From Stutzerimonas kunmingensis (GTDB lineage Bacteria > Pseudomonadota > Gammaproteobacteria > Pseudomonadales > Pseudomonadaceae): DNA of 64,000 nucleotides. This document shows positions 1 to 64,000 of this stretch, piece by piece. Each line of letters starts with the position of its first letter. The stretch's first letter is position 1. Location of the stretch: the NCBI RefSeq assembly GCF_002929225.1, contig NZ_PISM01000004.1, forward strand, positions 1 through 64,000, given 5' to 3'. The notes below the pieces were generated by a model that worked only from the letters and a program-made list of their open reading frames with translations, searched no databases and was not told the DNA's origin. A program made the position numbers and the translations under genes.

Positions 1-163
1 GGGTCGAGACACGTCCTGGCCGCTACTAATGCGCTCTGTGGGCGACGACCAGCGTTGTCAGTCAGCCGACAGGGATCGCCGCGCACCGAACACCGGCTTG
101 CAGCGTTTTTACACGCTCTGGGCCAGAAGCGGTCATCTGACTCGTTAATTTAATGCATGCGGC

Positions 164-606
164 TCATATGCGGTTACCAGCAGCCCAATTGGCTTCGAAT
201 CTGGCTCGGAGTTTGGCCTCGTTGGCCTGACAAACCTCTACCATGCGCTGAGATTCTGGAAGCAGGCAGCGCTGTGTCGGGGTGAAGTACTTGGACCAGG
301 CACCTTCCTTCCGCCGCTCTTCAGCTGCGGCTCTCGCATGCTCTGCTGCGAGTCTTCTTTCTATCTCGGCTTGTCGACGAGCAGCCTCTTGGCGGGCTGC
401 GACTTCTTCGGGAGAAAGTTGGTGTGAATCGCTGGTGATTGAGGGATGAGGTTGTGATGCAACTGCCTCTCTATGCCGGATAAATCGCGCTCGAGCCTGT
501 TCTCGGCTATATGGATACGCAGCTGATAGATAATCAGCGCGGTGATCACTGTGCCTACAAATCCAATTGCCCATTGAGCAAAGGATTTCGGTCTACGTCG
601 GTTCAT
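164..606 (-). pseudogene. Small membrane-anchored protein split over two reading frames
   Basis: Two minus-strand frames overlap here. The upstream frame, starting at 606, encodes a basic start (MNRRRPKSFAQW) and one hydrophobic helix (AIGFVGTVITALIIYQL). The overlapping frame, open from 574 to 164, encodes a charged, Arg/Ala/Glu-rich helical segment and a C-terminus containing TPTQRCLLPES. Neither half alone looks complete: the first loses protein-like character after about residue 35, the second opens with an unlikely Cys/His stretch. A frameshift near 490-510 would join the membrane anchor to the helical tail, giving one protein of about 145 residues. It may instead be two overlapping genes, or a sequencing error. 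I recognise no family. Confidence 0.4.
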
Positions 607-688
607 ATATCCGCCTCCTTGCGCTTAGGCGAATTACCCAAACACTGCCTTTTGCCAATGCTCCTCACTGACGGTGGAGATAATCCGC

Positions 689-1312
689 TCATCCGATGGA
701 GAGGTTTTGCGCAGACATAGATTCATATCGAATCACCGCTCGTGCCCACGGATCACCCTTGCTGGCCGCTTTTTGGATGGATGAGGGCGTAGTAACAAGC
801 CACTTTCCAATTTTTGGCTTCGCCAGCGGTTTCGCCATTCGGGCGTGGCATGCGGCAAGGAAAGGCTCCATCTTTTCGATGATATGCGGCGCCAGATGCG
901 AGATATCCGACGACGGGTAGCGGACAGCCGGGCTATAGATCAGCCCTTTAGGTAACGGGTAGCTCGCATTCCAAAACACCGCTGGCACCTCGCAGGCCTG
1001 GAAGCTGGACTCGATTGGCAAGTAGTAAGTTGCCAGGTCAATGATGGAGCCATCTAGCTCGACCCAATAGTGGGAATGCTCGCCAGAGCCGGATGCGTAC
1101 CCCTGGATCGAAGCCGTGCGTTGATCTCGCGATACGACAAAGGCCCCAAAATTTCCGCCCACGATTACAGGGCTGTAACCTTGGGTCTGCAGCAGCCTGT
1201 GCACCCCGAACGACGCATACATACATCGCTTGTAGTAGTCGTCAGGAAACTGGCTTTTCAGACATCTGTCCACTACGCAGAGAACGCGCTCAACAACCGC
1301 AGCCTCAACCAA
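689..1312 (-). CDS. Transglutaminase/papain-like Cys-His-Asp protein
   Basis: A 207-residue protein of unknown function. Residues 28-34 (KRCMYAS) begin a helix with Cys30, followed by a beta-rich stretch, then a His/Trp motif HSHYWVELDG (His79/His81) and IIDLA (Asp92). This Cys-helix, His-strand, Asp order is that of the papain-like/transglutaminase fold and resembles what I recall of DUF2026 proteins, but I cannot confirm the family. The start is TTG, chosen because AAGGAGGA lies 8 to 9 bases upstream at about 1321-1328. The C-terminal 60 residues are basic. It stands alone on the minus strand inside the accessory region, about 115 bases downstream of the AlbA_2 gene, with which it could be co-transcribed. 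Confidence 0.6.
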   Translation of the reverse strand: MVEAAVVERVLCVVDRCLKSQFPDDYYKRCMYASFGVHRLLQTQGYSPVIVGGNFGAFVVSRDQRTASIQGYASGSGEHSHYWVELDGSIIDLATYYLPIESSFQACEVPAVFWNASYPLPKGLIYSPAVRYPSSDISHLAPHIIEKMEPFLAACHARMAKPLAKPKIGKWLVTTPSSIQKAASKGDPWARAVIRYESMSAQNLSIG

Positions 1313-1426
1313 AACAAGCTCCTCCTTGGAACATGGCGACTCAGCAGAAGCTGCAGTTGTAAGGCACCTCGCTGATTTGTACCAGTAATAACGGGGTTCT
1401 TCCCCTCCACGGCTTTCGTATCGTTC

Positions 1427-2587
1427 TTATCTGCACCTAGCTCGCTCCGCTAGGAAGAATCTCTTGTAGCCTTCAAAGTCCAGCGAGAGAACCTCGCCTG
1501 TTGTCTCTATTAAGTGCTCTTCTTCAATCGGTGTGGCCAGCTCGCCGCCTAGGATGCGCAGATGGAGGCGCAATCTGCCAGGGGCTTGCGGGAGAATCGC
1601 AAGTAATTCCGATCTACCCTGCTCCCCTGGTAAGAGAGACCCAAGGCGAATGTGGCATACCGGGGTTGGGCCGCTTTCATCTACCTCCAGGCTGACATCT
1701 TTTTTGGCCAATACCTCCTGTACGGATGCGAGATTGGCTATGTTCCACGTAGGCTTTGGCTCGTCGGGTAAATCGCGTCCAGCGATCATGTGAACCGCTT
1801 GGGAGTCAAGAGCTTCTACGGTTACCTCAAGCTTGGAGTTGGACAGCTGTACGCTGGATCGATTGGTCAGCACGAGTCGCATTGCAATGCATGCTTCGTT
1901 CACGCGCGTGTACTCGCCGTGCTCCCGCCAGAAATCATTGTTGTCTCTATCAAGGCCTATAAACTCGGGCGGATCAAACGGGCCACGGGGCTTGCGTGGT
2001 TTCTCGAAGTCCGGAAATTTCTCGGTGAAATGCAAGTAGGTGTGAGCAAAGCTATTGGGGAGTTCTTCGTTCCCGGGAGTCAGTAGGGACAGCTCGATTC
2101 TCAGATCGCCACGACCGCTATCCTCATTTGCCATCGCGATGGTCTCGACCGGCTCTGCTTCGTCAGTGCTGCTACCTCGGCGGACATACACCACATTGCT
2201 TTTAAGCTTGCCGTAAGGGCTTGCGAGGTAAAATGGCCGCTTCTGCTTTGGGATGATGATGACGCCGATGGTCTTCTCCTCGTAAACGTGCTCCTCGTAG
2301 CGGAACGTCAGCTTCGGCTTCACCTTGCTGTTCACGAACTGCTGTATCCGAGAGTCGTCGATGCTGTCTTGGATGCCGACAACTTCAGCAGGGTGGGGGC
2401 GCTGATCCTTGAACCCTAAAAGGATGTAGCCAGTGCCTTCGCGCCAGGAGTTGGCGATTGCGAGAATGTCCTTGAGCAGCTCTGATTTATCGGCCTCAGT
2501 GCCGCTATTGAAACGGTACTGGGCAGATTTGAAGTCAATATCAGTGCTCTCGCTCTTGTAGCGCAGCATGTTTAGCAGATCAATCAT
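1427..2587 (-). CDS. AlbA_2 (Schlafen-type) domain protein
   Basis: A 386-residue protein. Residues about 12-155 match the AlbA_2 domain: ESTDIDFKSA at the start, the helix KDILAIANSW, the strand GYILLGFKD, and later VVYVRRGSST. AlbA_2 domains are found in Schlafen-like proteins and in many bacterial regulators and defence proteins, where they bind nucleic acid or act as nucleases. The remaining 230 residues are beta-rich with no motif I recognise and may form a sensor or partner-binding module. The ATG is preceded by GTGAGGG at good spacing. It lies 300 bases downstream of the PD-(D/E)XK gene on the same strand. Whether it acts with that gene is unknown. Confidence 0.75.
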   Translation of the reverse strand: MIDLLNMLRYKSESTDIDFKSAQYRFNSGTEADKSELLKDILAIANSWREGTGYILLGFKDQRPHPAEVVGIQDSIDDSRIQQFVNSKVKPKLTFRYEEHVYEEKTIGVIIIPKQKRPFYLASPYGKLKSNVVYVRRGSSTDEAEPVETIAMANEDSGRGDLRIELSLLTPGNEELPNSFAHTYLHFTEKFPDFEKPRKPRGPFDPPEFIGLDRDNNDFWREHGEYTRVNEACIAMRLVLTNRSSVQLSNSKLEVTVEALDSQAVHMIAGRDLPDEPKPTWNIANLASVQEVLAKKDVSLEVDESGPTPVCHIRLGSLLPGEQGRSELLAILPQAPGRLRLHLRILGGELATPIEEEHLIETTGEVLSLDFEGYKRFFLAERARCR

Positions 2588-2887
2588 CTACGCCCTCACG
2601 CCTTGATTTGGTGTGAGCCCGATTTGAGCATTATGATCACCTAAGCGGTAGGTGGAATGAGTAGAGCTATGAAGGAGAGCTTGGTCTTCGGTTAAGGGTG
2701 CCTATGGGCAGCTGCCGGCCAGATAGCGGACGGTCTCACAGGATCTGAGCAGACCATCCTTGAGGCTTGAAGACATCTATGAAACTAGGGGCGATTCATT
2801 CAGGCCCTTCAAACTTACGGCTCATACTTGAAATTACTCAAAAGAAGGTTTGCCCAGTAGCCGCAGCATTTCTTGAGACGGCCCCCG
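2588..2887. other. Intergenic gap between the AlbA_2 and nuclease genes
   Basis: 300 bases of AT-rich sequence. Short open frames exist on the plus strand (for example from 2767) but have no ribosome binding site and run antisense through the end of the nuclease gene, so I do not call them. I see no terminator with a T-tract and no convincing promoter, although the length would allow the AlbA_2 gene to have its own. Confidence 0.4.
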
Positions 2888-4270
2888 TCACTGCGGGACT
2901 TTTGCAGCTTTGTCTTGTGCCCAGTGAGTCGTGCCCTCCACGGCTTCTGCCGGGCCAGAGGCGAGCATCAAGGTCTGGAAAGGGAAGAGAACAGCCAAGT
3001 CAGGCACGCGGGCAAAATCTTGTACCGTTTCGGCCCACTCGTAGGTGTCCTCGAACGGGTAGTAATTGACGGCGTGCACGAAGACCCCAAGCACCGTTGT
3101 CTCAGAGGCGTCGTAGTTGGAGATGTTGTCGATGTTCTTGTCCCGGCGTAGCTCCTCGATTTCCACTCCATCTCGAGTCTCATACCAGACGTGCACAACA
3201 CCAGGGCGGTCTGGAGGAATCTGGGTCACGCCATCGTTGACTAGACCCTTGAAGTGCTTAGAGCGTAGAGAAAGCGACTTATCATGCTCACAGCACCATT
3301 GGGCGCCTACGCAGCAGCCAACGTCTTTGACGAACATATTGAGGAAGTCATTGTTGCTACCCGGACGAATGACCCGTGCACCGATGGTCGCGATGCTTCG
3401 CTTTTCATTGCTGTCCACATCGCCGAATACCAGCAGCTCGTGCTGAGGGCTATTGGGCCTGACGGAGAATTTTAAGTAGTGGCGCTTGAGGCTCTTCTTG
3501 TCGATAGCTCGTATTTGACCGCTGACTGACCCAGCCCTTACCTTTTCCCCTCTAGCTTTGATGGCTAGGTCCACCAATTTGATCACCTCGCCCGTTGACA
3601 CATCGGCGACCTGATCATGGAAAGTTAGGTCAACGGTGCACCAAGGCGCGGCCTTGAGCATGTGACGGCTCAACTGAGTCCATATGTTTGTCCAGGCTTC
3701 CTCTTCGGTCCGTGAGTACTTCGTTTGTTTATCCGCCCGTTTACATTCGACGTAGAGCTCTTCCTCGCCCATTTTGACGAGCAGGTCTGGCGATCTCTTT
3801 TTCCCATCAGGCCAAGTGATGCTGTTTTCGGGGATAAAAGAAACCTCATAGCCGTTCTTCAAGTAGAACGCGGCGGTCAGCAGCTCAAATAACTGCTTCT
3901 CTGGCTGATTGTTGTTCGCCAGCATCTTGTCTAGAACAGCTTCTACGTTGGGCACGACGCGAAGCAGATGAGCAACAGCTCCTATGGCCATGGCATAGGT
4001 GTAAACACGCCTGCTGCTGTAGGCGGAGTCGCTATAGGGGAAGTCATGGGCTAGGTATGACGCGAGGATGTACCAGTCGATGTCATCGTCTGCGGGTATG
4101 AAGAGCTGGGACTCTATCGGCAGCCTGATGTCGAAACTCGACTCCTTCTCTCGGATGCGCTTCACATAGTCGGCTTTGCGCTCGGCCCAGACATCTGGGC
4201 CAAGCCGATCCACAAGCAGCTTGTAAAACGCTTTGATTCTTGCGCGCTCAATCCGATCGACGACATCCAT
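2888..4270 (-). CDS. PD-(D/E)XK nuclease-like protein
   Basis: A 460-residue protein. The centre carries a nuclease-type signature: helix QLFELLTAAFYLKNGYEV, then RSPDLLVKMGEEELYVECKR, giving Glu (helix), Asp162, Glu175-Cys-Lys177 in the E-xPD-(D/E)xK order of restriction-endonuclease-fold enzymes. The N-terminal 125 residues are helical. The C-terminal half is alpha/beta and unassigned. I start it at the ATG at 4270 because GGAGAGA lies about 8 bases upstream; a GTG at 4351 would add 27 residues without a good binding site. It is divergent from the SMC-like ATPase across about 300 bases, and such nuclease plus ATPase pairs are common in phage defence. Function in this case is inferred from domain logic only. 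Confidence 0.65.
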   Translation of the reverse strand: MDVVDRIERARIKAFYKLLVDRLGPDVWAERKADYVKRIREKESSFDIRLPIESQLFIPADDDIDWYILASYLAHDFPYSDSAYSSRRVYTYAMAIGAVAHLLRVVPNVEAVLDKMLANNNQPEKQLFELLTAAFYLKNGYEVSFIPENSITWPDGKKRSPDLLVKMGEEELYVECKRADKQTKYSRTEEEAWTNIWTQLSRHMLKAAPWCTVDLTFHDQVADVSTGEVIKLVDLAIKARGEKVRAGSVSGQIRAIDKKSLKRHYLKFSVRPNSPQHELLVFGDVDSNEKRSIATIGARVIRPGSNNDFLNMFVKDVGCCVGAQWCCEHDKSLSLRSKHFKGLVNDGVTQIPPDRPGVVHVWYETRDGVEIEELRRDKNIDNISNYDASETTVLGVFVHAVNYYPFEDTYEWAETVQDFARVPDLAVLFPFQTLMLASGPAEAVEGTTHWAQDKAAKVPQ

Positions 4271-4571
4271 GCGGTCTCTCTCCAACTTGTGACCGATGAG
4301 ATTACCTCGGAGACATATCAACGTACCACCATCGCGGTTTATATCAGCCACTGGCTTGAATGCTTCCTTCTTAGCCTACTGAAGCCCGTTGTGACTGATG
4401 GCTACCGCCATTAGCGGCCTCTCCAAAGATTAGCTGCGGCATCCGTCGGCTTATCAGGTGTGGTACCAGGTTCAGATCGGCAGCGCTCCACATTAGCGAA
4501 GGTTGGCCTAGCTGTGATGGTTTTCTGATTTCAGTCCGGCTACGATCATGCGCTTCAGGGAGGAGGGCGCG
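4271..4571. promoter_or_regulatory. Divergent control region between nuclease and ATPase genes
   Basis: The two genes point away from each other, so both promoters should lie here. I see no textbook -35/-10 pair. Near 4396-4418 a short inverted sequence (GGCTACCGCC...GGCGGTAGCC-like halves are only partial) could be an operator, but it is weak. The region shows the same AT-richer composition as the flanking genes. The strong ribosome binding site AGGGAGGAGGG at 4557-4567 belongs to the ATPase gene. Confidence 0.4.
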
Positions 4572-7421
4572 ATGAGCCAGTACCTTTTGAGTTTTGCAAG
4601 GCAGCATCTTGAAGAGCGCACTGACGCATACCTCGTGCTGCTCTGGTGCATGTACCAGGCGAACCAAAGCAAGGGGCGCTATTCCGACCATATCAAAACG
4701 CACATCACCGCGGCAGCCGACCATCTGCTGGGGCGCAACTATCAGCGCATCGCCTCTCGCTTCAAAAAGGTGCTCGACAACAAGCCGGAACTGGATCGGA
4801 TACCGCCTTCCGGCCTTGGAGCTTTGGACTACCTTCGCGTGAAAAACTTCCGAGGCTTCGGAGAGTTTGGCCCTGACGACAACGGCTCTTTCATCCGCTT
4901 CAGCAAGTTGAAAAATGTCTTCTACGCGCCCAATGGCGGTGGTAAATCGTCCTTGTGCGAGGCGTTGGAGTTCGGCACCACAGGAGACATCAAGGAAGCG
5001 TCTAGGCGCAAGACCAAGCTTAGGCAGTACATCGCCCGGGGAGACATTCGGCACGAGCTCTTGCTGAAGGGAGCGGACAAGCTTCCGGTCAAACCAAGCA
5101 TAAGTTGGTCGAGTTGCTTCATAGACCGTAACCGCCTTCAGGAGTTTTCCCTGCTGGGTTCCAAGGACACCGGCAGTATCGAGAGTGATGTCCTGGCGAC
5201 CCTGTTTGGCTTGGAAGAACTCCAAGAGGTCATTGCACGGTTCGTCAGGCCTGAAAGCTTCTCGCTCAAGCCCCTCATGCGTGCCGACCAAGCCGAGGCT
5301 CTGAAAACTCTGGAGCACACTTGCAGCAGCCTGGGCCAGCAGAGGCGTAAGCATAGGGCAGACCTTTGGGTATCAATTTCCCAAATCTGCGAGCTGCTTG
5401 GGCTGCGGTCAGATCAAGACTTTGAGATTCGCCCCAAGGTATTGCGGCTTCGAAAAACAATAGAAATGCATATCCGTGGAGCTGAGCGCCTTCGAGCCGC
5501 CAAAGCTCCATTCGCTATCCCGCTGAAGCAGGTGAGGCGCGTCTGTACTATCGCTCAGCGCTTGCTCCACCGCAGAGCCGATATCGAGATGGTATTTCTG
5601 CAGAGGGCCAGCGAGGTCAATTATCGCGCCGTTTTCGAGGCCTTGGAAGCTGTCGAGCTGCAGTCGAGGGCAACTTGCCCTGCATGCCTGACGCCCCTCG
5701 ACAAGGTGACAGTGAACCCATTCGAGAGGGCGCGAGAGCAGATCAAGGCGTTGGGTGCACTGGAATCCCTGAAGCAATCCAGGCTGCGAAATGACGCGCG
5801 GATCGCGCTCTGGGCATCACGAGTTGCCACGGGAATCGGCGCTGTGAAGGGCAATGAGTACGCCGACGTACCCTGCCAGCTGAGGATGGACGAGTTAGAA
5901 GCGGTGCTTGCAGAATTTCATGCCGCTACCGATCGCTCGGAGGTGGCTCCGTCAGTTCTCGACTCATTCCTGAAACTCTGCGCCGAGCGTGCCGATCAGA
6001 TCGAGGCTTACCTGCGAAACTGTGAGCGCAAGTACCGGGAGGTTGGCCAGGCAGAAGCCCAGGCAGCCCGCCTTGAAGCACGGGTGGTGCAACTGAAAGC
6101 GATTGATGATTCATTGAAGCAACTGTTCGACCGTAAAACGCGTGCGGAGAGCGAGTTCAAAGCCTGCAACGGTCAGATGGCAGAATTGGTAAGGCAAAAA
6201 GCAGCCTTGCTCAACGACGCAGTCGATAACAGTCGCTTCAACCAGCTGCTCAAAGATCTCGAGGCTGAGTACCGAACGCTGTACCGCGATCTGCTGGATT
6301 ACAAGCTCGAGCTGGAGAAAGCGCGAATCACCGGGATCGAAGCCAAGGCAGCCGAGTACTACCGCGCTATCAACAATCACGACGATGACCATGAGCAGAT
6401 CGCGTCGTTGAGCTTCGACCGGCAGGCGGATAACTACCGGATCAAGATCACCAACGTGGATGGATCATTGCTCGATGCGTTTGCTGTGCTCAGCGAAGGG
6501 CATCTGCGAGCATTGGGCCTGTCAATCCTCCTGGCGATGGCTGAGAAAAACAACTTCCCGCTCATCGTCTTTGATGACGTCGTCAATGCGATCGACACCG
6601 ATCACCGATCGAACATTATCGACCTGTTCTTCAGCGACGCTTACCTGCGCCGGATCCAAATGGTCGTCACCACCCATGACCGCCTCTTCTGGGAACGATT
6701 CTGCATCATCGCCGACCGTCACCCTCAGTGCGATCAGCATACTAGCCACGTGCTCAGCTACACGAACAAGGGCATCGTGGTGATTGATCACGAGGGTGGT
6801 TTCCAGAAGAAAGTCTACGTGGCGCTGTCGGTCTTCGACGTCCGTCAGGCATTGCTTTATTGCCGTATTTGGTTCGAATCCATGGTGCTTGAGTTTTGCA
6901 TTGAAAACGGCGTCACAGTCACGGCCAACTTCAACAAGTGGCAGTTGAAGAAGAGCATGTATCTGCAGGTCAGCCTAGAGCACACCTTCTCGTTGGTGGA
7001 GACTTTCATCGACTACGACCTGTCGCACTTCAATCTCATCAAGAATGACTTGGTCAACTGGACTGGGCAGAACCAGGAGCATCACGCCTTCGACGAGGGC
7101 AGCCTGAACTTTGTGCACTCCAAGACCAGCAGTGAGGTATTGAGAATCTACGATGCCATCCGCTTCTTGGAGTGCCAGCTCTTCCCGGCGAGGAAAAAGG
7201 AGTCCGGGGAGAAGTACCTTGCCGAACTTAATGAGAAGATCGAGAGAAGCCAGAGGAAGTTAGCAGGGCTCGCTAAAGCACCAGTAGAGGTGCAGAAGGA
7301 GCATCAATCAGCTTTAAAAGCTTTGGAAAAGCGTGCCGGCGAGCTTGATCAGGAGCTTCAGTTCATCGAGCAGTGTCTCGCCAGCGTCGCTCAGCGCGAG
7401 CAAGCTAAAGAGCTGCCATGA
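4572..7421 (+). CDS. SMC/Rad50-like ABC ATPase with CxxC hook and extra C-terminal domain
   Basis: A 949-residue protein built like an SMC/RecN/Rad50 ATPase. Residues 1-85 form an extra helical N-terminal part. The head begins at [10 protein letters not shown], with Walker [11 protein letters not shown] (about 120-127). A long helical middle carries CPAC at 369-372, a possible zinc hook or zinc site. The head closes with the ABC signature [12 protein letters not shown] (about 640), Walker [14 protein letters not shown] (663-675) and the H-loop TTHDR (His702). About 245 residues follow, including the conserved-looking run [16 protein letters not shown] and a terminal coiled coil. Start chosen at 4572 for the strong AGGGAGGAGGG site; ATG 4548 is an alternative. 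It resembles ATPases of defence systems such as RloC, Lamassu or Septu in general plan, but I cannot assign it to one. Confidence 0.75.
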
Positions 7422-7883
7422 TCTCTACTCAGCTTGGCTCAGATCTGGCTACTTTGGGCTGAAATTCTGCGGGTTCTCAACAGCCGCTTCTGGCCGAAAG
7501 CTGCTAAATGATGTTCTGCCGTCCGACCTCACGTTTTCGCTCTGTTGTCTGAGGGATTCCCATTTTGAGGCATCCGGCGATCCGCCGTCGGGCTCGCGGG
7601 CTGCGCCCCTCGCCTCGTGCCGAGTCGCGGCCATCCGGCTTTGATCCCTGACGTCTCCGGCCCTTGAGGGCCTGCGCGCTCCGCTTGCCCCGATCCGTGG
7701 CATGGGTGGAGTGAGGGGGCGGTCTTGCTGTTCCCTTTACCGTATCACGGCGTTCTCGCCGTCAAGGGCGGCGCGTGCTTTGCACGCTGGCGTCCTGGCG
7801 GCCGTCAGTGACCCCTGACAGCTGCGCTGCGCCGTGCTGGCGCCGGTTCCGGGCAATTCCGCCCGAGCAACCGGAGCACGACC
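7422..7883. other. Hairpin-rich leader upstream of the ICE-type radC
   Basis: 462 bases without a gene. The second half (about 7620-7870) is GC-rich and full of short inverted repeats, such as GGCCCTTGAGGGCC, CGGCGTTCTCGCCG, GCGTGCTTTGCACGC and GTCAGTGACCCCTGAC. It looks like the conserved non-coding stretch found before radC-type genes in ICEclc/PAGI-2-like elements, a resemblance from memory and not from alignment. It abruptly replaces the AT-richer island sequence. Its role could be a structured 5' leader or a protein-binding array. The radC ribosome binding site GGAG is at 7873-7876. Confidence 0.45.
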
Positions 7884-10601
7884 ATGTCGCAACTTTCCTT
7901 TTCCTCGTTCGATGCCATGCTGCTGGTGCGTGATGCACAGGGGCGCTACCTGCCGGCATCTGTAGATCAGATCCTGAGCGTGGCGCGTCAGGCGATTGAT
8001 CAGAAGTACCAGCGCGGGGCGCTGTTTGACGCACCGGAAGTGGTCAAAGATTACCTGAGTACCAAGCTGGTCGGTTTCGAGCACGAGGTGTTCGCAGCGC
8101 TGTTCATGGACAGCAAACATCGGTTGCTTGAGTACGTTGAGTTGTTCCGCGGCACCATCGATCAGGCTTCGGTGTATCCGCTCTCCTATTCCGTTAAGCG
8201 AATGACCGATACGCTTGACCGTAACGTGATCGAGCACAGCCATTTCTTGATAGAGAAGGCGTTAAGTCACAGACAGGCCATGCTTCGGCAGGGAATGGCC
8301 GCATTCGTCACGCTCAATAACGCCTCAACCGATCCGCAATCGCGAGCTAAGATGGCGGCTCCAGACGTGCTTTTTTACAGCCTCGATTTCGATGCCCTTA
8401 TGGTGTTTGGCTCCGGCGTCGAAAAAACTCAGGCGCTCACTTCCGAGGCAGTGCGGGACAGCGATCTGCTTCAGCGGCTCGGCGTTGGGTTGGATGGGCT
8501 GTTAGAGCAAGCCCGGCGGGGTGGCCCCGATGCGTTGACAGGTGGAATTCTGCGGCTCGATGACACGTTGGTGCTCGCTGCTGCGGCAAATGCTTTGCCT
8601 GAGGATCAGGTCGCCCTGAGACGGGCTTCCGGCACCACCTTGGTTCTGATTGATTTGCTGGATCCGGACGAACTGCTGCGGCTCGGCTTCCAATACGGAC
8701 TGATCGATTTACATTTAATTGGCCAAGGTGAGGGTGGTGCGATATCAGAAGATGGCAGCCTAGCGCTCACCGACCTGGCGGGCGCCTCGGTAATCTTCGG
8801 CTGGTCGGCTCCTGAGTTCGGTCATGAGATGCTTGAAGGGCTGCTACCGATAGTCGGCTCCTCTGCGGTATTAATGCTTCTTCTAATAGGGTTGATCGCC
8901 CTTGATGCGGTGAGGGCATCGCGACGCCTTGAAGATAGTCACTCGGCGCTTACGGTCAGCCAGGCAAGCCTTGCTAGTAGTGAGAAGCGCTTTCGTGATA
9001 TCGCCGAGGCTGCATCGGACTGGTTGTGGGAAACCGATGAGCGCTTGAGGTTGATATACCTCTCCGAACGGTTTGAACGCGTCACCGAATTCAAAGCCAG
9101 CCAATGGCTGGGACGCCCGCTAGATGAGCTGCTTCAGGCTGATACGCAGGGTATCGCGCTGTGGTTACAGACACAGAGCAGAAAACCCTTGCGTTGCAAG
9201 TATTCGGACCGTAACGGTGACGTTCGGATCTGTCGCCTGGCGTCGCGGCCGATCATGGCGGACGGGAAATGTGCCGGTTACAGAGGTACCGCCAGCGACA
9301 TCACCGAGGAGGTAAAAGCGCAGACGCAGGTAGAGCATCTATCCATGCACGACGCTCTGACTGGCCTGCCCAATCGTAACAACTTGCACAGTTTTCTGGC
9401 CGGCAAGCTGGGAGCCAATAGGCCGTTGGCAATGATCAGTCTGGACCTGGATCGATTTAAGCCAGTAAATGACACCCTTGGGCACGCTGCAGGCGATCTG
9501 GTGCTCCAGGAAATGTCGCTCCGTTTGCTTAACTGTACGCGCAACGAAGACCTCGTCGCTCGGCTTGGCGGCGACGAATTCATCATGGTACTTGATGGCA
9601 TAAGCTCCCAGGAAAGCATTGAGGCGCTTTGTGTACGCCTTATCGATCAGATCAAACAACCGATCGTATACGAAGGCCAGAACATCTTCGTCGGCGGAAG
9701 CATCGGTATTGCGCTTGCGCCGCAGGACGCGACCGAGGCGAACGAGCTGTTGCGCTGTGCGGACATTGCGCTCTATCAGGCCAAGGAAGATGGACGTGCC
9801 ACGTGGCGGTTCTACGCCAGCGAAATGAACCAGCGGTTATTACAAAGACGACAGCTTGAGATGGACCTGCGGCAAGCCATGGCTATGGGGGAAATGGCGC
9901 TTCAGTATCAGCCGCGCTATCGAACAAATGGTATGCACATCATCGGAGCTGAAGCACTGGTGCGCTGGCAGCACCCACTGAAGGGGTTGCTCGGCCCGGC
10001 GCACTTCATTGACCTAGCGGAGGAAACCGGGCTCATCGTTCCGCTCGGACGATGGGTGTTAAATGAGGCCTGCAACGAAGCAGCACGCTGGCCCGAGCAT
10101 ATCTGCGTGTCAGTCAACCTGTCCGTTGTCCAGTTCCGTCAGAGCGACCTCCGACTGGATGTTCAGCGGGCACTGACGGAAGCCGGTCTGGCTGCCTCGC
10201 GGCTTGAGCTGGAGGTTGCCGAGAGCATTTTGCTGGATGAGTCCGCAGGTGCGTTAGCAACCCTCAATGCGCTCAAGGAATTAGGCGTACGCCTGACCAT
10301 GGACCACTTCGGTACGGGCTATTCTTCGCTCAATTACCTACGAAGTTATCCGTTCGACGGGTTGAAGATAGATCGCAGCTTCATTGGCAACGCGCTAAGT
10401 TCTGCTAATGACCGTTTGATCATCAAGGCAATCGTTGGGCTCGCGGAGGCCTTGGAGCTCACGGTTACCGCCGAGGGCGTTGAGACTGGTGAGCAGCTTG
10501 AATGGTTGGAAGAAGCAGACTGCGCAGTGGTGCAGGGTTTTCACATATGCCAGCCTCAATTCGCTCAAGAAATGGAGCGACTGGTTCAGGAGATGGGATG
10601 A
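7884..10601 (+). CDS. Chimera: truncated RadC fused to CHASE4-PAS-GGDEF-EAL protein
   Basis: A 905-residue product with two origins. Residues 1-99 are the N-terminus of an ICE-type RadC/JAB protein (MSQLSFSSFD to GTIDQASVYP); the JAB metal site that should follow is absent. From about residue 100 it is a c-di-GMP protein: CHASE4-like sensor (110-315), one membrane helix (about 322-343), PAS (367-478), GGDEF (GGDEF at 562-566, I-site RNED at 553-556) and EAL (EALVRW from 690, Asn745, Glu780, Lys828, Glu865). The family normally has a first membrane helix before the sensor; here it is replaced, so export of the sensor is doubtful. The EAL loop DDFGTG reads DHFGTG (His808). The ATG has GGAG 7 bases upstream. 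The cyclase half looks intact; the phosphodiesterase may be impaired. Confidence 0.8.
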   Translation: MSQLSFSSFDAMLLVRDAQGRYLPASVDQILSVARQAIDQKYQRGALFDAPEVVKDYLSTKLVGFEHEVFAALFMDSKHRLLEYVELFRGTIDQASVYPLSYSVKRMTDTLDRNVIEHSHFLIEKALSHRQAMLRQGMAAFVTLNNASTDPQSRAKMAAPDVLFYSLDFDALMVFGSGVEKTQALTSEAVRDSDLLQRLGVGLDGLLEQARRGGPDALTGGILRLDDTLVLAAAANALPEDQVALRRASGTTLVLIDLLDPDELLRLGFQYGLIDLHLIGQGEGGAISEDGSLALTDLAGASVIFGWSAPEFGHEMLEGLLPIVGSSAVLMLLLIGLIALDAVRASRRLEDSHSALTVSQASLASSEKRFRDIAEAASDWLWETDERLRLIYLSERFERVTEFKASQWLGRPLDELLQADTQGIALWLQTQSRKPLRCKYSDRNGDVRICRLASRPIMADGKCAGYRGTASDITEEVKAQTQVEHLSMHDALTGLPNRNNLHSFLAGKLGANRPLAMISLDLDRFKPVNDTLGHAAGDLVLQEMSLRLLNCTRNEDLVARLGGDEFIMVLDGISSQESIEALCVRLIDQIKQPIVYEGQNIFVGGSIGIALAPQDATEANELLRCADIALYQAKEDGRATWRFYASEMNQRLLQRRQLEMDLRQAMAMGEMALQYQPRYRTNGMHIIGAEALVRWQHPLKGLLGPAHFIDLAEETGLIVPLGRWVLNEACNEAARWPEHICVSVNLSVVQFRQSDLRLDVQRALTEAGLAASRLELEVAESILLDESAGALATLNALKELGVRLTMDHFGTGYSSLNYLRSYPFDGLKIDRSFIGNALSSANDRLIIKAIVGLAEALELTVTAEGVETGEQLEWLEEADCAVVQGFHICQPQFAQEMERLVQEMG

Positions 10602-11113
10602 TGCGAATGTTAGTGGCTAACAGGCTAGGGAACTGCACACATGCCATGAACAAGTTTTCTAATCATTAAGTTAAGGGCGATTATGTCGACTATTTCAAGC
10701 GAGACAGTTATTTAGTCCTTGCAAGCGGATCACCATGCGTCAACAAACTTCAATAAACCCGCCCAACCCCGGATTGTGCGTAAAGGCTCTGGTTTTGCCG
10801 CATCCGACGGCATTGGTCAAGGATGCTAAAGACGGCTAAAATTGCCGGCGACCGCTAAGTCTTCACTGTTCGAATAGCTCCATCACCGCGCAATATAGAT
10901 GCTGGCGGAATGGCGGTAAATGTGACGGTAAAACCTATATCGATTAAATTTGTCCCTTTAACCATGCGGGTTTAGGCGACCTATTGATGATTGAGTGGGA
11001 ATGATCTGAAGCAATGAGGGCAGCCCAGGCTGCCCTCATGCTATGCGCAGCCTCCGCAGAGGGGCGCGTCGAGCCTGATGGGCCCATCAACTCGGACTGG
11101 CTGGAGCCCATGC
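10602..11113. other. Intergenic region with a 12-bp perfect hairpin
   Basis: About 510 bases without a gene. The first 400 bases are AT-rich and show nothing I can name. At 11014-11039 there is a perfect inverted repeat, ATGAGGGCAGCC and its complement around a 2-base loop, with no T-run after it, so it may be a weak terminator for the chimeric gene, a repeat, or an operator for the oxidase gene. No copper-responsive palindrome is evident. Confidence 0.45.
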
Positions 11114-12484
11114 ATGTCCTTTACCCGTAGACAGATTCTCACCGGCCTGGCCGGTCTTGGTGTTGTCGGCTTCGCCGGCAGTGGCGCGCGCTACTGGCTC
11201 GGTCGCCCGGCCGACATCACCACTCATGACTACGAACTGATTGCCGCCCCGCTGGACGTGGAGCTGGTGCCCGGTCACGTCACGCCTGCCTGGGCCTATG
11301 GTGGGCAAGCGCCTGGCCTGGAGCTGCGTGGCCGTCAGGGCGACTGGCTGCGGGTGCGCTTCATCAACAATCTGCCCGAGCCCACCACCATCCATTGGCA
11401 TGGCATTCGTCTGCCGCTGGAAATGGATGGCGTGCCCTACGTATCGCAGTTGCCGGTGTTGCCCGGCGAGTTCTTCGACTATCGCTTCCAGCTGCACGAT
11501 GCCGGCAGCTTCTGGTATCACCCGCACACCAGCAGTGCCGCGCAGCTGGGTCGCGGGCTGGTCGGTCCGCTGATTGTCGAGGAGCGCGAACCAAGCGGTT
11601 TCAGGCACGAGCGCACGCTCAACCTGAAAAGCTGGCATGTCGACAAGCAGGGGGCGTTCACCGAATTCAGCGTGCCGCGCGAGGCGGCCCGTGGCGGTAC
11701 GCCGGGCGTGCTGTCGACGGTGAATGGCACACATGCGCCCACGCTTGATTTGCCGGCCGGGCAGGTCGTGCGGCTGCGGCTGCTGAATCTCGACAACACC
11801 CTGACCTATCGCCTGAACCTGCCAGATAGCGAGGCGCGCATCTATGCGCTCGATGGACATCCGGTCGTTCCGATGCCGCTGGGCAAGGAGTACTGGCTCG
11901 GTCCGGGCATGCGTATCGACCTGGCGCTGAAGGTGCCGGAGGCCGGCATGGAGCTGTCCTTGCGCAATGGTCCGCTACGGCTGGCGACGCTGCGCTCGGT
12001 GGCGCATGACGAAGTCGCCGGCGACTGGCCGCCGGCGTTGCCGGCCAATCCCGTGGCGGAGCCGGATCTGCAGCGCGCGGAAACGCTGCGCTTCAACTTC
12101 GAGTGGGCCGGTACCTTGTCGACAGACGCCGCGCAGGGCGGCGCCTATACCTTCTGGCAGATCAACGGCGAGGCTTGGGACATCAACGACAAGACCTGTG
12201 CCGATCGCCCGATTGCGACGCTGAAAAAGGATGGCCATTACATCTTCGAGCTGCGCAACCTCAGTCAGTACCAGCATCCGATTCATCTGCACGGTATGAC
12301 CTTCAAGGTGATCTCGTCCAATCGCCGCAAGATCGATCCGTGGTTCACCGATACCTACCTGCTGGGCAAGAACGAGACGGCCCGTATCGCGCTGGTCGCC
12401 GATAATCCGGGTGTCTGGATGTTTCACTGTCATGTCATCGACCACATGGAAACCGGGTTGATGGCAGCGATCGAGGTGGTATGA
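11114..12484 (+). CDS. Tat-exported multicopper oxidase
   Basis: A 456-residue periplasmic copper oxidase of the CueO/CopA-like group, expected to oxidise Cu(I) or phenolic/metal substrates using O2. The N-terminus MSFTRRQILTGLAGLG is a twin-arginine signal. All four copper motifs are present in order: HWHG near residue 95, WYHPH, then HPIHLHG and HCHVIDHMETGLM near the C-terminus, so the T1 and trinuclear sites appear complete. The start at 11114 has GGAG 8 bases upstream; an earlier ATG at 11078 would put 12 residues before the Tat motif. There is no long Met-rich insert as in E. coli CueO. It ends 19 bases before tadA; the two may share a transcript. Confidence 0.85.
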   Translation: MSFTRRQILTGLAGLGVVGFAGSGARYWLGRPADITTHDYELIAAPLDVELVPGHVTPAWAYGGQAPGLELRGRQGDWLRVRFINNLPEPTTIHWHGIRLPLEMDGVPYVSQLPVLPGEFFDYRFQLHDAGSFWYHPHTSSAAQLGRGLVGPLIVEEREPSGFRHERTLNLKSWHVDKQGAFTEFSVPREAARGGTPGVLSTVNGTHAPTLDLPAGQVVRLRLLNLDNTLTYRLNLPDSEARIYALDGHPVVPMPLGKEYWLGPGMRIDLALKVPEAGMELSLRNGPLRLATLRSVAHDEVAGDWPPALPANPVAEPDLQRAETLRFNFEWAGTLSTDAAQGGAYTFWQINGEAWDINDKTCADRPIATLKKDGHYIFELRNLSQYQHPIHLHGMTFKVISSNRRKIDPWFTDTYLLGKNETARIALVADNPGVWMFHCHVIDHMETGLMAAIEVV

Positions 12485-12503
12485 GACAGGGCGGAGTAGG
12501 GCA

Positions 12504-12986
12504 GTGAGGAAGCCGCAGATCATCGACCGCAGCCAGGACGAGCGCTTCATGCGCGAAGCCCTGGCGCTGGCGGCGCAGGGCGCTGCGTTGGGAGAGGTGC
12601 CGGTCGGCGCTGTGCTGGTGCAGGATGGGCAGATCATTGGGCGCGGCTTCAACTGCCCGATCTCCCGACACGACCCCAGTGCGCATGCGGAAATGGTCGC
12701 GGTGCGGGATGCGGCGCAGGTGCTGCAGAACTATCGGCTACCCGGCGTGACGCTCTACGTCACGCTGGAGCCGTGCAGCATGTGTGCCGGTCTGATCGTG
12801 CATTCGCGGATCCAGCGCGTCGTCTATGGCGCCACCGAGCCGAAGGCCGGCGTGGTTGTCAGTCGCGGCCAGTTTTTCGATCAGGGCTTTCTCAACCACC
12901 GGGTGCTGGTCGAGGGTGGTGTGCTGGCCGAGGAGTGCGGGATGGTGCTCAGCGAGTTCTTCCGCCAGCGCCGGCAGAAGGGTTAG
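12504..12986 (+). CDS. tadA: tRNA-specific adenosine deaminase
   Basis: A 160-residue cytoplasmic deaminase that converts A34 to inosine in tRNA-Arg(ACG). The cytidine-deaminase-fold zinc motifs are complete: HAEMVAV (His and catalytic Glu) and EPCSMCAG (two Cys ligands). Length and the helix FMREALALAAQGA fit TadA. The start is GTG with GGAG 8 bases upstream; an ATG at 12549 is less likely because it would cut the first helix. It is 19 bases after the multicopper oxidase and converges with fbpC, the stop codons overlapping by 4 bases. Confidence 0.93.
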   Translation: MRKPQIIDRSQDERFMREALALAAQGAALGEVPVGAVLVQDGQIIGRGFNCPISRHDPSAHAEMVAVRDAAQVLQNYRLPGVTLYVTLEPCSMCAGLIVHSRIQRVVYGATEPKAGVVVSRGQFFDQGFLNHRVLVEGGVLAEECGMVLSEFFRQRRQKG

Positions 12987-14076
12987 CGCGCCGCTGTTGT
13001 CGGCTGCAGCGTTTCATGGGCGGCGACGCTGCCCTGTGCCGGAAATACCACCAGATGGTCGGCGGCGATGGCGATGCCGACTTCCTGCCCGGTGGGGTAG
13101 TCCGCATGGCTGGTGAAGATCGCCACCAGTTGATTGCCGGTGGGCAGCTGCAGCCGGTACAGCGTCGACGCGCCGAGGAAGGTCTTGCCGACGATAAGCG
13201 CCCGCAGCGGGCTGTCCGGCTTGTAGACGATGTCATCCGGGCGCAGCAGCACATCCACCGAGCTGCCTGCCGGCCAGGTGTAGGCGCGGTTGCCGCGAAT
13301 CACACCGAGTTCGGTCTGCACGGTTTCCGGGTCTAGCAGCTGCCCTCGGATGAAATAGCCCTGGCCGATAAAGCTGGCCACGAAGGGCGTCAGCGGTTCG
13401 TGGTAAAGGTTGAACGGGGTGTCCCACTGCTCCAGGCGACCGTCCTTGAACACGCCGACCTGATCGCTGACGGCGAAGGCTTCTTCCTGGTCGTGGGTAA
13501 CCAGAATGGCGCTGGTGTTGCGTGCCTTGAGGATCTCGCGCACCTCATGGCTGAGGCGCCGACGCAGTTCGACGTCGAGGTTGGAGAACGGCTCGTCCAG
13601 CAGCAAAAGTGCAGGCTCGGGCGCCAGGGCGCGGGCCAGTGCGACGCGCTGCTGCTGTCCCCCGGAGAGCTCGTGCGGATAGCGTCTGCCAAGGGCGGCC
13701 AGGTGCACCAGTTCGAGCATCTCGGAGACGATTCGCGAGCAGTCAGGCTGCTTGCGAATCCCGAAGGCAATGTTTTCCGCCACGGTCAGATGGGGAAACA
13801 GCGCGTAGTCCTGAAAGACCATGCCGATGCGGCGCTTCTCCGGCGCCAGGGTAAAGCCCGAGCGGGAAATGACCGACTCCGCCAGGTGGATTTCGCCTTG
13901 GTGCACCGGCTCGAAGCCGGCGATGGCACGCAGCGTAGTGGTCTTGCCGCAACCGGACGGGCCCAGCAGGCAGCCGATGTCGCCGCGGTTCAGATGCAGG
14001 TTGAGGTGCTGGACGATGCTCTGCTCGCCGTAGCCGCAGGCCAGGTCACGCAGTTGCAGCAGCGGCGGCTCGTGTT

Positions 14077-14080
<4 letters not shown>
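12983..14080 (-). CDS. Iron(III)/spermidine-type ABC transporter ATPase (FbpC-like)
   Basis: A 365-residue ABC ATPase. Walker A is [13 protein letters not shown], the Q-loop [11 protein letters not shown], the signature [14 protein letters not shown], Walker B LLLLDEP and the H-loop LVTHDQEEA, followed by a TOBE-type C-terminal region (residues 250-350). The long helix and TOBE domain place it in the FbpC/PotA/CysA group; FbpC is the nearest by memory. No permease or binding protein is in the window, so the partner must be encoded elsewhere. The ATG at 14080 overlaps the argF stop (ATGA), indicating translational coupling. A reading frame extending upstream to 14254 runs through argF and is not used. 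Confidence 0.82.
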
Positions 14081-14997
<917 letters not shown>

Positions 14998-15269
14998 ATC
15001 AACTACCTTTATTGCCGCAGCGCGATCCAGTGCTTTTCGACAGAAAAAGGGGACCGACGACTGGGGGTCGCACGGGGAGCGACGAAACGGGAAAGGCGCG
15101 ATCTTATCCAGAAAGCGAGCATAGGCGCAAATCCGCAGCCCACGGCCTCCGGTGGGCTGAATCGCCGTGCTGACGGCCTTTGCGCCGCAACAAAGCCGAG
15201 TCCTCCGCTCGGCTTTCCCACGCTTTTTCCGTTACAATGCGCGGCAACCGTGTCTAGCCGAGGTACTCC
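14998..15269. promoter_or_regulatory. Divergent argF/grxD control region with hairpin and -10 candidate
   Basis: The gap holds the promoters of two divergent genes. A perfect 9-bp hairpin, AAAGCCGAG (15192-15200), loop, CTCGGCTTT (15208-15216), looks like a terminator core but follows no gene. Just after it, TTACAAT around 15231-15238 is a fair -10 element for grxD about 35 bases before its ATG; a -35 is not clear. Confidence 0.45.
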
Positions 15270-15596
15270 ATGGATATCATCGAAACCATCAAAGAACAGA
15301 TCGCCAACAACCCGGTGCTGCTTTACATGAAGGGTTCGCCCAACGCCCCGCAGTGCGGTTTTTCCGCTCGCGCGACCCAGGCGGTAATGGGCTGTGGCGA
15401 GAAGTTCGCTTATGTCGACATCCTGCAGAACCCGGAAATTCGTGCCAGCCTGCCGACCTATGCCAACTGGCCGACCTTCCCGCAGCTGTGGGTGAATGGT
15501 GAGCTGGTCGGTGGCAGCGACATCATCCTCGAGATGTTCGAGAACGGCGAGCTGCAGACCCTGATCAAGTCTGCTGTCGGCAAGACCGAGGCCTAA
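15270..15596 (+). CDS. grxD: Monothiol glutaredoxin (Grx4 type)
   Basis: A 108-residue CGFS-class glutaredoxin. The active-site motif is CGFSARA at residues 28-34, after the family motif LLYMKGSPNAPQ, and the glutathione-binding WPTFPQLWV and GGSDI motifs follow. These proteins bind a [2Fe-2S] cluster with glutathione and act in Fe-S cluster delivery and iron homeostasis rather than disulfide reduction. Length and motif spacing are standard. It is a single-gene unit with a terminator directly after it. Confidence 0.95.
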   Translation: MDIIETIKEQIANNPVLLYMKGSPNAPQCGFSARATQAVMGCGEKFAYVDILQNPEIRASLPTYANWPTFPQLWVNGELVGGSDIILEMFENGELQTLIKSAVGKTEA

Positions 15597-15626
15597 GGCC
15601 CGGTCTGACCGCGTAGGCTTTGCTGA

Positions 15627-15660
15627 TGCCCGCATCGAAGGATGCGGGCATTTTTGTTTG
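15627..15660 (+). terminator. Rho-independent terminator after grxD
   Basis: A 10-bp perfect stem, TGCCCGCATC with its complement GATGCGGGCA around a GAAG loop, is followed by TTTTTGTTT. It lies 30 bases after the grxD stop. Confidence 0.92.
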
Positions 15661-15787
15661 TGCCGCTCTGCTGAATAACGCCGCTCGGCTGACGCGTTGA
15701 TCTTTATGGTCTTTCCCGGGTCAGAGGTCGCGGTGAGGGTGTTTCCCTCTGTTCTGTTTGATCCCTTGACGTGAGAGACGCCACCTG

Positions 15788-16150
15788 ATGCCCTATATGC
15801 GAATGCTGCCCTTTCTGATCGTGCTGGCGCTCGTCCTGTTCAACGGCTTGAAGCCGGAACCGGTACCGCAGCTGTTCGATCAGCAAGACAAGCTGCATCA
15901 TCTGCTGGGTTTCGCCGCGCTGGCGTTCACCCTTCGTCTGGCGTTCCCGCGGGTGCCATTCCTGTGGGGGCTGGGTCTGACAGTTATTGCGGCACTGTCG
16001 ATCGAGGTCGGGCAGGGCATGCTGCCTTATCGGACCGCCTCGCGCTGGGACATGCTGGCCAATGTGTTGGGCGTGCTGCTGGGCTGGGGCTGCTCGGTTG
16101 TGGCGCAGGGCTGGTGGCGTCAGCGGCTGGGCGAACCGCTGACCGAGTAG
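15788..16150 (+). CDS. VanZ-like membrane protein
   Basis: A 120-residue inner-membrane protein with about four hydrophobic helices (residues 5-20, 43-60, 66-82, 92-112). The motif DKLHHLLGFAALAF and the later IEVGQGMLPYRTASRWDMLANVLG are characteristic of VanZ-like proteins (compare E(I/L)xQ...PxRxxDxxDxxxN). The biochemical role of most chromosomal VanZ-like proteins is unknown; teicoplanin resistance is documented only for VanZ itself. The ribosome binding site is weak (GTGAGAG 12 bases upstream). It stands alone between the grxD terminator and a direct repeat. Confidence 0.8.
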   Translation: MPYMRMLPFLIVLALVLFNGLKPEPVPQLFDQQDKLHHLLGFAALAFTLRLAFPRVPFLWGLGLTVIAALSIEVGQGMLPYRTASRWDMLANVLGVLLGWGCSVVAQGWWRQRLGEPLTE

Positions 16151-16153
16151 GAC

Positions 16154-16404
16154 GCGAATAACCTGGGATGCAGTCCCTGGTGAGAGTCCAGCGGAAATAA
16201 AAAAGCCCCGGTATCAACCGAGGCTTTGAAATTTGGCTCCGCGACCTGGACTCGACAGCGAAGCTGAACGCGCTTCAGCGCGGCCCCGAAGGGGTGAGCG
16301 AAGCGAATAACCTGGGACGCAGTCCCTGGTGAGAGTCCAGCGGCAATAAAAAAGCCCCGGTATCAACCGAGGCTTTGAAATTTGGCTCCGCGACCTGGAC
16401 TCGA
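16154..16404. repeat. 102-bp direct repeat containing the 3' end of tRNA-Asn
   Basis: Bases 16154-16255 and 16303-16404 are direct copies, 149 bases apart, differing at about two positions. Each copy holds the tRNA-Asn terminator hairpin and the last 22 bases of the tRNA gene including CCA. In the right copy this is part of the intact tRNA gene; in the left copy (16234-16255) it is an orphan fragment. The 47-base spacer is GC-rich. The pattern fits a tandem duplication, or the scar of an element that integrated at the tRNA 3' end. Confidence 0.85.
16348..16375 (-). terminator. Terminator of tRNA-Asn (second copy at 16199-16226)
   Basis: On the minus strand AAGCCTCGG, loop TTGATA, CCGGGGCTT (one G-T pair) is followed by TTTTTT. 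It lies a few bases downstream of the tRNA. The direct repeat provides an identical second hairpin 149 bases further downstream. Confidence 0.88.
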
Positions 16405-16458
16405 ACCAGGGACCCAATGATTAACAGTCATTTGCTCTACCGACTGAGCTATCGCGGA
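16383..16458 (-). tRNA. tRNA-Asn (GTT)
   Basis: A 76-base cloverleaf with acceptor stem TCCGCGA/TCGCGGA, discriminator G and encoded CCA. The anticodon loop reads CTGTTAA, giving anticodon GTT. The T-arm is GGTTCGAGTCC. It lies between the 102-bp repeat and the aromatic aminotransferase gene, on the same strand as the latter. Confidence 0.97.
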
Positions 16459-16525
16459 ACAACGGTGCGTATCCTACTGTTTGCAAAAGAGAAGTCAACC
16501 CTTTGCGCCGCTAGGAACGGCGCCG

Positions 16526-16553
16526 CGCCCGGGGTCTGAGAGGGTCCCGGGCG
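16526..16553 (-). terminator. Possible terminator hairpin after the aminotransferase gene
   Basis: CGCCCGGG (minus strand, 16553-16546) pairs with CCCGGGCG (16533-16526) just after the aminotransferase stop. There is no T-run directly after, so termination is uncertain. A second small hairpin of GCGCCG type follows. Confidence 0.4.
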
Positions 16554-16560
16554 GCTGGAG

Positions 16561-17757
16561 TCAGAGCACCTGAACGATGGCGTCAGTGACGTGACCGATG
16601 TTGTTGCGGTTCAGTGCGGCGGCGCAGATTCGACCGGTGCTGATGGCGTAGACGCCGAACTCGACACGCAGTCGCTCGACCTGCTCGGCCGTGAGGCCGG
16701 AGTAGGAGAACATGCCGCGCTGGGCGGCAACGAAGCTGAAGTCCGTCTTCGCGCCTTTGGCCGCCAATTGCTCGACCATGCTCAGGCGCAGCTCGCGGAT
16801 GCGGCTGCGCATCTCGCCCAGCTCGGCTTCCCACATGGCGCGCAGTTCCGGGCTGTTGAGCACCGCGGAGACGATCGTGGCGCCGTGGGTCGGCGGGTTG
16901 GAATAGTTGGTGCGGATCACGCGCTTGACCTGCGACAGTACGCGAGCCGACTCCTCGCGGCTCTGGGTGACCATCGACAGCGCGCCGACGCGTTCGCCGT
17001 ACAGCGAGAAAGACTTGGAGAACGAGCTCGAAACGAAGAAGGTCATGCCCGACTCGGCGAAAAGGCGCACGGCGGCGGCGTCCTCTTCGATGCTGTCGCC
17101 GAAGCCCTGGTAGGCGATGTCGATGAACGGCACGTGATCCTGGGCACGCAGCACGTCGAGAATCTGCTTCCAGTCATCCAGGTTCAGATCGACGCCGGTC
17201 GGGTTGTGGCAGCAGGCGTGCAGCACGACGATGGAGCGGGGTGGCAGGTTCTTCAGGTCCTGCAGCAGGCCGGCGCGATCGATGCCGTGATTGCTCGCGT
17301 CATAGTAGCTGTAGCTCTGGACCGGGAAACCGGCCGACTCGAACAGCGCGCGATGGTTTTCCCAGCTCGGGTTGCTGATGGCTACCACGGCGTCCGGCAG
17401 CAGGCGCTTGAGGAAGTCTGCGCCGACTTTGAGTGCGCCGGTTCCGCCCAGCGCCTGGGTAGTCACCACCCGGCCTTCGGCGATCAGCGGAGAATCGTTG
17501 CCGAACAGCAGCTTCTGTACGGCAGCATCATAAGCGGCAATGCCCTCGATCGGCAGATAGCCGCGGGGCGCGTGGGCAGCGATGCGGGCATGCTCCGCCT
17601 CGACCACGGCGCGCAGCAGTGGAATGCGACCTTCTTCGTTGTAGTAGACACCGACACCGAGGTTGACCTTGTTCGGCCGCGTGTCGGCGTTGAAGGCTTC
17701 ATTGAGGCCGAGGATAGGATCGCGCGGCGCCATTTCGACAGCAGAGAACAAACTCAT
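16561..17757 (-). CDS. Aromatic/aspartate aminotransferase (class I, TyrB/AspC-like)
   Basis: A 398-residue PLP enzyme of the aspartate aminotransferase Ia family. Seen: MSLFSAVEMAPRDPILGLNE at the start, the cofactor-pocket motif HACCHNPTGVD (near residue 190), DIAYQGFGD, and the PLP lysine in SSSFSKSFSLYGERVG. Arg near the C-terminus (SYSGL...ISTGRICAAALN) binds the substrate carboxylate. In Pseudomonas the copy next to uvrB is annotated as an aromatic amino acid aminotransferase; substrate preference cannot be read from sequence. It is divergent from uvrB across 296 bases that show no obvious LexA box or other motif. Confidence 0.9.
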   Translation of the reverse strand: MSLFSAVEMAPRDPILGLNEAFNADTRPNKVNLGVGVYYNEEGRIPLLRAVVEAEHARIAAHAPRGYLPIEGIAAYDAAVQKLLFGNDSPLIAEGRVVTTQALGGTGALKVGADFLKRLLPDAVVAISNPSWENHRALFESAGFPVQSYSYYDASNHGIDRAGLLQDLKNLPPRSIVVLHACCHNPTGVDLNLDDWKQILDVLRAQDHVPFIDIAYQGFGDSIEEDAAAVRLFAESGMTFFVSSSFSKSFSLYGERVGALSMVTQSREESARVLSQVKRVIRTNYSNPPTHGATIVSAVLNSPELRAMWEAELGEMRSRIRELRLSMVEQLAAKGAKTDFSFVAAQRGMFSYSGLTAEQVERLRVEFGVYAISTGRICAAALNRNNIGHVTDAIVQVL

Positions 17758-18053
17758 GGTGAGGGGGCTCGAAAGAGAAGAGTGACTAGATTCACCACCC
17801 TCGCGTCGGCGCGCAGGGTGATGCGCAAACGGGGCGGTAGTATAGCGGTCAAGCCTGTTGCCTGCGATATGCTACCGAGGTTTTCTGATCACTTTCGGTG
17901 CGTTTTGCGTACTGGAAAGATGGGCGGTTTCTCGGCTCTGCGCGCCCATCGCTGGTGGCGGATTCCAGGATCCGCTGGCTGTCGTGCCAAACCGCTGGAT
18001 GGCTGTTCGAAAGTCCGGCTGTCAAGCTCGCACATGTTACCTAGAGAGGCGAA

Positions 18054-20069
18054 ATGTCCAAGTTCGAACTGGTCACCCGTTTCAAGCCGGCCGGCGATCA
18101 ACCGGAGGCCATTCGGCAGATGATCGAAGGCATCGAGGCGGGGTTGTCGCACCAGACGCTGCTGGGCGTTACGGGCTCGGGCAAGACCTTCAGCGTCGCC
18201 AACGTCATCGCCCATGTGCAGCGGCCTACGCTGGTGCTGGCGCCAAACAAGACGCTGGCCGCGCAGCTCTATGGTGAGTTCAAGGCGTTCTTCCCGAACA
18301 ATGCGGTCGAGTATTTCGTTTCCTACTACGACTATTACCAGCCGGAAGCCTATGTGCCGTCGTCGGACACCTTCATCGAGAAGGATGCATCGATCAACGA
18401 TCACATCGAGCAGATGCGTCTGTCGGCAACCAAGGCGCTGCTGGAGCGCCCGGATGCGATCATCGTCACCACTGTGTCGTGCATCTACGGTCTGGGTGAT
18501 CCGCAGTCATACCTGAAGATGGTCCTGCACGTCGATCGAGGTGATCGGCTCGATCAGCGCGAGCTGCTGCGCCGGCTGACTGGACTGCAGTACACCCGCA
18601 ACGACATGGATTTCGCTCGTGCGACCTTCCGTGTGCGCGGCGACGTGATCGACATCTTCCCGGCGGAATCGGATCTCGAAGCGGTGCGCATCGAGCTGTT
18701 CGATGATGAGGTGGAGAGCCTGTCGGCCTTCGATCCGCTGACCGGGGAGGTCATCCGCAAGCTGCCGCGCTTCACCTTCTATCCCAAGAGCCACTACGTG
18801 ACGCCGCGGGAAACCCTGCTCGACGCGATAGAGAAGATCAAGGACGAGCTGCGCGAGCGGCTCGATTACCTGCGCAGTCAGAACAAGCTGGTGGAGGCGC
18901 AGCGGCTTGAGCAGCGCACGCGTTTCGATCTGGAAATGATTATGGAGCTGGGTTACTGCAACGGCATCGAAAACTACTCGCGCTATCTGTCCGGGCGCGA
19001 TGCCGGCGAGCCGCCACCGACGCTGTTCGACTACCTGCCGGCCGACGCGCTGCTGGTGATCGACGAGTCCCACGTTTCGGTGCCGCAGGTCGGCGCGATG
19101 TACAAGGGCGACCGCTCGCGCAAGGAAACCCTGGTGGAGTATGGCTTCCGGCTGCCATCGGCGCTGGATAACCGGCCGATGCGCTTCGACGAATGGGAGG
19201 CGATCTGCCCGCAGACCATCTTCGTCTCCGCGACACCCGGACCTTACGAGGCCGAACATGCTGGCCGCGTGGTGGAGCAGGTCGTGCGTCCGACGGGCCT
19301 GGTCGATCCACAGATCGAGGTGCGTCCTGCACTGACCCAGGTCGACGATCTGCTGTCGGAGATTCGCAAGTGCGTGGTCAAGGAGGAGCGGGTGCTGGTC
19401 ACCACGCTGACCAAGCGCATGGCCGAGGACTTGACCGACTACCTGGGTGATCACGATGTGCGCGTTCGCTACCTGCATTCGGACATCGATACCGTGGAGC
19501 GGGTCGAGATCATCCGCGACCTGCGGCTGGGCACTTTCGATGTGCTGGTGGGCATCAACCTGCTGCGCGAAGGCCTGGATATGCCTGAGGTGTCGCTGGT
19601 GGCGATCCTCGATGCGGACAAGGAAGGCTTCCTGCGTTCAGAGCGCTCGCTGATCCAGACGATCGGCCGCGCGGCGCGCAATCTCAACGGTCGCGCGATT
19701 TTGTATGCCGACAACATCACCGGGTCCATGCAGCGCGCCATGGACGAAACCGAGCGGCGGCGCAACAAGCAGATTGCCTTCAACGAGGCCAACGGCATCG
19801 TGCCCAAGGGCGTGAAGAAGGACGTGCAGGACATCCTCGAAGGCGCAACCGTACCAGGCTCGCGCAGCAAGAAGCGGCGTGGCGAGGCGAAAGCGGCGGA
19901 GGAGAGTGCGCGTTACGAGAACGAACTGCGTTCGCCGAGCGAGATCACCAAGCGGATTCGTCAGCTGGAAGAGAAGATGCTGAGTCTGGCGCGCGATCTG
20001 GAGTTCGAGGCGGCCGCCGAGGCGCGCGACGAGATTCACAAGCTGCGCGAGCGCTTGTTGCAGGTCTAG
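18054..20069 (+). CDS. uvrB: UvrABC excinuclease subunit B
   Basis: A 671-residue DNA damage recognition helicase-like protein of nucleotide excision repair, acting with UvrA and UvrC. Walker A is GVTGSGKTF (near residue 40), the DNA-clamping beta-hairpin is [12 protein letters not shown], the DEAD-type motif is IDESHV, motif VI is QTIGRAARN, and a C-terminal UVR domain (residues 632-667) binds UvrC. Length is standard. GAGAGG lies 7 to 8 bases before the ATG. It is followed by a GAGCGTC-type hairpin at about 20109-20130, probably a weak terminator, before gltX. Confidence 0.97.
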
Positions 20070-20223
20070 CAAGCTATTCTGGCGGATCGACCGTTTCGGC
20101 CTGTCCCGGAGCGTCTCCTTCGGGACGCTCTCGCTCTGCTTCCCGGTGTTCGGCTGGAGCCGGCTGCGCAGCGCCTGCTAACATTCGTCCCCTTTCCGTA
20201 TGTCCTACCGTCCGAGAGCATTC

Positions 20224-21705
20224 ATGACCACGGTTCGCACCCGCATCGCGCCATCTCCGACCGGCGATCCCCACGTCGGTACTGCCTACATCGCGCTGTT
20301 CAACCTGTGCTTCGCCCGACAGCACGGTGGCCAGTTCATCTTGCGCATCGAGGATACCGATCAGGTGCGCTCGACCCGTGAATCCGAGCAGCAGATCTAC
20401 GATGCGCTGCGCTGGCTGGGCATCGAATGGGACGAGGGTCCGGACGTTGGCGGTCCGCATGGCCCGTACCGGCAGAGCGAGCGCGGCGAGATCTACAAGA
20501 AGTACTCGGACGAGCTGGTCAGCAAGGGTCATGCGTTCCCGTGCTTCTGCAGCAGCGAGCGCCTGGATCAGGTGCGTGCCGAGCAGATGGCGAACAAGGA
20601 AACGCCGCGTTATGACGGCCATTGCATGCACCTCGATCCGGCCGAAGCTCAGCGTCGCATCGCTGCGGGTGAATCCCATGTAATTCGGATGAAGGTGCCG
20701 AGCGAAGGCGTGTGTCAGGTCAACGACATGCTGCGCGGCGCCGTCGAGATCGGCTGGGATCGCATGGACATGCAGGTACTGATGAAGGCCGATGGCCTGC
20801 CGACCTACTTCCTCGCCAACGTGGTCGATGACCACCTGATGGGCATCACTCATGTGCTGCGTGGCGAAGAGTGGCTGCCGTCGGCGCCCAAGCTGATCAA
20901 GCTGTACGAGTACTTCGGCTGGGAGCAGCCGCAGCTGTGCTACATGCCGCTGCTGCGCAATCCCGACAAGAGCAAGCTCTCCAAGCGCAAGAATCCGACC
21001 TCGGTGACCTTCTACGAGCGCATGGGTTTTCTGCCACAGGCGATGCTCAACTACCTCGGGCGCATGGGTTGGTCGATGCCTGACGAGCGCGAGAAATTCA
21101 CTCTGAACGAGATGATCGAGCACTTCGACATCCATCGCGTATCGCTCGGCGGACCGATCTTCGATCTGGAGAAGCTTTCCTGGCTGAACGGCCAGTGGCT
21201 GCGCGAACTACCGGTCGAGCAGTTCGCTGCCGAAGTGCAGAAGTGGGCATTCAATCCGCAGTACATGATGCAGATCGCGCCGCACGTGCAGCAGCGCGTG
21301 GAAACCTTCAGCCAGATTGCGCCATTGGCTGGCTTCTTCTTCTCCGGTGCATTGCCGCTCGACCCCGCATTGTTCGCGCACAAGAAGCTCGATGCGACGC
21401 AGGTGCGCCAGGTCATGCAGCTGATTCTGTGGAAGCTGGAAGCACTGCGCCAGTGGGAAAAGGAGCGCATCACCGCGTGCATCACCCAGGTGGCGGAACA
21501 TCTTGGCTTCAAGCTGCGCGATGTGATGCCGCTGATGTTCGCCGCCATCACCGGGCAGGCCAGTTCGGTATCGGTACTCGACGCGATGGAGATTCTCGGC
21601 CCGGATCTGACGCGATTCCGCCTGCGCAACGCACTCGAGTTGCTCGGTGGCGCGTCGAAGAAGGAAGCCAAGGAGTGGGAGAAGCTCGCGGCGTCGATTG
21701 TCTGA
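20224..21705 (+). CDS. gltX: Glutamyl-tRNA synthetase
   Basis: A 493-residue class I synthetase that charges tRNA-Glu. The HIGH-type motif is [10 protein letters not shown] and the KMSKS-type motif is [13 protein letters not shown]...HCMH carries the likely zinc ligands of the bacterial enzyme. The start at 20224 puts [14 protein letters not shown] at the N-terminus as in relatives; an ATG at 20200 would add 8 residues. Notably, the tRNA genes that follow include two tRNA-Glu(TTC), the substrate of this enzyme, though they have their own promoter. Confidence 0.97.
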
Positions 21706-21824
21706 GTGCGGGGCAGGGGCGGTGCTTGTGACCAGCATCGCCCCGAGGTGGTGGCGTTACCATTCGTCGGTGGTAAGTAGTTGTTCCTAATGCCAAAAAA
21801 ACTTCGGCCCGTTCGAAATTGTTG

Positions 21825-21853
21825 TTGACACTACTTGGGGGCGCCCCTAATAT
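21825..21853 (+). promoter_or_regulatory. Near-consensus sigma-70 promoter of the tRNA array
   Basis: TTGACA (21825-21830), a 17-base spacer, and TAATAT (21848-21853), followed by the GC-rich discriminator GCGCCCC. This lies 18 bases before the first tRNA-Ala. Such a discriminator is typical of stable-RNA promoters under stringent control by ppGpp/DksA. Confidence 0.9.
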
Positions 21854-21871
21854 GCGCCCCGTCCTCGAGAT

Positions 21872-21947
<76 letters not shown>

Positions 21948-22020
21948 ATCTCGAAGAGCAGAATTGCCACCAGCTTGTATTTGCCGCATAAGCGATACAG
22001 GTTGCGCTTGAAGGGTTTGC

Positions 22021-22096
22021 GTCCCCTTCGTCTAGTGGCCTAGGACACCGCCCTTTCACGGCGGTAACAGGGGTTCGAGTCCCCTAGGGGACGCCA
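22021..22096 (+). tRNA. tRNA-Glu (TTC), copy 1
   Basis: A 76-base cloverleaf with acceptor GTCCCCT/AGGGGAC, anticodon stem CCGCC/GGCGG and loop CTTTCAC, giving anticodon TTC; ends GCCA. It follows tRNA-Ala copy 1 by 73 bases. Confidence 0.97.
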
Positions 22097-22141
22097 TTAT
22101 TAAGCGATGTTCGACATCGCGCGTCGAGAGACGATAAATCT

Positions 22142-22217
<76 letters not shown>

Positions 22218-22262
22218 ATCACGGCTTGTCGATTGATTGTTCGGCAGGTTTGCGAAGGTTTC

Positions 22263-22338
22263 GTCCCCTTCGTCTAGTGGCCTAGGACACCGCCCTTTCA
22301 CGGCGGTAACAGGGGTTCGAGTCCCCTAGGGGACGCCA
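22263..22338 (+). tRNA. tRNA-Glu (TTC), copy 2
   Basis: Identical to the copy at 22021-22096. The spacer from tRNA-Ala copy 2 is 45 bases against 73 in the first pair. Confidence 0.97.
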
Positions 22339-22362
22339 TTTTTATTGCCCGTTTTGGGCTTC

Positions 22363-22397
22363 AAGGGGTCATCTTTCATGAGATGGCCCTTTTTGTT
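22363..22397 (+). terminator. Terminator of the tRNA array
   Basis: AAGGGGTCATCT, loop TTCATG, AGATGGCCCTTT with G-T pairs, followed by TTTGTTTT. It lies 25 bases after the last tRNA. Confidence 0.88.
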
Positions 22398-22529
22398 TTG
22401 CGCGGTCGAAAAGTCGGATGAGTCGCACTGCGCTGAATGTCTTGTCATTGCTCGCAGCAACAGGCGTGACTCGTCGCGGCCGCTGCGGTTTCATAGGTCA
22501 TCGCAAACGGCCAACGAGGCTTGCAACGA

Positions 22530-22979
22530 ATGAGCTGGGATCAGGCGGACGCGTTTACCATCGACCTGCAGGTGCAGTCCGAGCATATCGACGAGCTGGG
22601 CCATGCCAACAATGCGGTCTATGTAACCTGGCTGGAGCGGTGTGCCTGGCAGCATTCGCAGAGTCTGGGATTGGGCATCCACGACTACCGCCGCCTCGAC
22701 CGGGCGATGGCGGTGCTGCGGCACGAGATCGATTATCTGGCCGCGGCCTACGAAGGCGATCTGCTGCAGTTGGGAACCTGGATTTCCGAATCCGATCAGC
22801 GTTTGAAGATGAAACGCAATTTCCAGCTGATCCGACCGGCCGACGGCGCTACGCTGCTGCGCGCGCAGACGACTTTCGTTTGCATCGAGCTCTCCAGCGG
22901 GAAACCCAAGCGCATGCCGCCGGAGTTCATCGACGGCTACGGTAAAGCGCTGGTTCAGCCGTACCCGCTGGAGCTTTGA
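22530..22979 (+). CDS. Acyl-CoA thioesterase, 4HBT hotdog family
   Basis: A 149-residue hotdog-fold protein. The motif HIDELGHANNAVYVTWLE near the N-terminus is the 4HBT/YbgC-type signature, with the Asp/Asn region and the helix expected to bind the thioester. The family hydrolyses acyl-CoA thioesters; the physiological acyl chain cannot be told. I use the ATG at 22530 since CGAGG lies about 10 bases upstream; TTG at 22521 is too close to it. It is monocistronic and converges with the next gene. Confidence 0.85.
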   Translation: MSWDQADAFTIDLQVQSEHIDELGHANNAVYVTWLERCAWQHSQSLGLGIHDYRRLDRAMAVLRHEIDYLAAAYEGDLLQLGTWISESDQRLKMKRNFQLIRPADGATLLRAQTTFVCIELSSGKPKRMPPEFIDGYGKALVQPYPLEL

Positions 22980-22992
22980 CGAAGCTGGTTGC

Positions 22993-23247
22993 TCAGCCGC
23001 GCTGCTCGGGCTTCATGACGTCGCTCTCGCGGCGCTTCTCGGCATCCTCGCGCCAATCTTCCTGGATTTCCTCTTTCATTTTCGGGTCGGCGCCGCCATC
23101 TTCGTTCTCGCGAACCATTCCCTCGCCTTTCTTTTCCTGCTGGATGTTGGTGCCTTGCGGCTGAGTGTTCATCATGTCCTGGTCGGCCAGCGCAACCGCG
23201 GAAAACAAGCTGCCCAGTGCGATGATGCCTGCGTACAAGATTTTCAT
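22993..23247 (-). CDS. Small exported acidic protein of unknown function
   Basis: An 84-residue protein with a clear Sec signal (MKILYAGIIALGSLFSAVALA, cut likely after ALA), leaving a mature peptide of about 63 residues that is very hydrophilic and charged (EEIQEDWREDAEKRRESD). There are no cysteines. I do not recognise a family. The ribosome binding site is GGAGG (minus strand, about 23255). It is divergent from dinB, with 98 bases between them. Confidence 0.7.
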   Translation of the reverse strand: MKILYAGIIALGSLFSAVALADQDMMNTQPQGTNIQQEKKGEGMVRENEDGGADPKMKEEIQEDWREDAEKRRESDVMKPEQRG

Positions 23248-23345
23248 CTGAACCTCCGGCTATCGGGTGATAAAGGACTTACCATCTCAATAACCGACCT
23301 GCTGCGCTGAAGATTCGTTCACTCCTGTCCGGTGCCCTGTTTTCC

Positions 23346-24410
23346 GTGAGTCAGTCCACCCTTCGCAAGATCATCCATATTGATTGCGACTGCTTTTACG
23401 CCGCGATCGAGATGCGCGACGACCCCAGTCTGGCTCGGCGGCCGATCGCAGTTGGTGGCGCTGCGGATCGGCGCGGGGTCATTGCCACGTGCAACTACGA
23501 GGCGCGTGCATATGGTGTTCGCTCGGCCATGGCGTCCGGGCACGCACTGAAGTTGTGTCCTGATCTGCTGATCCTGCGGCCCCGCATGGATGCCTACCGG
23601 GAGGCTTCGCGTGAGATCCATAACATCTTTCGCACCTACACCGAGCAGATCGAGCCGCTGTCGCTGGACGAGGCTTATCTGGACGTCACTGCCTGCGAGC
23701 ATTTTTCCGGTAGCGCCACGCGTATTGCCGAGGACATCCGGCGTCGGGTCTGGCAGCAGCTGCGCATCACGGTGTCGGCGGGTGTTGCTCCGAACAAGTT
23801 TCTCGCCAAGATTGCCAGCGAATGGAATAAGCCCGACGGCCTGTTCGTCATTACCCCGGCACAGGTCGACGATTTCGTACAGGCGCTGGAGGTCAAGCGG
23901 CTGCATGGTGTTGGTCGCGTCACCGCTGAGAAGCTCGGCCGGCTCGGCATCCGCACCTGTAGCGACTTACGCGAGTGGCGCAAACTGGATCTGGTCCGCG
24001 AGTTCGGCGCGTTCGGTGAGCGGCTCTGGGGGCTGGCGCGCGGCGTCGATGAGCGGTCGGTGCAGGTGGAGAGTCGGCGCCAGTCGGTAAGCGTCGAGCA
24101 GACCTACGACAAGGATCTGCCGGACTTGGCGGCGTGCCTGGAGCGTCTGCCGGAGCTGCTGCAGCAGTTGGCTACCCGCATGGCGCGCCTCGACAACGGC
24201 TATCGACCCGGCAAGCCCTTCGTAAAGCTCAAATTCCATGATTTCACCCAGACCACAATGGAGCAGGCTGGCGCCGGACTCGAAATCGACGACTACGCCG
24301 ATCTGCTCGCCATCGCCTTCTCCCGTGGTGCGCGGCCGGTTCGGTTGATTGGCGTCGGCGTGCGGTTGGTCGATCTGCGCGGTGGTTTCGAGCAGCTCAC
24401 TCTGTTCTAA
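23346..24410 (+). CDS. dinB: DNA polymerase IV
   Basis: A 354-residue Y-family translesion polymerase. Seen: the first catalytic Asp in IHIDCDCFYAAIE, the steric region VIATCNYEARAYGV, the catalytic SLDEAYLDVT (Asp-Glu), the helix-hairpin-helix KRLHGVGRVTAEKLG, and a C-terminal little-finger domain. It ends with a QLTLF sequence, the usual beta-clamp-binding motif. The start is GTG. I find no consensus LexA box in the short upstream region, though SOS control is usual in this family. Confidence 0.95.
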   Translation: MSQSTLRKIIHIDCDCFYAAIEMRDDPSLARRPIAVGGAADRRGVIATCNYEARAYGVRSAMASGHALKLCPDLLILRPRMDAYREASREIHNIFRTYTEQIEPLSLDEAYLDVTACEHFSGSATRIAEDIRRRVWQQLRITVSAGVAPNKFLAKIASEWNKPDGLFVITPAQVDDFVQALEVKRLHGVGRVTAEKLGRLGIRTCSDLREWRKLDLVREFGAFGERLWGLARGVDERSVQVESRRQSVSVEQTYDKDLPDLAACLERLPELLQQLATRMARLDNGYRPGKPFVKLKFHDFTQTTMEQAGAGLEIDDYADLLAIAFSRGARPVRLIGVGVRLVDLRGGFEQLTLF

Positions 24411-24740
24411 GAGCGCCAGTTTCCTTTTCCTGCATCCATCGCGTGCTCATTCCGCTGACTACCGTTCGTCAGGTGCTTAGTTTGTGATGCCCTCGTGCGA
24501 CGAAAGGGCTTAAGCCGATATAGCGCCAGCTTATTAATTAACCCAGAATGCGCGCGATACTTGACGTCCTTAGATTGACGCTTTTCTGGTGCGCGATTGA
24601 TTTACGACAATATTTGGACGCACCCATCGGATATTGTTAGAGTCACGCCAGATGGCAATATGCTATCTATTTGACGCCCTCAATATCGATTCTCTGCTTT
24701 CTGGCAGTTGAGCACCGACGTCTTGGCGAGGGAGCCAGTG
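24411..24740. promoter_or_regulatory. AT-rich region upstream of the MSHA operon
   Basis: 330 bases without a gene, clearly AT-richer than dinB. It should hold the promoter of the msh operon. Several TTGA-type -35-like hexamers are present (24555-24580, 24671-24676), but none is paired with a good -10 at 16 to 18 bases. No known riboswitch is recognisable. Confidence 0.45.
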
Positions 24741-25661
24741 GTGGGTCTGTTTTCCAAAACCAAGAAATCAAAACCAGCCGGCATGCTCGGCATCGAGGCT
24801 GGTCCGCAAGGCATCGCATTGGCGCAGGTCGTTCGGGCGGCTGGCGCACGACCGATGCTGCCGTACTGCGAACACCTGGAAGGCAGTGCCGACGCACAGG
24901 CAGCGCTGCTGGAAAAAACCGTAAGCGAGCGGGCCTTGCAGGGCCTGCCGGCAAACGTGCTGCTACATCCTTCCGAATACCAGATGTTCCTTCTCGAAGC
25001 GCCTGAAGTGCCGCCGCAGGAATTGCGTGACGCCATGCGCTGGCGCATCAAGGACATGATCAGCCAGTCGCTGGACGATGTGGTGATCGACTGTTTCGCA
25101 CTGCCCGAGGACGCCTATCGCGGGCGCACGCGCATGGTCTATTGCGCCGTTCTCGAGAAAACCCGGATGCAGCATTACGCCCAGCTCGTGCGTCAGGCCG
25201 GTCTGCACATGGCGAGCATCGACATCACCGAGATGGCGTTTCGCAATCTGGGCTCGCTCGCCGGCGCCGAAGGCCTGAATCTCGCACTGCTGCGCCTGCG
25301 CACCAGCGAAGGCCTGATCTGCATCCAGAACGGCGCCGACCTTTACATGGCGAGGCGTATCGAGCAGGGGCTGGCCCGCGCCGCCCAGGATCTGGGCAGT
25401 ACGACACTGGAAATCCAGCGCTCGCTTGACTACTTCGAGAGCCAGCTCGGCAAGGGCTATATCAATCGCTTGATGTTGCTGCCCATGAAGCAGGATGGCG
25501 AGCGCGCCTATCAGGGGCTGGCCAGTGGCCTGGCGGTGAACCTGCAACGCCTCGACCTGCGCGAGCTCTTCCCCGGCCAGCCGGGTGCCGAGATGTCCGA
25601 AGCGCAGCAGGCGTTCTGCATTGGCGCCGTCGGCGCCGCCCTGCGTCAGGACGCCGTCTGA
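24741..25661 (+). CDS. mshI: MSHA biogenesis protein MshI (PilM-like)
   Basis: A 306-residue actin-like protein of the PilM group, expected on the cytoplasmic face of the pilus alignment complex. The N-terminal region MLGIEAGPQGIALAQV is the first phosphate-binding strand of the fold, and ALLRLRTSEGLICIQNG is part of the second domain. I start at GTG 24741 because GAGGGAG lies 6 to 7 bases upstream and the protein then opens MGLFSKTKK like other MshI; GTG 24738 and TTG 24708 are alternatives. First gene of the msh operon; its stop overlaps the next ATG by one base. Confidence 0.85.
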   Translation: MGLFSKTKKSKPAGMLGIEAGPQGIALAQVVRAAGARPMLPYCEHLEGSADAQAALLEKTVSERALQGLPANVLLHPSEYQMFLLEAPEVPPQELRDAMRWRIKDMISQSLDDVVIDCFALPEDAYRGRTRMVYCAVLEKTRMQHYAQLVRQAGLHMASIDITEMAFRNLGSLAGAEGLNLALLRLRTSEGLICIQNGADLYMARRIEQGLARAAQDLGSTTLEIQRSLDYFESQLGKGYINRLMLLPMKQDGERAYQGLASGLAVNLQRLDLRELFPGQPGAEMSEAQQAFCIGAVGAALRQDAV

Positions 25662-26266
25662 TGCAGAACGTCAATCTCTATCAGCGCGAACGTCGTCAGC
25701 AGGGTGGCCCGCGTCCGCGGCAACTCCTGCTTGGCGCATGTGTACTGGCGCTTGCCCTGGCTTCGCATGCTGCCTGGCAGGGCTGGAACCTCAAGCAGCG
25801 CGCCTCGGACCGTCAGTTGGCCGAGGCGCAGGCGGTCTCTGCAGAGGCGCAGCTGGCTGCATTCAAGGCCAACTATCGGGAACCGACGCTGGATACCCGG
25901 CTGCCTGCGCAACTGGCAGAGCGGGAAGCGGAGAACCGCCAGCTGCAGCGCCTCGCAACGCACCTGCGAACGCTCGATGGCCAGCTGCGCGGCGGCTTCG
26001 CGCCTGTACTGACGGCGCTGGCCGATCGGCACCCGCCGCGCGGGCTGTGGCTGACCCGCATCCGTCTGCAGGCGGGCGGCAGCGACATGCTGTTGCGCGG
26101 CTTGAGCCAGGATCAGGAACTGCTTCCGCTTTATCTGGAAAGCCTCGGGCGCAGCAAGACGTTGCAGGGTCGCGAGTTCGGTAGCTTCGATCTGCAGCGC
26201 GACGACAGCGGCCTGCTGGCGTTCCGCCTGGCATCCCGTGCGGCGGAGGAGGGCGACGATGAATAA
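25661..26266 (+). CDS. PilN-like MSHA assembly protein
   Basis: A 201-residue bitopic inner-membrane protein. The cytoplasmic start MQNVNLYQRERR carries the conserved INL/VNLY motif by which PilN binds PilM; one membrane helix follows (residues 24-42), then a coiled region (60-110) and a ferredoxin-like periplasmic domain. In other msh loci this position is called MshI2 or left unnamed. Translation is coupled to both neighbours, overlapping mshI by one base and mshJ by 8. Confidence 0.8.
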   Translation: MQNVNLYQRERRQQGGPRPRQLLLGACVLALALASHAAWQGWNLKQRASDRQLAEAQAVSAEAQLAAFKANYREPTLDTRLPAQLAEREAENRQLQRLATHLRTLDGQLRGGFAPVLTALADRHPPRGLWLTRIRLQAGGSDMLLRGLSQDQELLPLYLESLGRSKTLQGREFGSFDLQRDDSGLLAFRLASRAAEEGDDE

Positions 26267-26936
26267 CGCCATGCAAAACCTGCGGCAGCGCTGGCAGGCG
26301 CTGGCGCCGCGCGAGCAGTGGCTGAGCGTGCTGGTCGGCGCTTCCCTGCTGGGCATGCTTTATCTACTGCTAGTGGCTGAGCCGCTCGCCCAGCGCATCG
26401 CCCAACAGAACAGCCAGCTGCGTCTCGCCGAAGCCCGTCAGCTGGAGGCGAACAATGCGTTGCTCGAACTTCAGGCCAAGCTCGCGGCCGACCCCAATCG
26501 TCCTTATCGCGACGCACTCGATATTGCACGCACCAGCCGCGAACAGATTCTGCGCAGCATCGACGAGGAGACCCGCTCACTGGTTTCACCTGCACGCATG
26601 AAAGCGCTGCTGCAGGACCTACTGCGCCGTCAGCCTCAACTGCAGATGGTCGCGCTGCAGAGCTTCAGCGCGCCGCTGGAGTTGCCGGCCGGCGCGACGG
26701 ATGCGGCGAAGGATGCGCCGCCAGCGGCGGTCAGCTTCTACCGGCACGGCCTGCGTCTGACCCTGCAAGGCGGCTATTTCGACCTGCTCGATTACCTGCA
26801 GGCGGTGCAGAACAGTGGCTGGCGTCTGCATTGGGACAGCCTGGACTATCACATCGATGAGGCCGGGCCGGACAAAGCGCGGATCACGCTGGAGCTGCAT
26901 ACCTTGAGTCGCGAAGCGGGGTGGGTTGGTGTCTGA
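26259..26936 (+). CDS. mshJ: MSHA biogenesis protein MshJ (PilO-like)
   Basis: A 225-residue bitopic protein. It has a short cytoplasmic start, a membrane helix (LSVLVGASLLGMLYLLLVAE, residues 27-46), a long helical/coiled region, and a C-terminal ferredoxin-like domain (SFYRHGLRLTLQGGYFDLLDY). This is the PilO layout, and it follows the PilM- and PilN-like genes as in type IV pilus alignment modules. The ATG at 26259 overlaps the upstream stop; an ATG at 26238 lies further inside the upstream gene and is less likely. Confidence 0.85.
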   Translation: MNNAMQNLRQRWQALAPREQWLSVLVGASLLGMLYLLLVAEPLAQRIAQQNSQLRLAEARQLEANNALLELQAKLAADPNRPYRDALDIARTSREQILRSIDEETRSLVSPARMKALLQDLLRRQPQLQMVALQSFSAPLELPAGATDAAKDAPPAAVSFYRHGLRLTLQGGYFDLLDYLQAVQNSGWRLHWDSLDYHIDEAGPDKARITLELHTLSREAGWVGV

Positions 26937-27255
26937 TTTTTCTCGTGCGTTCTGCTTGTTCCTTTTGCTGCCCGCTTCGGCCTACGCGCTCGATCCCACC
27001 CGCCCGCCCGCGGCGTTCGTGACCGCGGCAGCGGAGCGCCAGGCACCGGCGACGCTGCACCTGCAAGCCATTTTCCGTGGTGCACAGAGCGCCCGGGCGG
27101 TGCTCAACGGCCAATCGCTGAGAGTCGGCGACATCCTGGCCGATGCCCGAGTCCTGGCCATCAACACGAATTCCGTCCTGATCGAGCGCGACGGCCAGCA
27201 GCAGACGCTGCGTCTGGTTGCCCCGATCATTACTCCGAGCCAAGTCCGACCATGA
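26929..27255 (+). CDS. mshK: MSHA biogenesis protein MshK (PilP-like)
   Basis: A 108-residue exported protein. A signal peptide (AFCLFLLLPASAYA) is followed by LDPTRPP, a typical start of PilP/GspC-like domains, and the strand-rich LQAIFRGAQSARAVLNGQ...VGDILADARVLAIN motif, which binds secretin in homologues. The start is GTG 26929 or TTG 26926; both overlap mshJ. It overlaps mshL by 4 bases. Confidence 0.8.
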   Translation: MSDFSRAFCLFLLLPASAYALDPTRPPAAFVTAAAERQAPATLHLQAIFRGAQSARAVLNGQSLRVGDILADARVLAINTNSVLIERDGQQQTLRLVAPIITPSQVRP

Positions 27256-28853
27256 TGCCGACCCTTTTTCCACGTCTCGGCTTGCTGAGCCTGTTCTGCC
27301 TGCTGGCCGCCTGCCAGACATTCGAGGACGGCGACAAGCGCCTCTACGAGCAGAGCAACCGTCTGTTCGAGGAAAGCCTGCAGCAGACCCAGGCCAAGGC
27401 GCTGCCGCCGCCGTCGGTACAGGCTGCGCTGATTCCGCCGCTGAGTGTCGACGGCAGCTCGGCGGTCAGTGGCCCGCGCTTCGATGTGGTCGCCAACGAC
27501 ATGCCGGCCCGCGAATTCTTCCTCAGCCTGATGGACAACGCCGGGCAGAACCTGCTGGTACACCCAGCGGTGACCGGCAACATAACCTTCAGCTTGCGCA
27601 ACGTGACGCTGGAAGAGGTCCTCGCGGCGGTGCGCGACAGCTACGGCTACGACTATCGCCGCACCAGCTATGGCTACCAAATCCAGGCCAATACCGCAGT
27701 CACCCGCACCTATGACCTGAACTACCTCAACCTGCAGCGACAGGGCATGACCGATACTCGGGTCAGCTCCGGTCAAGTCACCACCAGCGACAACACCGAC
27801 ACCGGTGCAGGCGGAACCACGACCAACTCGACCTCCAGCACCGTCAACGCCAGTCAGCTGCTGACCAGCAGCAGCGTCGACTTCTGGAGTGAAGTGCGCG
27901 AGGTCGTGGCGATGATGATCGGCAGCGAGGCGGACAACAGCGTGGTGGTCAACCCTCAGGCCGGACTGCTGGTGGTTCGAGCATCCAGTGCCGACCAGCA
28001 GAACGTCGAGCGCTTCCTGCAGCAGGCGCAGCGCAACCTGCAGCGGCAGGTGATTCTGGAAACCAAGATTCTCGAAGTGAGCCTGTCCGACGGCTTCCAG
28101 TCCGGGATCAACTGGGCGCAGCTGGGTTCCATGGGCAACGCCGACTTCGCGCTGGGTGTACAGGGCGATACGCTGGATGGCGTCAACAATGTCGGTGGCG
28201 TGTTCAGCGCTGCGGTCAGCGTCGGCGACTTCAGCGGCGTGCTGCAGCTGCTGGAAACCCAGGGCGATGTGCGGGTGCTTTCCAGTCCGCGGATTTCCAC
28301 TCTCAACAACCAGAAGGCCGTGATCAAGGTCGGCACCGACGAGTTCTTCGTCACCGACGTTTCGACCACCACCACCTCGCTGGCGGGCGGCACCACCGCG
28401 CCGGATCTGGACATCACCCTGACGCCGTTCTTCTCCGGTATCTCGCTGGACGTCACCCCGCAGATCGACGAGAACGACCAGGTCACGCTGCACGTCCGTC
28501 CGACCGTCAGCCGCGTTCAGGATCAGAACAAGAGTATCCAGCTGGGCGGTTCCGACAACGTCTTCAACCTGCCGCTGGCGCTGTCCACCACGCGCCAGTC
28601 GGATTCCATCGTGCGCGCGCGCAGCGGCCAGGTTGTGGTCATCGGTGGCCTGCTGGAAAACCGCAACAGCAACAACGACGCCAACATTCCCTGGGCCTCC
28701 AAGCTGCCCATCGTCGGCAGCCTGTTCCAGCAGCAACGCAAATCGCTCGAGCAGACCGAGCTGGTCATCCTGGTGCGCCCGCAGGTGATCGACGATCAGG
28801 TCTGGCTCGACGAGCTGCGCCGCAGCGCCGATTCGTTCCGGCAGGTCAGGTAA
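27252..28853 (+). CDS. mshL: MSHA secretin MshL
   Basis: A 533-residue outer-membrane secretin that forms the pilus exit channel. It opens with a lipoprotein signal (FCLLAAC, Cys21), then N0/STN-type domains (FDVVANDMPAREFFLSLMDN), a Ser/Thr/Gly-rich linker (residues 170-205), and the secretin core with VLSSPRISTLNNQKAVIKVG and VVIGGLLENRNSNND near the C-terminus. The order and length agree with MshL/PilQ-like proteins. It overlaps mshK and precedes mshM by 8 bases. Confidence 0.92.
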   Translation: MMPTLFPRLGLLSLFCLLAACQTFEDGDKRLYEQSNRLFEESLQQTQAKALPPPSVQAALIPPLSVDGSSAVSGPRFDVVANDMPAREFFLSLMDNAGQNLLVHPAVTGNITFSLRNVTLEEVLAAVRDSYGYDYRRTSYGYQIQANTAVTRTYDLNYLNLQRQGMTDTRVSSGQVTTSDNTDTGAGGTTTNSTSSTVNASQLLTSSSVDFWSEVREVVAMMIGSEADNSVVVNPQAGLLVVRASSADQQNVERFLQQAQRNLQRQVILETKILEVSLSDGFQSGINWAQLGSMGNADFALGVQGDTLDGVNNVGGVFSAAVSVGDFSGVLQLLETQGDVRVLSSPRISTLNNQKAVIKVGTDEFFVTDVSTTTTSLAGGTTAPDLDITLTPFFSGISLDVTPQIDENDQVTLHVRPTVSRVQDQNKSIQLGGSDNVFNLPLALSTTRQSDSIVRARSGQVVVIGGLLENRNSNNDANIPWASKLPIVGSLFQQQRKSLEQTELVILVRPQVIDDQVWLDELRRSADSFRQVR

Positions 28854-28861
28854 GCATCGGT

Positions 28862-29791
28862 ATGTACGAAGCATTCTTCGGCCTGCAGGAAAAGCCATTC
28901 GCATTGACGCCGAATACCGGCTTCATGGTTCGCCTGCCGCCTTACCAGGCGTGCCTGAACCTGCTGCGCGTGGCTCTGGCCGAAGGCGAGGGCTTCATCA
29001 AGGTGACCGGCGAAGTGGGCACCGGCAAGACCCTGCTCTGCCGCGCGCTGCTCAAGCAACTGGATGCCGAACACTACCAGCTCGCCTGGCTGCCGAATCC
29101 GGCGCTCGGACCCATGGCGCTGCGCCAGGCGCTGGCCCATGAGCTGCATGTGCCGCGGGTCGAGCAGCTGGATAACCATGGGCTGCTGACGGCACTGCAT
29201 CGCCGGCTGATCGAGCTGGCCGGCCAGGGCAAGAGCACCGTGCTGTTGATCGATGAGGCGCAGGCGCTGCCACCGGCCACGCTGGAGGCCCTGCGACTGC
29301 TGACCAATCTGGAAACCGAGCAGCGCAAACTGCTGCAGGTGGTGCTGTTCGGCCAGCCTGAACTGGACGCTACGCTGGCCAGCGAAAATTTCCGGCAATT
29401 GCGCCAGCGCATCACATTCTCCTATCGCCTGCGCCCGCTGGATGTCAGCGATGCCAGGCGTTACCTGCATGAGCGCCTGGCGGTTGCCGGTTATCAAGGT
29501 GAACCGCTGTTCAAGCCGGCCGCGATTCGCCTGCTGGTCAAGGGCAGCGGTGGCATCCCGCGGTTGCTCAACATCCTGGCCAACAAGTGCCTGATGGCGG
29601 CGTTTGGCGAAGGCCAGCGACGGGTCGGCAGCCGCCACGTACGCCGTGCCCTGGCCGATACCGAGGGTGCGCGACCGTTCCTGCGTGCAGCCCTTCCGTT
29701 GCGTTGGGCATTGCTGGCGGGTGCGGCAACCTTGAGCCTGCTGTTGAGTGCATTGCCATGGCTGTCGCAGCTGGCCGAGGTGCGGCCATGA
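28862..29791 (+). CDS. mshM: MSHA biogenesis AAA ATPase MshM (ExeA-like)
   Basis: A 309-residue protein starting MYEAFFGLQEKPFALTP, typical of the ExeA/MshM group. Walker A is GEVGTGKTLL (residues 49-58) and Walker B is STVLLIDEAQALP. A C-terminal membrane helix (about 280-300) anchors it in the inner membrane, but the peptidoglycan-binding domain of ExeA is missing, as is usual for MshM. It probably helps secretin placement. Its stop overlaps the mshN start (ATGA). Confidence 0.9.
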   Translation: MYEAFFGLQEKPFALTPNTGFMVRLPPYQACLNLLRVALAEGEGFIKVTGEVGTGKTLLCRALLKQLDAEHYQLAWLPNPALGPMALRQALAHELHVPRVEQLDNHGLLTALHRRLIELAGQGKSTVLLIDEAQALPPATLEALRLLTNLETEQRKLLQVVLFGQPELDATLASENFRQLRQRITFSYRLRPLDVSDARRYLHERLAVAGYQGEPLFKPAAIRLLVKGSGGIPRLLNILANKCLMAAFGEGQRRVGSRHVRRALADTEGARPFLRAALPLRWALLAGAATLSLLLSALPWLSQLAEVRP

Positions 29792-31152
29792 GCCTGGTCA
29801 ACGACATGCTGCGCGATCTCGAAGCGCGCGGCGCGGCATCCGGCGGGCAGAGCCCGTTCCTCGACATGCAGGCTGTCGATGAAACAGCCGCAACGCGGCG
29901 TCAGCGATCGGCACGGTTGCGCCGCTGGTTGTTGCCGCTGGCTATCGGGGCGTTGGTCGCCGCGGCATCGGTGGTGCTGTTCGAACGTTTCGCGCAAGCC
30001 CCGGCTGTGCAGGAGTCACCTGCTGCCGCCCCGGTGGTCGCTGCGGTGCCTGCAACTCAGCTCCTCGACGTCTTGCCGCAGCAAGACGGTGGCCGTTTCG
30101 TGCTGCAGTTGCTGCTGGATCGCTCGATCAGCTATCAGCGCACCGACGAAGGCGGCGCGATCAGTCTGCGTCTGCCGGATGTGACGCTCGTCGATGGCCC
30201 GCGAAACGGCCGCGTGGAGAGCAATGGCCTAAGCCTGTCCTGGCGAGTGGAACAGCAGGGCGACCAGGTGCAGGTGCTGCTGCTCGGCATGACCGATCGC
30301 CTCGACGTGCGTGATCGGCTCGAGCCGGCCGCTGGCCATGCGCAGCTCTGGCTGGAAGTCCACATGGATGGCGCACCAGCGGCCGTCCCTGAGGACTTGG
30401 ACCTGCCTTTCGCCGAGCCGGCGCTGGACGAAGCGAGCCTGCCTGAGTGGGTCACCCGCACCGCGCCTGACGCACAGACCGCGCCGGTTATCGCGCCGGA
30501 TGTGCAGCCGGTCACCGAGCCGGCCTCGGCGCCGGTTGCCAGACCCCGGGTTGCCACCAAACCCACCGTGCAGATCGGCAGTCATCGACCGGACCCGCTG
30601 GCCCAGGCGCGCGATGCGCTGCAACAGCAGAACTTCCCCCGTGCCATCGAGCTGCTGCAGGCGCTCCATGCCGCACAGCCGGACAACGCCGAGGCGGCCC
30701 GCTGGTTGGCTCGTGCTTACCTGGCGGCTGGACAGATCGGGCCATTGCTTGAGTGGCTGCCGGCCCGGCTGCAGAGCCGGCCGTTCGATGCCGAGCTGCG
30801 TATGCTGCTCGCCCGTGGCCAGCTGCAGAGCGGCGACAAACAGACGGCGCTCGCCACCCTGGTGCAGAACGCGCCGTCGCTGGCCAGCGATCCCGGCTAT
30901 CACGCGTTGCTGGCAGCTCTGCAGCAGCAGGTCGGCGACTGGGCCGGCAGCGCTGCGGTTTATCGCCAGCTGGTGGCTCTTCAGCCGCAGCAGGCGGCCT
31001 GGCAGCTGGGCTTGGCCATCGCGCTGGAACAGATCGATCAACCCGCCCGGGCGGCGCGCCACTACCGTCTGGCCGCGCAAGGGCAGGGGCTCGATGACAA
31101 CTCGCGGCGCTTCGCCGCCGAACGTGCCGGCGTACTCGGAGGTGCCCGATGA
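29788..31152 (+). CDS. mshN: MSHA biogenesis protein MshN, TPR protein
   Basis: A 454-residue bitopic protein. The start MSLVNDMLRDLEAR is the hallmark of MshN/GspB-type proteins; a membrane helix lies at about 46-66; a proline/alanine-rich linker follows (residues 195-260); the C-terminal half contains tetratricopeptide repeats (ALQQQNFPRAIELLQALHAA and following). It likely bridges inner-membrane parts and secretin. The frame is open upstream to 29587, but the ATGA overlap with mshM and family similarity support 29788. It overlaps mshE by 4 bases. Confidence 0.88.
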   Translation: MSLVNDMLRDLEARGAASGGQSPFLDMQAVDETAATRRQRSARLRRWLLPLAIGALVAAASVVLFERFAQAPAVQESPAAAPVVAAVPATQLLDVLPQQDGGRFVLQLLLDRSISYQRTDEGGAISLRLPDVTLVDGPRNGRVESNGLSLSWRVEQQGDQVQVLLLGMTDRLDVRDRLEPAAGHAQLWLEVHMDGAPAAVPEDLDLPFAEPALDEASLPEWVTRTAPDAQTAPVIAPDVQPVTEPASAPVARPRVATKPTVQIGSHRPDPLAQARDALQQQNFPRAIELLQALHAAQPDNAEAARWLARAYLAAGQIGPLLEWLPARLQSRPFDAELRMLLARGQLQSGDKQTALATLVQNAPSLASDPGYHALLAALQQQVGDWAGSAAVYRQLVALQPQQAAWQLGLAIALEQIDQPARAARHYRLAAQGQGLDDNSRRFAAERAGVLGGAR

Positions 31153-32873
31153 CCGCGCAAGACATGCGCCAGCGCAAGATTCGTCTCGGCGATCTGCTGG
31201 TCCAGGCCGGCCTTATAAGCGAGGCGCAGCTGCAGCAGGCGCTGCAGGACCAGAAGCGCACCGGCTCCAAGCTCGGGCGCACGGTACTGGACCTCGGCTT
31301 CATCGACGAAGGCCGCCTGCTGCGTGCGCTGTCCGAGCAGCTGCAGATTCCCTTCGTCGAACTCAAGCACTACAAGTTTGACAACCAGCTGACCCAGAGC
31401 CTGCCCGAGGCGGTCGCCCGGCGCTTCCGGGTGATAGTGCTGTCCCGCCAGGGCGATGGTTTGCTGGTGGGCATGACCGACCCGCTGGACATCTTCGCCC
31501 AGGACGAGATCGAGCGCCTGCTCGGCAAGCGCGTCCACCCGGCGGTGGTGCGTGAAAGCGAGCTGCTCGGCGCGCTGGACCAGCTTTACCGCCGTACCAG
31601 TGAGATCGCCTCGCTGGCCGGCGAGCTGGAAGGTGAGCTGCAGGAAAGCGACTTCGACCTCTCGCGCCTCGGCGAAAGCAACAGCGATGCGCCGGTGGTG
31701 CGCCTGCTGCAGACGCTGTTCGAGGACGCCGTGCAGATGAAGGCCTCGGACATTCACATCGAACCGGACGAAGGCGTGGTGCGGATTCGCCAGCGTATCG
31801 ACGGCGTGCTCAACGAACAGGTGATGAAGGAGCACCGTGTGGCTTCGGCGCTGGTCATGCGCCTGAAGATCATGTCCGGCCTGGATATCTCGGAAAAACG
31901 CCTGCCGCAGGACGGCCGTTTCAACATCCGCGTGAAAAACCGCAACCTCGATGTGCGGGTTTCCACCATGCCGGTGCAGTTCGGCGAATCGGTGGTCATG
32001 CGTCTGCTCGACCAGAGCGGCGCGATGTTCAAACTCGAAGGTACCGGCATGCCGCCGGCGATGCTCGAGCGCTTCCGGCGCCTGTTGCAGCGTCCGCACG
32101 GCATGGTGCTGGTCACCGGCCCGACCGGCTCGGGCAAGACCACCACGCTCTACGCCGGGCTTTCCGAGCTGAACAGCCCGGAGAAGAAGATCATCACCGT
32201 CGAGGACCCGGTGGAGTACCGCCTGCCGCGGGTCAACCAGGTGCAGGTCAACGCCAAGATCGAGTTGACCTTCGCCCGCGTGCTGCGCGCCGCCTTGCGT
32301 CAGGACCCTGACATCGTCCTGGTTGGTGAGATCCGTGATCAGGAAACCGCCGAAATCGGCCTGCGCGCCGCACTGACCGGCCACCTCGTACTCTCGACGC
32401 TGCACACCAACGATGCCCTGACCTCGGCCATGCGCCTGATCGACATGGGCGTCGAGCCCTTCCTCGTCGCCACCGCACTGAATGCGGTGCTCGCCCAGCG
32501 TCTGATACGCCGCGTGTGCGAAAACTGCATGGAGGACGATCAGCCCGATCCTCGGCAACTGGCCTGGCTGGAAGCGCTGCACGGCGGCTCGCTGCGCGAC
32601 CACCGTTTCAAGCGCGGCACTGGTTGTCATCAATGCCACAACAGCGGCTATGCCGGCCGTGTCGGTGTGTACGAGCTGCTGGAACTGGACGAACCGATGA
32701 TCGCCGCGCTTCGTCGGGGTGATCCGCAAGGCTTCGCCGAGGCCGCGCGCCAGCAGGCGCACTATCGACCACTGGCGGCGTGCGCGCTGGATTACGCCAT
32801 CGCCGGCGTCACCAGTATCGAAGAGGTGCTGAAGGTCTGCGCCACCCTGGTGGACGACGAGGTGGTCGCGTGA
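31149..32873 (+). CDS. mshE: MSHA pilus extension ATPase MshE
   Basis: A 574-residue hexameric GspE/PilB-type ATPase. Residues 11-61 contain two MshEN-type motifs in tandem: RLGDLLVQAGLISEAQLQQA and KLGRTVLDLGFIDEGRLLRA, the signature that binds c-di-GMP in Vibrio cholerae MshE. Then Walker A GPTGSGKTTTLY, Asp and His boxes, Walker B LVGEIRDQETAEI, and a four-cysteine zinc site (CENC...CHQC) near residue 470. This predicts that pilus extension is directly activated by c-di-GMP. Overlaps mshN; followed by an 82-base gap before mshG. Confidence 0.93.
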   Translation: MTAQDMRQRKIRLGDLLVQAGLISEAQLQQALQDQKRTGSKLGRTVLDLGFIDEGRLLRALSEQLQIPFVELKHYKFDNQLTQSLPEAVARRFRVIVLSRQGDGLLVGMTDPLDIFAQDEIERLLGKRVHPAVVRESELLGALDQLYRRTSEIASLAGELEGELQESDFDLSRLGESNSDAPVVRLLQTLFEDAVQMKASDIHIEPDEGVVRIRQRIDGVLNEQVMKEHRVASALVMRLKIMSGLDISEKRLPQDGRFNIRVKNRNLDVRVSTMPVQFGESVVMRLLDQSGAMFKLEGTGMPPAMLERFRRLLQRPHGMVLVTGPTGSGKTTTLYAGLSELNSPEKKIITVEDPVEYRLPRVNQVQVNAKIELTFARVLRAALRQDPDIVLVGEIRDQETAEIGLRAALTGHLVLSTLHTNDALTSAMRLIDMGVEPFLVATALNAVLAQRLIRRVCENCMEDDQPDPRQLAWLEALHGGSLRDHRFKRGTGCHQCHNSGYAGRVGVYELLELDEPMIAALRRGDPQGFAEAARQQAHYRPLAACALDYAIAGVTSIEEVLKVCATLVDDEVVA

Positions 32874-32954
32874 TCGCCGCTAGTCTCCTGCCTATCGCGG
32901 CCGTAGGCGCCAGCGCCACGGGCGCCGTCCGGTCGCTTCGCGGGGAGCCTGCCG

Positions 32955-34193
32955 ATGCCTAGCTTCCGCTATACCGGCCGCGATATGCGCGGCGCACGGG
33001 TCAGCGGCGCGCTCGATGGCGCCAGCGCTGACGCCGTGGCCAGCGAGCTGGTGTCGCGCCAGATCACCCCGCTGACCATCGATGCGGAGCGTGCCCAGGC
33101 CGATAGCGTCGACGTGTTTGCCGTACTGCGCGAGAAGCTGCGGCGCAAACGTGTCGATCTGGACGAACTGATCATCTTCAGCCGCCAGATGTACAGCCTG
33201 AACAAGGCCGGCGTGCCGATCATCCGCGCCATCGGCGGTCTGGCCGAATCCAATCGCAACCTGTATTTCCGCGGCATCCTGCAGGACGTGCGCGCCAGCC
33301 TCGAAAGCGGCCAGTCCATGGCGGTCGCGCTGAACGCGCATCCCAAGGTGTTCAACAATCTGTTTGTCAGCATGGTCAGCGTCGGTGAGAACACCGGCCA
33401 GCTCGACCAGGCGTTCAAGCAGCTGTCTGCCTATCTCGAGCTGGAGCGCGAGACCCGCAAGCGCATCAAGCAGGCCACGCGTTATCCGATCTTCGTGCTG
33501 GTGGCCATGGGAGTGGCGCTGGGTGTCATCAATCTCTTGGTGATCCCGGCGTTCGCCAAGGTCTTCGCCCAGTTCCACGCGCAACTGCCGTGGGCCACGC
33601 GCGTGCTGATCGGCACCTCCAACTTCATGCGCGACTATTGGTGGCTGTTGCTGCTGGGCATCGTCGGTGGGCTTTACGCCTTCTTCAAGTGGATCGAAAC
33701 CGACGCCGGTCGACTGCGCTGGGACCGCATCAAGCTGCGCCTGCCCATAGTCGGCGGCATCTTCGAACGTATCGCCCTGGCGCGCTTCACCCGCACCTTC
33801 GCGATGATGTATCGCGCCGGCGTGCCGCTGCTGCAGACGCTCTCGATCAACAGCGCCAGCGTCGGCAACCAGCATATCGGCCAGGCGATTCTCGGCATTC
33901 GCGAAAGCGTCGAACGCGGCGAAGCGCTGACCCGCTCGGCGCATAACTCCGGCCTGTTCACCCCATTGGTACTGCAGATGATGGCCGTCGGCGAAGAAAC
34001 CGGCGCGCTGGACGACCTGTTCATCGAAGTCGCCGACTTCTACGAGCAGGAAGTCGACTACGACCTTAAACAGCTGGCTGATGCCATTGAGCCAATCCTT
34101 ATCGTGGCCATGGGCGTGATGGTGCTGATTCTTGCGCTGGGCGTGTTCCTGCCCATGTGGGAACTCGGCGGCGCGGCGCAGGGGAGGGGCTGA
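32955..34193 (+). CDS. mshG: MSHA inner-membrane platform protein MshG
   Basis: A 412-residue PilC/GspF-type protein with two homologous cytoplasmic domains (FSRQMYSLNKAGVPIIRAI and FTRTFAMMYRAGVPLLQTL) and three membrane helices (about 170-195, 220-240, 375-400). It organises pilin addition together with MshE. GGGAG lies 8 bases before the ATG. The 82 bases upstream hold a GGCGCC-rich inverted repeat. No mshF-like gene follows it, unlike in Vibrio. Confidence 0.92.
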   Translation: MPSFRYTGRDMRGARVSGALDGASADAVASELVSRQITPLTIDAERAQADSVDVFAVLREKLRRKRVDLDELIIFSRQMYSLNKAGVPIIRAIGGLAESNRNLYFRGILQDVRASLESGQSMAVALNAHPKVFNNLFVSMVSVGENTGQLDQAFKQLSAYLELERETRKRIKQATRYPIFVLVAMGVALGVINLLVIPAFAKVFAQFHAQLPWATRVLIGTSNFMRDYWWLLLLGIVGGLYAFFKWIETDAGRLRWDRIKLRLPIVGGIFERIALARFTRTFAMMYRAGVPLLQTLSINSASVGNQHIGQAILGIRESVERGEALTRSAHNSGLFTPLVLQMMAVGEETGALDDLFIEVADFYEQEVDYDLKQLADAIEPILIVAMGVMVLILALGVFLPMWELGGAAQGRG

Positions 34194-34270
34194 TGAAAGG
34201 CGACCAAATGGCAACCAACAGCGAGCGATTGCGCACGGCGATTGCTAAAGCACGGCAAAGCGAGGGCGAC

Positions 34271-34819
34271 ATGACGGCAAACCGACAATCAGGCAGATAC
34301 GCGCAGGCAGGCTTCACCATGATCGAACTGGTGGTGGTCATCGCCATCCTCGGCATTCTCGCCGCCGTGGCGCTGCCGCACTTCATCGACTCCGCCAAGG
34401 ACGCCCACCGCTCCACCGTGCGCAGCGCCGGCGGCGCCTTCACCTCGGCGGTATCCCTGGTGCGCGGCCAGTACGAACTCAACCGCAACGGCGGCCACAA
34501 CAGTTGCGTGGCCGGCAACTGCCAGATCAACGTCATCGGCTATGGCAACGGCACCGTGGACGTCAACACCCTCGGCTGGCCCGTCGGCACTGAACGCAGC
34601 GGCAACCCCGGCCCCATCACCAGCATGAGCCAGCAGGAATGCCTGAATCTCTGGGCCAACCTGCTGCAAGCCTCGGCGGCCAGCGTCACCGGCGCCAACC
34701 CCACCTTCCGCGCCGAGGCCCAGGGCCACCGCTGCCTCTACCGCTACACCCTCGATGGCAACGACGATTTCATCGAGTACAACAGCAACACCGGCGAAGT
34801 CGCCGTAACCTTTGAATAA
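34271..34819 (+). CDS. mshB: Prepilin MshB
   Basis: A 182-residue type IV prepilin. The leader MTANRQSGRYAQAG ends at the prepilin peptidase site, followed by FTMIELVVVIAILGILAAVA with the conserved Glu5. Four cysteines occur in the globular part. I start at ATG 34271, which has GAGGG 5 bases upstream and gives a leader of normal length; earlier in-frame ATGs (34208, 34193) would make an unusually long leader, although 34193 overlaps the mshG stop. By position between mshG and mshA it is mshB. Confidence 0.82.
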   Translation: MTANRQSGRYAQAGFTMIELVVVIAILGILAAVALPHFIDSAKDAHRSTVRSAGGAFTSAVSLVRGQYELNRNGGHNSCVAGNCQINVIGYGNGTVDVNTLGWPVGTERSGNPGPITSMSQQECLNLWANLLQASAASVTGANPTFRAEAQGHRCLYRYTLDGNDDFIEYNSNTGEVAVTFE

Positions 34820-34838
34820 CGCAAGAAGGAGCAACACC

Positions 34839-35297
34839 ATGAAAAAGCAACAAGCGGGTTTCACCATGATCGAGTTGATTATGGTGATTGTAATTCTGGG
34901 GATCTTGGCAGCGTTTGCGTTGCCGAGGTTTGCGAACTTTGGAACTGATGCACGTGCTGCAGCTATCCAAGGTTTGGCAGGAACAGTTAGAAGTGCTTCG
35001 GCAATCGTTCACTCGGCCTGGCTGGCAAATGGTGGTACTGGTACGACTGTGACACTCGAAGGAGCGACAGTTACTACGACTACTAATGGCTATGCTGTTG
35101 CTACTGCTGCAGGAATTGGAGCGGCGATAGATGTGGATGGCTTTAACGGTACACCTGACACAGGAGAAATTGTTTATGTGCCGGCGGATTACACTGGTAC
35201 TGACTGCTCAGTTACTTACATTCAGGCAGATCCTGCGGCCACAGATCCAGAAGATCGAGTTCCGCAGATTAATGTGCTTGATGCCTGCGCAGGTTAA
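34839..35297 (+). CDS. mshA: Major MSHA pilin MshA
   Basis: A 152-residue prepilin with a short leader (MKKQQAG), then FTMIELIMVIVILGILAAFA, and a Thr/Gly/Ala-rich globular domain with two cysteines (DCSVTY and DACAG) that can form the C-terminal disulfide loop. AAGGAG precedes the ATG at 34839 at good spacing, the strongest site of the pilin block, as expected for the major subunit. Base composition beyond the conserved N-terminal helix is clearly AT-richer than mshB or mshG, suggesting exchange or diversification. Confidence 0.9.
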   Translation: MKKQQAGFTMIELIMVIVILGILAAFALPRFANFGTDARAAAIQGLAGTVRSASAIVHSAWLANGGTGTTVTLEGATVTTTTNGYAVATAAGIGAAIDVDGFNGTPDTGEIVYVPADYTGTDCSVTYIQADPAATDPEDRVPQINVLDACAG

Positions 35298-35470
35298 TTA
35301 ATATATGGGGCGGCGCAATCCGCCGCAGCTTAAAGCCCGTTCGGCTTACGGCTAGCGGGTTTCACCCGCCCTACGCTACACCGCAATCCGGCTTCTGGCC
35401 GGGTTGCCACAAATTTCCGGAGGCGGGTCGATTCCCGCCTCCAACCCGCTTCTATAAGAAGGGCAGGCCA
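35298..35470. repeat. Palindromic repeat cluster between mshA and mshC
   Basis: 173 bases with several inverted repeats: GCGGCG/CGCCGC (about 35310-35326), a REP-like AGCGGGTTTCACCCGCC (about 35355), and GGAGGCGGG/CCCGCCTCC (about 35420-35443). There is no T-tract. These could protect or terminate the mshA message so that the pilin is made in excess over the minor pilins. Confidence 0.6.
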
Positions 35471-35932
35471 ATGGTTGAACAACGCGGTTTTACAATCGTC
35501 GAGTTGATCATGGTGATCGTCATCATCGGCATCCTCGCCGCCGTTGCTGGGCCGCGCTTCTTTAGCAAAAGCAATTTCGATGAACGCTTCTATTTTGAAG
35601 AGGTTCTTTCGTCTGTTCGTTATGCGCAGAAACTGGCAGTGGCGAGTGGCTGTCTAATAAGAGTTACTGTTAATAGTAGCGGCTATTCGCTGGCTTATGG
35701 GGCTGGAGCTTGCAGTAGTGTTCAGATCAAAGATCCCTCTGGTAATGAATACCCAATTAAGCCTCCGGCTAATGTTGCTGTGCAGAGTGGAATGGATATC
35801 GAGTTCAATTCGCTGGGCTGCATTGCAAATAATTCCTCCATTAATTGCAGCAGCGGGAATAACACCGTCACGGTCGGAACCTTTTCATTCAAGGTCCACG
35901 CCGCCACCGGCTTTATCGAGGTCACCCCATGA
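35471..35932 (+). CDS. mshC: Minor prepilin MshC
   Basis: A 153-residue prepilin with a very short leader (MVEQRG), then FTIVELIMVIVIIGILAAVA. The globular part has GspH/FimT-like features (RYAQKLAVASGC) and five cysteines. The coding sequence is AT-rich after the conserved helix, as in mshA. GGGCAGG lies about 8 bases before the ATG. Its stop overlaps an ATG at 35929 (ATGA) that opens the frame of the next prepilin. Confidence 0.82.
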   Translation: MVEQRGFTIVELIMVIVIIGILAAVAGPRFFSKSNFDERFYFEEVLSSVRYAQKLAVASGCLIRVTVNSSGYSLAYGAGACSSVQIKDPSGNEYPIKPPANVAVQSGMDIEFNSLGCIANNSSINCSSGNNTVTVGTFSFKVHAATGFIEVTP

Positions 35933-35996
35933 CCGCCCGGCCAATCACCTGCCCAACAAGGCCAACCGGCAAACCAATCGGCCGCAAACTCCGCAG

Positions 35997-36022
35997 GGTG
36001 GATGACGCTTCACCCATCCACC
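35997..36022. repeat. REP-like palindrome in front of the extra prepilin
   Basis: GGTGGATG, a 10-base middle, CATCCACC. A further inverted pair CCCTGTG...CACAGGG follows at about 36055-36100. Both lie within the frame that is open from 35929, so if that start is used they are translated into the leader. Confidence 0.65.
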
Positions 36023-36075
36023 AACGCACCAACCACCGGAGTCGCAGCGGAAAACCCTGTGCGGCTTTCCACGGG

Positions 36076-36591
36076 ATGCCCATTTACCCTGCACACAGGG
36101 CTGGTGGCCGAGGGGGCAGGCAAACCGGCTTCACCCTGATCGAACTGATCATGGTCATCATCATCCTCGGCATCCTTTCGGCCTTTGCCTTGCCGCGCTT
36201 CTTCGACCTCTCCGCCGACGCCCGCGCCGCACGGGTCAACGCCGGCCTCGGTGCGGCAAGAAGCGCACTGGCCATCGTCAATGCCAAGGCCCGGCTAACA
36301 GGCATCGGCATGGGCGAAGTGGCACAGGAACTGACGCTGCAAGATAAGAAGGTATCCGTGAAATTCGGCTACCCCGAACAGCCTTACTCACTACTCATCG
36401 CCGCCGGCATGGAAGCGGACTTCGACGGCGCCGGCGCCGACGGCATCGTGCACAAAAACACCCACGACATGGGCTCGGGCCGCTGCGGCTTCCGCTATAT
36501 CGCACCCACCGCCGCCGGCGAAGCACCCCGCTTCGAGCCCTGGCCCGGCAGCAGCCTGCCCGTCACTGCCGCTGACTGCAGAAGGAGCTGA
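36076..36591 (+). CDS. Additional MSHA-type prepilin
   Basis: A 171-residue prepilin-like protein: leader MPIYPAHRAGGRGGRQTG, then FTLIELIMVIIILGILSAFA and a globular part resembling MshA/MshB (DLSADARAARVNAGLGAARSALAIVNAKA). Two cysteines. The frame is open back to an ATG at 35929 that overlaps the mshC stop; that start would give a 66-residue leader made largely of palindromic repeat sequence. I prefer ATG 36076 for its normal leader length, but its ribosome binding site is weak. It sits between mshC and mshD, where Vibrio loci have no extra pilin. Confidence 0.75.
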   Translation: MPIYPAHRAGGRGGRQTGFTLIELIMVIIILGILSAFALPRFFDLSADARAARVNAGLGAARSALAIVNAKARLTGIGMGEVAQELTLQDKKVSVKFGYPEQPYSLLIAAGMEADFDGAGADGIVHKNTHDMGSGRCGFRYIAPTAAGEAPRFEPWPGSSLPVTAADCRRS

Positions 36592-36593
36592 CC

Positions 36594-37055
36594 ATGCCGC
36601 CGCTTGCAGCTCTCCGCCAACCCAACCACCACCCGGCACGCACCACGCCCCGCAAGCAGCACGGCATGACCCTCGTCGAACTGGTCATCACCATCGTCAT
36701 CATCGGCATCGCCGCCGCCGCGCTCTTCACCGCCATGGCCACCATCACCGCCCGCTCCGCCGACCCGATGTTGCGGCAGCAGAGTTTGTATATTGCGGAG
36801 GCGTATCTGGAGACGTTGCTGGTTGTTGATCTGGGTAATAACCCTCCCTTGATCCCGGCTGTCAACGTTCCGCCCCTTGGTATTGATAATTCGCCGATTC
36901 CAGAGCTTGCCGGCTACCGGGTGACGGTGGTAGTCGAACCCGATGCTGAATTGGGTCCGCCAGGAAACCAGGTGGATGCCACGCGCATTGATGTCTCCGT
37001 CAGAGACCCTTCAGGGCAAACCCTGACCCTGACAGGCTACCGGACCGACTATTGA
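36594..37055 (+). CDS. mshD: Minor prepilin MshD
   Basis: A 153-residue minor pilin. A basic 24-residue leader ends HG, followed by MTLVELVITIVIIGIAAAAL, typical of GspI/MshD-like proteins. The rest includes YIAEAYLETLLVVDLG and a beta-rich C-terminus (DVSVRDPSGQTLTLTGYRTDY). AAGGAG is 7 bases before the ATG. Its stop overlaps the mshO start (TGATG). Confidence 0.82.
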   Translation: MPPLAALRQPNHHPARTTPRKQHGMTLVELVITIVIIGIAAAALFTAMATITARSADPMLRQQSLYIAEAYLETLLVVDLGNNPPLIPAVNVPPLGIDNSPIPELAGYRVTVVVEPDAELGPPGNQVDATRIDVSVRDPSGQTLTLTGYRTDY

Positions 37056-37870
37056 TGAAAACGACCTCCTGCGGCGACTTCCGCAACAGCGGCTTTACCT
37101 TGGTCGAGCTCATCATGGTCATCGCCTTGGCCGGCATCGTCGCGGTCATGATCTCCACCGTCATGTCTCGCCCCCTGCAAGGCTTCGCCGACCAAAGCCG
37201 CCGCGCCGAACTCACCGACCTCGCCGCCATGGCGCTCAACCGCATGGCGCGGGATATACGGTTGGCGGTGCCGAACTTACTGGTTGTCTCCAGTAATGAA
37301 GTCCGACTCGTACCTATTGCCGCAGCCGGTCGATATCGTGCAAACCAGCCAGACCCTGCTGGGCCACGCCATGACCCACCGGCCTGTACGCAAGCTCTCG
37401 GAGCATGTGCGATAGATATTCTCAGCCCGATAGAACCCACAATTTCTACGACGCCACATTGGCTGATCATCTATAACACCGCAGGGCTTGCGGGCATCTC
37501 CGAAGCTACAGACGGTGAAGTTTCGGCCATTTCACCAAAGGCGTTTACCTGGAAAGACAACACCTTGAGCGCAGGTCTTTCCAATTTCAGATTTCAATAT
37601 GCCTCACCGCAGAAGCGCTTTTATCTTGCAAATGAAGCCATTAGCTATAGCTGCGTAGAGGATGAGCTGCTCAGAAAGTCATCTCAGAAACTGGACGGTT
37701 CAGATGCTGAACAGGCCGTTGTCGTTGACTCGGTACACTCCTGCTCCTTCAGTTATGAACCTGGAACCAACACCCGTAACGGCCTCGTCACCCTGCGTTT
37801 GACTCTCCGCGACGAGGTTGGCGAAACCATCACCCTGCTGCAACAGGTCCACGTCGACAATGCGCCCTGA
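37055..37870 (+). CDS. mshO: Minor prepilin MshO (GspJ-like)
   Basis: A 271-residue protein with leader MKTTSCGDFRNSG, helix FTLVELIMVIALAGIVAVMI, and LTDLAAMALNRMARDIRLAVPN, which is characteristic of GspJ/MshO pseudopilins. The ATG at 37055 overlaps the mshD stop. It is longer than typical GspJ, as is usual for MshO. The 3' end overlaps the start of the mshP frame at 37860. Confidence 0.82.
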   Translation: MKTTSCGDFRNSGFTLVELIMVIALAGIVAVMISTVMSRPLQGFADQSRRAELTDLAAMALNRMARDIRLAVPNLLVVSSNEVRLVPIAAAGRYRANQPDPAGPRHDPPACTQALGACAIDILSPIEPTISTTPHWLIIYNTAGLAGISEATDGEVSAISPKAFTWKDNTLSAGLSNFRFQYASPQKRFYLANEAISYSCVEDELLRKSSQKLDGSDAEQAVVVDSVHSCSFSYEPGTNTRNGLVTLRLTLRDEVGETITLLQQVHVDNAP

Positions 37871-38390
37871 CCCCAAAGCCCCCCGTAGGAGCGGGCCACG
37901 CCCGCGAATCCGGACGACGCAAAAGCTTCGCGGGCAAGGCCCGCTCCTACAGAAGCAACACGGCTTTGGCCTCGTCGCCGCAATGTTCCTCATCATCGTC
38001 ATAGCCGGCGCCATTGCTGCCATGTGGCGTATATCGGCAACTCAAACTGCTACCAGCAGTCTGGCCCTGCAACAGGCTCGCGCCTATCAGGCAGCGAGGA
38101 CGGGATTGGAGTGGGGAATATGGCATTTTCTCAATGGCTCCTGTGATTCTGCTTCCTTTCAAGTACCGGAATTCGATGGCTTCCAAGTGACAGTCGATTG
38201 CCCTAGTGATCAGCGTATGGAGTACACCGACTTACACGAGGAGCAGCCGCAGAGCATGGTTAGCCAGAACATTATCGCCACGGCGACGTATGCGGTTGTT
38301 GGCACCCCCGATTACGTATATCGGCAGCTCTCGGCAGTGGTGGAAAAGCCCGGGGAGATAGTCCCCGTTGCTCCTGAAGAGGAAGAATGA
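37860..38390 (+). CDS. mshP: Minor pilin MshP with REPIN-expanded leader
   Basis: A 176-residue GspK/PilX-like minor pilin. The hydrophobic start is GFGLVAAMFLIIVIAGAIAAMW, without Glu5, followed by RAYQAARTGLEWGIW, a motif of PilX/MshP proteins. The only start between the mshO gene and this helix is ATG 37860 (or 37818 upstream), giving a leader of about 35 residues. Of these, 22 codons are a REPIN. Removing its 66 bases restores MRPDPKAPQKQHG before the cleavage site, a normal 13-residue leader. Whether the peptidase still processes it is unknown. Overlaps mshQ by 4 bases. Confidence 0.78.
   Translation: MRPDPKAPRRSGPRPRIRTTQKLRGQGPLLQKQHGFGLVAAMFLIIVIAGAIAAMWRISATQTATSSLALQQARAYQAARTGLEWGIWHFLNGSCDSASFQVPEFDGFQVTVDCPSDQRMEYTDLHEEQPQSMVSQNIIATATYAVVGTPDYVYRQLSAVVEKPGEIVPVAPEEEE
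37885..37950. repeat. REPIN (two inverted REP sequences) inside mshP
   Basis: GTAGGAGCGGGCCACGCC... (37885-37908) and its near-perfect inverted partner ending CCCGCTCCTAC (37927-37950), separated by 18 bases. This is the standard Pseudomonas REP doublet normally found between genes. Here it is 66 bases long, a multiple of three, and lies within the open frame of mshP. Confidence 0.92.
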
Positions 38391-41300
38391 CCGTGACCAT
38401 GCCCGTCATGCGCTATTTGGCTCTCGCCGCGTTTGCCTTGTTGTTCAGCGTTTCGGCTGAAGCTGAAATATACAACCTGAGCGATGGTCAATACCCACCT
38501 TGTTCGAGTAAGAGCTGGACGGTAAGCGGCACAACCTACACTTGTAATTACGGAATAGTCGAGCTGAAGGCGGGCGATACGGTTATTGCCCGCACACAAG
38601 CTGTTCTCTGGGCGGAAGGTGGATTCAAGATCCAGGCAAGCACTATCGGCTCTGTAGGGAATGGTATGGTACTGCGTGCTTCTTATGGAATAATTGAGAT
38701 ATCGGGGTCAAGCAATGCCAGAAGTGTCGTTTACGGTTCCGTTATAGGCGCAAATGTAGACCTCGGTGATACGACGGTGAAGGGGGGCGTTTCCGGTTCT
38801 GGTAACGCAAAGATGGTGCGTAGCTCGATTGACGGAAATGTCGAGTTCAGCAATGAAATAACTCTTGTCGATACGACGGCTAATGGTTCTGTCATAAGCG
38901 CAAACAGGGAAATACGCCTGACTCGGGGGCGGGTAGACGGGGATGTAACCAGTTCTGGTGGGAGTGGCGTCTTCATTGATGGTACGACAGTGGAAGGAAA
39001 TATTTCTTCAGCGAATGTAGCCTCCATTGCCAATGCGAAAATAACCGGAAACGTGGCGAGCAGCTGCTGCAAGGTAACCGTCAGTTCCTCCTCTGTAGTT
39101 GGAAATATATCCGCTCCGGGGAACCCTATCGAGCTGAATGATTCTGATGTGGTGGGCACAGTCAGCAATACGAATCGGATTTATCTGAACGATTCTATTG
39201 TATATGGCGATGTGCTGGCTGCGACGGGGTGGGGAAGTGATGTCACCATTCGGGGTACAGGCTACAGCCGTATATATGGACAATGTGCCTATAGTGGATT
39301 ATCTCCCACGGACTTATGCAGCGACTCCACGGATATAAATGAAACACTACCCTTGTATCTGCGCTTCGATGAGGTGAGTTGGCGCAATGCAACCGTGCAA
39401 AATAGTGGAACACTCAATGTAACTGGCGTCGCCAGTGGTGCGGCTGAAACGGCCGGAGCGATTCCTGCGTTACCCGGTACCTGGGGCACCTGTCGTTACG
39501 GGGAGTTTTCCGGCAGTGGTCGGGTCAGTGTGCCTCACAATACTGCGCTCAATTTCAATGACAAACTCAGCGCAAGTTTCTGGCTGAACGTGGCCGAATT
39601 TCCAACAAGTGGATCGGTCATCCTGCTTGGCAAGGGGCATAACTACCGTCTTGAACTTGATGCTTCGGGCCGTCTGGTTTTGACGACTCAAATGCTTCGC
39701 TTTTTTTCCAGTGAGGACTTGGTGATATCCACGCCGATCAGCAAGGGTTGGAATCACGTCGCTTTCACTCTTGATTATAGTTCTTCTTTTCTAGTGCTCT
39801 TCCCTACCGTTGCCGCAAAGCTTTATGTCAACGCCGAATTGAAAGAGGATCAGTCGCGAACACTTCTAGCAGGTTGGGGACCTTCGACCAATATCGAGCC
39901 TATCAGCATTGGCGGCAATGGACTGCGGGGTTCGATGGATGAGGTTCGTCTCAACACAACGCTCTGGAGTGTTGCAGAACTGAGCCGACAAGCCAAAGCG
40001 AGACATTTGTGCGGTAGCTCTTCGACTATCGATCATTTTGAATTCGTCACCAGTAGTAGCGCGCATACCTGTCGGCCGCATACGGTCACGCTCAAGGCAT
40101 GCACCAATGCCGCTCCGGCTGCATGCCAACTCTATCCCGGTACCGTATCGGTAACATTAACGGGTAACGGCTGGGTTGGCGGCAGTAACAAGTCATTGGT
40201 TAATGGCATCGGCACTTTTCAACTGCAAGGGTTGCAACTTCAGATGCCACTCGGAGTCTCGGTTTCAAGCCCTTCATCTGCTAAGTCACTCTGCCAGATT
40301 GGCGATGCGCCGCTTTCATCCGCATGTATTTTGAATTTTTCCCAGAGTGGCTTTATTTTCGATGTGCCGAACATGGTGGCTTCTCAGAGCGTTGAAGTTC
40401 CTATCAGCGCAGTCATCGACAGAGGCAATCCAGGTAGCCCTCGATGTGAGCCAGCATTTACCGAAGAGGATGTGCCGCGCTACATAAAGTTCTGGAGCGA
40501 GTTCATAAGCCCGGCCGGGAGCGAGTTGGTAGTCAGCTCCGAGAAAGTTGAGGTGAATCGCGCGGAGGTGGCACAGAGCTTTGCTGCAGCTGAGCCGCTG
40601 CCGCTGTATTTCAATCGTGATGGAATTTCCAATATTGACGTGAATTATCGTGAAGCTGGGAAGATGCAGCTGTATGCCCACTACGCCGGTAGTGGCAATG
40701 AGGGTGATAGTGGCTTGATGATCGGCAGTGATGATTTCGTTTCCCGCCCCGACAGATTTTCGATCGAGGTTGTTGGGGCACCCGTCTGCGATCCAAAGAA
40801 AAGCTTCTCTAAGGAAAACTGTGATAAATTTATTGCGGCTGGAGATGAATTGCCTTTAGAAATTAAGGCGCTGAATAGCGTGGGTAAGGAGACGCTAAAT
40901 TTTATGCACGATCGTGTACGGATGGAGGTTGTTGGCGAGCCCTCCGACGTTTGCGGAGAGATGGCTGATGATTGCCTTCCCTTTCCCAGGGGAGGGGTTG
41001 TACCGAAATTATTACCCAATGAGTACAAGCATGGCTATGGAAATGTCAATATATTTGAAAGCGCGCCGTATGTTGATGAGGTTGGTATAGCTAGACTTCG
41101 TGCCATTGCCAAGGATTATATCGAGGGCGGTCTTGATGTTGTAGGTGTGTCTGATTATGTCGGTCGTTTTATACCGGCATATTTTATTGTTTCCAGTGAC
41201 GCTAGGTTGGTACCTGCTTGCAATGGTTTCACATATCAAGGGCAAGAAACATTGTTTTCAGGTGGGTATCCGGAAATCGTAATTACAGCGTTTAGTAAAA

Positions 41301-42127
41301 GAAATGAAGAGGTGAAAAATTATGACCACTCTGGATTTTGGCTTCTTGATCCGCCAAGTCGAAGCGATTACTTTTCGATTACCGGGAGGGTTGAAATTGA
41401 TCAGCGCTTGGAGTCGGGCGGAGAAGTTGAATCATTGCTAGTGAAAGACACTGCTAATAATGGTGGCGGCAGAACTTACAATTGGCCTGCTGTTGAGGAG
41501 GATGAGCCTTCAAAAGCGCGTTCAGCTGATACTTTGACTTGGCATATGCCGCTTACCCCTAGTCTTGCTGATTTGCCGTTTGGCACAGATATGCAAGCAA
41601 TTGCCAAGCTGGTAATTGATAAGGATCAGTTGAAAGATAGCGATGGCGTTTGCTATCGAGGCGAGAAAGGAACGCTTGGTGAATGCAGCGATTTCACTCA
41701 TGACTTTGGGGGTAGTGAAATCCGCCTTGGTCGTTTGCGTATAGCCAATGCCCATGGCTCGGAGCAATTACCGTTAGCCTTGCCATGGGTGATCGAGAGC
41801 TGGCAGGTGCCTGGTGTTTTCCTTCCGGAGGAGGGGGATATCTGTAGCGCATCGGCTTGGTCCGAGCCGGATCTGATCGAGCCGACTGGCGATTTGGCTG
41901 CTATAACCGCTCCAGAAGTCTCTACCATCAGGGCTGGTCATCAAGGTGTGCTGACTGTAGCGGCTCCGGAGGTTACTGGTAGCGGTCGAGTCGGGTTTCC
42001 AAAAGTGCCGAAATGGCTCTGGTACGACTGGCGTGGTGAAGGATGGGAGCCGAGTCGTGGTCTCGCCACCTTCGGCATCTACCAAGGCCCCAAGCCCCTG
42101 ATCTTCCGCCGCGAAGTCTATCGATAG
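38387..42127 (+). CDS. mshQ: MshQ-like secreted adhesin
   Basis: A 1246-residue exported protein. Signal peptide YLALAAFALLFSVSAEA; residues about 60-300 hold a repetitive series of short beta strands (IDGNVEFSNEI, VDGDVTSSGG, VEGNISSANV, ITGNVASSCC, VVGNISAPGN), probably a beta-solenoid; about 325-540 is a LamG/concanavalin-like domain (ASFWLNVAEFP ... GLRGSMDEVRLN); the C-terminal 600 residues match the conserved MshQ tail (DUF6701 as I recall) with many cysteines, ending PKPLIFRREVYR. It is the last gene of the operon, overlaps mshP by ATGA, and is AT-rich in its middle. It likely sits at the pilus tip or cell surface. Confidence 0.85.
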   Translation: MTVTMPVMRYLALAAFALLFSVSAEAEIYNLSDGQYPPCSSKSWTVSGTTYTCNYGIVELKAGDTVIARTQAVLWAEGGFKIQASTIGSVGNGMVLRASYGIIEISGSSNARSVVYGSVIGANVDLGDTTVKGGVSGSGNAKMVRSSIDGNVEFSNEITLVDTTANGSVISANREIRLTRGRVDGDVTSSGGSGVFIDGTTVEGNISSANVASIANAKITGNVASSCCKVTVSSSSVVGNISAPGNPIELNDSDVVGTVSNTNRIYLNDSIVYGDVLAATGWGSDVTIRGTGYSRIYGQCAYSGLSPTDLCSDSTDINETLPLYLRFDEVSWRNATVQNSGTLNVTGVASGAAETAGAIPALPGTWGTCRYGEFSGSGRVSVPHNTALNFNDKLSASFWLNVAEFPTSGSVILLGKGHNYRLELDASGRLVLTTQMLRFFSSEDLVISTPISKGWNHVAFTLDYSSSFLVLFPTVAAKLYVNAELKEDQSRTLLAGWGPSTNIEPISIGGNGLRGSMDEVRLNTTLWSVAELSRQAKARHLCGSSSTIDHFEFVTSSSAHTCRPHTVTLKACTNAAPAACQLYPGTVSVTLTGNGWVGGSNKSLVNGIGTFQLQGLQLQMPLGVSVSSPSSAKSLCQIGDAPLSSACILNFSQSGFIFDVPNMVASQSVEVPISAVIDRGNPGSPRCEPAFTEEDVPRYIKFWSEFISPAGSELVVSSEKVEVNRAEVAQSFAAAEPLPLYFNRDGISNIDVNYREAGKMQLYAHYAGSGNEGDSGLMIGSDDFVSRPDRFSIEVVGAPVCDPKKSFSKENCDKFIAAGDELPLEIKALNSVGKETLNFMHDRVRMEVVGEPSDVCGEMADDCLPFPRGGVVPKLLPNEYKHGYGNVNIFESAPYVDEVGIARLRAIAKDYIEGGLDVVGVSDYVGRFIPAYFIVSSDARLVPACNGFTYQGQETLFSGGYPEIVITAFSKRNEEVKNYDHSGFWLLDPPSRSDYFSITGRVEIDQRLESGGEVESLLVKDTANNGGGRTYNWPAVEEDEPSKARSADTLTWHMPLTPSLADLPFGTDMQAIAKLVIDKDQLKDSDGVCYRGEKGTLGECSDFTHDFGGSEIRLGRLRIANAHGSEQLPLALPWVIESWQVPGVFLPEEGDICSASAWSEPDLIEPTGDLAAITAPEVSTIRAGHQGVLTVAAPEVTGSGRVGFPKVPKWLWYDWRGEGWEPSRGLATFGIYQGPKPLIFRREVYR

Positions 42128-42130
42128 AAA

Positions 42131-42163
42131 GCAAAAGGGCCGCTCACCTAGCGGCCTTTTTGC
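42131..42163 (+). terminator. Terminator of the MSHA operon
   Basis: GCAAAAGGGCCGCT, loop CACCT, AGCGGCCTTTTTGC: a 14-bp stem with one G-T pair and a T-run in the 3' arm, 4 bases after the mshQ stop. Confidence 0.93.
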
Positions 42164-42425
42164 TTCGCGAATAAAAGAGGGGATTCCCGGCCTGCCTGTA
42201 CCGAGGTCCCCGAAACTGGTCGCTAGAGTCTATGCACTGCGTGTGCCAGTTTCGTGAAGGTCAGTAGGCGGGTTGCCTGGGCTGTTTTTGTAGGTGCGGA
42301 GTGCCGCAATCAGTTGAGCGGCGGGTACAGGCTGGCCCGCGTCATATGTCCCTATGGACACGATCTCTCTGCGACCCTGCATGAAAGCAGTGCGCATGCC
42401 TTGGTGCATGCGCATATTTGGCGCG
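42164..42425. other. Intergenic region with a GCATGCGCA hairpin
   Basis: 262 bases between the convergent mshQ and META genes. TGCGCATGC (42391-42399) and GCATGCGCA (42406-42414) form a 9-bp hairpin about 12 bases beyond the META stop, without a T-run; it may terminate the minus-strand transcript weakly. No gene is apparent. Confidence 0.45.
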
Positions 42426-42833
42426 TCAGTTCTGGTCGGGCCAGAAGCGGATCGGCGCGCCCTCTGCTGGCCACAGGCGCAACTGGTCGATGTTCGACAC
42501 GTCCCAGCGCTCGACTCGGCTGAGCAGATCAAGGAAGCGCTGCTCCTGCTCCATGAGCTCTGGCATGCACATCTTGCGCGTGCTGCCGATGTTCTCGAAG
42601 CGCAGGGTTTGACCTTCCAGATGATAGCTGGCGAACCAGTGGTTGCAGCCGGCATTGCCGTAGGCGCGCTCGGCCGAGAGGGTCAGCGAAACCGGCGTGC
42701 GGCCGACCACCGCATCATCACCGATCCACTCGGCGACATAGGTGACATCGTTCTGCAGTGTCAGTGGTTCCACGGCGCAGCCGGAGGCGGCCAGCGTGAT
42801 GGCGAGCAACGGAAAGGTGTAGCGGTGCATCAT
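42426..42833 (-). CDS. META/HslJ-domain lipoprotein
   Basis: A 135-residue protein with a lipoprotein signal (LLAITLAASGC) and a META domain: VSLTLSAERAYGNAGCNHWFASYHLEGQTLRFENIGSTRKMCMPELMEQEQRFLDLL shows the GxxGCNxxxGxY-like and TxMxC motifs of HslJ. HslJ relatives are linked to heat and novobiocin tolerance in E. coli; the role here is not known. ATG 42833 with AAGGAAG upstream is chosen over TTG 42848. It overlaps the upstream gene (ATGA). Confidence 0.85.
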   Translation of the reverse strand: MMHRYTFPLLAITLAASGCAVEPLTLQNDVTYVAEWIGDDAVVGRTPVSLTLSAERAYGNAGCNHWFASYHLEGQTLRFENIGSTRKMCMPELMEQEQRFLDLLSRVERWDVSNIDQLRLWPAEGAPIRFWPDQN

Positions 42834-43264
42834 CGAGCTTCCTTGCAAGTGGGGCAGAAATGCTGACTATCCTGGCTGGCCCAGCCGAGTTCGGCGATAC
42901 GGGCTTCGGCAGCCGGGGCTTGTGCGGTTGCACCGAGTGCCGCGTCGACGGCGAACTCGAAGTCCAGCTGTTTGCCGCAGCCATTGCAGTCGACCTGCCA
43001 GTTATGGATTGCCAGCTCGCGAAATACCGGCCCGCTGGCCACGGCCATCCATTGCCCGGGTGGGTTGATCAGGTGACGGACCTTTTCAACGGTCAGCCGC
43101 TGGGAAAGGTCGCGGCTGCCTTTGAGGGTTACCAGCAGGGTGTCGCCGCTGCGAATCGAACCGCCATTACCGGTGACCTGATAGCGGCCCGGCGCCAGTG
43201 CGCGGCATTCGGTGAGCGTGTGGGCGGGGTTGAGCAGGGTGTAGCGGAAGTCGTGTTCGGCCAT
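42830..43264 (-). CDS. Hypothetical protein with two CxxC pairs
   Basis: A 144-residue cytoplasmic protein. The C-terminal half contains CNGCGKQ and HFCPTCKEAR, two CxxC pairs about 47 residues apart that could bind one zinc ion. The N-terminal half is beta-rich (RALAPGRYQVTGNGG, DTLLVTLKGSRDLSQRLTVEKV). I recognise no named family. The ATG at 43264 is the first sensible start; an open frame extends upstream to 43996 through the neighbour and is a shadow. Translationally coupled to the META lipoprotein. Confidence 0.65.
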   Translation of the reverse strand: MAEHDFRYTLLNPAHTLTECRALAPGRYQVTGNGGSIRSGDTLLVTLKGSRDLSQRLTVEKVRHLINPPGQWMAVASGPVFRELAIHNWQVDCNGCGKQLDFEFAVDAALGATAQAPAAEARIAELGWASQDSQHFCPTCKEAR

Positions 43265-43359
43265 GACTCGTGTTCGACGCTGAGTTGTGCGTGCAATGCT
43301 AGCACGAGCCCCGGCGGCAGGCGCGCCGCCGGGACGAATCGAGCGTGAGGGATCGAAGG

Positions 43360-44166
43360 TCACTGTGCCGGAGCGGGGTTCGACTTGCCGAAGGTGTCCT
43401 CGAAGAAGCGCTGCATGTCGCGCCAGGAGCGTTCGTCCGCGGCTTTCTGATAGGCCACGTCGAGGCCGTTCTTCTGATGGGCATCGGCACCGGGGTTGGT
43501 GAAACCGTGCTTGGCCCCCGGCAGGCTGACGAACTGGTAGTCGGCGCCGGCCTTGACCATCTCGACGTTCAGTGCGGCGATGTCGTCGGTGCTGATCATG
43601 CTGTCCTCGCTGCCATGCTCGACCAGCACACGCGCCTTGACGCTGCCGGGGGCGGCGCGGGTTTCGGTGGCCAGCGCGCCGTGGAAGCTGACCACGCCTT
43701 CCAGCGGCACACCCTGGCGCGCCATGTCCAGAACCACCTTGCCGCCGAAGCAGTAGCCCACAGCGCCCAGTTTGGCGGTATCGGTCTGGGCCTGTTCCTT
43801 GAGCAGGTCGAGGCCGGCGTTGAAGCGGCCCTTGGCAGCATCGGCGTCCTTCAGCGCGGCCTGCATGAAGCTCATGGCGTCTTTCGGGTGATCGGTATTC
43901 TTGCCTTCGCCGTACATGTCGATGGCGAGGGCGCTGTAGCCCAGCTCGGCGAGGTCGCGAGCGCGCTGCTTGGCATAGTCGTTCAGCCCCCACCATTCGT
44001 GTACCACGACGATGCCGGGACGCTTGCCTTCGATGGCGTCGTCATAGGCGTAGTAGCCGATCATCTCGGTGCCATCGGCAGCGGTGTAGGGGATTTCCTG
44101 CGTCTGAATCTCGGCATTCGCAGTGACGCTGGCAACCATGAGCAGGCCGAACAGGCAGTGGCGCAT
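43360..44166 (-). CDS. Secreted dienelactone hydrolase family protein
   Basis: A 268-residue alpha/beta hydrolase with a Sec signal (MRHCLFGLLMVASVTANA). The catalytic Cys lies in GAVGYCFGGKV, the Asp in EHGSEDSMIS, and the His in GAKHGFTNPGAD, the DLH-type triad. VVVHEWWGLNDYAK is the oxyanion-side motif of the family. Real substrates of such periplasmic members are unknown. AAGGAG is 8 bases before the ATG. Confidence 0.88.
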   Translation of the reverse strand: MRHCLFGLLMVASVTANAEIQTQEIPYTAADGTEMIGYYAYDDAIEGKRPGIVVVHEWWGLNDYAKQRARDLAELGYSALAIDMYGEGKNTDHPKDAMSFMQAALKDADAAKGRFNAGLDLLKEQAQTDTAKLGAVGYCFGGKVVLDMARQGVPLEGVVSFHGALATETRAAPGSVKARVLVEHGSEDSMISTDDIAALNVEMVKAGADYQFVSLPGAKHGFTNPGADAHQKNGLDVAYQKAADERSWRDMQRFFEDTFGKSNPAPAQ

Positions 44167-44277
44167 CGTGGGATCTCCTTGGTGATCGTTATGTTGGCGA
44201 AGGGTTCGAAGAAGGATAGCGGTTCTTCGACTGCACGCGCAGCGCCCGGGTTCGGCTGCGTGATGGATACGTATAAG

Positions 44278-44313
44278 ACGAAAAAGCCCTGCCGGTTGGC
44301 AGGGCTTTTTCGT
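44278..44313. terminator. Bidirectional terminator between livF and the DLH gene
   Basis: AAAAAGCCCTGCC, loop GGTT, GGCAGGGCTTTTT: a perfect 13-bp stem with A/T runs on both arms, 18 bases after the livF stop on the minus strand. Confidence 0.92.
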
Positions 44314-44330
44314 TGAGCGTGGTGGCGATG

Positions 44331-45032
44331 TCAGCCGCCCAGGTAGGCGTCGCGCACTTTCGGATCGGTCAGCAGGTCCTCGCCGCTGCCCTGCATGACG
44401 ATATGCCCGTTCTCCAGCACGTAACCGCGGTCGGCCAGCTTGAGCGCTTGGTTGGCGTTCTGCTCGACCAGAAACACCGTCACGCCATCCTCACGCAGCT
44501 GTTCGATGATCTCGAAAATCTGCTGGATGATGATCGGCGCCAAGCCCAGCGATGGCTCGTCGAGTAGCAGCAGCTTGGGTTTGCTCATCAGCGCGCGGGC
44601 GATGGCGAGCATCTGCTGTTCACCGCCGGACATGGTGCCACCGCGTTGCTGGTAGCGCTCCTTGAGCCGCGGGAACAGGCCGAGCACCTTGTCCAGTTGC
44701 TCCTGGAAGTCCGTCTTGCCGGTGAAGAAGCCGCCCATGGAGAGGTTTTCCTCAACCGTCAGACGGGCGAAGATCCGCCGGCCTTCGGGCACCACGGCGA
44801 TGGCCTTGCGCATGATGTCGCAGGTCTGCTGGCCGACCAGCTCCTCGCCCTGGAAGCGGATGCTGCCACTGGCTGCCTGCGGCGAGCCGCACAGGGTCAT
44901 CAGCAGGGTCGACTTGCCGGCACCGTTGGCGCCGATCAGGGTGACGATCTCGCCCTGTTCGACCTGCACGTTGATGTCGTGCAGGGCCTGGATCTTGCCG
45001 TAGAAGGTCGAGACGTTTTCGAAAGTCAGCAT
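44331..45032 (-). CDS. livF: Branched-chain amino acid ABC transporter ATPase LivF (BraG)
   Basis: A 233-residue ATPase of the high-affinity Leu/Ile/Val importer. Walker A GANGAGKSTLL, signature MSGGEQQMLAIARA, Walker B LLLLDEPSLGLAP and His switch all present; length and LTVEENLSMGGF are typical for LivF. Last gene of the operon, 2 bases after livG. In Pseudomonas it corresponds to braG. Confidence 0.94.
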   Translation of the reverse strand: MLTFENVSTFYGKIQALHDINVQVEQGEIVTLIGANGAGKSTLLMTLCGSPQAASGSIRFQGEELVGQQTCDIMRKAIAVVPEGRRIFARLTVEENLSMGGFFTGKTDFQEQLDKVLGLFPRLKERYQQRGGTMSGGEQQMLAIARALMSKPKLLLLDEPSLGLAPIIIQQIFEIIEQLREDGVTVFLVEQNANQALKLADRGYVLENGHIVMQGSGEDLLTDPKVRDAYLGG

Positions 45033-45034
45033 GC

Positions 45035-45802
45035 TTACGCCTCCCCCAGATAGGCTTTGATCACGTCCGGATTGTTACGGACTTGCTCGGGTGAACCATT
45101 GGCCAGCGGGGTGCCCTGATTGATCACGTAGATGTGGTCGGAAATGCTCATGACCAGCTTCATGTCGTGCTCGATCAGCAGCACGGTGACCCCGTGTTTG
45201 TCGCGTAGCATGGCGATCAGGGCCTTGAGGTCCTCGGTTTCTCTGGGGTTCAGGCCGGCCGCCGGTTCGTCGAGCATGAGGATGCGCGGGCGCGTCATCA
45301 TGCAGCGGGCGATTTCCAGACGGCGCTGCTGGCCGTAGGCGAGGGTGCCCGCCGGTCGATTCGCGACATCGGTCAGATTGACCTGTTCCAGCCAGTGCGC
45401 AGCGAAGTCCATCGCCTCGCGCTCGCTCTTGCGGAACGCCGGCGTCTTGAACAAGCCGGCAAGGAAGCCGGTGTTCAGGTGACGGTGCTGGGCCACCAGC
45501 AGGTTTTCCACCGCCGTCATGTCCTTGAACAGGCGGACGTTCTGGAACGTGCGCACCACCCCCTGACGAGCGATCTTGTGGCCAGGCAGGCCGTGGATCG
45601 GCGTGCCGTCGAGGAGGATTTCCCCCGCGGTCGGCTGATAGAAGCCGGTCAGGCAGTTGAACACCGTGGTCTTGCCGGCGCCGTTGGGGCCGATCATCGA
45701 AACCACTTGCTTGTCATGTACCGTCAGCCCCACCTCGTTGACCGCCAGCAGGCCGCCAAAACGCATCATCAGGCCGCGTACTTCTAGAATCGGGCGGCTC
45801 AT
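45035..45802 (-). CDS. livG: Branched-chain amino acid ABC transporter ATPase LivG (BraF)
   Basis: A 255-residue ATPase with Walker [13 protein letters not shown], signature [16 protein letters not shown] and Walker [14 protein letters not shown]; the opening [22 protein letters not shown] and the tail [18 protein letters not shown] are typical LivG. Overlaps livM by 4 bases. Corresponds to braF. Confidence 0.94.
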
Positions 45803-47055
45803 TGCTTCAGCTCCAGGTGTGGGCGTTGCATCGGCAGCAGGCCTTGCGGACGCCAGATCATCATCAGCACCATCAGGGCGCCGAACATCAACATGCGGTA
45901 TTCGCTGAATTCGCGCATCAGCTCAGGCAGCAGGATCATCACGATGGCGGCGAGGATCACGCCGAGCTGCGAGCCCATACCGCCCAGCACGACGATGGCG
46001 AGGATGATCGCCGACTCGATGAAGGTGAACGACTCCGGCGACACCAGGCCCTGGCGTGCGGCGAAGAAACTGCCGGCGAAACCGGCAAAGGTTGCACCGA
46101 GGGTGAAGGCCGAGAGCTTGATCACGGTGGGGTTCATGCCCAGCGCACGGCAGGCGATCTCGTCTTCGCGCAAGGCTTCCCAGGCGCGGCCGATCGGCAT
46201 GCGCAGCAGGCGGTTGATCACGAATAATGTCAGCAGCACCAGCAGCAAGGCGATCAGGTAGAGGAAGATCACCTTGTTCACCGAGTTATAGGCCACGCCG
46301 AAATACTCGTGGAACGTCTGCATGCCCTCGGCTGCGCGGCGGTCGAAGGACAGGCCGAACAGGGTCGGTTTGTCGATGCCGCTGATGCCGTTCGGGCCGC
46401 CGGTTAGGTCGGTCATGTTGCGCAGCAGGATGCGGATGATCTCGCCGAAGCCGAGAGTCACGATGGCCAGATAGTCACCGCGCAGACGTAACACGGGGAA
46501 GCCCAGCAGGAAGCCGAACAGCGCCGCCATCGCGCCGGCGATGGGCAGTGCAGTCCAGAACCCGACTCCGTAGTAGTGCGAGAGCAGCGCATAGGTGTAG
46601 GCACCGACGGCGTAGAAGCCGACGTAACCCAGGTCGAGCAGGCCGGCCAGACCGACGACGATGTTCAGGCCGAGGCCGAGCATCACGTAGATCAGGATTA
46701 GCGTGGCGATGTCCACCGCGCCACGTGACCCATAGAACGGCCATGCCAGCGCGACGAGGATCAGAGCGATGATGATCCAGCGTTGGGTCGAGGGCAGGGT
46801 AAGGAAGCTGCCCGCACCTGCTGGTACGCTCGGCAGGCTTGGGCTGGCGGCCCAGCCGGCGGCCAGGTGAGTACGGAACAGTTGCCAGACGAACATGGCT
46901 ACCGCGCAGGCGGCGATGATCCAGAACGTACCGGCTTCGGCGCCGTGCACTTCGACGCGGATGCCGACGGTGGTGAGCTTCAGGCCGAATACCGGCACCG
47001 CAACGGCGATGACCAGCAGGGCGCTGAAGAAGGCTGTACGGAGATTGCCGGTCAT
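45799..47055 (-). CDS. livM: Branched-chain amino acid ABC transporter permease LivM (BraE)
   Basis: A 418-residue permease with about 10 hydrophobic segments. [31 protein letters not shown] is split here across the core motif of LivM; the EAA-like cytoplasmic loop is [24 protein letters not shown]. An N-terminal extension of about 100 residues with two extra helices, as in other proteobacterial LivM, is present. Overlaps livH and livG by 4 bases. Confidence 0.93.
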
Positions 47056-47975
47056 ACCTTTTCCACCTCCGGGCGGCCGAGGATGCCGGTGGGGCGGAAC
47101 AGCAGGACCAGCACCAGCAGACTGAACGCCACGACATCCTTGTACTGGTCGCCGAAGATGTCAGCACCGAAGGCCTCGGCCACACCAAGCACCAGACCGC
47201 CGAGCATGGCGCCTGGAATGCTGCCAATGCCGCCGAGTACTGCAGCGGTGAATGCCTTGATGCCGGCGAGAAAGCCGATGTGCGGGTTGATCACGCCGTA
47301 CTGCATGCTGATCAGCACAGCTGCGATGGCGGCCAGCGCAGCACCGATGACAAAGGTCAGGGCGATGATGCCGTTGGTGTTGATGCCCAACAGGTTGGCC
47401 ATCTTCAGGTCTTCTGCGCAGGCGCGGCAGGCACGCCCCAGACGTGAACGCGAGATGAACATCGTCAGCCCGTACATGGCAACGAAGGTGACCACGAAGA
47501 TCAGGATCTGCATGTACGAAATCACCACGCCGTTCATGGTGCTTTCACCGAACACCAGATTGCCCGGCATCAGGTTGGGAATCGCTTTGTCCTTGGAGTC
47601 CTGAGCCAGCAGCACGACGTTCTGCAGGAAGATCGACATGCCGATGGCCGAGATCAGGGGAATCAGGCGATTACTGCCACGTAGCGGGCGGTAGGCGACC
47701 CGTTCGATGCTGTAGCCGTAGGCGCTGGTGACGATGATGGCGGCGACGAACGCACCCATCATCAAGATAGGCAGCGCATCCAGGCCCATCATGGACAGGC
47801 CGACAATGGCGATGAAGGCGACATACGAGCCGATCATGTACACCTCGCCGTGGGCGAAGTTGATCATGCCGATAATGCCGTACACCATCGTGTAGCCGAT
47901 GGCGATCAGCGCATAGGTGCTGCCAACGGTGAGCCCGTTGATCAGCTGTTGTAGGTAGTGGTAAAGCTCAGGCAT
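47052..47975 (-). CDS. livH: Branched-chain amino acid ABC transporter permease LivH (BraD)
   Basis: A 307-residue permease beginning [20 protein letters not shown], the usual LivH start, with about eight helices and the EAA-like loop [24 protein letters not shown]. The frame is open upstream to 48062, but ATG 47975 with GGGAGAG upstream is standard. It lies about 260 bases downstream of the broken binding-protein gene, with a terminator hairpin between. Confidence 0.93.
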
Positions 47976-48184
47976 CACTGCTCTCCCGAAGTCCCTGCAA
48001 TTGCGTTTCGGTCTGCTGCGCTGCCCACGTCGAACGCACCGCACACCCTGGCGCGGCGCCACTGCGGTACGGTGCCCTGCGGATCACGCACGGCATCGGT
48101 TCGAGGTGGGCCTGCTGTTCAGGCCGCTCGTTGAATTACAGGTACGGCAGGGCGACCCGGGTGCTTTTGGCTGGGCCGCCTGCT

Positions 48185-48215
48185 TAAAACAAAGCCCACA
48201 AGCGAGTGTGGGCTT
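48185..48215 (-). terminator. Terminator between braC and livH
   Basis: On the minus strand AAGCCCACA, loop CTCGCT, TGTGGGCTT, followed by TGTTTTAA. Placed after the binding-protein gene and before the permease genes, it would allow high braC expression with partial read-through. Confidence 0.85.
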
Positions 48216-48232
48216 CGTCAGGCTGATGGAAT

Positions 48233-49368
48233 TTACTTGGCTTCGGTCTTGGTGCCGTCCTGGTGCCATTCGTAGACGACGAAGTTGAAGTCCTTCAGGT
48301 CGCCCTTCTCGTCGAAGGAGAGCATGCCGGTCGGGGTGTCGAAGGTGTTGCTGCGCAGCGCCTCGGCCACCTTGGTGGTGTCGGTGCTGCCGGCCTTCTC
48401 GATACCTTCGGCAATGACCTGTACGGCGGCGTAGGCGGGGAATACGAACGGACCGCTCGGGTCCTGCTTCTTGGCCTTGAAGCCGTCTACCAGTTCCTTG
48501 TTGCGCGGGTCCTGATCGAACGACTTCGGCAGCGTTACGTACATGCCTTCGGAAGCCGGGCCGGCGATGGCGGAGATTTCCGAGTTGCCGACGCCTTCAG
48601 GCCCCATGAAGCGCACGTTCAGGCCTTTTTCCTTGGACTGACGCAGCAGCAGACCCAGTTCCGGGTGGTAGCCGCCGTAATAGACGAAATCCACGCCTTC
48701 GCGCTTGAGCTTGGCGATCAGCGAGGAGAAGTCCTTGTCGCCGGCATTGATGCCTTCGAACAGGCCAACCTTGATGTTCTTGCTTTCCAGGGTCTGCTTG
48801 ACGGCAGTGGCGATGCCTTCACCGTACTGCTGCTTGTCATGGATGACGGCGACGTTCTTCGGCTTGACGTGGTCGGCAATGAAGTTGCCGGCGGTCGGGC
48901 CCTGCAGGCTGTCGAGGCCAATGGTGCGGAAGATCAGCTCGTAACCGCGGGAGGTGATGTCCGGGCTGGTGGAAGCCGCGGTGATCATCAGGATGCCTTC
49001 GTCCTCATAGATGTCGGACGCCGGCTGAGTGGAGCTGGAGCAGAGGTGGCCGACAACGAACTGCACTTCGTCATTGACGATCTTGTTGGCCACCGCCACG
49101 GCCTGCTTCGGATCGCAGGCGTCGTCGTAGCGCACGCGTCGTCGTAGCGCACGCCTTCCAGTTGCTGACCGTTCACCCCGCCGGCCTTGTTGATCTGCTC
49201 GATGGCCATTTCGGCCCCGATGAACTGCATGTCCCCGTACTGCGCCACCGGCCCGGTTACCGGCCCTGCCAATCCGATGCGGATCGTGTCGGCGGCCAGG
49301 GTGTAGCTGGCTGCGCCGGTCAGTGCCATTGCCAGAAAAATTTTCGAAAGACGCTGGTTGGTCTTCAT
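48233..49368 (-). pseudogene. braC: Branched-chain amino acid binding protein, frameshifted (BraC/LivK)
   Basis: The gene encodes a periplasmic Leu/Ile/Val-binding protein: signal peptide [20 protein letters not shown], then [20 protein letters not shown] and [17 protein letters not shown]. There a 17-base tandem duplication (49119-49152) shifts the frame; native sequence resumes in another frame as [20 protein letters not shown] and runs to the normal C-terminus ([18 protein letters not shown]). With one repeat copy removed, the product would be about 372 residues, the standard length. As read, only about 80 native residues are made, so the operon's own binding protein is lost unless the duplication reverts or is an assembly error. 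Confidence 0.88.
49119..49152. repeat. 17-bp tandem duplication inside braC
   Basis: Two adjacent identical copies of GCGTCGTCGTAGCGCAC (49119-49135 and 49136-49152). As 17 is not a multiple of three, the second copy breaks the reading frame. Confidence 0.95.
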
Positions 49369-49567
49369 AAGTGCTCCACTTGCATCGTTATTGTTTGAAT
49401 CCTGCGGGCCGGAGTGCCGTTAAGAGGCGAACATCCCGAAACGCTCCGGCAACTGTACCGGCACAGTGTAGAAGTGTCTCCTCCGTTTGCACAGCCGGCA
49501 GATTCAACCGTTTGATGGGAATCGGGGCGCGGGTATCATTGCGCCCTTTTCGTATCTGGTGAGTCCC

Positions 49568-49885
49568 ATGGCCGACGACGCAAGCACTCTTTATGCCAAG
49601 CTGTTGGGCGAAACCGCAGCGATTACCTGGGAAGAACTGCAGCCGTTCTTCGCTCGCGGAGCGCTGCTGCAGGTGGCTGGCGATGCTGATCTGGTCGAGG
49701 TGGCGCTAGCCGTCGCCGAGGACGATCAGACCAAGGTAGCGGCGTGGCTCCACGGCGGACAGCTGTCGAAGATGCAGCCCGAGCAGGCGCAGGACTGGCT
49801 GGAGCGTGACCCCGACCTCTGGGCCGTCGTGGTCGCACCCTGGGTGCTGGTGCAGGAGCGCGTCGGCAAACCTGCATTGCACTGA
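49568..49885 (+). CDS. DUF2288 domain protein
   Basis: A 105-residue acidic cytoplasmic protein. LLGETAAITWEELQPFFARGALLQV, then VEVALAVAEDDQTKVAAWL and DLWAVVVAPWVLVQERV match the DUF2288 family as I recall it; function unknown. The ATG at 49568 is chosen for family fit; an in-frame start at 49487 has no support. Divergent from braC across about 200 bases that should hold both promoters. Confidence 0.82.
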   Translation: MADDASTLYAKLLGETAAITWEELQPFFARGALLQVAGDADLVEVALAVAEDDQTKVAAWLHGGQLSKMQPEQAQDWLERDPDLWAVVVAPWVLVQERVGKPALH

Positions 49886-49944
49886 AACGGGGCGAGGCGC
49901 GCAGCCGGGTAATCGACTGCGCAACCAGCGTCGCCCTCTCAAGG

Positions 49945-51528
49945 TCAGCCGATCTTCTTGCAGACATCCTTTCGATTTGGCATCTGCTTGCATTTTTCGC
50001 CGAGCATGCGCAGTTCGCTCTCATCTTTCTTGAGCTTATGAGCGAGCATCTTTTCGACAATGAACTGTTCCTGTGAACCCAGGTGGCGTTCAGCCCGTTC
50101 AATGGTCGCAAGGGCCGCAACTGCATCGCCATTGTTCAGATGATAGTGAACGAGTTGTTCGTAGACTTCCGGTCCCGCTAGCGACCAGTCCTTGATTGCG
50201 TTGAGCTGCGCCAGTGCACGACGTTTGTCACCAGTTGCCATGTGGACGTTGAAGAGGCTACGACGAATGCCTGGCTGGTTAGCCACCGGAGACTTCAGAG
50301 CTCGCTCGGCCAAGGTTCGGGCATCCTTCAGGTTCTTCTGAGCCAGGGCCTCGTTGGCTCCGTAGGCGTTCTTGTAAGCGTCCAGTGAGGCTTTCACGCC
50401 TGGGGTGTTGCGGACTGTAAGCCAGTTCCGTTTATTCACCCGGTGATAGCGCTCGGCATCGTACTCGCGCTGCAGATATTGGCGCAGGTCGTCATCGCGA
50501 CGCTGGGCTGACATGTGTGAGCGGGTGAGGTGCTGGCCGACTGCGCTGACGGTCGTCATCAGGCCCTGACTGACGACCGTGTTGATCTCCTGGGTAAAGC
50601 CATTCAGGTCGAGGCGCTGCAGCGAATCCTGCATCGCGCCCCGTCGCGCCTGGATAAAACCGGCCAGGAGGGGTTCCTGCTTTCCCTGGAAATCGCTAAG
50701 CCGCTGCAGGCTGTGGCTGGCACCGCGCGGCGCGTAACGCGCTTTGATCAGTAGATCGGTACCCAGCAGATCTGCCTGGTCTTCCTGAGCACGACCCCAG
50801 GCGGTGTTCCATACGTTGTCTGAAAAGGTGTTGGCGAGTGATGTGTAGAGCACCGTCTCACCGACGGCCTTCTGCGTGGCTTGCGGATTTTTGCTGACCA
50901 CCTTCCATTTCGAAGCTCCGCGATCCAGGCGAGAGTCGGCGACCATCGTCGCGATTACTGCAGTGGTGGCAATGTTGGTCAGCAGTTCCCGCTGCTCGTT
51001 GAAGGCTTGGCGGCGATCATGGTGGCGCAGCAGCACATGGCTCATTTCATGGGCCAGCATCGCCGCGATTTCGTCCTCGCTTTCTACGCTTTCCAGCATG
51101 CCGAGCGGCACGTAGAGATTGCCGTACGGGTCGGCTGATGGCCCGAACGAATAACTGTCGGTGACCGTTACCCGCAATTGCGGCTGCTCGCCAGGCCAAC
51201 CCTTGGCGAGACGTTCGACGATGCCTTGCAGATAGTTCTGCAGCGCAGGGATCAGCACCACGTTCTGTTGGCGGATTTCATTGGCTGGCAGGCTACGGCC
51301 GTCATAGCTCAGCCGCAGGTTGTGGTTGTGCTGCGGATCGAGGCGGAAGTAACTGCGAACCTCCTCCTGCTCCAGGTACTTGCCCTGAAACCCGCTTTGC
51401 GTGCTTTGTCCTGCAAGATTGATCAGCGCGTCAGGTGCTCCTTTGAGCGTGCTGCACCCGCCCAGACAAGTCAGCAGTAAAGCCGCCGCGAATGCGGCAC
51501 GCTTACGCAGTAGGTCAGTTCTTCGCAC
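49945..51528 (-). CDS. M48-family metalloprotease lipoprotein with TPR-like tail
   Basis: A 527-residue exported protease. The signal ends at a lipobox (LLLTCLGGC). The zinc motif is LAHEMSHVLLRHHDR, with the third ligand expected in the QEDQADLLG region. The C-terminal 200 residues are helical with repeats (TLAERALKSPVANQPG, ALAQLNAIKDWSLAG, ALATIERAERHLG), a TPR-like tail as in BepA/YfgC-type proteins. This suggests a role in outer-membrane protein quality control, which is inference. GTG 51528 is preferred; TTG 51546 is possible. It overlaps the small upstream gene by 14 bases. Confidence 0.82.
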   Translation of the reverse strand: MRRTDLLRKRAAFAAALLLTCLGGCSTLKGAPDALINLAGQSTQSGFQGKYLEQEEVRSYFRLDPQHNHNLRLSYDGRSLPANEIRQQNVVLIPALQNYLQGIVERLAKGWPGEQPQLRVTVTDSYSFGPSADPYGNLYVPLGMLESVESEDEIAAMLAHEMSHVLLRHHDRRQAFNEQRELLTNIATTAVIATMVADSRLDRGASKWKVVSKNPQATQKAVGETVLYTSLANTFSDNVWNTAWGRAQEDQADLLGTDLLIKARYAPRGASHSLQRLSDFQGKQEPLLAGFIQARRGAMQDSLQRLDLNGFTQEINTVVSQGLMTTVSAVGQHLTRSHMSAQRRDDDLRQYLQREYDAERYHRVNKRNWLTVRNTPGVKASLDAYKNAYGANEALAQKNLKDARTLAERALKSPVANQPGIRRSLFNVHMATGDKRRALAQLNAIKDWSLAGPEVYEQLVHYHLNNGDAVAALATIERAERHLGSQEQFIVEKMLAHKLKKDESELRMLGEKCKQMPNRKDVCKKIG

Positions 51529-51880
51529 AGCCAGCCCCGTAACCAATGGTGGAGAGATTGGTCGCGCTATCTGCGCGGGCCTTGGGCAGTGCTGCGCACG
51601 GCATGGGAACGGTCTTGCCTTGACTCAGGCGGACATCGACACCATCCAGCCAGACCAGCTGTCCGGCTACCTCGACCTGCACCAGTTCGAGATCGTCATT
51701 CCACTGCTGTGCGGCCAGCGGTGTGGCGGGTAACTCGGAGCGTGCAATCTTCTTCAGCAAACGACCCTCTGCATCAAGCAGGGCGATCGGATCGTTGGTG
51801 TATTGCTCTACGGTCAATCCGGCCGCGTAGCTGGTGCTGCTGAGCAACAGGGCGCAGAGCAGTGTGAGGGGTTTGCGCAT
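51515..51880 (-). CDS. Small exported protein between CHASE2 and M48 genes
   Basis: A 121-residue protein with a Sec signal (MRKPLTLLCALLLSSTSYA). The mature part is beta-rich (ALLDAEGRLLKKIARSELPATPL, LELVQVEVAGQLVWLDGVDVRL), possibly an SH3-like fold, with two cysteines (MPCAAL and GAGCAKN) that may form a disulfide. I recognise no family. It overlaps the CHASE2 frame by 67 bases upstream and the protease gene downstream, so the three are probably one operon. Confidence 0.72.
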   Translation of the reverse strand: MRKPLTLLCALLLSSTSYAAGLTVEQYTNDPIALLDAEGRLLKKIARSELPATPLAAQQWNDDLELVQVEVAGQLVWLDGVDVRLSQGKTVPMPCAALPKARADSATNLSTIGYGAGCAKN

Positions 51881-53172
51881 GATGACTCCTTTCGTGTGCT
51901 GGTCGAGGGGAGGGAGGGGGATTCCGGTTCTTCTGGCAGTAACACGCCAATCAGCAGCAACAAGCCAAGGATGTTCACTGGAGTGACGCGCAACTGATAA
52001 AGCAGCACGCTGATTAGCAGCAGACAGAGCGTTGCGCCGATCGCGAACGCCAGGCGATGCCCAGGCAAAAGGCCTGCGCGGGCCGAGTGAAACCAGAGAA
52101 TGACCAAAGCGAAGATGAACTCGAGCAGGTCCAGGACATCGATTTCGGTGTTGAACAGTTGCGGTGGTGCGGCGATGTAGTCCTGGCCATATTCGATCAA
52201 GTTATCCAGCGCCATGGCGTGGGCGTAGACGCCCGGCAACTTGCCGTGAACCGGCGAGCTGGTGAGATCCTCGGCGGAACTGATGGAGGCGCCGACCATT
52301 ACCAGGCGATCGCCAAGCAGCTCACGTAACAAGGCGCGCTCCTCCGGTACGGTCGTAGCCAGGGCACTCGCGGTGATTGTCAGGTGAAACGGGCAGTGTG
52401 TTTCGGTAGGAGCACTGAGACGCCAGAAGACCGACTGGGCGAGCTGGCTGAAAATTCGGCTCCAGAGTCCAGATGATGAAGCGCACTGGCTGACGTCGCT
52501 GACCAGACGCTGCTCACGCGCCGAGTCACCGCCCCATTGCAGAGCGATCGGCGGTTGCTCTCCGGCGAGCTGTGCCGATGCTGGTAGCGGCTGGCAGGCA
52601 TGGCGCGTGCAGTAGCTTCTGTATAAGGCGAAGGCTGCGCTGTCCGTCCAGCCGTATGCGGTCTCGGCTGCCAGCGGGTACTGATCTTCATAACCGCTCC
52701 AGCTCACCAGTGCCGGCTCGCTAACTTCGGTAAAGATCGGCAAGGCATTGGATTCAGTGCTGCCGGAGTTGGCGAGATACAGCGGCACGCCGGCAGCTCG
52801 ATAGCGTTCGAACACGTTGGACAGGAGTCGACTACTGTCGCTGTTGCGTCCGCGGGAGTGGTCGTAGCTGTACATCAGGTCAACCATGACCGCGGCTGGT
52901 CGATAGGCCAGTAGCTGGCGGAACAGTTTGCTCTGTTCGCTGTAGGGCAGTGGCCAATGGCTTTCGCGCTGGCGCAGAAAAGCGTCATCGATGATCACAA
53001 CTGCGATCTGCTGTCTGGCGCCGGCATCGCCGTAGGCGTTGGCTTGCAGCTGATTGAGCAGGCGGGACGATGCGCCATCGGTGGCCGTAGTCAGGCCGAA
53101 GGGATCCAGCAGGATTGCCAGCAATGCCAGTACGGTTCGTAGCGTAGACAACTGGCGCGGTAGGGCCGGCAC
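51814..53172 (-). CDS. CHASE2-domain membrane protein without output domain
   Basis: A 452-residue protein: an N-terminal helix (TVLALLAILLDPFGL), a periplasmic CHASE2 domain (IAVVIIDDAFLRQRESHWPLPYSEQSKLFRQLLAYRPAAVMVDLMY ... GDRLVMVGASISSAEDLTSSPVHGKLPGVYAHAMALDNLI, here quoted in part) and three C-terminal helices. CHASE2 normally feeds a kinase, cyclase or phosphatase; none is attached. After the last helix the frame runs into a Cys/Ser-rich tail that overlaps the signal-peptide region of the next gene, which may mean a lost stop codon. The start is GTG with AAGG 9 bases upstream. Confidence 0.8.
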   Translation of the reverse strand: MPALPRQLSTLRTVLALLAILLDPFGLTTATDGASSRLLNQLQANAYGDAGARQQIAVVIIDDAFLRQRESHWPLPYSEQSKLFRQLLAYRPAAVMVDLMYSYDHSRGRNSDSSRLLSNVFERYRAAGVPLYLANSGSTESNALPIFTEVSEPALVSWSGYEDQYPLAAETAYGWTDSAAFALYRSYCTRHACQPLPASAQLAGEQPPIALQWGGDSAREQRLVSDVSQCASSSGLWSRIFSQLAQSVFWRLSAPTETHCPFHLTITASALATTVPEERALLRELLGDRLVMVGASISSAEDLTSSPVHGKLPGVYAHAMALDNLIEYGQDYIAAPPQLFNTEIDVLDLLEFIFALVILWFHSARAGLLPGHRLAFAIGATLCLLLISVLLYQLRVTPVNILGLLLLIGVLLPEEPESPSLPSTSTRKESSCANPSHCSAPCCSAAPATRPD

Positions 53173-53256
53173 TTCATCATCCTTGATGATCTCAAAACGA
53201 CATCACGGATGTTCGGTGAATCAGTTCACAAAAGTCAACGGAGTCGGCCGCGGCGA

Positions 53257-54024
53257 TTAGCCTCGCACCCAGCGCTGCCTGGCCCAGGCACTCAGGCTGT
53301 CGACCGCCAGTACCATCGCCAGCATGGCCAGGATCACCGTCGAGGCTTGGGCTTCCTGGAACAGGCTGAGGCTCATGTAGAGCATCTGGCCCAGGCCGCC
53401 AGCGCCAACGAAGCCGAGCACGCTGGCCATGCGAATATTGTTTTCCCAGCGGTACAACGTGTAGGCCACCAGTTGTGGCCAGAGCGAGGGCAGCGTGCCG
53501 TAGCAGAATGCCGTGATGCGTCCGCTACCGGCCAGGCGAAGGGCGTCGGCGGGCTGGGGCGGGGTATTTTCCAGCGCTTCGGCGAACAGGCGCCCCAGCA
53601 CGCCAGCAGTGTGCAGCGCCAGCGCCAGGGTGCCGGCGTTCGGCCCGAGCCCCGCTGCCAGCACCATCAGCGCGGCCCAAACCAATTCCGGAATCGCCCG
53701 CAGCGCATTGAGCAGCAGGCGTGATGCGGCCTGTGCCAGCAGACCGAAACGGCCGGCCGCGGGGAGTGCCAGCAACAAGCCGAACAGGGCTGCGAGCAAT
53801 GTGCCGATGGCCGACATCGCCAGGGTTTCCAGCGTGCCGCGAGCGATCGCCTGCAGATGCGCGGGCGACAGGTCCGGCGCCATGAATCCCGAAGCGTAGG
53901 CGGCCATCTGCGCAAGGCCGTCTCGGCTGAGCAGCGCGGCGCTTTCCAGCTGCAGGAAGGCAAAGGCGGCCACCACGGCCGCGACCAGCCCGGCCGGAAT
54001 CAGCAGGCGCGACAGCAGACTCAT
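53257..54024 (-). CDS. PhnE-like ABC transporter permease, second copy
   Basis: A 255-residue permease with about six helices. The EAA-type loop and C-terminal ENNIRMASVLGFVGAGGLGQMLYMSLSLF are the PhnE signature. ATG 54024 overlaps the upstream permease stop by 4 bases. A much longer open frame to 54774 is a shadow of the first permease. Two PhnE-type permeases in tandem probably form a heterodimer. Confidence 0.85.
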   Translation of the reverse strand: MSLLSRLLIPAGLVAAVVAAFAFLQLESAALLSRDGLAQMAAYASGFMAPDLSPAHLQAIARGTLETLAMSAIGTLLAALFGLLLALPAAGRFGLLAQAASRLLLNALRAIPELVWAALMVLAAGLGPNAGTLALALHTAGVLGRLFAEALENTPPQPADALRLAGSGRITAFCYGTLPSLWPQLVAYTLYRWENNIRMASVLGFVGAGGLGQMLYMSLSLFQEAQASTVILAMLAMVLAVDSLSAWARQRWVRG

Positions 54025-54854
54025 GCGAATCTCCAGCGCAGCATTCGGCTGAGCAGATCGGCCAGCAGCACCAGCGCGAGGAACGTCAGCAACATGGAGG
54101 CGACTTCGCCGCCGGCGAACATGCGCATCGACAGGTCCATCTGCTGGCCGAGTCCACCGGCGCCGACGAAACCCATCACCACCGAGGCGCGGATCGCACA
54201 TTCCCAGCGGTAGACGCTGTACGACAGCATCTCGCCCGTGGCCTGCGGCAGCACGCCGTAGAGGAAGGCCTGCAGCCGCGAGGCGCCGGCACCGAGCAGT
54301 GCGCGGGCGGGTAGCGGGTCGACCGATTCGAAGATCTCCGCGTAGACCTTGCCGAGCATGCCGGCGTAGGTGATGGCGATGGCCAGCACGCCGGCGGTCG
54401 GCCCCAGGCCTACGGCGCGGACGAACAACAGCGCCCAGACGATCTCCGGGATGCTGCGCAGCACGATCAGCAGGCCGCGTACCGGCCAGCGCAACGCTTG
54501 CGCCCACCAGGCCGGGCGACCACCACGGCTGAGCGCCGAGAGCGACAGGGCGCGGGTGGCAAGCAGGGCGCAGGGGATGGCGACAGCCAGAGCCAGGGTC
54601 ATGCCGGCAGTGGCGATTGCCAGGGTTTCCAGTGTTGCCTGCCAGAGCAGGCCAAGGAATTCGCCGCTGTGCTCCGGTGGCCAGAACGCCGAGAGAAACG
54701 TGCCCATGGTGTCGGCATTGCTGCCGTCGAACAGCACACCCAGGTCCAGTTCGCTCAGCCTTACCCCTGGCCACAGCAGCGCCACGGCCAGCAGGGTCAA
54801 CATCAGGCGTGGCGCGGCGGCAGGATCGTGGCGGGCAGCTGCGGGGTTCAGCAT
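54021..54854 (-). CDS. PhnE-like ABC transporter permease, first copy
   Basis: A 277-residue permease with ECAIRASVVMGFVGAGGLGQQMDLSM as the conserved inner loop and RSIPEIVWALLFVRAVGLGP in the middle, typical of phosphonate-type permeases. It overlaps phnC by 7 bases. Substrate specificity is set by the binding protein. Confidence 0.86.
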   Translation of the reverse strand: MLNPAAARHDPAAAPRLMLTLLAVALLWPGVRLSELDLGVLFDGSNADTMGTFLSAFWPPEHSGEFLGLLWQATLETLAIATAGMTLALAVAIPCALLATRALSLSALSRGGRPAWWAQALRWPVRGLLIVLRSIPEIVWALLFVRAVGLGPTAGVLAIAITYAGMLGKVYAEIFESVDPLPARALLGAGASRLQAFLYGVLPQATGEMLSYSVYRWECAIRASVVMGFVGAGGLGQQMDLSMRMFAGGEVASMLLTFLALVLLADLLSRMLRWRFA

Positions 54855-55702
54855 CGCGGAATGTTCAGTGGCGGGGTCGCTGCAGCAGGTGGCGACGGGG
54901 CATGCTGAAGCTGCTCATTGGCATACAGCGCCGCCAGCTCGTCGGGGCCGATTTCGCTGGCAGGCTTGTCGAACAGGATGCGGCCGTCACGCACGCCGAC
55001 GATTCGCGGAAAGTGCTCCAGTGCCAGCTCCACTGCATGCAGGCTGGCCAGCAGCGTGGCGTTGCGACGTTGCGCCTCGCGGTTGAGCACTCCCAGCGTG
55101 TGACTGGCGAGCACCGGGTCCATGGCTGAGACGGGTTCGTCGGCGAGGATCAGCTCCGGCGCCTGGTAAAGCATGCGGGCGATTCCGACCCGCTGCAGCT
55201 GGCCGCCGGATAGCTGATCGCAGCGCATGTACAGCTTGTCGGCAAGGTCGAGCCGCCCGAGCGCCTCGGCAGCGCCCTTGCGGTCCAGGGGATAAAGCAG
55301 GCTGAGCAGGCTTTTGGCTAGCGACCATTTGCCAAGACGCCCCGCCAGTACCGCCGTCACCACCCGCTGTCGCGGCGGTAGCGGCGGCGCCTGGTGGATC
55401 AGACCGATCTGGCTGCGCAGGCGTTGGCGAGCGCCCGCCGAGAGTGTCCAGGGGCGTTTGCCGAGCAGCTCGAGATCACCCTGATCAGGCTTGAGCGATG
55501 TGGCCAGCAGGCGCAGCAGCGTGGTCTTGCCAGCCCCGGACGGGCCAATGATGGCGACCCGTTCACCCTGCGCAACCTGCAGGTCGAGCCCGCACAGTGC
55601 GAGCTGGCCGCCAGCGTGGGTGTGGCCCACGCCGGCCAGCTTCAGCGCCGGCTCAGGCTGTGCAGCGAGGCCTGGCGCCGGCGGTGTCTGCAATGTGCTC
55701 AT
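54848..55702 (-). CDS. PhnC-like ABC transporter ATPase
   Basis: A 284-residue ATPase with Walker A GPSGAGKTTLLRLL, signature LSGGQLQRVGIARML, Walker B LILADEPVSAMDP, and His switch SLHAVELAL, close to PhnC. It follows the binding-protein gene by 19 bases. Together with two permeases and the PhnD-like protein it forms a complete importer. Confidence 0.88.
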   Translation of the reverse strand: MSTLQTPPAPGLAAQPEPALKLAGVGHTHAGGQLALCGLDLQVAQGERVAIIGPSGAGKTTLLRLLATSLKPDQGDLELLGKRPWTLSAGARQRLRSQIGLIHQAPPLPPRQRVVTAVLAGRLGKWSLAKSLLSLLYPLDRKGAAEALGRLDLADKLYMRCDQLSGGQLQRVGIARMLYQAPELILADEPVSAMDPVLASHTLGVLNREAQRRNATLLASLHAVELALEHFPRIVGVRDGRILFDKPASEIGPDELAALYANEQLQHAPSPPAAATPPLNIPRC

Positions 55703-55721
55703 TGCTGATGCTTACGTGCCA

Positions 55722-56573
55722 TCACTTGAGCAGGCCGGCGGCGCGCGCGGCTTCTTCGATTCCGGCGTAGTTCTCCGGCTTGGTCTCGATAAAGCGACTA
55801 GCAGCCTGCAGATCAAGAATCGCCTTGTGCTCCGGGTTGGCCGGATCGAGGGCGAGGAAGGCAGCCTTGATCTTCTCGACCAGCGCCGGCTCGAGGTTGC
55901 CGCGCACGGTCCAGTTGTAGTCGTAATAAGGCGGAGTGGTGGAGATCACCCGGACCTTGTCGGTGTCGACCTTGCCGGCCGCGACCAGCTTGTCCCACAC
56001 CGAGGCGTTGAGCACGCCGGCGTCGGCCTTGCCGGCCTCGACCCAGGCGGCGGTTGCATCGTGGGCGCCGGAGTAGGCGATGCGCTTGAAGAACTGCTCC
56101 GGCTGGATGCCGTCCTTGAGCATGAAGTAGCGCGGCATCAGGCTACCCGAGGTCGACGACACGGAGCCGAAGGCGAAGGTCTTGCCCTTCAGGTCGGCCA
56201 GTGACTTCACCTCCGGATCGGCGGTGATGAACTTGCTGGTGAACTGCTCGTCCTGCTCGCGCTGCACCAGCGGGATCGCATCGCCGGTCTTCAGGCGCGT
56301 CTGGACGAAGGTGAAACCGCCCAGCCAGGCGAGATCGAGGCGGTCGGAAGCCAGGGATTCGACCACGGCCGCATAGTCCGATACCGGGGTGAACTTCACC
56401 GGCATGCCCAGCTGCTGTTCCAGGTATTCGCCCAGCGGCTTGAACTTGCGAATCAGCTCGGTCGGGGCTTCGTCGGGGATAGCGGAAACCCGCAGGGTTT
56501 CAGCGGCGTGGGTAGTAGCAATAGACAGGGACAGGGCAAGGCCGGCGACGGCTGCCAGGGAGCGCTTCAGCAT
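55722..56573 (-). CDS. PhnD-family binding protein (selenate/phosphonate/phosphite type)
   Basis: A 283-residue periplasmic protein with signal MLKRSLAAVAGLALSLSIATTHAA shortened here to its core LAAVAGLALSLS. LRVSAIPDEAPTELIRKFKPLGEYL and LDLAWLGGFTFVQ are PhnD-like, and the protein resembles what Pseudomonas annotations call a putative selenate transporter binding protein. No phosphonate lyase, phosphite dehydrogenase or selenium gene is nearby, so the substrate is open. Confidence 0.8.
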   Translation of the reverse strand: MLKRSLAAVAGLALSLSIATTHAAETLRVSAIPDEAPTELIRKFKPLGEYLEQQLGMPVKFTPVSDYAAVVESLASDRLDLAWLGGFTFVQTRLKTGDAIPLVQREQDEQFTSKFITADPEVKSLADLKGKTFAFGSVSSTSGSLMPRYFMLKDGIQPEQFFKRIAYSGAHDATAAWVEAGKADAGVLNASVWDKLVAAGKVDTDKVRVISTTPPYYDYNWTVRGNLEPALVEKIKAAFLALDPANPEHKAILDLQAASRFIETKPENYAGIEEAARAAGLLK

Positions 56574-56798
56574 TGAGGGTTCTCCGGTTCAATAGCGGAA
56601 AAAGCGCGCGGATTATAGAGCGAGGCAGGCGTGTGGCGCCAAGGGAAAGCTGCACAGGGACGCTTGGAGCGCTTCTGGCACATTTCCATTGCAGAAATAT
56701 CGTGTAACACGACGAACTTTTTTCAGGCCCCAAACCTAAGTGATCTGTAGTGGCCGAATATGTGCAATGTGCCACCCCCGCAGGCAAAGGAAGCGAAT

Positions 56799-56996
56799 GT
56801 GAAGTGCGATAAGAAGCGTCAGTCCACCATGGTCTGGGCAGATGGTCACTCGTTCAGAGAGGTAGCGCGAATTCAGGCGCAACCTGTTGGCAGCGCGGAA
56901 ATACGCAGCGTGCCTTTGACCGAGAAGATGTTCACCGAGGCGCGTATCGCAGCTGTCCTGCTCGGCCCACTGCTGATCGACCTGCCTCAGGGCTGA
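56799..56996 (+). CDS. Small hypothetical protein
   Basis: A 65-residue frame starting with GTG, preceded by AAAGGAAG at about 7 bases. The sequence (MKCDKKRQSTMVWADG ... EIRSVPLTEKMFTEARIAAVL) is not repetitive, ends with a hydrophobic stretch (AAVLLGPLLIDL), and looks like a real short protein, but I recognise no family. It is divergent from the PhnD-like gene and converges with uppP. Confidence 0.45.
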   Translation: MKCDKKRQSTMVWADGHSFREVARIQAQPVGSAEIRSVPLTEKMFTEARIAAVLLGPLLIDLPQG

Positions 56997-57081
56997 TTGG
57001 GCGACCTCGCTCCGGCCAGCGCCGCGGCAGCGCGAGGGATCGCAAGCCGCGGCAAGGCGTTCAACGTATCAGCAGGTGCGC

Positions 57082-57894
57082 TCAGGCGCCGGCGAACAGT
57101 ACCAGCAGCACCACACCGAGGATCAAGCGGTAGATCACGAACGGCAGCATGCCGACGCGCTCCAGCAACTTCAGGAAGATGTGGATGCACAGGTAGGCAC
57201 TCACCGCCGACAGCACCACACCCAGCCCCATCGCCGTCCAGTCAACCGCTACCCCGCCTTCCACCAGGTCGAGTGTGCTCAGCCCGCTGGCAAGCACGAT
57301 CACCGGGATCGACAGCAGAAAGGAAAAGCGTGCTGCGCCGGAGCGCGACAGGCCCAGCAACAGCCCGGCGGTCATCGTCACGCCCGAGCGCGAGGTGCCG
57401 GGAATCAGCGCTAGCGCCTGGGCGCAACCGATCAACAAGATGTCCTTCCAGTTCAGGCTGTGCTCGTCGCGCGGTTGCGTGATTCGCCGGCTGACCACGT
57501 CCGACCACCACAGCAGCAGACCGAAGCCGATGGTCGCCCAGGCAATCACCAGCGGCGAGCGCAGCTGGACTTCGATGAAGTCCTTGAACAGCAGCCCAGC
57601 GATGCCGACCGGAATCGTTCCAAGGATCACCGCCCAGGCCAGCCGGCTGTCACCGACCCGCTCGCGGCGGGCTAGCGATGCGAACCAGTCGCGGGTCATG
57701 CCGAAGACTTCCAGGCGGAAGTACCAGACCACTGCGGCCAGGGTGCCGAGGTGCACCGCCACGTCGAATGCCAGTCCCTGGTCGTCCCAACCCACCAGGT
57801 GCGGGAAGAGGATCAGATGAGCCGAGCTCGATACCGGCAAGAACTCGGTTAGTCCCTGCACGATGGCCAGGACGATGATCTGAATTAAATCCAT
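57082..57894 (-). CDS. uppP: Undecaprenyl-diphosphatase
   Basis: A 270-residue inner-membrane enzyme (BacA family) that recycles undecaprenyl pyrophosphate to the monophosphate carrier for cell wall synthesis. The catalytic motifs QGLTEFLPVSSSAHLIL (residues 14-30) and GTSRSGVTMTAGLLLGLSR are both complete, with about eight helices. AGGAAAC precedes the ATG. The 280 bases upstream, to the next gene, show no other feature. Confidence 0.95.
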   Translation of the reverse strand: MDLIQIIVLAIVQGLTEFLPVSSSAHLILFPHLVGWDDQGLAFDVAVHLGTLAAVVWYFRLEVFGMTRDWFASLARRERVGDSRLAWAVILGTIPVGIAGLLFKDFIEVQLRSPLVIAWATIGFGLLLWWSDVVSRRITQPRDEHSLNWKDILLIGCAQALALIPGTSRSGVTMTAGLLLGLSRSGAARFSFLLSIPVIVLASGLSTLDLVEGGVAVDWTAMGLGVVLSAVSAYLCIHIFLKLLERVGMLPFVIYRLILGVVLLVLFAGA

Positions 57895-58174
57895 TGTTTG
57901 TTTCCTGCGATGTCTTCTGATGCACGCGCGTTGCCAAGGGCAGGCGTGCGTTGAGCGGATGGGTCTGCGCGAGGCGATGCCCCAGGGCCTCCTTCAGAGG
58001 CGCTCGACGGCGGATCGTTCCGGTTGGTCGGGCAATTTGCTGGATCGGTCACATTGGCATTGTGGCAGCAGTAAGGGAGCATTGAGCAGTTGAGGGGGGA
58101 GGGAGGTACATCGTTTGGCCGTTCCTGGCGGTGCGGCGCTAGAATCACGACCTCGTTCGTCAAGGAGCCGCCTC

Positions 58175-59062
58175 ATGTCCGACCTGCCAACCCTCGCTTT
58201 TGCCGGTATCGGCCTGATGGGCCTGCCGATGTGTCGACGCCTGCTGGCGGCGGGGTATCGTCTGGCGGTGTGGAATCGCTCGCCCGAGAAGTGCCAGCCG
58301 CTGGTAGAGGTGGGGGCCAGGGCGGTGGCGACGCCCGCCGAGCTCTGTGCCGAGGCCGACATTGTGCTGTTGTGTCTGGCCGACACCGCCGCTGTGCGCG
58401 AGGTGCTTTTCGGCAAGGGCGGCATCGCCGAAGGTGGCAAGGCCGGCAAGCTGCTGGTCGATCACTCGAGCCTGGAGCCGACGGCAACCCGCGACATGGC
58501 CGCCGAGCTGGAATTTCGCAGTGGCATGCGCTGGGTCGATGCCCCGGTCTCCGGTGGAACGCCGGGCGCGGAAGCCGGCAGCCTGGTGATCATGGCCGGC
58601 GGACGCGACGAGGATGTCGAGCGGGTACGGCCGGTGCTGATGAACCTGGGCCAGCGCCTTACCCATATGGGTGGGGTCGGCGCCGGCCAGGTGACGAAGG
58701 TCTGCAATCAGATGATCGTCGCCTGCAATGCGCTGGTGATCGCCGAGGTCGTGGCCTTGGCCGAACGTGCCGGAGTCGACGCCAGCCTGCTGGCACCGGC
58801 GCTGGCCGGCGGCTTCGCCGATTCCAGGCCGCTGCAGATTCTTGCCCCGCAGATGGCAGCGAGCGAGTTCGAGCCGGTTAAATGGCATGTGCGCACCCTG
58901 CTCAAGGATCTGGACACTGCGGTGAAACTGTCCCGTGAGCAGGGTTCGGCGACGCCCTTGAGCGGCCTGGCCGCGCAGCTGATGCGCCTGCACGGCAGCC
59001 AGGGCAATCTGGAGCGCGACCCCGCCACGCTGGTGCAGATGTACCGGGAGGGCGGCCAATGA
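58175..59062 (+). CDS. NAD(P)-dependent beta-hydroxyacid dehydrogenase (tartronate semialdehyde reductase type)
   Basis: A 295-residue enzyme with the Rossmann motif FAGIGLMGLPMCRRLLAAGY, the substrate motif DAPVSGGTPGAEAGSL and the catalytic lysine in GAGQVTKVCNQMIVA, as in GarR/GlxR. Next to a hydroxypyruvate isomerase gene, 2-hydroxy-3-oxopropionate (tartronate semialdehyde) reduction is the likely reaction. CAAGGAG is 8 bases before the ATG. The stop overlaps the next gene (ATGA). Confidence 0.86.
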   Translation: MSDLPTLAFAGIGLMGLPMCRRLLAAGYRLAVWNRSPEKCQPLVEVGARAVATPAELCAEADIVLLCLADTAAVREVLFGKGGIAEGGKAGKLLVDHSSLEPTATRDMAAELEFRSGMRWVDAPVSGGTPGAEAGSLVIMAGGRDEDVERVRPVLMNLGQRLTHMGGVGAGQVTKVCNQMIVACNALVIAEVVALAERAGVDASLLAPALAGGFADSRPLQILAPQMAASEFEPVKWHVRTLLKDLDTAVKLSREQGSATPLSGLAAQLMRLHGSQGNLERDPATLVQMYREGGQ

Positions 59063-59841
59063 AGATCGCCGCCAATCTATCGCTGCTGTTCACCGAGCTG
59101 CCGCTTACCGAACGCATCCTCGCCGCCCGCACCGCCGGTTTCGATGGCGTGGAGATCCAGTTTCCGTACGAAGTGCCGGCCATTCGCCTGAAAGAGCAAC
59201 TCGAGCGCGCCGGCATGCCGCTGGTGCTGATCAATCTGCCCGCCGGCGATCTGCTGCAGGGCGGACCAGGTCTGGCGGCGGTGCCGGACCGGCAGGAGGC
59301 CTTCGACGCGGCTCTGCAGGAGGCGCTGACCTATGCGCTGATGGTTCGACCGGCCAGTGTCAACGTGCTGCCGGGCCGCCTCGCCGAGGGCGTCGACCGC
59401 GAGCTGGCGCTGGAGACGCTCGAGCACAACCTGTGGAAGACCGCCGACGCCTTCGACATGCTTGGCATCCGTGTGCTCTGCGAAGCGATCAACCCGCTCG
59501 ACATGCCAGGCTTTCTGATCAACAGCGCGGCGGATCTGGAGGCTCTGCTGCAGCGCGTCGATCACCCCAACTGCCTGGCGCAACTGGATTTCTACCATAT
59601 GGCACGCCAGCAGCTGGACCTGCCCAGCTGCATTACCCGGCTGGGCGAGCGCATCGGTCATGTGCAGTTCGCCGACTGCCCGGGCCGCGGCGCGCCTGGT
59701 AGTGGTGAGCTGGACTTCGGCGCAGCGCTGCAGGCCTTGCAGGCCAGCGGCTACCAGGGCTGGCTGAGCGCCGAATACAAACCGGGGGAGCAGGGCACCG
59801 AAGCCGGCCTGGGCTGGCTGGCCGAGTGGCGCGGGCGCTGA
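59059..59841 (+). CDS. hyi: Hydroxypyruvate isomerase
   Basis: A 260-residue TIM-barrel enzyme interconverting hydroxypyruvate and tartronate semialdehyde. The start MKIAANLSLLFTELPLTERI and the metal/substrate motifs CEAINPLDMPGFLI, AQLDFYHMARQQ, GHVQFADCPGRGAPGSGELDF (quoted up to its core) and LSAEYKP are those of the family. Translationally coupled to the reductase. Unlike complete glyoxylate clusters, no glyoxylate carboligase (gcl) is adjacent. OtnI (2-oxo-tetronate isomerase) is an alternative. Confidence 0.87.
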   Translation: MKIAANLSLLFTELPLTERILAARTAGFDGVEIQFPYEVPAIRLKEQLERAGMPLVLINLPAGDLLQGGPGLAAVPDRQEAFDAALQEALTYALMVRPASVNVLPGRLAEGVDRELALETLEHNLWKTADAFDMLGIRVLCEAINPLDMPGFLINSAADLEALLQRVDHPNCLAQLDFYHMARQQLDLPSCITRLGERIGHVQFADCPGRGAPGSGELDFGAALQALQASGYQGWLSAEYKPGEQGTEAGLGWLAEWRGR

Positions 59842-59961
59842 GCCATCGCGGGGCATAAGCGAAGGTGATGTTCGGAGACAGGATCAGGCACAGACTCTAG
59901 AGTCATGGTCGAGTCCCGGCTGGTCTGCGGCCGGAATATAAGAACAATCGAGACCGACGTC

Positions 59962-61308
59962 ATGCAGCCTTCTACCCAAGCATCCAACGCCTGGCGCGTG
60001 CTGTTTCTGCTCTTTCTGGCGAACCTGTTCAACTTCTTCGATCGCACCATACCGGCGATCATCGCCGAGCCGATCCGCCTGGAGTGGAGCCTCAACGATT
60101 TCCAGCTCGGCCTGATCGGCACCGCCTTCACCATCGTCTACGCCATTGCCGGGCTGCCCCTGGGGCGCATGGCGGACCTCGGTTCGCGGCGCAAGATCAT
60201 GGGCTGGGGGCTCACCGCGTGGAGCGGCCTGACCGCGATTAACGGCCTGGCCTGGAACTTCTGGAGCTTCCTGCTGGTGCGCATGGGCATCGGCATCGGC
60301 GAGGCCAGTTACGCGCCCGCCGCCAACTCGCTGATCGGCGACCTGTTTCCGGCGCACAAGCGCTCCCGGGCCATGGGCATCTTCATGCTCGGCCTGCCGT
60401 TGGGCCTGTTGCTGGCGTTCTTCACCATCGGTTCCATGGTCGAGGCGTTCGGCAGCTGGCGCGCGCCCTTCTTCATCGCCGCGGTGCCCGGCCTGGTGCT
60501 GGCGCTGTTCATCTTTCTGATCAAGGAGCCCAAGCGCGGCGCCGCCGAGACCGTCAAGGTTTCCCAGGAGCCGGTGCAGCAGCCGATCCGCAAGGTGCTG
60601 TCGATTCGCACCTTCTGGTGGCTGGTGCTGGCCGGCCTGGCATTCAACTTCGCCACCTATGCCTGCAACGCCTTCATGGTGCCGTTGCTGATGCGTTATC
60701 ACGGTGTCTCGCTGGTACAGGCGTCGGTCGCCACCGGCGTGATCGTCGGCTTGACCGGCCTGTTCGGGTTGACCCTGGGCGGCTGGGTCGCTGACCGTAT
60801 CCACCAGCGCTACGCCCGTGGTCGCCTGATCTTCGCCGCTGTGAGCATGTTGATCGCGACCATCGCGACCGGCTATGCGCTGCTGGCCGGCCGCATCGAG
60901 GTCGGCATGTTCGTCGCGGTGTTCAGCATTGGCTGGCTGTTCTCCTACAACTTCTATACCTGCGTCTACAAGGCAATTCAGGACGTGGTCGAACCGCGCC
61001 TGCGGGCCACGGCCATGGCGCTGTTCTTCGCCGGCCTGTACCTGCTGGGCGGCGGCATGGGGACAGTAGTGGTGGGGCTGCTCTCGGACCACTTCGCCGA
61101 AGGGGCGATGCTGGCAGCGGGCGCCAGCGAGATGGCCGAGGCGTTCCGTGCCGAGGGTCTGCACGGGGCGATGTATCTGATACCGGCGTCGCTGCTGCTG
61201 ACCATGCTGTTCCTGTTCCAGGCATCGCGGACCTTCTGCGCCGATGCCAAGCGCATGACTGCCGGGATGACGGCCGATGCGCCCGGCGCGGAGGCGGTGC
61301 CTGCCTGA
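59962..61308 (+). CDS. MFS transporter (Spinster-like)
   Basis: A 448-residue major facilitator protein with 12 helices. LANLFNFFDRTIPAIIAEPI, GRMADLGSRRKIMGWGL (the loop 2-3 motif), RMGIGIGEASYAPAANSLIGD and PAHKRSRAMGIF resemble the Spinster-type MFS proteins of proteobacteria. Substrate unknown; the neighbouring hyi gene might suggest a small organic acid, but that is only proximity. ATG 59962 is used; GTG/ATG starts upstream lack a binding site. Confidence 0.85.
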   Translation: MQPSTQASNAWRVLFLLFLANLFNFFDRTIPAIIAEPIRLEWSLNDFQLGLIGTAFTIVYAIAGLPLGRMADLGSRRKIMGWGLTAWSGLTAINGLAWNFWSFLLVRMGIGIGEASYAPAANSLIGDLFPAHKRSRAMGIFMLGLPLGLLLAFFTIGSMVEAFGSWRAPFFIAAVPGLVLALFIFLIKEPKRGAAETVKVSQEPVQQPIRKVLSIRTFWWLVLAGLAFNFATYACNAFMVPLLMRYHGVSLVQASVATGVIVGLTGLFGLTLGGWVADRIHQRYARGRLIFAAVSMLIATIATGYALLAGRIEVGMFVAVFSIGWLFSYNFYTCVYKAIQDVVEPRLRATAMALFFAGLYLLGGGMGTVVVGLLSDHFAEGAMLAAGASEMAEAFRAEGLHGAMYLIPASLLLTMLFLFQASRTFCADAKRMTAGMTADAPGAEAVPA

Positions 61309-61330
61309 TACATTTGCGTTATGGGGTTTG

Positions 61331-61362
61331 TGCCCGGACCAGCGATGGCCGGGCATTTTTTT
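61331..61362 (+). terminator. Terminator after the MFS gene
   Basis: TGCCCGG...CCGGGCA stem with an 11-base loop, directly followed by TTTTTTT, 22 bases after the MFS stop. Confidence 0.92.
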
Positions 61363-61465
61363 GCCTGGAGAAAGCCATCGAGGGGCTAACCGACGATAGG
61401 CCTGCATCGGCGGGCCGCCTCCTTTACACTGCGCGGCCGTTTTTTCAGTACCCGTGGAACACGCC

Positions 61466-62731
61466 ATGCTCAACGCCTCATCCGCCCGCGCCTGCGGCAT
61501 CGACTTCGGCACCTCGAATTCCACGGTTGGTTGGTGGCGCCCCGGCGTCGATCCGCTGATCGCGCTGGAAGGCGAGCAACCGACCTTGCCGTCGGTGGTG
61601 TTCTTCAATCTCGAAGAGCGCAGGCCGGTCTACGGTCGGCAGGCGCTGAGCGAATATCTGGAGGGCTATGAAGGCCGCCTGATGCGTTCGCTCAAGAGCC
61701 TGCTCGGCTCCAAGCTGCTGAAAAGCGAAACCACCGTGCTCGGCAGCGCCATGCCGTTCAAGGAAATCCTCGGCCTGTTCCTCGGCACCCTCAAGCAGCG
61801 CGCCGAAACGGCTGCCGGCCGGCCATTCGAGGAAGTCGTGCTGGGGCGGCCGGTGTTTTTCGTCGATGACGACCCGCAGGCCGACCGCGAGGCATCGGAC
61901 ACCCTCGCCGCTGCCGCCCGCAAGATCGGCTTCAAGGACGTGTCCTTCCAGTACGAGCCGATCGCTGCGGCCTTCGATTACGAGTCGCGTATCGAACGCG
62001 AAGAGCGCGTGCTGATTGTCGATATCGGCGGTGGTACCTCCGACTTCTCGCTGGTGCGGCTGTCGCCCGAGCGTCGGGACGTCGATGATCGACAGGCTGA
62101 TATTCTCGCCACCGGCGGTGTGCACATCGGCGGTACCGACTTCGACAAGCAGCTGAGCCTGGGCGGGGTGATGCCGCTGTTCGGCTATGGCAGCCGGATG
62201 AAGAGCGACGCACCGATGCCGACCAGCACCCACCTCAACCTGGCCACCTGGCACACCATCAATGCGGTCTACGCGCCGGCCTCGCTACGGGCGTTGCAGA
62301 GCATGCGCTACGACATCGTCGACCCCACCGGTATCGACCGGCTGTTCCGCCTGATCGAGCAGCGCGCCGGACACTGGCTGGCGATGCAGGTGGAGCAGGG
62401 CAAGATCGAGCTGACCGAGGCGGAGCAGTTCGCCATCGACTTCCAGCGTATCGAGCCGCAACTGCAGGTCGAGCTGACCCGCCAGGGCTTCGAAGGCGCC
62501 ATCGCCGCACTGCTTGACCGCATCGGTGGCAGCATCAATCAGCTGCTGGCGAATGCCGGCGTGCGCCATGATGAGGTCGATACGGTGTTCTTCACCGGTG
62601 GCTCGAGCGCCATTCCGGCACTGCGCGACAGCGTTGCCGGGCTGCTGCCCCGTGCACGGCATGTCGAAGGCAATCGCTTCGGCAGCATCGGCAGCGGATT
62701 GGCCATCGAGGCGCGCAAGCGCTACGGTTGA
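61466..62731 (+). CDS. yegD: YegD-like Hsp70 family chaperone
   Basis: A 421-residue actin-fold ATPase. Phosphate 1 motif GIDFGTSNSTVGWW, the connect/phosphate 2 motif VLIVDIGGGTSDFSLVRL, and the adenosine motif VFFTGGSSAIPALRDSV are all present. It lacks the substrate-binding and lid domains of DnaK, which is normal for YegD. Function unknown beyond an Hsp70-like ATPase. ATG 61466 is chosen; GTG 61454 is possible. Confidence 0.88.
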   Translation: MLNASSARACGIDFGTSNSTVGWWRPGVDPLIALEGEQPTLPSVVFFNLEERRPVYGRQALSEYLEGYEGRLMRSLKSLLGSKLLKSETTVLGSAMPFKEILGLFLGTLKQRAETAAGRPFEEVVLGRPVFFVDDDPQADREASDTLAAAARKIGFKDVSFQYEPIAAAFDYESRIEREERVLIVDIGGGTSDFSLVRLSPERRDVDDRQADILATGGVHIGGTDFDKQLSLGGVMPLFGYGSRMKSDAPMPTSTHLNLATWHTINAVYAPASLRALQSMRYDIVDPTGIDRLFRLIEQRAGHWLAMQVEQGKIELTEAEQFAIDFQRIEPQLQVELTRQGFEGAIAALLDRIGGSINQLLANAGVRHDEVDTVFFTGGSSAIPALRDSVAGLLPRARHVEGNRFGSIGSGLAIEARKRYG

Positions 62732-62847
62732 AATGAAATCCCGGCGTTGCTGACACAAATCTTCACATTGCCGGGACAACACCCGGCGTGGCGTGCGGGT
62801 CTCAATACGGATGCTCCAGCGGAGCGTGTCATTGAGGGATAACGCAA

Positions 62848-63756
62848 ATGGCCTATCGAATACGCCCAGCGCGCAATGCTGCCAAAGAGGTGCGCAAGGC
62901 CGCGCTGGGGCGCATCAACAAGGCGATCCAGGCGCTCTGTGTCGAGCCGTCCGAGCGGGCCGAGGGCGTGCACCAGGCGCGCAAGCGCTTCAAGGAATTG
63001 CGCGCGCTGCTGCGGCTGGTGCGTGAACCGCTCGGTGCGCATTTCAACGTTGACAATCGTCGGCTGCGCGATGCCGGACGACGCCTGGCCGAGTCACGCG
63101 ATGCCGCCGCCATGCTGGAAAGCTGGGACGCCCTGGCGCGCACCGATCAGCCACTGTTCGTCAGCGATGCGTTCCGCCAGATCCGTCTGCGCCTGCAGCA
63201 GCGCGCCGCGCCGGATGGTGAGGTGCATAGCGGCTTCGACGTGGAAGTGACGCAGGTGCTGGGTGACCTGCGCGCACTGACTCGAGACGTGCAGCACTGG
63301 AAATTGCCGGGCAAAGGCTTCGGCTTGCTCGCCGCGGGCTTTCGGCGAACCTATGCCGACGGTGTGCGGGATCTCGCACGTGCGCAAAAGGCGGACTCGG
63401 ATGAGTTGCTTCACGAATGGCGCAAGCGGGTGAAGGACCACTGGTATCACTGCCAGCTGCTGTCTCCGTGCTGGCCGGATGCGCTGGAAACTCGCGCGGA
63501 ACAGCTCAAGCAGGTCGCCGACGCGCTGGGTGACGACCATGACCTGGCGGTGATGACTGAGCTGATGCAGGGCGAGCCCGAGCTGTTCGGTACACCAGAT
63601 ACCCGTGAAGCGGTGCAGCGCTGTATCGAACAGCGGCGGGCGCAATTGCAGCAGCGCGCGCTGCGCCTGGGCCGCCGCTTGTATGCCGAACCGCCAAAGG
63701 CGCTGGCGGAGCGGGTCGGGGCGTACTGGCGTATCGCACGTAAGGAATCGGAATAA
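62848..63756 (+). CDS. CHAD domain protein
   Basis: A 302-residue helical protein rich in conserved His, Arg and Lys: EGVHQARKRFKELRALLRLVR (core quoted within limits), SRDAAAMLESWDAL, LLHEWRKRVKDHWYHCQLL, ADALGDDHDLAVM. CHAD domains bind inorganic polyphosphate granules in studied cases. No CYTH domain is fused or adjacent. GAGGGAT lies about 8 bases before the ATG. Confidence 0.88.
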   Translation: MAYRIRPARNAAKEVRKAALGRINKAIQALCVEPSERAEGVHQARKRFKELRALLRLVREPLGAHFNVDNRRLRDAGRRLAESRDAAAMLESWDALARTDQPLFVSDAFRQIRLRLQQRAAPDGEVHSGFDVEVTQVLGDLRALTRDVQHWKLPGKGFGLLAAGFRRTYADGVRDLARAQKADSDELLHEWRKRVKDHWYHCQLLSPCWPDALETRAEQLKQVADALGDDHDLAVMTELMQGEPELFGTPDTREAVQRCIEQRRAQLQQRALRLGRRLYAEPPKALAERVGAYWRIARKESE

Positions 63757-63902
63757 TAGGAGCACGCCTCGACGAGGCCATTCTCGGGGAAGCGCGGACC
63801 GCCTCGTTCAGGTCGGGAACGAGGGGTCCAACCGCTGGCGCGTTGACCTGAACGGATGGTTTGGACACCGCCTTCAGGACACACGGGCAAAGCGCTGCCG
63901 GC

Positions 63903-64000
63903 TCAGCCGGCGACCAGCACCCGTATTGCCTCCAATCGCAAGGCGGCCTTTTCCAGTGCTGCCAGACCGTCTTCGCGCTGCTGACGCAGGGCTTCGATCT
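63903..64000 (-). CDS. 3' end of an unidentified gene
   Basis: The last 31 codons of a minus-strand gene run in from the window edge and stop with TGA at 63903-63905. The peptide ([20 protein letters not shown], then [11 protein letters not shown]) is helical with heptad character. It is too short to identify. The frame and strand are supported by codon usage typical of the neighbouring genes only. Confidence 0.5.

Follow-up and report, generated by a model that had tools for sequence, protein, structure and literature searches.

The window analysed here, a stretch of 64,000 nucleotides from Stutzerimonas kunmingensis (RefSeq assembly GCF_002929225.1, contig NZ_PISM01000004.1), contains three neighbouring open reading frames, at the positions that an earlier note on this DNA had given for them. 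They encode a SLFN_AlbA_2 protein of 386 amino acids (1427..2587, minus strand), a PD-(D/E)XK nuclease (minus strand) and an SMC/Rad50-like ATPase (plus strand). The nuclease frame, open from 4351, was listed as 2888-4351 (487 amino acids), but this start is probably too early; most homologues begin at Met28, and the real start would therefore lie at window position 4270, giving a gene at 2888..4270 and a protein of 460 amino acids. The ATPase frame is open from 4548, and its probable start is Met9 at 4572, because the homologues begin at the same methionine, so that the gene would span 4572..7421 (949 amino acids). The nuclease and ATPase genes are thus divergently oriented, and their probable starts lie about 300 bases apart. 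The AlbA_2 domain proposed earlier was recovered with PF04326 (SLFN_AlbA_2; E=1.2e-17) at 64.9 bits, above the cutoff of 25.3, and a search of viral contigs for relatives of this protein gave none that could be confirmed.

The nuclease residues named in the earlier note, Asp162, Glu175 and Lys177, are exact when counted from Met28 (3787-3785, 3748-3746 and 3742-3740, minus strand), and all three stay invariant in an alignment of 10 sequences whose identity falls as low as 23%. Against Pfam, the protein gave only sub-cutoff matches of PD-(D/E)XK type (AHJR-like, 0.0039; Mrr_cat, 0.086), and Foldseek with its predicted structure returned nothing at E<=0.001. The model is modest (mean pLDDT 59); compared with known structures by VIA-align, it found 1y88 as the best match (Z 8.3, rmsd 3.7 over 103 residues), followed by many Hjc, McrC, FokI and other PD-(D/E)XK enzymes at Z 4-7, which supports a PD-(D/E)XK fold. 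The nuclease therefore combines the conserved D...E-x-K core with the fold characteristic of this class, and it resembles Hjc and AF1548 (1y88) in both its D-x12-E-x-K catalytic core and its fold. Over its full length it matches PHROG 37220 (8e-241), a family that carries no assigned function, and a literature search with the accessions of five of these nuclease proteins found none of them.

The earlier note inferred that the three genes act together, and took independent occurrence of nuclease and ATPase homologues as evidence that would speak against it; the neighbourhood survey found exactly such independence. Seventeen of the 18 nuclease loci are without this ATPase, 37 of the 38 ATPase-family loci are without the nuclease, and the AlbA_2 gene, which occurs in none of these surveyed loci, is an independent third neighbour. 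The separation extends to close relatives: L053 has the ATPase at 98% identity but no nuclease, L015 has the nuclease at 89% identity but no ATPase, and the eight close ATPase loci have no neighbour in common. Eleven further orphan relatives of the ATPase were found in annotated plasmids and in E. coli. Both genes are sporadic, the nuclease being present in 6 of 298 genomes and the ATPase giving matches, mostly weak ones, in 31 of 296.

The sole other locus with both genes is that of Pseudomonas sp. ZH-FAD (L014), where a 4.9-kb block (2615..7504) holding only the nuclease and ATPase genes is 99.88% identical to the window, with the AlbA_2 gene outside it. Judged from the sequence, this is a recent transfer: the two genes moved jointly once, with the block intact, into or from ZH-FAD, which leaves room for their co-operation in these two strains. 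The right-hand end of the homology, beside the ATPase gene (7478..7504, plus strand), is common to L014, L053 and L054, and falls at 7496 in L047. We considered the motif at this boundary as a genome-wide repeat and rejected it, as it has one match in its own genome and one across 18 other genomes. On the neighbourhoods we rejected a three-gene module; neither this nor a two-gene module is supported, because the genes occur independently and because the ATPase probably has, as its sequence suggests, an effector domain of its own. The locus is better explained as a cluster of separately mobile genes than as a single system. A pair transferred together in one or two genomes can mimic a defence module, and here the wider survey disagrees with that appearance.

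What stands of the defence reading concerns the nuclease and the ATPase each on its own. In a neighbour scan run without a background control, the ATPase was found near a HamB-type helicase (L055) and near the BREX genes PglZ and BrxL (L056), and the nuclease near GajA and GajB of Gabija (L011) and near a PDC-M68/ABC-3C system (L015); in some genomes the nuclease occupies the cargo slot of a P2-like prophage. The orphan nuclease family PHROG 37220 thereby gains a defence-type context. Some distant relatives of the ATPase adjoin SOS or translesion genes. Members of the ATPase family occur in Pseudomonas relatives, in enterobacteria (E. coli among them), in Vibrio and in beta- and alphaproteobacteria, where chromosomes, conjugative plasmids and prophages carry them; a search for the ATPase in phage records returned none.

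The description of the ATPase as Rad50-like, with Walker A, signature, Walker B and H-loop, is confirmed by an alignment of 39 homologues (26 from a first set and 13 later sequences), which keep the Walker A lysine, the SEG signature, Walker B and the H-loop histidine, except for one truncated row without Walker A. Its Walker B reads FDD rather than the usual DE. The protein matches SMC_N (1.8e-12) and AAA_23 (4.4e-10) in Pfam, and residues 82-742 of its model align with Rad50 at Z 20 in VIA-align. Three further features had escaped the earlier note: an N-terminal extension of about 81 residues, a C-terminal domain with invariant polar residues, and a CPAC zinc hook (C369-C372; 5676..5687, plus strand) in the coiled-coil insert, both cysteines of which are present in 39/39 homologues.

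The C-terminal domain (residues 712-949; 6705..7418, plus strand) is a putative RNase. It has no profile or fold match, and its model, with low pLDDT, is too poor to support a HEPN fold of the RloC kind. Its sole invariant residues are R765, E769, W830, N834 and H838, kept in all 39 homologues as R765-x3-E769 (6864..6878, plus strand) and W830-x3-N834-x3-H838 (7059..7085, plus strand), with 68 residues from E to H in a close subfamily of eight sequences and 71-92 in the 31 others. That these five alone are invariant over 238 residues, in the order seen in RloC, looks catalytic, and the ATPase appears not to depend on a partner.

Based on these results, the reading that we favour, with a little more confidence than doubt, is that the genes are separately mobile and that the ATPase is a lone DNA-sensing, translation-stopping RNase of the RloC kind. 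It is based on what the analysis showed, namely independent genes, a head of Rad50 type, a conserved zinc hook and a set of invariant residues in the C-terminal domain. From these we infer that DNA is the trigger, that the domain has RNase chemistry, that tRNA is its substrate and that the protein serves in defence. The Rad50-like head and its zinc-hook coiled coil would sense aberrant DNA, such as ends or structures arising from phage infection or DNA damage, and an ATP-dependent rearrangement would release a C-terminal metal-independent RNase, with R765, E769 and H838 as the predicted active site and N834 and W830 assisting. Cleavage of tRNA or other RNA would stop translation and abort the infection, as RloC does. 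In this reading the nuclease, with its PD-(D/E)XK DNase core, is a second cargo of a single gene, unrelated to the ATPase, and the AlbA_2 gene is a third neighbour.

The strongest competitor keeps the ATPase as a lone defence or DNA-repair protein and gives its C-terminal domain a binding, dimerisation or other catalytic role instead of RNase activity. The lack of profile and fold matches for this domain, and the SOS or translesion genes beside some distant relatives, would fit such a role, which we nevertheless think unlikely, as the invariant residues are confined to R, E, W, N and H, which appear in RloC order with the R-x3-E step. Still less probable is a divergent two-gene system, similar to Lamassu or SbcCD, in which the ATPase senses DNA and the PD-(D/E)XK enzyme cuts it. 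The two genes are divergent neighbours that were transferred together, the best PADLOC match of the ATPase is LmuB (5e-20), and the available part of PMC10586767 lists PD-(D/E)XK domains among Lamassu effectors; however, the genes are apart in nearly every surveyed locus, L053 and L015 included, and LmuB, at about 650 residues according to that same part, gives a match that stops at the head and leaves the C-terminal domain unexplained. We give equally little credence to the view that these are ordinary passengers of mobile elements with no defence role. Their sporadic occurrence agrees with it, as does the literature searched, which holds no phage test of these genes, but the catalytic residues are kept over wide divergence, and defence neighbours recur, beside the prophage cargo slot of the nuclease.

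More tentatively, and with the balance of probability against it, the favoured reading could be widened: the ATPase may represent a widespread, unnamed one-protein immune family, in which a zinc-hooked Rad50-type sensor drives its own RNase (R-x3-E...W-x3-N-x3-H) and which arrived at the RloC design a second time, with an independent spacing. If so, the coupling of a Rad50-like sensor to an RNase would be commoner than the RloC and PrrC families suggest, and family members, which bear just the label "AAA family ATPase" in those plasmid and E. coli records that were viewed, could be tested by mutating five residues.

In comparison with named systems, the earlier statement that the locus matches none of them agrees with our profile searches, PADLOC included, which gave no clear match. 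The ATPase resembles Lamassu LmuB as a Rad50/SMC-like ATPase, and LmuB structures are among its top Foldseek matches, but LmuB-model matches are confined mainly to the head, the ATPase has additional N- and C-terminal domains, and it has no conserved neighbour that could stand for LmuA, or for the LmuC often found with it, in an operon. Neither pair that defines Septu (PtuA and PtuB) or Gabija (GajA and GajB) is present; PtuA models did no better than 7e-5, with matches across the region of Walker A, and GajA and GajB are absent from the matches of all three proteins. The PADLOC candidate PDC-S06, a single-gene SMC-like ATPase, is similar in standing alone, and matches the window ATPase at 1.4e-6 as against 2e-151 for the ATPase of L049.

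The closest comparison is RloC. A literature search on Rad50-like, HEPN and zinc-hook proteins found none of these ATPases, and the accessible portions of the work on RloC-like or ABC-HEPN proteins hold no description of this family. Close to the ATPase in build is the E. coli APEC O1 prophage ABC-HEPN protein, probably APECO1_4465, a prophage-borne ABC ATPase with a zinc hook and a C-terminal triad (PMC3710099, in part); BLAST places it in the RloC set, at 34% to L092, and finds no match for it at E<=1e-3 among the 39 ATPase-family sequences. The sections of PMC2610378 available give the RloC triad as R-x3-E-x36-52-H, with 36-52 residues from E to H, and report loss of activity on mutating Arg692, Glu696 or His737; the R765-x3-E769 step is the same as in this RloC/PrrC triad. 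Four alignments of the C-terminal domain with RloC by hhalign failed or misaligned the motifs (probabilities 0.03%, 0.3%, 8.0% and 0.5%). A trimmed comparison, run without the close subfamily and a truncated row for the ATPases and without L091 (truncated) and L096 (differing triad) for RloC, paired N-x3-H and not R-x3-E at 2.2% probability; its score of 19.8 exceeded the shuffle maximum of 18.7 (0/100 column shuffles reached it; reversed, 13.0), a control applied to this comparison alone. As proof of C-terminal homology this is marginal, with a probability still near 2% despite beating the shuffles, and we set it aside. The domain has no accepted profile match to the RloC family. AAA_13 (PF13166) scores 16.3 bits against the window ATPase, below its cutoff of 36, and matches 12 of 16 family members at E<=0.1 (best 4.3e-7). 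Because both this cutoff and the E-to-H spacing (68-92 in the ATPase family, not 36-52) fail, we do not claim RloC membership, and the N-terminal extension is a further difference. What the two share is a Rad50-like ABC head interrupted by a coiled coil that bears a CxxC zinc hook, a C-terminal R-x3-E...H order, N-x3-H at the histidine (also in 8/10 local RloC-type PF13166 proteins) and a mostly orphan gene. On its sequence, the ATPase is built like RloC, yet belongs to a different family.

The three accessory genes at the left end of the window, an SLFN_AlbA_2 gene (1427-2587, minus strand), a PD-(D/E)XK nuclease gene (2888-4270, minus strand) and a Rad50-like ATPase gene (4572-7421, plus strand), lie where the earlier note had placed them. 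Its reading of the three as a single candidate defence module did not survive our neighbourhood survey, for which wide neighbourhoods were fetched and each was searched with all three proteins. Among these partly non-independent loci (for example, L010, L097 and L099 are alike), which span 8.7 to 25.4 kb and in some cases stop at contig ends, this ATPase is missing from 17 of 18 nuclease loci and the nuclease from 37 of 38 ATPase loci, and the AlbA_2 gene occurs in none of either kind; the counts omit L016 and L069 as duplicates, three very distant relatives of the nuclease (L051, L052, L086), a remnant (L068) and short loci (L112, L113). At L049, counted among the 17, an 86-residue stretch matches a different SMC-like ATPase, a member of the PADLOC candidate system PDC-S06. 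Three AlbA_2 relatives that we checked have neither nuclease nor ATPase alongside. Within the host's family, the nuclease is matched in 6/298 genomes (four, own genome included, at 74% identity or more) and the ATPase in 31/296: seven full-length at 57% or more (own genome included), one 67% fragment, eight at 27-31% covering head and hinge, and, apart from a remnant, short matches to generic ATPases. The high-identity groups of the two proteins overlap solely in the window's own genome. The genes are independent of one another.

Pseudomonas sp. ZH-FAD (L014) carries positions 2615-7504 at 99.88% identity between differing flanks, a block that holds the nuclease and ATPase genes entire and starts outside the AlbA_2 gene. 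This sharing is one transfer event, and it is the sole evidence for a nuclease-ATPase pair. Homology of the ATPase with two other neighbourhoods starts at 4449 (L053) and 4407 (L054), in both short of the nuclease, and ends in both exactly where the L014 block does; judged by these boundaries, the ATPase travels alone too. In these three unrelated contexts homology stops at 7504, and in L047 it stops at 7496; this shared right-hand end (7478-7504) is seldom seen elsewhere in the genome. The ATPase gene is also lost, since a remnant of its C-terminus in another genome (G072:C12:576711-576954, 85% identity) carries stop codons. To the right, a 905-aa ORF (7884-10601) matches RadC over its first 99 residues (PF04002, 1e-8; 91% to a RadC in L060) and is a PAS-GGDEF-EAL signalling protein thereafter; the ORF resembles an in-frame chimera located at an island edge.

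The nuclease was found in 46 of 5,426 E. coli genomes and on 62 of 72,556 plasmid records, 29 of which carry the greater part of the protein. The ATPase family, searched in E. coli with one distant query, occurs in 20 of the 5,426 genomes, and on 31 plasmid records (Pseudomonas, Vibrio, Polaromonas, Cupriavidus, Pantoea, Rhizobium and others), none of which reaches 80% coverage of the window protein. In a sample drawn evenly from the host's class, 3/369 genomes, own genome included, have a strong ATPase match, and the nuclease occurs in the own genome only. PADLOC matched 10 of 17 distinct, chosen neighbour proteins and left seven without a match, raw counts for this chosen set. Beside the ATPase the matches are a HamB-type helicase (L055; the small protein next to it has no match), PglZ and BrxL (L056) and a partial PDC-M54A (L058); beside the nuclease, GajA and GajB (L011), PDC-M68A and M68B (L015), a PDC-M68B some 9 kb off with insertion sequences between (L098) and the PDC-S06 ATPase, at a distance of about 5.5 kb (L049). 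Two of three E. coli nuclease contexts viewed are P2-like prophages and one is an island. In the prophages, as in phage 899, the nuclease is flanked by the tail fibre assembly and tail sheath genes, presumably the slot of the P2 fun gene. A functional screen is reported to have found a second defence-rich P2 site containing fun (PMC9519451). Next after the nuclease in this E. coli prophage slot (L010, L097, L099) comes a DUF3800 gene, and similar ORFs stand ahead of distant ATPase relatives (L073, L075). SOS/translesion genes (SRAP peptidase, DinI, UmuC-type polymerase) are annotated close to some distant ATPase relatives (L108, L119, L120) and were identified from ORF starts near others (L059, L079).

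At the protein level the earlier assignments held. The AlbA_2 gene encodes a clear SLFN_AlbA_2 protein; a 207-aa ORF adjoining it (692-1312) has a weak DUF2026 match (E 0.11) as its sole hit. Translation of the nuclease probably begins at Met28 of the ORF as listed (position 4270), and Asp162, Glu175 and Lys177, numbered from there, are invariant across 10 aligned relatives. A modest structure model supports the PD-(D/E)XK fold, such enzymes being abundant in its VIA-align list (best Z 8.3); Foldseek with this model returned nothing at E<=0.001. The ATPase, probably starting at 4572, is of Rad50/SMC type: residues 82-742 superpose on Rad50 (VIA-align, Z 20), flanked by an N-terminal extension and a C-terminal domain (residues 712-949). 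Our alignment began with 26 relatives; 13 later additions, from E. coli, two further genomes and plasmids, are not independent of these, several of the E. coli and plasmid rows being similar to L074. Both zinc-hook cysteines (C369, C372) are present in 39/39, as are R765, E769, W830, N834 and H838, exactly the five residues invariant in the C-terminal domain among the first 26. The protein combines a Rad50-type head, a zinc hook and invariant C-terminal residues.

The anticodon nuclease RloC has been defined by a Rad50-like zinc-hook ATPase with a C-terminal triad, R-x3-E-x36-52-H, each residue of which is needed for activity (PMC2610378), and its RNase domain has been classed as HEPN (PMC3710099). 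The N-x3-H of the window ATPase also recurs in 8 of 10 RloC-type proteins of related genomes. However, the E-to-H spacing in the ATPase family is 68 or 71-92 rather than 36-52, the window ATPase scores below the PF13166 cutoff, and profile comparisons of the family with RloC are weak; for these reasons we do not claim RloC membership. An ATPase of an APEC O1 prophage, probably the described APECO1_4465, groups with RloC, outside the window-ATPase family, and a literature search, with most subscription papers outside its reach, returned no description of this family. We propose that DNA would trigger the ATPase, and that its C-terminal domain would have RNase chemistry directed at tRNA, with abortive defence as the outcome. 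In our reading, the window ATPase may work like RloC.
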